A stretch of 12,152 nt of DNA. Source: a bacterium (GTDB taxonomy: Bacteria; B130-G9). The position numbers and the translations under genes were made by a program. The notes under the pieces were generated by a model that saw nothing but the letters and a program-made list of their open reading frames with translations, had not been told where the DNA came from and did not search any database. Positions 1 to 12,152 of this stretch are shown in pieces; within the stretch, counting starts at the first letter, position 1, and each line of letters opens with the position of its first letter. The stretch spans positions 1 through 12,152 of the forward strand of contig JAGHCW010000211.1 of the NCBI GenBank assembly GCA_021160245.1. Direction: 5' to 3'.

Positions 1-854
1 CCCGCACGGGTAGCGGCAAATACAATAGGATAGCTAAATGACCCAGTCGGGCGCCCATTCCGAGAAACCTCTCTGCCAACGTAGTGGGTGAAGTGCATCT
101 TGAGATAACCCATACCAGGCGAAAGATAGAAGTTGAGCTCCTTGACGGTGTCGGTTGGATCGTGACAGGCGAAGTAAAAGCCCCCTTGGATGTCATCGAA
201 GAAGGCCATGAACTGCATAGGGCAACCATAAAACCCGTCCGGGTATTCGCTTCTTGCGAATCGCTCTTGGTAGTGGTCAACTCCGCCTGCCCGAAAGGTC
301 TCCAAGGGATTGCGAACGAGAAGCCCCGAGGCCGAAGGGTGCGCTAAATAGTCGTTGTCAAGACTATCTCCGAGCCGGGTCATTCCGGAGAGTATGGGAA
401 AGACAAAGGAGGCCACACGAGATTCCGGAGAACTCAAAAGGACGGGAGTGAATGAGACCCGGCCGGTAATCTCATCCGTGGCTATCCCAACTACCAACTC
501 GCTGGCTACGCTGGGGAATGAGTAGTTCAGTGAGGCGATTTTCCCATTGACCCGTTTGATCGTGAATTGACCGGGCTCGGACGGCATCATAATCCGGCCA
601 TTGTCGAGGATGAGCGCGCAACCCGGCCCAAGTCCCGTCTTTGCGAAGAGCTCAAGCCCCGTCAACTTGTTCAGAACTCGTCGGATGCCGCTGCCCTCAG
701 GATCGAATTCTATAAGAAGCGAACAGGTCTCGATGCTGAACTGTTGAGTCTTCGGGTCGCTCATTCTGGCTGGAAGCTCATCTCCCGATGCTGCGGAGCT
801 GTTTGCAATTAGAAGGCAATAGATGAGCAGATACGGCGCTGTCCAATGGCGCAT
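1..854 (-). CDS. Exported hypothetical protein, DUF6259-like, 3' end cut off by window edge
   Basis: A reading frame with no stop runs from an ATG at 854 to the left edge, giving 284 residues and no C-terminus. The first ~22 residues look like a Sec signal peptide: basic MRHW, a hydrophobic stretch (APYLLIYCLLIA), then SSAAS before GDELPAR. The rest has the character of a beta-rich extracellular domain. Around residues 192-240 it reads DHYQERF, YPDGFYGCPMQFMAFFDD, then GGFYFACHDPTDTVKE. This resembles the conserved stretch of DUF6259 proteins (MQFMA..D..GGLYFA.HDP), a family found beside or within glycoside hydrolase-like proteins. The match is from memory and tentative. A GGAGG lies about 12 bases upstream inside the end of the cupin gene, and only 7 bases separate the two genes, so they are probably co-transcribed. 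The gene's reality is well supported by length, signal peptide and coupling. Its function is not known; a carbohydrate-related role is inference. Confidence 0.8.
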   Translation of the reverse strand, partial: MRHWTAPYLLIYCLLIANSSAASGDELPARMSDPKTQQFSIETCSLLIEFDPEGSGIRRVLNKLTGLELFAKTGLGPGCALILDNGRIMMPSEPGQFTIKRVNGKIASLNYSFPSVASELVVGIATDEITGRVSFTPVLLSSPESRVASFVFPILSGMTRLGDSLDNDYLAHPSASGLLVRNPLETFRAGGVDHYQERFARSEYPDGFYGCPMQFMAFFDDIQGGFYFACHDPTDTVKELNFYLSPGMGYLKMHFTHYVGREVSRNGRPTGSFSYPIVFAATRA

Positions 855-861
855 TTTCGTG

Positions 862-1227
862 CTATTCCTCCCTCCATTTGCGGACCTCGTCGGTCGGCAC
901 GAGGCAGAGGAACGCTAGCGTTTGCTCACCGGTGTTGACGAAGTTGTGCATCTTGCCGGAGGGCACAAAAACAATGGAGCCTGGGCCGACCGGGCACCTG
1001 TTCTTTTTGTGGTCAACCGCGGCGCCCTTACCCTCAAGGACAAAAACCTCATGCTCCCACGGGTGCTTGTGGTAAGGCGTGCAACCGCCGGGACCCACCT
1101 CAAAAAGCCGCATCCTGAAGTTCGTTGCGCCGTCGGGCTCTGAGATGAGCACTCTCATTCTTACCTTGCTCGCGCCCTCTATCGCAACTGGGGTATTCTC
1201 GACGTCACCATAGTGGATCAATTTCAC
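862..1227 (-). CDS. Small single-domain cupin protein
   Basis: Single-domain cupin (Cupin_2 type) of about 121 residues. Both cupin motifs are intact. Motif 1 is GGCTPYHKHPWEHEVFVLEG, with H53, H55 and E59 as metal ligands (GTG-start numbering). Motif 2 is PGSIVFVPSGKMHNFVN, with H94. These residues would hold one divalent metal in a beta-barrel. The sequence around FRMRLFEVGPGG and HPWEHEVFVLEGKG matches a widespread family of small stand-alone cupins with no assigned reaction. I chose GTG at 1227 over the in-frame ATG at 1242: a perfect GGAGGT (1235-1240) sits 7 bases before the GTG, whereas the ATG overlaps that site and has nothing of its own. Family members also begin near MK-hydrophobic, like VKLIHYGDVENTPV. 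It ends with TAG 7 bases before the exported-protein gene and probably leads that operon. Substrate and role cannot be read from the sequence; a sensor or small-molecule-modifying role is possible. Confidence 0.9.
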   Translation of the reverse strand: MKLIHYGDVENTPVAIEGASKVRMRVLISEPDGATNFRMRLFEVGPGGCTPYHKHPWEHEVFVLEGKGAAVDHKKNRCPVGPGSIVFVPSGKMHNFVNTGEQTLAFLCLVPTDEVRKWREE

Positions 1228-1234
1228 GGATGAG

Positions 1235-1240
1235 ACCTCC
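1235..1240 (-). promoter_or_regulatory. Shine-Dalgarno that fixes the cupin start
   Basis: On the minus strand these six bases read GGAGGT, a full match to the anti-Shine-Dalgarno core, 7 bases before the GTG at 1227. They overlap the first codons of the longer ATG-started frame (ATG at 1242), which therefore is probably not the real start. Confidence 0.7.
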
Positions 1241-1260
1241 ATTTGTCAGATATATATTGA

Positions 1261-1289
1261 TTTATCCACAATGCTGGGTATCTTAGCAA
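1261..1289 (-). promoter_or_regulatory. Possible sigma-70-type promoter of the cupin operon
   Basis: On the minus strand a TTGCTA (1284-1289) and a GATAAA (1261-1266) are separated by 17 bases. Each matches consensus at 4 of 6 positions. Start of transcription would fall near 1254, leaving a short leader before the GTG at 1227. An AT-rich stretch (1251-1260) follows. The boxes are weak and this is a tentative call. Confidence 0.25.
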
Positions 1290-1323
1290 CTCCGGCCCAA
1301 GAGGCAAGTTCGGATGGCGTTTC

Positions 1324-1386
1324 CAGCCGTCGGCTGCTGTGGAGTAGCGCCCAGTACAGGCCAGGCTGGACTACCAGCAGCAATTT
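1324..1386 (+). other. Intergenic inverted-repeat cluster with hairpin potential
   Basis: Two overlapping inverted repeats are visible. CAGCCG-T-CGGCTG (1324-1336) is a perfect 6-1-6 palindrome. GCTGCTG (1333-1339) pairs with CAGCAGC (1375-1381), and inside it GTAG (1344-1347) pairs with CTAC (1371-1374). The longer stem is followed on the plus strand by AATTTT, which gives it the look of a weak intrinsic terminator. No plus-strand gene lies upstream to be terminated, so it may be a leader element of the DUF2079 gene, a small RNA end, or a binding site. The two foldings exclude each other because they share bases 1333-1336. Confidence 0.35.
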
Positions 1387-1403
1387 TCGATCTAGTTATC
1401 TGA

Positions 1404-1480
1404 GGCTTTGCATTGACTTATAGGTCGCATATTTGCGAAGCTTGTGATGGTCTGCGTCTGCTTGTGATCGGGCTTTGCAT
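1404..1480 (+). repeat. Nested direct repeats upstream of the DUF2079 gene
   Basis: GGCTTTGCAT occurs exactly at 1404-1413 and again at 1471-1480. Between them GCTTGTGAT occurs at 1440-1448 and 1460-1468, spaced 20 bases, about two helical turns. A small inverted repeat, CGCA-TATT-TGCG, sits at 1426-1437. The second GGCTTTGCAT ends 17 bases before the ATG at 1498. The density of repeats suggests a regulator-binding region for the glycosyltransferase cassette, though no protein can be named. Confidence 0.4.
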
Positions 1481-1497
1481 GTCGATATTTCGCGAGG

Positions 1498-3330
1498 ATG
1501 CTGTCAGTGGCTCTTCTGAATAGGAAACGCGTTTGGGATTGGGCAATTGTGGTTGCCGCGGGCGGTGTGGGCGGCTCTTATATTGCCGGATTCTTCCCCG
1601 GGCTGCTCGCCACTTCACATTCCATGCTCAGAACTGGCTTATTTGCGCTGTCTGTCGCCCTTTTAGCTTCACTCTATTTCATTACTTCTTCACGGACAGT
1701 GAGGCGCATTACGTCTGAGGGCCTGACACGGGATTGCGCTCTCTCCTTTCTACCAGTCTTCACATTGCTGGCCATTCCGCTATTTATCCCGCGTTTTAGC
1801 ATCTCTATGCAGACTTACTTCTCTCCGTACGTGGAGCGTCTTGGGCCAAAGCTGCTCCTTTTCGGCGCCATTCTCGCCGGCCATCTCTTCATCCGCGCCT
1901 CCTCAAAGCCGCAAGTTCGGGAGCGATTGGACGCTTATCTTTCGAGGCACTGGGGCAAGATACTGGGCGGAATTGTCTTCTCGTATGCCGCCTTTTTCCT
2001 TGTCACGGGTCTCTGGGACTTCCACATATTCGGCAATTGGCACGACCTGTCGCGCTTCACAACGTCCCAATATAGCCTCACTAAGGGTGAGTTTTTCCTA
2101 TCAAGATTGCATACTCAATCGGGGAGCAAAACGCTTGAGTTCGTCGGAGACCATTTTGCTCCGATTAAGCTCTTCATCGTGCCGTTTTTTCTTATTTTCA
2201 AAAGCGCTGCGGTCTTTCTAGTCCTGAAAACGCTCGCGATGGCATTTTCCGCGGTCGGATTTTATTATCTGGCGAGGCTGCGGCTGCGCGAGCTTGAAAG
2301 CTTCCTACTAACTGTCGCGTACCTCTTAATTCCTACCGCTATCTCGCAGAACTACACTGGCTTTCACCCCGTCTGCTTCGCCACGCTCCTGATTCCACTC
2401 GCAGTCTATTTCTTTATTAGGAGGCGCTTTGGGTGGTTCATCACCTTCATGGTGCTCTGCAGCGGAATGAAGGAAAACGTTCCGTTCATCATGCTGCTCT
2501 TCGCCGGCCTTGCCCTCATTCAAGGGAGGCCTAGAAAATGGGTGATATGGCCGATTGTCATCAACGTGTTGTGGTTAGTCCTTGTTTTCGTGATTCTCTT
2601 CCCTAGCTTCCGCGCAGCCGATAACATGATGATCGTCCGCTACCCATATATCAGCTCCATATCTGACCTGCTCTTGGGCGTTGTAAAGAACCCATTGACG
2701 CTGCTTGGCCATCTAGGTCTGGCTCAGAAGCAGGAATACATCTTCTATCTTCTGGCCCCATTTTTCTTCGTCCTGCCATTTAGAAGCGCTTACTCGCTGA
2801 TGGGCCTCATGCCCGCCGCGGTCGTTGTCGGCCTGATGAGCTGGGAGGTTCCAATAACCTTTCATCATGGCATATTACCATCATCGTTTTTCGCTATTGC
2901 CACAATGCTTGGCATTGCCCGAAGGTCTTCCCCGAATCGGAGAACCCTATCAATCTCCATCTCCGTGCTCATCTCTCTCGTCGCCCTCATTCTCATCCCT
3001 ATATGGTGGGGCGCTTTCAAATGCCATCCTGACCCATACTTCAACTTCCAGAAGGCCGCGCTTTCGAGGGTCCCCCCGGGTGTTCCAGCGGCCGCGCCTC
3101 GTTACATGCTCCCACATCTGGCCTCGCGCAATGAGGTCTATTTCCTAGCCCGGACAGCGACTGACCCGCCCGATGGCGCTCAGTATGTGATCGTGGATTC
3201 TCAGAAGATCACCGCCTTCTGGGAGCCGGATGTGGTTGATGAGGTCAAGCGGACGGGTGGCCTCAGGGATTTCGATCTCATCTGGCAAGGTGGGCCGATG
3301 TTCGTCTTCAAAAGGAGCGGACTAAAATGA
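1498..3330 (+). CDS. DUF2079 multi-pass membrane protein (GT-C-like)
   Basis: Integral membrane protein of 610 residues with roughly a dozen hydrophobic segments spread from residue ~15 to ~505 and a soluble C-terminal tail. It matches DUF2079, a family related to GT-C glycosyltransferases that use lipid-linked sugars. Recognisable points, in order, are WDFHIFGNW (173-181, the loop with a likely catalytic acid), LEFVGDHFAPIKLFIVP (213-229), GFHPVCFA (288-295), MKENVPF (324-330), and the typical tail in which ALSRVPPGVP (521-530) is followed by YMLPHLASRNEVYFL (536-550) and AQYVIVDS (561-568). ATG 1498 is the first start after an in-frame TGA at 1465. GAGG directly abuts it, so GTG at 1507 (9 bases from that GAGG) is a credible alternative. 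It is first in a three-gene plus-strand cassette. The enzymatic activity of DUF2079 proteins is not well established, so surface glycan transfer is inferred from fold and context. Confidence 0.88.
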   Translation: MLSVALLNRKRVWDWAIVVAAGGVGGSYIAGFFPGLLATSHSMLRTGLFALSVALLASLYFITSSRTVRRITSEGLTRDCALSFLPVFTLLAIPLFIPRFSISMQTYFSPYVERLGPKLLLFGAILAGHLFIRASSKPQVRERLDAYLSRHWGKILGGIVFSYAAFFLVTGLWDFHIFGNWHDLSRFTTSQYSLTKGEFFLSRLHTQSGSKTLEFVGDHFAPIKLFIVPFFLIFKSAAVFLVLKTLAMAFSAVGFYYLARLRLRELESFLLTVAYLLIPTAISQNYTGFHPVCFATLLIPLAVYFFIRRRFGWFITFMVLCSGMKENVPFIMLLFAGLALIQGRPRKWVIWPIVINVLWLVLVFVILFPSFRAADNMMIVRYPYISSISDLLLGVVKNPLTLLGHLGLAQKQEYIFYLLAPFFFVLPFRSAYSLMGLMPAAVVVGLMSWEVPITFHHGILPSSFFAIATMLGIARRSSPNRRTLSISISVLISLVALILIPIWWGAFKCHPDPYFNFQKAALSRVPPGVPAAAPRYMLPHLASRNEVYFLARTATDPPDGAQYVIVDSQKITAFWEPDVVDEVKRTGGLRDFDLIWQGGPMFVFKRSGLK

Positions 3331-3418
3331 TTCTATCACGAGTTTCCTCGATAACCCGTGCCGGTCGAGTTACATGCCCGCTCCTTCATTCGTCGAATTC
3401 CCCGTGTGGGGGCATACT

Positions 3419-4765
3419 ATGAGTTGTGAACCCATTCGGGTGAAGACATGGGTGGCCATTCTCATCATCGTCGTGGCCGCATTGCTACCGCGAGTGCTCT
3501 TTATCGCTCGCTTTGGCTTCCCGACCGCCCAGCTGGATGCGCATGAATACAAGGTCATGGCGGAGAACATATTGGCCGGACGAGACCTGAACCACACGCC
3601 GGATGGTCTGCCCGACTACCCCATACGGGTCCCTCTCTATGGTATTCTGGCCGCTGGAATTATGCGCTTATGTGGCAATTCTGAGGGGCCGGTCGTGGCG
3701 GCACATATCGTCATCTCTTCACTGCTTTGCATATTTGTATTTTTGTTGGGGGTGAAGTTCCTTGACCCGCTCGGAGCCCTGATCGGGGCAGTTCTCTTGG
3801 CGTTTCACCTCCCCTCAATTGTCCACTGTGGGGTTCTGTACGCCGACACGTTCTTTGCGCTGTGCCTCGCATTCTGTTTCTTCTCTGCCCTGAGGCTTTC
3901 GGAGGATAAGACCGCGAGATGGGCCGCTCTAACAGGGGTCTCTATCGGCTTGACGACGCTCTGCAAGGCGGCCGGACAGGGGCTAGTCATTGTGGCCATC
4001 CTGCTTCTCGTTCTTGTGAACAGACCCCCATGGAGGCGACTTGCCGCTCTCTCTGGCATTATGATTGGCGCCTTCATTATCGTCATGTCCCCATGGGTGA
4101 TCAGGAACTATAACCGTTTTGGGGCATTTGTGCCGACCGGAACGCTTGCGGGATTCAATTTTCTGACTGGCAACTACGAGATGCTGGTCCCGCCAAAGGG
4201 CCTTCTTCGTCCGGCCTTGCCCATTGACATGCTCCAGAAGTCGCTGAAGATGAGCTGGGCAGAACGCGACGCCTACTTCAGAGATGAGGGCTTTCGGATG
4301 TTCTGGCGGAACTTGAGCGACCTGCCGAGGCGCGCTTTCCTGAAGACGGGGATCATCTTCATTGATTACCCCCGTCTGTCGCTTCTTACAAACATCGCAT
4401 ACGATAGTATGATAGGCCCCCGGGGCGTGCGTGTCATCACCTGGACGGGGGTCGCACAGAACTCACTCTATGTCCTTTTGGCTGTCATGGCGCTTCTCTT
4501 ATGCAGAAAAGCGCCGAGGCGCCTCGTTGTTCTTACTCTTATTCTGATGCTCTATTTCTGGACGGGTTACGTGTTGACCCGCTCGTTATCTAGATACAGC
4601 ATTCCGCTATATCCCTATATCTGCCTCTTCGCCGGCTGCACGCTTTCTGCGCTCATTGGCCGCATCTGGGAGCGAATGCGAGCAGTGTCCTCCGCAAGTA
4701 GTGGCAACCTGGGAAGGGACAGCCAACCCAGTCGGGGAAGTTCGATTGAGAAGAGTCAGCTGTGA
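3419..4765 (+). CDS. ArnT/GT39-like membrane glycosyltransferase
   Basis: Multi-pass membrane glycosyltransferase of the dolichyl-phosphate-mannose mannosyltransferase / ArnT superfamily (GT-C fold), 448 residues from this start. The first membrane helix (~11-31) is followed by the diagnostic first periplasmic loop, LDAHEYKVMAENILAG (39-54), where D40 and E43 are the likely catalytic and metal-site acids. Later family marks are SPWVIRNYNRFGAFVPTG (224-241), FNFLTGNYE and, near the end, SRYSIPLYPYICLFAG (391-406). Such enzymes move a sugar from a polyprenyl-phosphate carrier to a lipid, glycan or protein on the outer side of the membrane. I prefer the ATG at 3419, which has GGGGG 6 bases upstream and leaves ten residues before the first helix. 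An in-frame ATG at 3374 would add 15 residues but has only a poor ribosome site. Its stop overlaps the start of the GT2 gene. The acceptor is unknown. Confidence 0.88.
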   Translation: MSCEPIRVKTWVAILIIVVAALLPRVLFIARFGFPTAQLDAHEYKVMAENILAGRDLNHTPDGLPDYPIRVPLYGILAAGIMRLCGNSEGPVVAAHIVISSLLCIFVFLLGVKFLDPLGALIGAVLLAFHLPSIVHCGVLYADTFFALCLAFCFFSALRLSEDKTARWAALTGVSIGLTTLCKAAGQGLVIVAILLLVLVNRPPWRRLAALSGIMIGAFIIVMSPWVIRNYNRFGAFVPTGTLAGFNFLTGNYEMLVPPKGLLRPALPIDMLQKSLKMSWAERDAYFRDEGFRMFWRNLSDLPRRAFLKTGIIFIDYPRLSLLTNIAYDSMIGPRGVRVITWTGVAQNSLYVLLAVMALLLCRKAPRRLVVLTLILMLYFWTGYVLTRSLSRYSIPLYPYICLFAGCTLSALIGRIWERMRAVSSASSGNLGRDSQPSRGSSIEKSQL

Positions 4766-5637
4766 GCGGCCAGCCCTTGAGAGTCGTCGCTGCAATCCCA
4801 TGCTACAACGGCGCGGAGACTGTTGCGGATACTATCCGCTCTCTCCTTAATCAGACGCGAGCCCCGGACGAAGTGCTCGTTTTGGATGACGGCTCAACGG
4901 ATGACAGTGAAAAAGTGGCTCGCGAAGCCGGCGCCCGAGTCATCTCCGTTGCTGAGAATATCGGCCTATCCGCCGGGCGAAATCATCTCTGGCAGAGCAC
5001 TGACGCCGAAATAGTTGTCTATCTCGATGCTGATACAGTCGCTCATGACGACCTGATCGAGCGCCTCCTCGACCATTATAGCGAGGCCGATGTGGGCGGT
5101 GTGGGTGGTCAAGCGGTCGAGTCGCGGATTGAGAGCATCTACGACAAATGGCGGAAGTTCACGGCCGCACAAACTCTTGGCGACGAGTTGATTGATGATT
5201 CTGAGCTGCTGTTTGGGCTCTGTTGTTCATATCGCAGGTCTGCTCTAGAAGGAGTGTCTGGTTTCGACCAGTTTTTCCGGTCCAACGGCGAGGACGTCGA
5301 TATATGTATCAGGATGCGGCAAGCGGGCTACCGGTTGGTCTATGAGCCGGCGGCGGTGGTCGAACATAAGAGGACTGATACGTTTCGCTCGCTGATGAGG
5401 ATGCTATATCGCTATGAGTTCTTCGCCCACCTATCGAAGATGCGCAATGGCGCGCGGATTGAAAACCACTATGCGGCCTTTTCGCTTCGGCTCCGGTTCC
5501 TCTTTGACCGATTTGGACAGATTATGAGGACCGGGCGTGGGCTCAAGTTCGCTCTCATTGACATGGCGGCTCTGGCTCCCGTATTCGCGGCCTGCTGGAG
5601 GGGGAAGAGGTCTAGACCGCCAAGCACTGGCCGCTGA
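4762..5637 (+). CDS. GT2-family glycosyltransferase
   Basis: GT-A-fold glycosyltransferase of 291 residues. It shows the N-terminal VVAAIPCYNGAETV (8-22), the nucleotide-binding LDDGSTDDS (41-49), the metal-binding DxD in YLDADT (88-92), and the catalytic-region GED in FRSNGEDVDICIRMRQAGY (172-190) followed by VYEPAAVVEHKR (193-204). It would transfer an NDP-activated sugar on the cytoplasmic face. It lacks the paired C-terminal helices of dolichyl-phosphate-sugar synthases, so it is more like WcaA or rhamnosyl-transferase types. A weakly hydrophobic stretch near 262-280 could attach it to the membrane. The start is GTG, and its first bases overlap the upstream stop as GTGA (4762-4765), which argues for translational coupling to the ArnT-like gene. 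It ends 4 bases before the converging djlA gene. Donor sugar and acceptor cannot be told from the sequence. Confidence 0.93.
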   Translation: MSGQPLRVVAAIPCYNGAETVADTIRSLLNQTRAPDEVLVLDDGSTDDSEKVAREAGARVISVAENIGLSAGRNHLWQSTDAEIVVYLDADTVAHDDLIERLLDHYSEADVGGVGGQAVESRIESIYDKWRKFTAAQTLGDELIDDSELLFGLCCSYRRSALEGVSGFDQFFRSNGEDVDICIRMRQAGYRLVYEPAAVVEHKRTDTFRSLMRMLYRYEFFAHLSKMRNGARIENHYAAFSLRLRFLFDRFGQIMRTGRGLKFALIDMAALAPVFAACWRGKRSRPPSTGR

Positions 5638-5641
5638 CAGC

Positions 5642-6487
5642 TTAGAATCCCCTCTTCTTGCGCAAGGTCTGATACGCCTCATTGATGACCTGAAATCGCT
5701 GGTTTGCCAACTCAATAAACTCCTTACCCAAGTGCGAGACCCGATCGGGATGGTATTTGCTGGCCTGCTCGCGATAGGCCTTCTTGATCTCATCATTCGA
5801 GGCGTATTCGGAAACACCGAGTATCTGACAGCCTCGCTGCTCGTCAGAGACGAATTCCGACGCAATCGATTTCTTCTCGGCGTTCGAGATGTCGAGATGC
5901 TTCGCGATTTTGTCGATTACGCGCTGCTCCTCGTGATGAAACTCCCGGTCGGACATCGCAACCATATAAAGCGTCCGGAGCAACAACGTTCGCTCTTGGG
6001 GCTTCGATACCCGCTTAAACTCCGCGCACACCGCGGCGAGGTCTGGTTTTTTTAACTCGACCTCTTTGGTAAGTCGTTGAATGAAGTCGAGGTCCGAGCC
6101 TGCAAAACCGTTTCGTCTGAAGAAAGCCTGAATTGCCCGATCCTCTTCGGGACGAAATACACCGTCCGCCATAGCAACCGAGACGAGCAGTGTCGCGAGA
6201 TTCGTAACAAATACAAGCTGCCGTTCTTCAGCAGTGACGTCCGAGTCGGAGAGATCGCGAACTCTGCCTGACGGCCTGCGAGGGTCGTAGTAGTGCTCTT
6301 TCTGTGAATATCCCGAAGTGCTTTCCGCAGAGCCGCCCCGACCGTAGCCATGGACCTGATCAGCTCGCTCCCTATCCGCCTTTTTATCGTATCCGTGACC
6401 TATCACCGCGCCAACAATCGCGCCCAATGGCCCGACCGCGAACAATCCGATCGCGGCGCCTATCGCCGTTCCTTTCCAAGTTGCCAT
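5642..6487 (-). CDS. djlA: DjlA-type membrane J-domain co-chaperone (TerB + DnaJ)
   Basis: 281 residues with the complete DjlA architecture. The N-terminus (MATWKGTAIGAAIGLFAVGP, then a glycine-rich helix to VIGHGYDKK) parallels the dimerising membrane anchor of E. coli DjlA, which also ends in GHMFDK. A polar linker (~35-88) rich in Gly, Ser and charged residues follows. The central TerB-like helical domain (~90-210) contains VAMADGVFRPEED (104-116) and VAMSDREFHHEEQRV (176-190), acidic motifs typical of the fold. The J domain (~218-281) has HPD at 246-248, needed to stimulate DnaK ATPase. The final residues QTLRKKRGF also resemble DjlA. Family members are inner-membrane Hsp70 co-chaperones linked to envelope stress signalling. 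A GAGG lies about 11 bases before the ATG. The gene converges on the GT2 gene with only 4 bases between stops, and no clear terminator is visible. Length is normal for the family. Confidence 0.9.
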   Translation of the reverse strand: MATWKGTAIGAAIGLFAVGPLGAIVGAVIGHGYDKKADRERADQVHGYGRGGSAESTSGYSQKEHYYDPRRPSGRVRDLSDSDVTAEERQLVFVTNLATLLVSVAMADGVFRPEEDRAIQAFFRRNGFAGSDLDFIQRLTKEVELKKPDLAAVCAEFKRVSKPQERTLLLRTLYMVAMSDREFHHEEQRVIDKIAKHLDISNAEKKSIASEFVSDEQRGCQILGVSEYASNDEIKKAYREQASKYHPDRVSHLGKEFIELANQRFQVINEAYQTLRKKRGF

Positions 6488-6537
6488 TCCCTGTATCGCC
6501 TCGTCTTTCTTTAACGATGATTCAGTATATGATTGCT

Positions 6538-6566
6538 ATTCTGCGTCTAGAACTCTCCAATATCAA
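6538..6566 (-). promoter_or_regulatory. Likely sigma-70-type promoter of djlA
   Basis: On the minus strand TTGATA (6561-6566, 5 of 6 consensus matches) and CAGAAT (6538-6543, 4 of 6) are spaced by exactly 17 bases. Transcription would begin near 6531, about 44 bases before the ATG at 6487. This is a pattern match only. Confidence 0.35.
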
Positions 6567-6640
6567 CACTCTTGATCATTGGTGGGCGCCATCAATTGCG
6601 GCTCCGCGAGGTGAATACGAAAACAACTCCAGCAAGGACG

Positions 6641-6688
6641 TTGACACAAGCTCGTGAATTTGACACTTTGTACACAATAGTATTGACG
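6641..6688 (+). promoter_or_regulatory. Tandem TTGACAC boxes upstream of the radical SAM operon
   Basis: TTGACAC occurs at 6641-6647 and again at 6660-6666, 19 bases apart, and a TTGACG follows at 6683-6688. An inverted repeat CAATA-G-TATTG lies at 6675-6685. TTGACA is the -35 consensus, but I find no convincing -10 box at 16-18 bases from any copy. They may be -35 elements of weak promoters or half-sites for a regulator. The region 37-84 bases before the ATG at 6725 is where a promoter is expected. Confidence 0.3.
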
Positions 6689-6724
6689 GCATTTTTCGAT
6701 AACATCAATGCGGATTTCAACAAC

Positions 6725-7897
6725 ATGGATTTCTCAAGGAGAGAGTTCCTCAAGGCCTCCCTGGCATGCGCGTCCTGCCTCCTACTTCCGGGGGGGGTTG
6801 CAGGAGCGAGCGGTCTATATGATGAACTTGGCTCTGCTTGGAAGGGCAATCTCGGGCTGCACGAGGCGCGTTATTACACGAAGCTCGAAGGAAATAGGGT
6901 GCGATGTGATTTGTGTCCCAGGCAATGTGTTGTCCCAGATGGTGGTCGGGGATATTGCCGGGTTCGAGAGAACCGAGGTGGTACGTACTACTCCCTAGTT
7001 CATTCGCATCCATGCTCCGCCCATGTGGACCCAATCGAGAAGAAGCCATTCTTCCATTTTTTGCCGGGCACCTCGGCGTTTTCGCTTGCGGCCGCCGGAT
7101 GCAATATGGCGTGCAAGTTCTGCCAGAACTGGCAAATATCTCAGCCGGCGCCAGAGGATATCAGGAGTTTTAAGCTCTTGCCGAGTGGATGTGCAAAGCT
7201 CGCGAAACAGGCGAATTGCGACTCAGTTGCATTGACTTACACCGAGCCGATCGTCTATTCGGAGTACGTGCAGGACATCGCAAGGGCGTCGAACGAGGCG
7301 GGCATAAAGACCGTTGTCATTTCCGCTGGGTACATCAAAGAGAAACCGCTGCTGGATATGCTATCCAAAATCTCCGCCATAAAAATCGATCTCAAATCAT
7401 TCAGCAACGACTACTACAAGCGAATATGTAACACGACGCTTGGGCCTGTGCTCGAGACGCTTAAGACGATCAAAGCATCCGGCGTCTGGTTCGAGATTGT
7501 GAATCTCATTCTACCGACCCTAAACGATTCTCTTTCAGAGCATAAGCAGATGTTTGAATGGATACTCTCAAATCTAGGCCCCGCTGTGCCGGTTCATCTC
7601 ACGAGGTTTCATCCAACCTACAAAATGAAAAGACTTCCCTCCACCCCAAAGAGCACACTCGAAAAGCTCCACAAGCTGGCAAAGGAGATGGGATTAAGAT
7701 TTCCATACATAGGTAATGTACCGGGTAATCCGGCGGAAAATACTTATTGCCCGAAATGTGGTAAGTTGCTGATTGAGAGGCGCGGATTTGAGGTCTCATC
7801 GGTTAATATCGTATCCTCAAAGTGTCGATTCTGCGGCGAGCGTATCGAGGGTGTTTGGTCATCCACAATAGAGAAAAGGAGGGCGTTAGTTGGCTGA
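6725..7897 (+). CDS. Tat-signal radical SAM enzyme, AmmeMemoRadiSam system type
   Basis: 390 residues. The N-terminus carries a twin-arginine signal: SRREFLK at 4-10, a hydrophobic stretch (ASLACASCLLLPGGVAGA), then SGLYDE. Next come a cysteine cluster (C61, C64, C68, C78) in CDLCPRQC and GYCRVRENRGG, and VDPIEKKPFFHFLPG (101-115). The radical SAM 4Fe-4S motif CNMACKFC has C126, C130 and C133. IKIDLKSF (219-226) and RFHPTYKM (294-301) follow, and a zinc-ribbon-like C-terminus has C342, C345, C367 and C370. This order matches the radical SAM component of the AmmeMemoRadiSam system (TIGR04337, PflA-related), whose reaction is not settled. I chose ATG 6725 because it places the Tat motif at the N-terminus. 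An in-frame ATG at 6572 would bury it behind 51 unrelated residues. The ribosome site is weak. The stop overlaps the phosphatase start by 8 bases. AMMECR1 and Memo partners are not in the window. Confidence 0.9.
   Translation: MDFSRREFLKASLACASCLLLPGGVAGASGLYDELGSAWKGNLGLHEARYYTKLEGNRVRCDLCPRQCVVPDGGRGYCRVRENRGGTYYSLVHSHPCSAHVDPIEKKPFFHFLPGTSAFSLAAAGCNMACKFCQNWQISQPAPEDIRSFKLLPSGCAKLAKQANCDSVALTYTEPIVYSEYVQDIARASNEAGIKTVVISAGYIKEKPLLDMLSKISAIKIDLKSFSNDYYKRICNTTLGPVLETLKTIKASGVWFEIVNLILPTLNDSLSEHKQMFEWILSNLGPAVPVHLTRFHPTYKMKRLPSTPKSTLEKLHKLAKEMGLRFPYIGNVPGNPAENTYCPKCGKLLIERRGFEVSSVNIVSSKCRFCGERIEGVWSSTIEKRRALVG
7876..7882 (+). promoter_or_regulatory. Strong Shine-Dalgarno for the TTG-started phosphatase
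   Basis: AAGGAGG lies 7 bases before TTG 7890, inside the last codons of the radical SAM gene. It is the reason for accepting a TTG start, and together with the 8-base overlap it indicates coupled translation of the two genes. Confidence 0.8.
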
Positions 7898-9620
7898 TTT
7901 CTCAAGGGCCTATTTGAGAAGGGTCAAGCAACCTCTCTTTTCGAAGCTTGGCTCCTCGCAAGCGAAGTCTCTTCTGTTTGAGGTTTTCTGCGAACTCAAT
8001 CTCTCCCCGTTCAACTTGAGCGCCTCAGATTATCACATCCTTGTGACGGTTCTCGAGGAGCGGCTTGAGCAACGGCAGTTGGTTAATGCTAAGATGCTTT
8101 CACATCTCAAAGGAGATTGGTCTGTTGACAGCGTCACGGAGATAGAGGTCTTGGGAGATGAGTCGGAGACTTCATCCGATAAAGAGGAACTTCCTTCAGA
8201 GCCTGAATCGCTCTGTGAAGCCATATCGGACGCGGCAATCAGCGGATCATTGGCGGGATTCCGGCTTCCTTCAAATCCATCCCCAATGCAACAGTCGGTC
8301 TTGCAGTTCATGCAGCTAGTGCTCAACACCATCTCAACGCTCAAGGAGCAAACCGAGGGTCCTGAGGTTATGCGTGCGAACGAGCTCGTTGCTGCTCAGC
8401 TGGAGCGATACGAGCGAATTACGGCCTTCAGCAGGCAGATAAACACCCTGGACATGGAGTACTTGAGGAAGAAGCTTGCGCTGCTGCCGTATGTGCTTGG
8501 CGTCGAGGATGTCGCAGTTCTTGTTTTCGGAGCTGATGGCCTTTGTGAACCGTTTTATGTCAGTGTTGAGGGAGCCGAAAGCGATTTGGGAATGTCAATG
8601 CTCCTAGCCTCTCTGGCTGAAGAGACAGTCAAGAGATGCGGGGTGATTTCGGGCTTTGAGCCAGAGTTCGCTAGCAGCTATCAGGATGTGATTCTTGATG
8701 CGGGCTTTTCTAGTAACTGGCTGGCGATTCCTCTTCTGATCGAGGATGTGTTTCTCGGCGCAGTCATCGTATTTGACGATTCTAATGATCTTTATACCGA
8801 GGATGAAGTCAACGTCATCGTGCGCGTGTGCAACCACATGGCAAGCGCCCTTCAGAGCTGCCTCCAGCACAAAAATGTCGGGCTGCTGAGGCAGAGGCTG
8901 GACGATGAGCTGCAAGGCGTCGGAAGCGTGCAAGAGAAACTTCTCCCGCAAACTCTGCCAAAAACACGCGGCTGCGAGATTGCGGCATTCTACAAACCTT
9001 CAGGAAGAGCGAGCGGTGACTATTATGACGTCAAAAAAATCTCCGATACTGTCATATCGTTCATGGTCGCCGACGTCTCAGGACATGGAGCACCGGCCGC
9101 GGTCGTCATGGCAATGTGTAAAACGGCATTCAGGCTCTTTCTGAAGCAGCATCTGCCAATCTCCAAAATGCTGCCTCAATTCAACGATTTCCTCTGCTCC
9201 ACATTAAATCCAGAGATGTTCGTAACTGCCGTGGCCGGTAGAATAGATATTCAGTCCGGAGTCCTTGAATATGTCTCCGCTGGACATTGCCCTGCGATAC
9301 TGATTCGCGGCGCAACGGGCAAGCATGAGCTGTTGACCAACCGCGATGTCATACTTGGCGTCCTTCCGAACCAAACGTACAATTCGACTTCGGTGCCGTT
9401 GCGCAAAGGCGATAGATTGGTTTTCTACACAGACGGGGTCACCGAGGCAGTGGACGAGGACGGTTCGGCTTTTGGCACTGACATGCTGATTGAGACGATA
9501 GAGAATGCACCGTCCCTATCGGCGGAAGAGCTAATAGGCAAGATCGTTACCACAGTTATCGATTTTATGGGAAGTGTAGATCCGGACGACGACATAACCC
9601 TGCTTGTCTTTTCCTTTTGA
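7890..9620 (+). CDS. GAF-domain PP2C (SpoIIE/RsbU-like) serine/threonine phosphatase
   Basis: 576-residue soluble regulator. Residues 1-75 form a helical, uncharacterised N-terminal domain. Residues 78-108 are an acidic Ser/Glu-rich linker. A helical or coiled stretch (~130-185) leads into a GAF-like sensor domain (~185-325; note VAVLVFGADG, NWLAIPLLIEDVFLGAVIVFDD and a following LYTEDEVNVI). The C-terminal PP2C/SpoIIE domain (~345-576) keeps its metal ligands: SGDYYDV (D377, D380), VADVSGHGAPAAVVM (D395), SAGHCPAIL, FYTDGVTEA (D515) and the terminal DDDITLLVF (D568). It should dephosphorylate phospho-Ser/Thr proteins, classically an anti-anti-sigma factor, in response to a signal sensed by the GAF domain. 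No STAS protein or anti-sigma kinase is in the window. Its TTG start has AAGGAGG 7 bases upstream and overlaps the radical SAM gene by 8 bases. The link between the two proteins is unknown. Confidence 0.92.
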   Translation: MADFSRAYLRRVKQPLFSKLGSSQAKSLLFEVFCELNLSPFNLSASDYHILVTVLEERLEQRQLVNAKMLSHLKGDWSVDSVTEIEVLGDESETSSDKEELPSEPESLCEAISDAAISGSLAGFRLPSNPSPMQQSVLQFMQLVLNTISTLKEQTEGPEVMRANELVAAQLERYERITAFSRQINTLDMEYLRKKLALLPYVLGVEDVAVLVFGADGLCEPFYVSVEGAESDLGMSMLLASLAEETVKRCGVISGFEPEFASSYQDVILDAGFSSNWLAIPLLIEDVFLGAVIVFDDSNDLYTEDEVNVIVRVCNHMASALQSCLQHKNVGLLRQRLDDELQGVGSVQEKLLPQTLPKTRGCEIAAFYKPSGRASGDYYDVKKISDTVISFMVADVSGHGAPAAVVMAMCKTAFRLFLKQHLPISKMLPQFNDFLCSTLNPEMFVTAVAGRIDIQSGVLEYVSAGHCPAILIRGATGKHELLTNRDVILGVLPNQTYNSTSVPLRKGDRLVFYTDGVTEAVDEDGSAFGTDMLIETIENAPSLSAEELIGKIVTTVIDFMGSVDPDDDITLLVFSF

Positions 9621-9632
9621 TGGATTTCTAAC

Positions 9633-9650
9633 AGGTCGCATATCTCTGCG
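9633..9650 (+). repeat. AGGTCGCATAT motif shared with the 1422-1437 region
   Basis: AGGTCGCATAT at 9633-9643 is followed by CTC and TGCG, so CGCA (9637-9640) can pair with TGCG (9647-9650). The same 11 bases occur at 1422-1432 with the same TGCG arm (1434-1437). Both copies lie 60-80 bases before a gene start (recD2 and DUF2079). It could be a small family of regulatory or palindromic elements, or coincidence. Confidence 0.25.
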
Positions 9651-9691
9651 GTTTGTCGAAGAGAGTCAAACAACACCCTTTCGAGTAACAG

Positions 9692-11980
9692 ATGTCCAGA
9701 AGTAACAACCGCCCAGTTTTTGAGGAACGTCAAACCGATGCGAGCACGGCAGAAGACTTGCCCCGTCTGGATAATTCCAGCTCGGAAGAGGCGCAAGCGT
9801 GCGGCGTCATCGATAAGATAATCTATAAATCGCCGGACGAGAAATTCGCCGTTGCATCCCTGAAGCTTGATTCTGGCGAGCAGATTACAATCACCGGGGG
9901 GATTGGGCTCTGCTCCGTTGGGGAGGAGCTCAAGGTCTCGGGGACCTTTTCAAGTCACAAGAAATACGGCAAGAGACTGCAAGTTCGAGAGTTCTCCTCG
10001 CGCGTTCCCCGAACGCTTCTTGGTATAAGAAAGTTCCTCGCCTCAGGTCTTATCACCGGCATTGGCGAGAAGAGGGCGGAGCAGATCGTTGAGCGTTTTG
10101 GCGAGAACTCAGTCGATGTCATCGAGAACGACCCCGAGCGACTGAATGAGATTCCCGGCCTCGGAAAGAAGGCCATAAAGCACGCTAGCGAGGCGCTTAA
10201 AAAGTATAAGGGGATAAGAGAACTACTCATCTTCCTTCAGGGATACGGCATAACCGTCACTCGAGGGACGCAGATATTCAATGAATATGGCGCCGGCGCG
10301 ACCAGCCTACTCTCCCGAAATCCCTACCGACTGGCAGATGACATTACCGGCATCGGCTTTCGAACCGCGGACGAAATCGCCCGGAAGCTCGGAATGCGGC
10401 CGGACAATCCTGATAGAATCAGGGCTGGTATATCTTACGTCCTCCGCCGGGCCACAGAGAGGGGCCATACCTATCTGCCCAAAGATGTCTTGATAGAATC
10501 TGTGGAAGATTCATTGAGCGTTGGAAATGAGTTAATCTCAGAATCGCTCGAAACACTCATTCGAGAAGAAGATCTCATACTCGATCCCCTAGACGAAGAT
10601 GCCGTATTTCTGCCTGAACTTGCATCAAGAGAGAAGAGCGTGGCCGAGGGCATCGCCCGCTTAACTTTCGGCCCCATGCCGTTCAGCTCGAAGAGTGCCA
10701 TCGAGGCCTGTTCCGAGTTGCGACGTGAAGATGGCCTTGCCCTATCTGAAGAGCAGGCCCGAGCGGTGAACTTGGCACTCACCTCGAAGGTAGTCGTGAT
10801 TACGGGCGGACCCGGCACGGGCAAGACGGCCCTAGTTGGCCGCCTCATCCGAACCTGTCAGCAACTTCGCGTAAGAGCTGCATTGTGCGCCCCGACTGGG
10901 CGTGCTGCCAAGCGACTCTCCGAGGCGACCGGTTTTGAGGCGAAGACCGTCCATAGATTGCTCAAATACGACGCCTTCACAAGAGGATTCAAATACAATC
11001 GATACAAAAAGCTCCCAGCCGACCTCGTCGTCATGGATGAGGCATCTATGGCGGATACTACGCTCATGTCCCAACTAGTCAGCGCCTTGCCCGACTCGTG
11101 CTGCCTCGTCATCGTCGGGGATGTTGACCAGCTGCCGTCCGTCGGACCGGGGGCTGTTTTGAGCGACATAATCGCATCTGGCGTTGTGCCGACTGCCCGC
11201 CTCCACCATATCTTCCGTCAGGAGAGCAGAGACGGCTCGGATAACCTCATCGTCGTGAATGCCCATAGGATCAATCGCGGCGAGGCGCCGATTTTCCCAA
11301 AGCGCTCGGACAAGCGCCTCAGTCAGTTCTACTTTGTGGACAGAATATCGCCAGATGCCGTTCTAAAGGCGGTCGTTGAGCTTGCGAGTAAACGGATACC
11401 CAGCAGATTTGGTCTCAATCCCTTAACCGAACTGCAGGTTCTGACGCCAATGCACAAGGGCAAGGCCGGGACAAATAGTCTGAACGAGGAGCTCCAGCGG
11501 GCGCTCAACCCAGCGGGCAAGCCGATCCAATTCGGAGGACGAGTCCTCAGAGTAGGCGACAAGGTCATGCAGACCAAGAACAATTATGACAAAGAGGTCT
11601 TCAACGGGGATATCGGTGTCGTCGCCGCAATGGACACTGAAAAGCAGAAACTACTGGTCGATTTTAGCGACCGGACCCTCCCCTACTCGCCGCTCGAGAT
11701 GTCCGAATTGGTTCTGGCTTATGCTATTTCAGTTCATAAATCGCAGGGCAGCGAATACACCGCCGTAATCCTGCCGCTTATGACCCAGCACTTCATGCTC
11801 TTGCAGCGGAATCTCATCTATACCGCCGTAACACGGGCAAAGCGACTCGTTGTAATAGTCGGTTCCATGAAAGCGCTCTCAATGGCGATTTCGAACGATA
11901 AGACCGCAAAGAGGCATACTCTTCTCTCCGAAAGACTGAAAAGTTGGGATTCGGGACAGGAGCTGCTATTACATGGTTGA
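9692..11980 (+). CDS. recD2: RecD2-type ATP-dependent 5'-3' DNA helicase
   Basis: 762 residues, the normal length for RecD2 (RecD-like helicases not bound to RecBC). After a polar, apparently disordered N-terminal tail (1-36) comes an OB-like N-terminal domain (~37-105, CGVIDKIIYKSPDEKFAVASL onward). Helix-hairpin-helix motifs follow (ITGIGEKRAEQIV 121-133, IPGLGKKA 154-161, ITGIGFRTADEIA 218-230). The SF1B helicase core shows Walker A GGPGTGKT (372-379), APTGRAAKRL (400-409), Walker B VVMDEASM (446-453), GDVDQLPSVGPGAVL (476-490), LTPMHKG (584-590), the SH3-insert region near RVGDKVMQTKNNYDKEVFNGD (620-640), SVHKSQGSEY (680-689) and YTAVTRAK (710-717). It would unwind DNA with 5' overhangs and act in repair of stalled forks or damage. 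The ATG has a weak ribosome site, and no start closer to residue 37 stands out. No recB or recC is nearby, as expected. Confidence 0.96.
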   Translation: MSRSNNRPVFEERQTDASTAEDLPRLDNSSSEEAQACGVIDKIIYKSPDEKFAVASLKLDSGEQITITGGIGLCSVGEELKVSGTFSSHKKYGKRLQVREFSSRVPRTLLGIRKFLASGLITGIGEKRAEQIVERFGENSVDVIENDPERLNEIPGLGKKAIKHASEALKKYKGIRELLIFLQGYGITVTRGTQIFNEYGAGATSLLSRNPYRLADDITGIGFRTADEIARKLGMRPDNPDRIRAGISYVLRRATERGHTYLPKDVLIESVEDSLSVGNELISESLETLIREEDLILDPLDEDAVFLPELASREKSVAEGIARLTFGPMPFSSKSAIEACSELRREDGLALSEEQARAVNLALTSKVVVITGGPGTGKTALVGRLIRTCQQLRVRAALCAPTGRAAKRLSEATGFEAKTVHRLLKYDAFTRGFKYNRYKKLPADLVVMDEASMADTTLMSQLVSALPDSCCLVIVGDVDQLPSVGPGAVLSDIIASGVVPTARLHHIFRQESRDGSDNLIVVNAHRINRGEAPIFPKRSDKRLSQFYFVDRISPDAVLKAVVELASKRIPSRFGLNPLTELQVLTPMHKGKAGTNSLNEELQRALNPAGKPIQFGGRVLRVGDKVMQTKNNYDKEVFNGDIGVVAAMDTEKQKLLVDFSDRTLPYSPLEMSELVLAYAISVHKSQGSEYTAVILPLMTQHFMLLQRNLIYTAVTRAKRLVVIVGSMKALSMAISNDKTAKRHTLLSERLKSWDSGQELLLHG

Positions 11981-12041
11981 GAGCGATTGAAATATATGTA
12001 GGGCAAATGCGAGACGTACATGGCGCAGGTGAAGGCTAATT

Positions 12042-12149
12042 ATGAATAAAACCTCATCCGATAACGTAACTCTAGCAAACATCGCCGTCCACAAAAAGGA
12101 GGCGCCTCATTACGACGCTTGGCATCTTGAGGAAGCCAACTTCCACTAG
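12042..12149 (+). CDS. Short frame resembling a truncated SAM-methyltransferase N-terminus
   Basis: An ATG with GAAGG 6 bases upstream opens a 35-codon frame (MNKTSSDNVTLANIAVHKKE, then APHYDAWHLEEANFH) that closes with TAG at 12147-12149, three bases from the window end. The segment NIAVHKKEAPHYD resembles the very start of class I SAM-dependent methyltransferases (NI.VH...A..YD), which would need about 200 more residues. The TAG could reflect a decayed gene, a sequencing or assembly error near a contig end, or a genuine short peptide. Family assignment is by eye only and weak. It follows recD2 by 61 bases on the same strand. Confidence 0.4.
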   Translation: MNKTSSDNVTLANIAVHKKEAPHYDAWHLEEANFH

Positions 12150-12152
12150 CGC

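Follow-up and report, generated by a model that had tools for sequence, protein, structure and literature searches.

As the cytoplasm is where S-adenosylmethionine is made, radical SAM chemistry is taken to be cytoplasmic, and S-adenosylmethionine is not expected outside this compartment. The window analyzed here, the whole 12,152-nucleotide stretch of bacterial contig JAGHCW010000211.1, encodes a radical SAM enzyme that begins with what appears to be a Tat signal, and the gene of this enzyme overlaps a phosphatase gene. This raises the questions of where such an enzyme acts and whether the phosphatase is its partner. A sequence-only reading had pointed to the difficulty of supplying S-adenosylmethionine to an exported enzyme, which we uphold as a real puzzle, and had proposed that the two proteins form an unrecognised redox- or envelope-sensing module.

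Organization of the gene pair

The two genes were confirmed as described earlier, coordinates included: a radical SAM enzyme with an SRREFLK motif, overlapped by a phosphatase gene that starts with TTG behind AAGGAGG (Table 1). The enzyme had been assigned to the AmmeMemoRadiSam family, and the match to TIGR04337 (AmmeMemoRadiSam radical SAM enzyme) was 368.2 bits against a cut-off of 220, covering positions 1-337 of the 349 in the model. By sequence it is a member of the known three-part AmmeMemoRadiSam system.

Table 1. Features of the gene pair and of the conserved run containing the Memo-AMMECR1 fusion.
Feature	Position	Strand	Details	Evidence
Radical SAM enzyme gene, AmmeMemoSam_rS family	6725..7897	+	390 aa; ATG 6725, TGA 7895-7897	TIGR04337, Pfam Radical_SAM, 11 conserved cysteines
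Tat-type signal sequence	6725..6808	+	MDFSRREFLKASLACASCLLLPGGVAGA	sequence; purifying selection across three genera
N-terminal cysteine set	6905..6958	+	C61, C64, C68, C78	invariant, 93/93 relatives
Radical SAM cluster motif CNMACKFC	7100..7123	+	C126, C130, C133; CxxxCxxC	invariant, 93/93 relatives
YTEP	7238..7249	+	aligned to SAM-binding GGE motif of pyruvate formate-lyase activating enzyme	profile alignment to 3c8f
C-terminal cysteine set	7748..7834	+	C342, C345, C367, C370	C342 93/93; others 90-92/93
Shine-Dalgarno-like AAGGAGG within the enzyme gene	7876..7882	+	7 bases upstream of phosphatase TTG	sequence
Overlap of enzyme and phosphatase genes	7890..7897	+	8 bases	sequence; identical overlap in L071 and L072
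PP2C/SpoIIE-type phosphatase gene	7890..9620	+	576 aa; TTG 7890, stop 9618-9620	PF07228 match
GAF-like domain of phosphatase	8493..8852	+		PF01590 20.4 bits, cut-off 22.4; alpha/beta elements in low-confidence model
PPM/SpoIIE catalytic domain	9051..9614	+	GDYYD, VADVSGHG, DDDITLL	motifs; metal-binding aspartates
Memo-AMMECR1 fusion, S41 protease with PDZ, 718-aa glycosyltransferase-like protein	L067 6080-11486			run kept in 4/4 family genomes

Genomes of two related genera, G001 (contig C18) and G002 (contig C341), show an identical overlap with a TTG start. The suggested translational coupling of the phosphatase to the enzyme is supported. In G001 the phosphatase gene runs off contig C18; its missing end was found at the edge of contig C59, followed after about 70 bases by RecD2, the next gene also in the window, and the order of phosphatase and RecD2 is likely to be the same across the contig break. 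The gene downstream of the phosphatase is a different one in G002, indicating that the conserved unit is the pair itself and not its surroundings.

Within the window the RecD2 helicase gene lies at 9692-11980 (TIGR01448, 820 bits). Divergent from the enzyme gene, at 5642-6487 on the minus strand, is a gene for a TerB and DnaJ domain protein resembling the co-chaperone DjlA, and positions 1498-5637 encode in a row a DUF2079 membrane protein, a PMT-type glycosyltransferase and a GT2 glycosyltransferase. Promoter-like and terminator-like sites were found around the pair in numbers near chance.

The phosphatase and its relation to the enzyme

The earlier description of the second protein as a GAF-PP2C phosphatase stands for the PP2C part (PF07228, 177.9 bits, metal motifs complete), whereas the GAF match falls below the Pfam cut-off. 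In fold the protein resembles the phosphatase domains of RssB, SiaA and SpoIIE. Its N-terminus matched no Pfam family, and with a poor model (pLDDT 54) we do not claim an RsbU-like domain there. Hydropathy analysis gave no clear transmembrane segment, as the hydrophobic stretches are parts of its GAF-like and catalytic domains. No STAS or HATPase (anti-sigma) genes adjoin the phosphatase gene, in agreement with the sequence-only reading; they occur on other contigs only, and an Rsb-type STAS and HATPase set is present on contig C76 together with a PP2C gene.

A sensing unit in which one of the two proteins controls or reports on the other would account for the retention of the overlap and its TTG start in three genera despite different flanking genes in G002, and for the fact that in G003 (83% complete) neither the Tat-bearing enzyme nor the phosphatase was detected. 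The adjacency is, however, confined to three genera of a single family, that of the window, in a phylum represented by only four genomes, and among about 90 loci of relatives from some 20 phyla none outside this family had a phosphatase adjoining the enzyme gene. The compartments would also differ: a phosphatase without a predicted transmembrane segment could not contact the enzyme after export, which makes direct sensing unlikely. We therefore regard a sensing unit as unlikely, and the proposal of an unrecognised module as weak. From the sequence, the phosphatase is best read as a cytosolic regulator of the RsbU type that is translated together with the enzyme and is specific to one small phylum; shared control of the two proteins is possible.

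The Tat leader in the window's family and among relatives

The leader of the enzyme, MDFSRREFLKASLACASCLLLPGGVAGAS, contains SRREFLK and is likely to be cleaved after AGA. Over the 14 codons from SRR the window differs from G002 by 10 synonymous and one nonsynonymous codon changes, and from G001 by eight and three, respectively. The next 25 codons are mostly replaced, with 5 synonymous and 18 nonsynonymous changes relative to G002 and 3 and 21 relative to G001. This synonymous excess in the leader compared with the codons that follow indicates that the leader is translated and constrained. In G001 the pair of arginines reads RK instead of RR. A search for TatC found it in three of the phylum's four genomes, that of the window among them (contig C162). 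Purifying selection on the leader and the presence of TatC bear out the Tat signal proposed from the sequence, and export of the enzyme is predicted from leaders of this kind.

Leaders of relatives were judged by motif and hydropathy, the automatic calls being then checked by hand. A Tat or other membrane-targeting leader was present on 69 of 93 relatives from about 20 phyla. In a search of 60 genomes spread over the domain, the relatives with at least about 50% identity mostly had Tat leaders. On a tree of 93 enzymes with hand-corrected labels (53 Tat, 16 hydrophobic, 21 none and 3 unknown) the labels cluster, the Tat label requiring seven changes against a mean of 30 after shuffling. The window enzyme falls, with 93% support, in a group whose 30 rows all carry the Tat label. 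A second enzyme of the same genome (contig C153), without a leader, groups with leaderless archaeal sequences; by sequence the genome thus encodes a leaderless AmmeMemoRadiSam enzyme as well as one with a predicted export leader. Stops inside some enzyme matches of the genome search were taken as alignment run-over past the gene end and not as recoding.

Neighbours of the enzyme in other phyla

Three neighbours recurred at six loci of Tat-bearing relatives (L073-L078). One is a Memo-AMMECR1 fusion that has a signal sequence, another is a DUF362 protein whose N-terminus is Tat-like, and the third is a membrane protein in which hydropathy gave five to seven segments before a spermine/spermidine-synthase domain. 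The scan of named genomes took the best 80 of a larger number of radical SAM loci; neighbours were scored within 4.5 kb with profiles built from the seed loci, and leader class was assigned by an automatic rule. The fusion or the membrane protein lay nearby at 30 of 50 Tat, 14 of 17 hydrophobic and 8 of 26 leaderless loci. With automatic labels the link between leader and neighbour gave p 0.005 over all loci, but was not significant (p 0.20) when only the 46 loci with complete flanks were counted.

Closer inspection of the eight exceptions called leaderless identified two KR-type Tat-like leaders and one frameshift hiding a hydrophobic leader; one more ends at the contig end, one has no clear call, two are leaderless and concordant, and one is discordant. 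At L136 and L164 (Bacteroidales) a leaderless enzyme stands beside a fusion that also has no signal sequence. The fusion at L142 has none either, and the start of its enzyme is ambiguous, while the discordant L159 combines a leaderless enzyme with a signal-bearing fusion. Every fusion beside a leader-bearing enzyme has a hydrophobic signal sequence. When leader and fusion signal were counted by hand and compared in a rough Fisher test, p was 0.0007-0.006, the leaderless cases being all from Bacteroidales or Bacteroidetes and so not many independent events.

The DUF362 gene adjoins a membrane polyferredoxin gene in two Tat loci, L074 (9453-11907) and L101 (3376-6026), and this adjacency is a lead for an electron path. 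At L186 of G002 the gene after a Tat-DUF362 gene encodes a protein with a hydrophobic N-terminus. In a KSB1 genome a stand-alone AMMECR1 gene follows the fusion (L075, 10403-10960), and a PP2C gene cluster found a few kilobases downstream of the Tat enzyme operon was judged unrelated.

Outside the window's lineage the recurring unit is the enzyme together with Memo-AMMECR1, both with predicted export leaders. This neighbourhood is conserved around Tat-bearing relatives in other phyla and takes the place of the phosphatase, which had been put forward as the defining partner. Such a neighbourhood, and an adjacency of enzyme and phosphatase confined to close relatives, are two of the outcomes that the sequence-only reading had itself named as speaking against its module.

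The leaders might instead serve quality control or membrane tethering, with the enzyme acting at the cytoplasmic face and export rare or abortive. S-adenosylmethionine is available at that face, it is not known to occur on the other side, and in some relatives hydrophobic anchors replace the Tat motifs; but an N-terminal anchor of either kind normally puts the domain outside, the partner fusion has signal or lipoprotein-type leaders, and in a few loci the two leaders covary. We consider action at the cytoplasmic face quite improbable.

Partners in the genome of the window

Memo and AMMECR1 had been reported as absent. This holds for the window, which contains neither gene, but not for the genome, where the only AMMECR1 is part of a Memo-AMMECR1 fusion, encoded on contig C130, with the signal-peptide N-terminus MKVDAGLANSLSVLIVIILIALCPFEAFS. 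Two further Memo genes are on contigs C89 and C129; in the product of the third Memo gene (L070, 7693-8952) the Memo domain is preceded by an N-terminal extension of 130 aa. All three AmmeMemoRadiSam components of the genome pass the curated cut-offs (TIGR04335, TIGR04336 and TIGR04337). Memo residues H95, H129 and C275 are invariant in six aligned fusions and align with positions of MEMO1 that we take to be its metal site.

The fusion, the spermidine-synthase-like membrane protein and TatC are all unlinked to the enzyme gene in this genome. In all four family genomes the fusion is followed by an S41 protease and then by a glycosyltransferase-like protein, and the spermidine-synthase-like membrane protein is present in all four as well. 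G003 has the fusion, and no Tat-bearing enzyme was detected in its 83% complete genome. As the genes are unlinked in this family, we infer the partnership of enzyme and fusion there from the relatives.

Probable retention of S-adenosylmethionine use

Apart from the cysteines listed in Table 1, the tyrosine of YTEP is present in all 93 relatives and the glutamate in 91, and the motif, its variable third residue aside, is conserved in 90 or more. This conservation suggests that use of S-adenosylmethionine is probably retained in the window enzyme. The closest solved structure by sequence is pyruvate formate-lyase activating enzyme. We had considered A201 (SAG for SNG) as a loss-of-function change and dropped it, since N, A, C and G are all found at this position among relatives.

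The 11 conserved cysteines, which suggest more than one metal site, might imply that the exported protein is an iron-sulfur electron carrier or sensor which has lost radical SAM catalysis. This is very improbable: nearly all relatives keep D222, YTEP and the cysteine motif of radical SAM enzymes, and a structure model of moderate confidence (pLDDT 73) has a fold that matches SAM-bound pyruvate formate-lyase activating enzyme.

A proposed model for an exported enzyme

On balance we favour the reading that the window enzyme is exported by Tat and belongs to an AmmeMemoRadiSam system that works outside the cytoplasm, with the phosphatase as a coupled cytosolic regulator of the RsbU type and not a structural partner. 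The enzyme would fold and acquire its iron-sulfur clusters, perhaps also S-adenosylmethionine, in the cytoplasm, and would then be exported in folded form by Tat. In an anoxic envelope it would act with Memo (a metal-site, dioxygenase-like domain) and AMMECR1 domains, modifying an envelope protein or a small molecule by hydrogen-atom abstraction; the analogy is with pyruvate formate-lyase activating enzyme, the nearest characterised relative, which acts on a protein glycine. Such a system would need S-adenosylmethionine and electrons to be carried across the membrane, and candidates for their delivery among the recurrent neighbours are the polyferredoxin, the Tat-DUF362 protein and the spermidine-synthase-like membrane protein. 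The phosphatase would most likely adjust a partner switch or another phosphoprotein when the operon is expressed. More tentatively, and with the chances somewhat short of even, about 20 phyla may have a complete radical SAM system at work outside the cytoplasmic membrane, supplied with SAM and low-potential electrons by dedicated neighbours.

A literature search turned up neither a Tat-exported radical SAM enzyme nor an exported AmmeMemoRadiSam, although the 2019 JBC paper on Memo-AMMECR1 may mention exported forms; the search also gave no paper on DUF362 with a twin-arginine motif, and nothing relevant on a fused MFS/spermidine synthase. Wide conservation of leader-bearing AmmeMemoRadiSam parts argues that S-adenosylmethionine reaches the envelope or that the enzyme is exported with a single charge of it. 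The biochemistry of the human counterparts of Memo and AMMECR1 is unsettled, so an operon linking both domains with a membrane compartment and with defined neighbours offers a testable route to their function. The link to the phosphatase is of local interest only.

Comparison with known systems

The phosphatase has the catalytic domain and metal motifs of RsbU/SpoIIE/RssB-type PP2C phosphatases and differs from them in that its N-terminus is helical and unmatched and that neither a STAS nor an anti-sigma gene lies next to its own. Pyruvate formate-lyase activating enzyme (3c8f, 3cb8) has the cluster and SAM motifs in common with the window enzyme; in contrast, it is cytosolic, is only 16-19% identical and is without the extra N- and C-terminal cysteine sets. 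PMC7159879 attributes the Memo-AMMECR1 systems to Burroughs 2019. All three components of the AmmeMemoRadiSam system are also encoded in the genome of the window, but here the radical SAM enzyme bears a Tat leader, one protein with a signal peptide combines Memo and AMMECR1, and the genes are scattered in the family.
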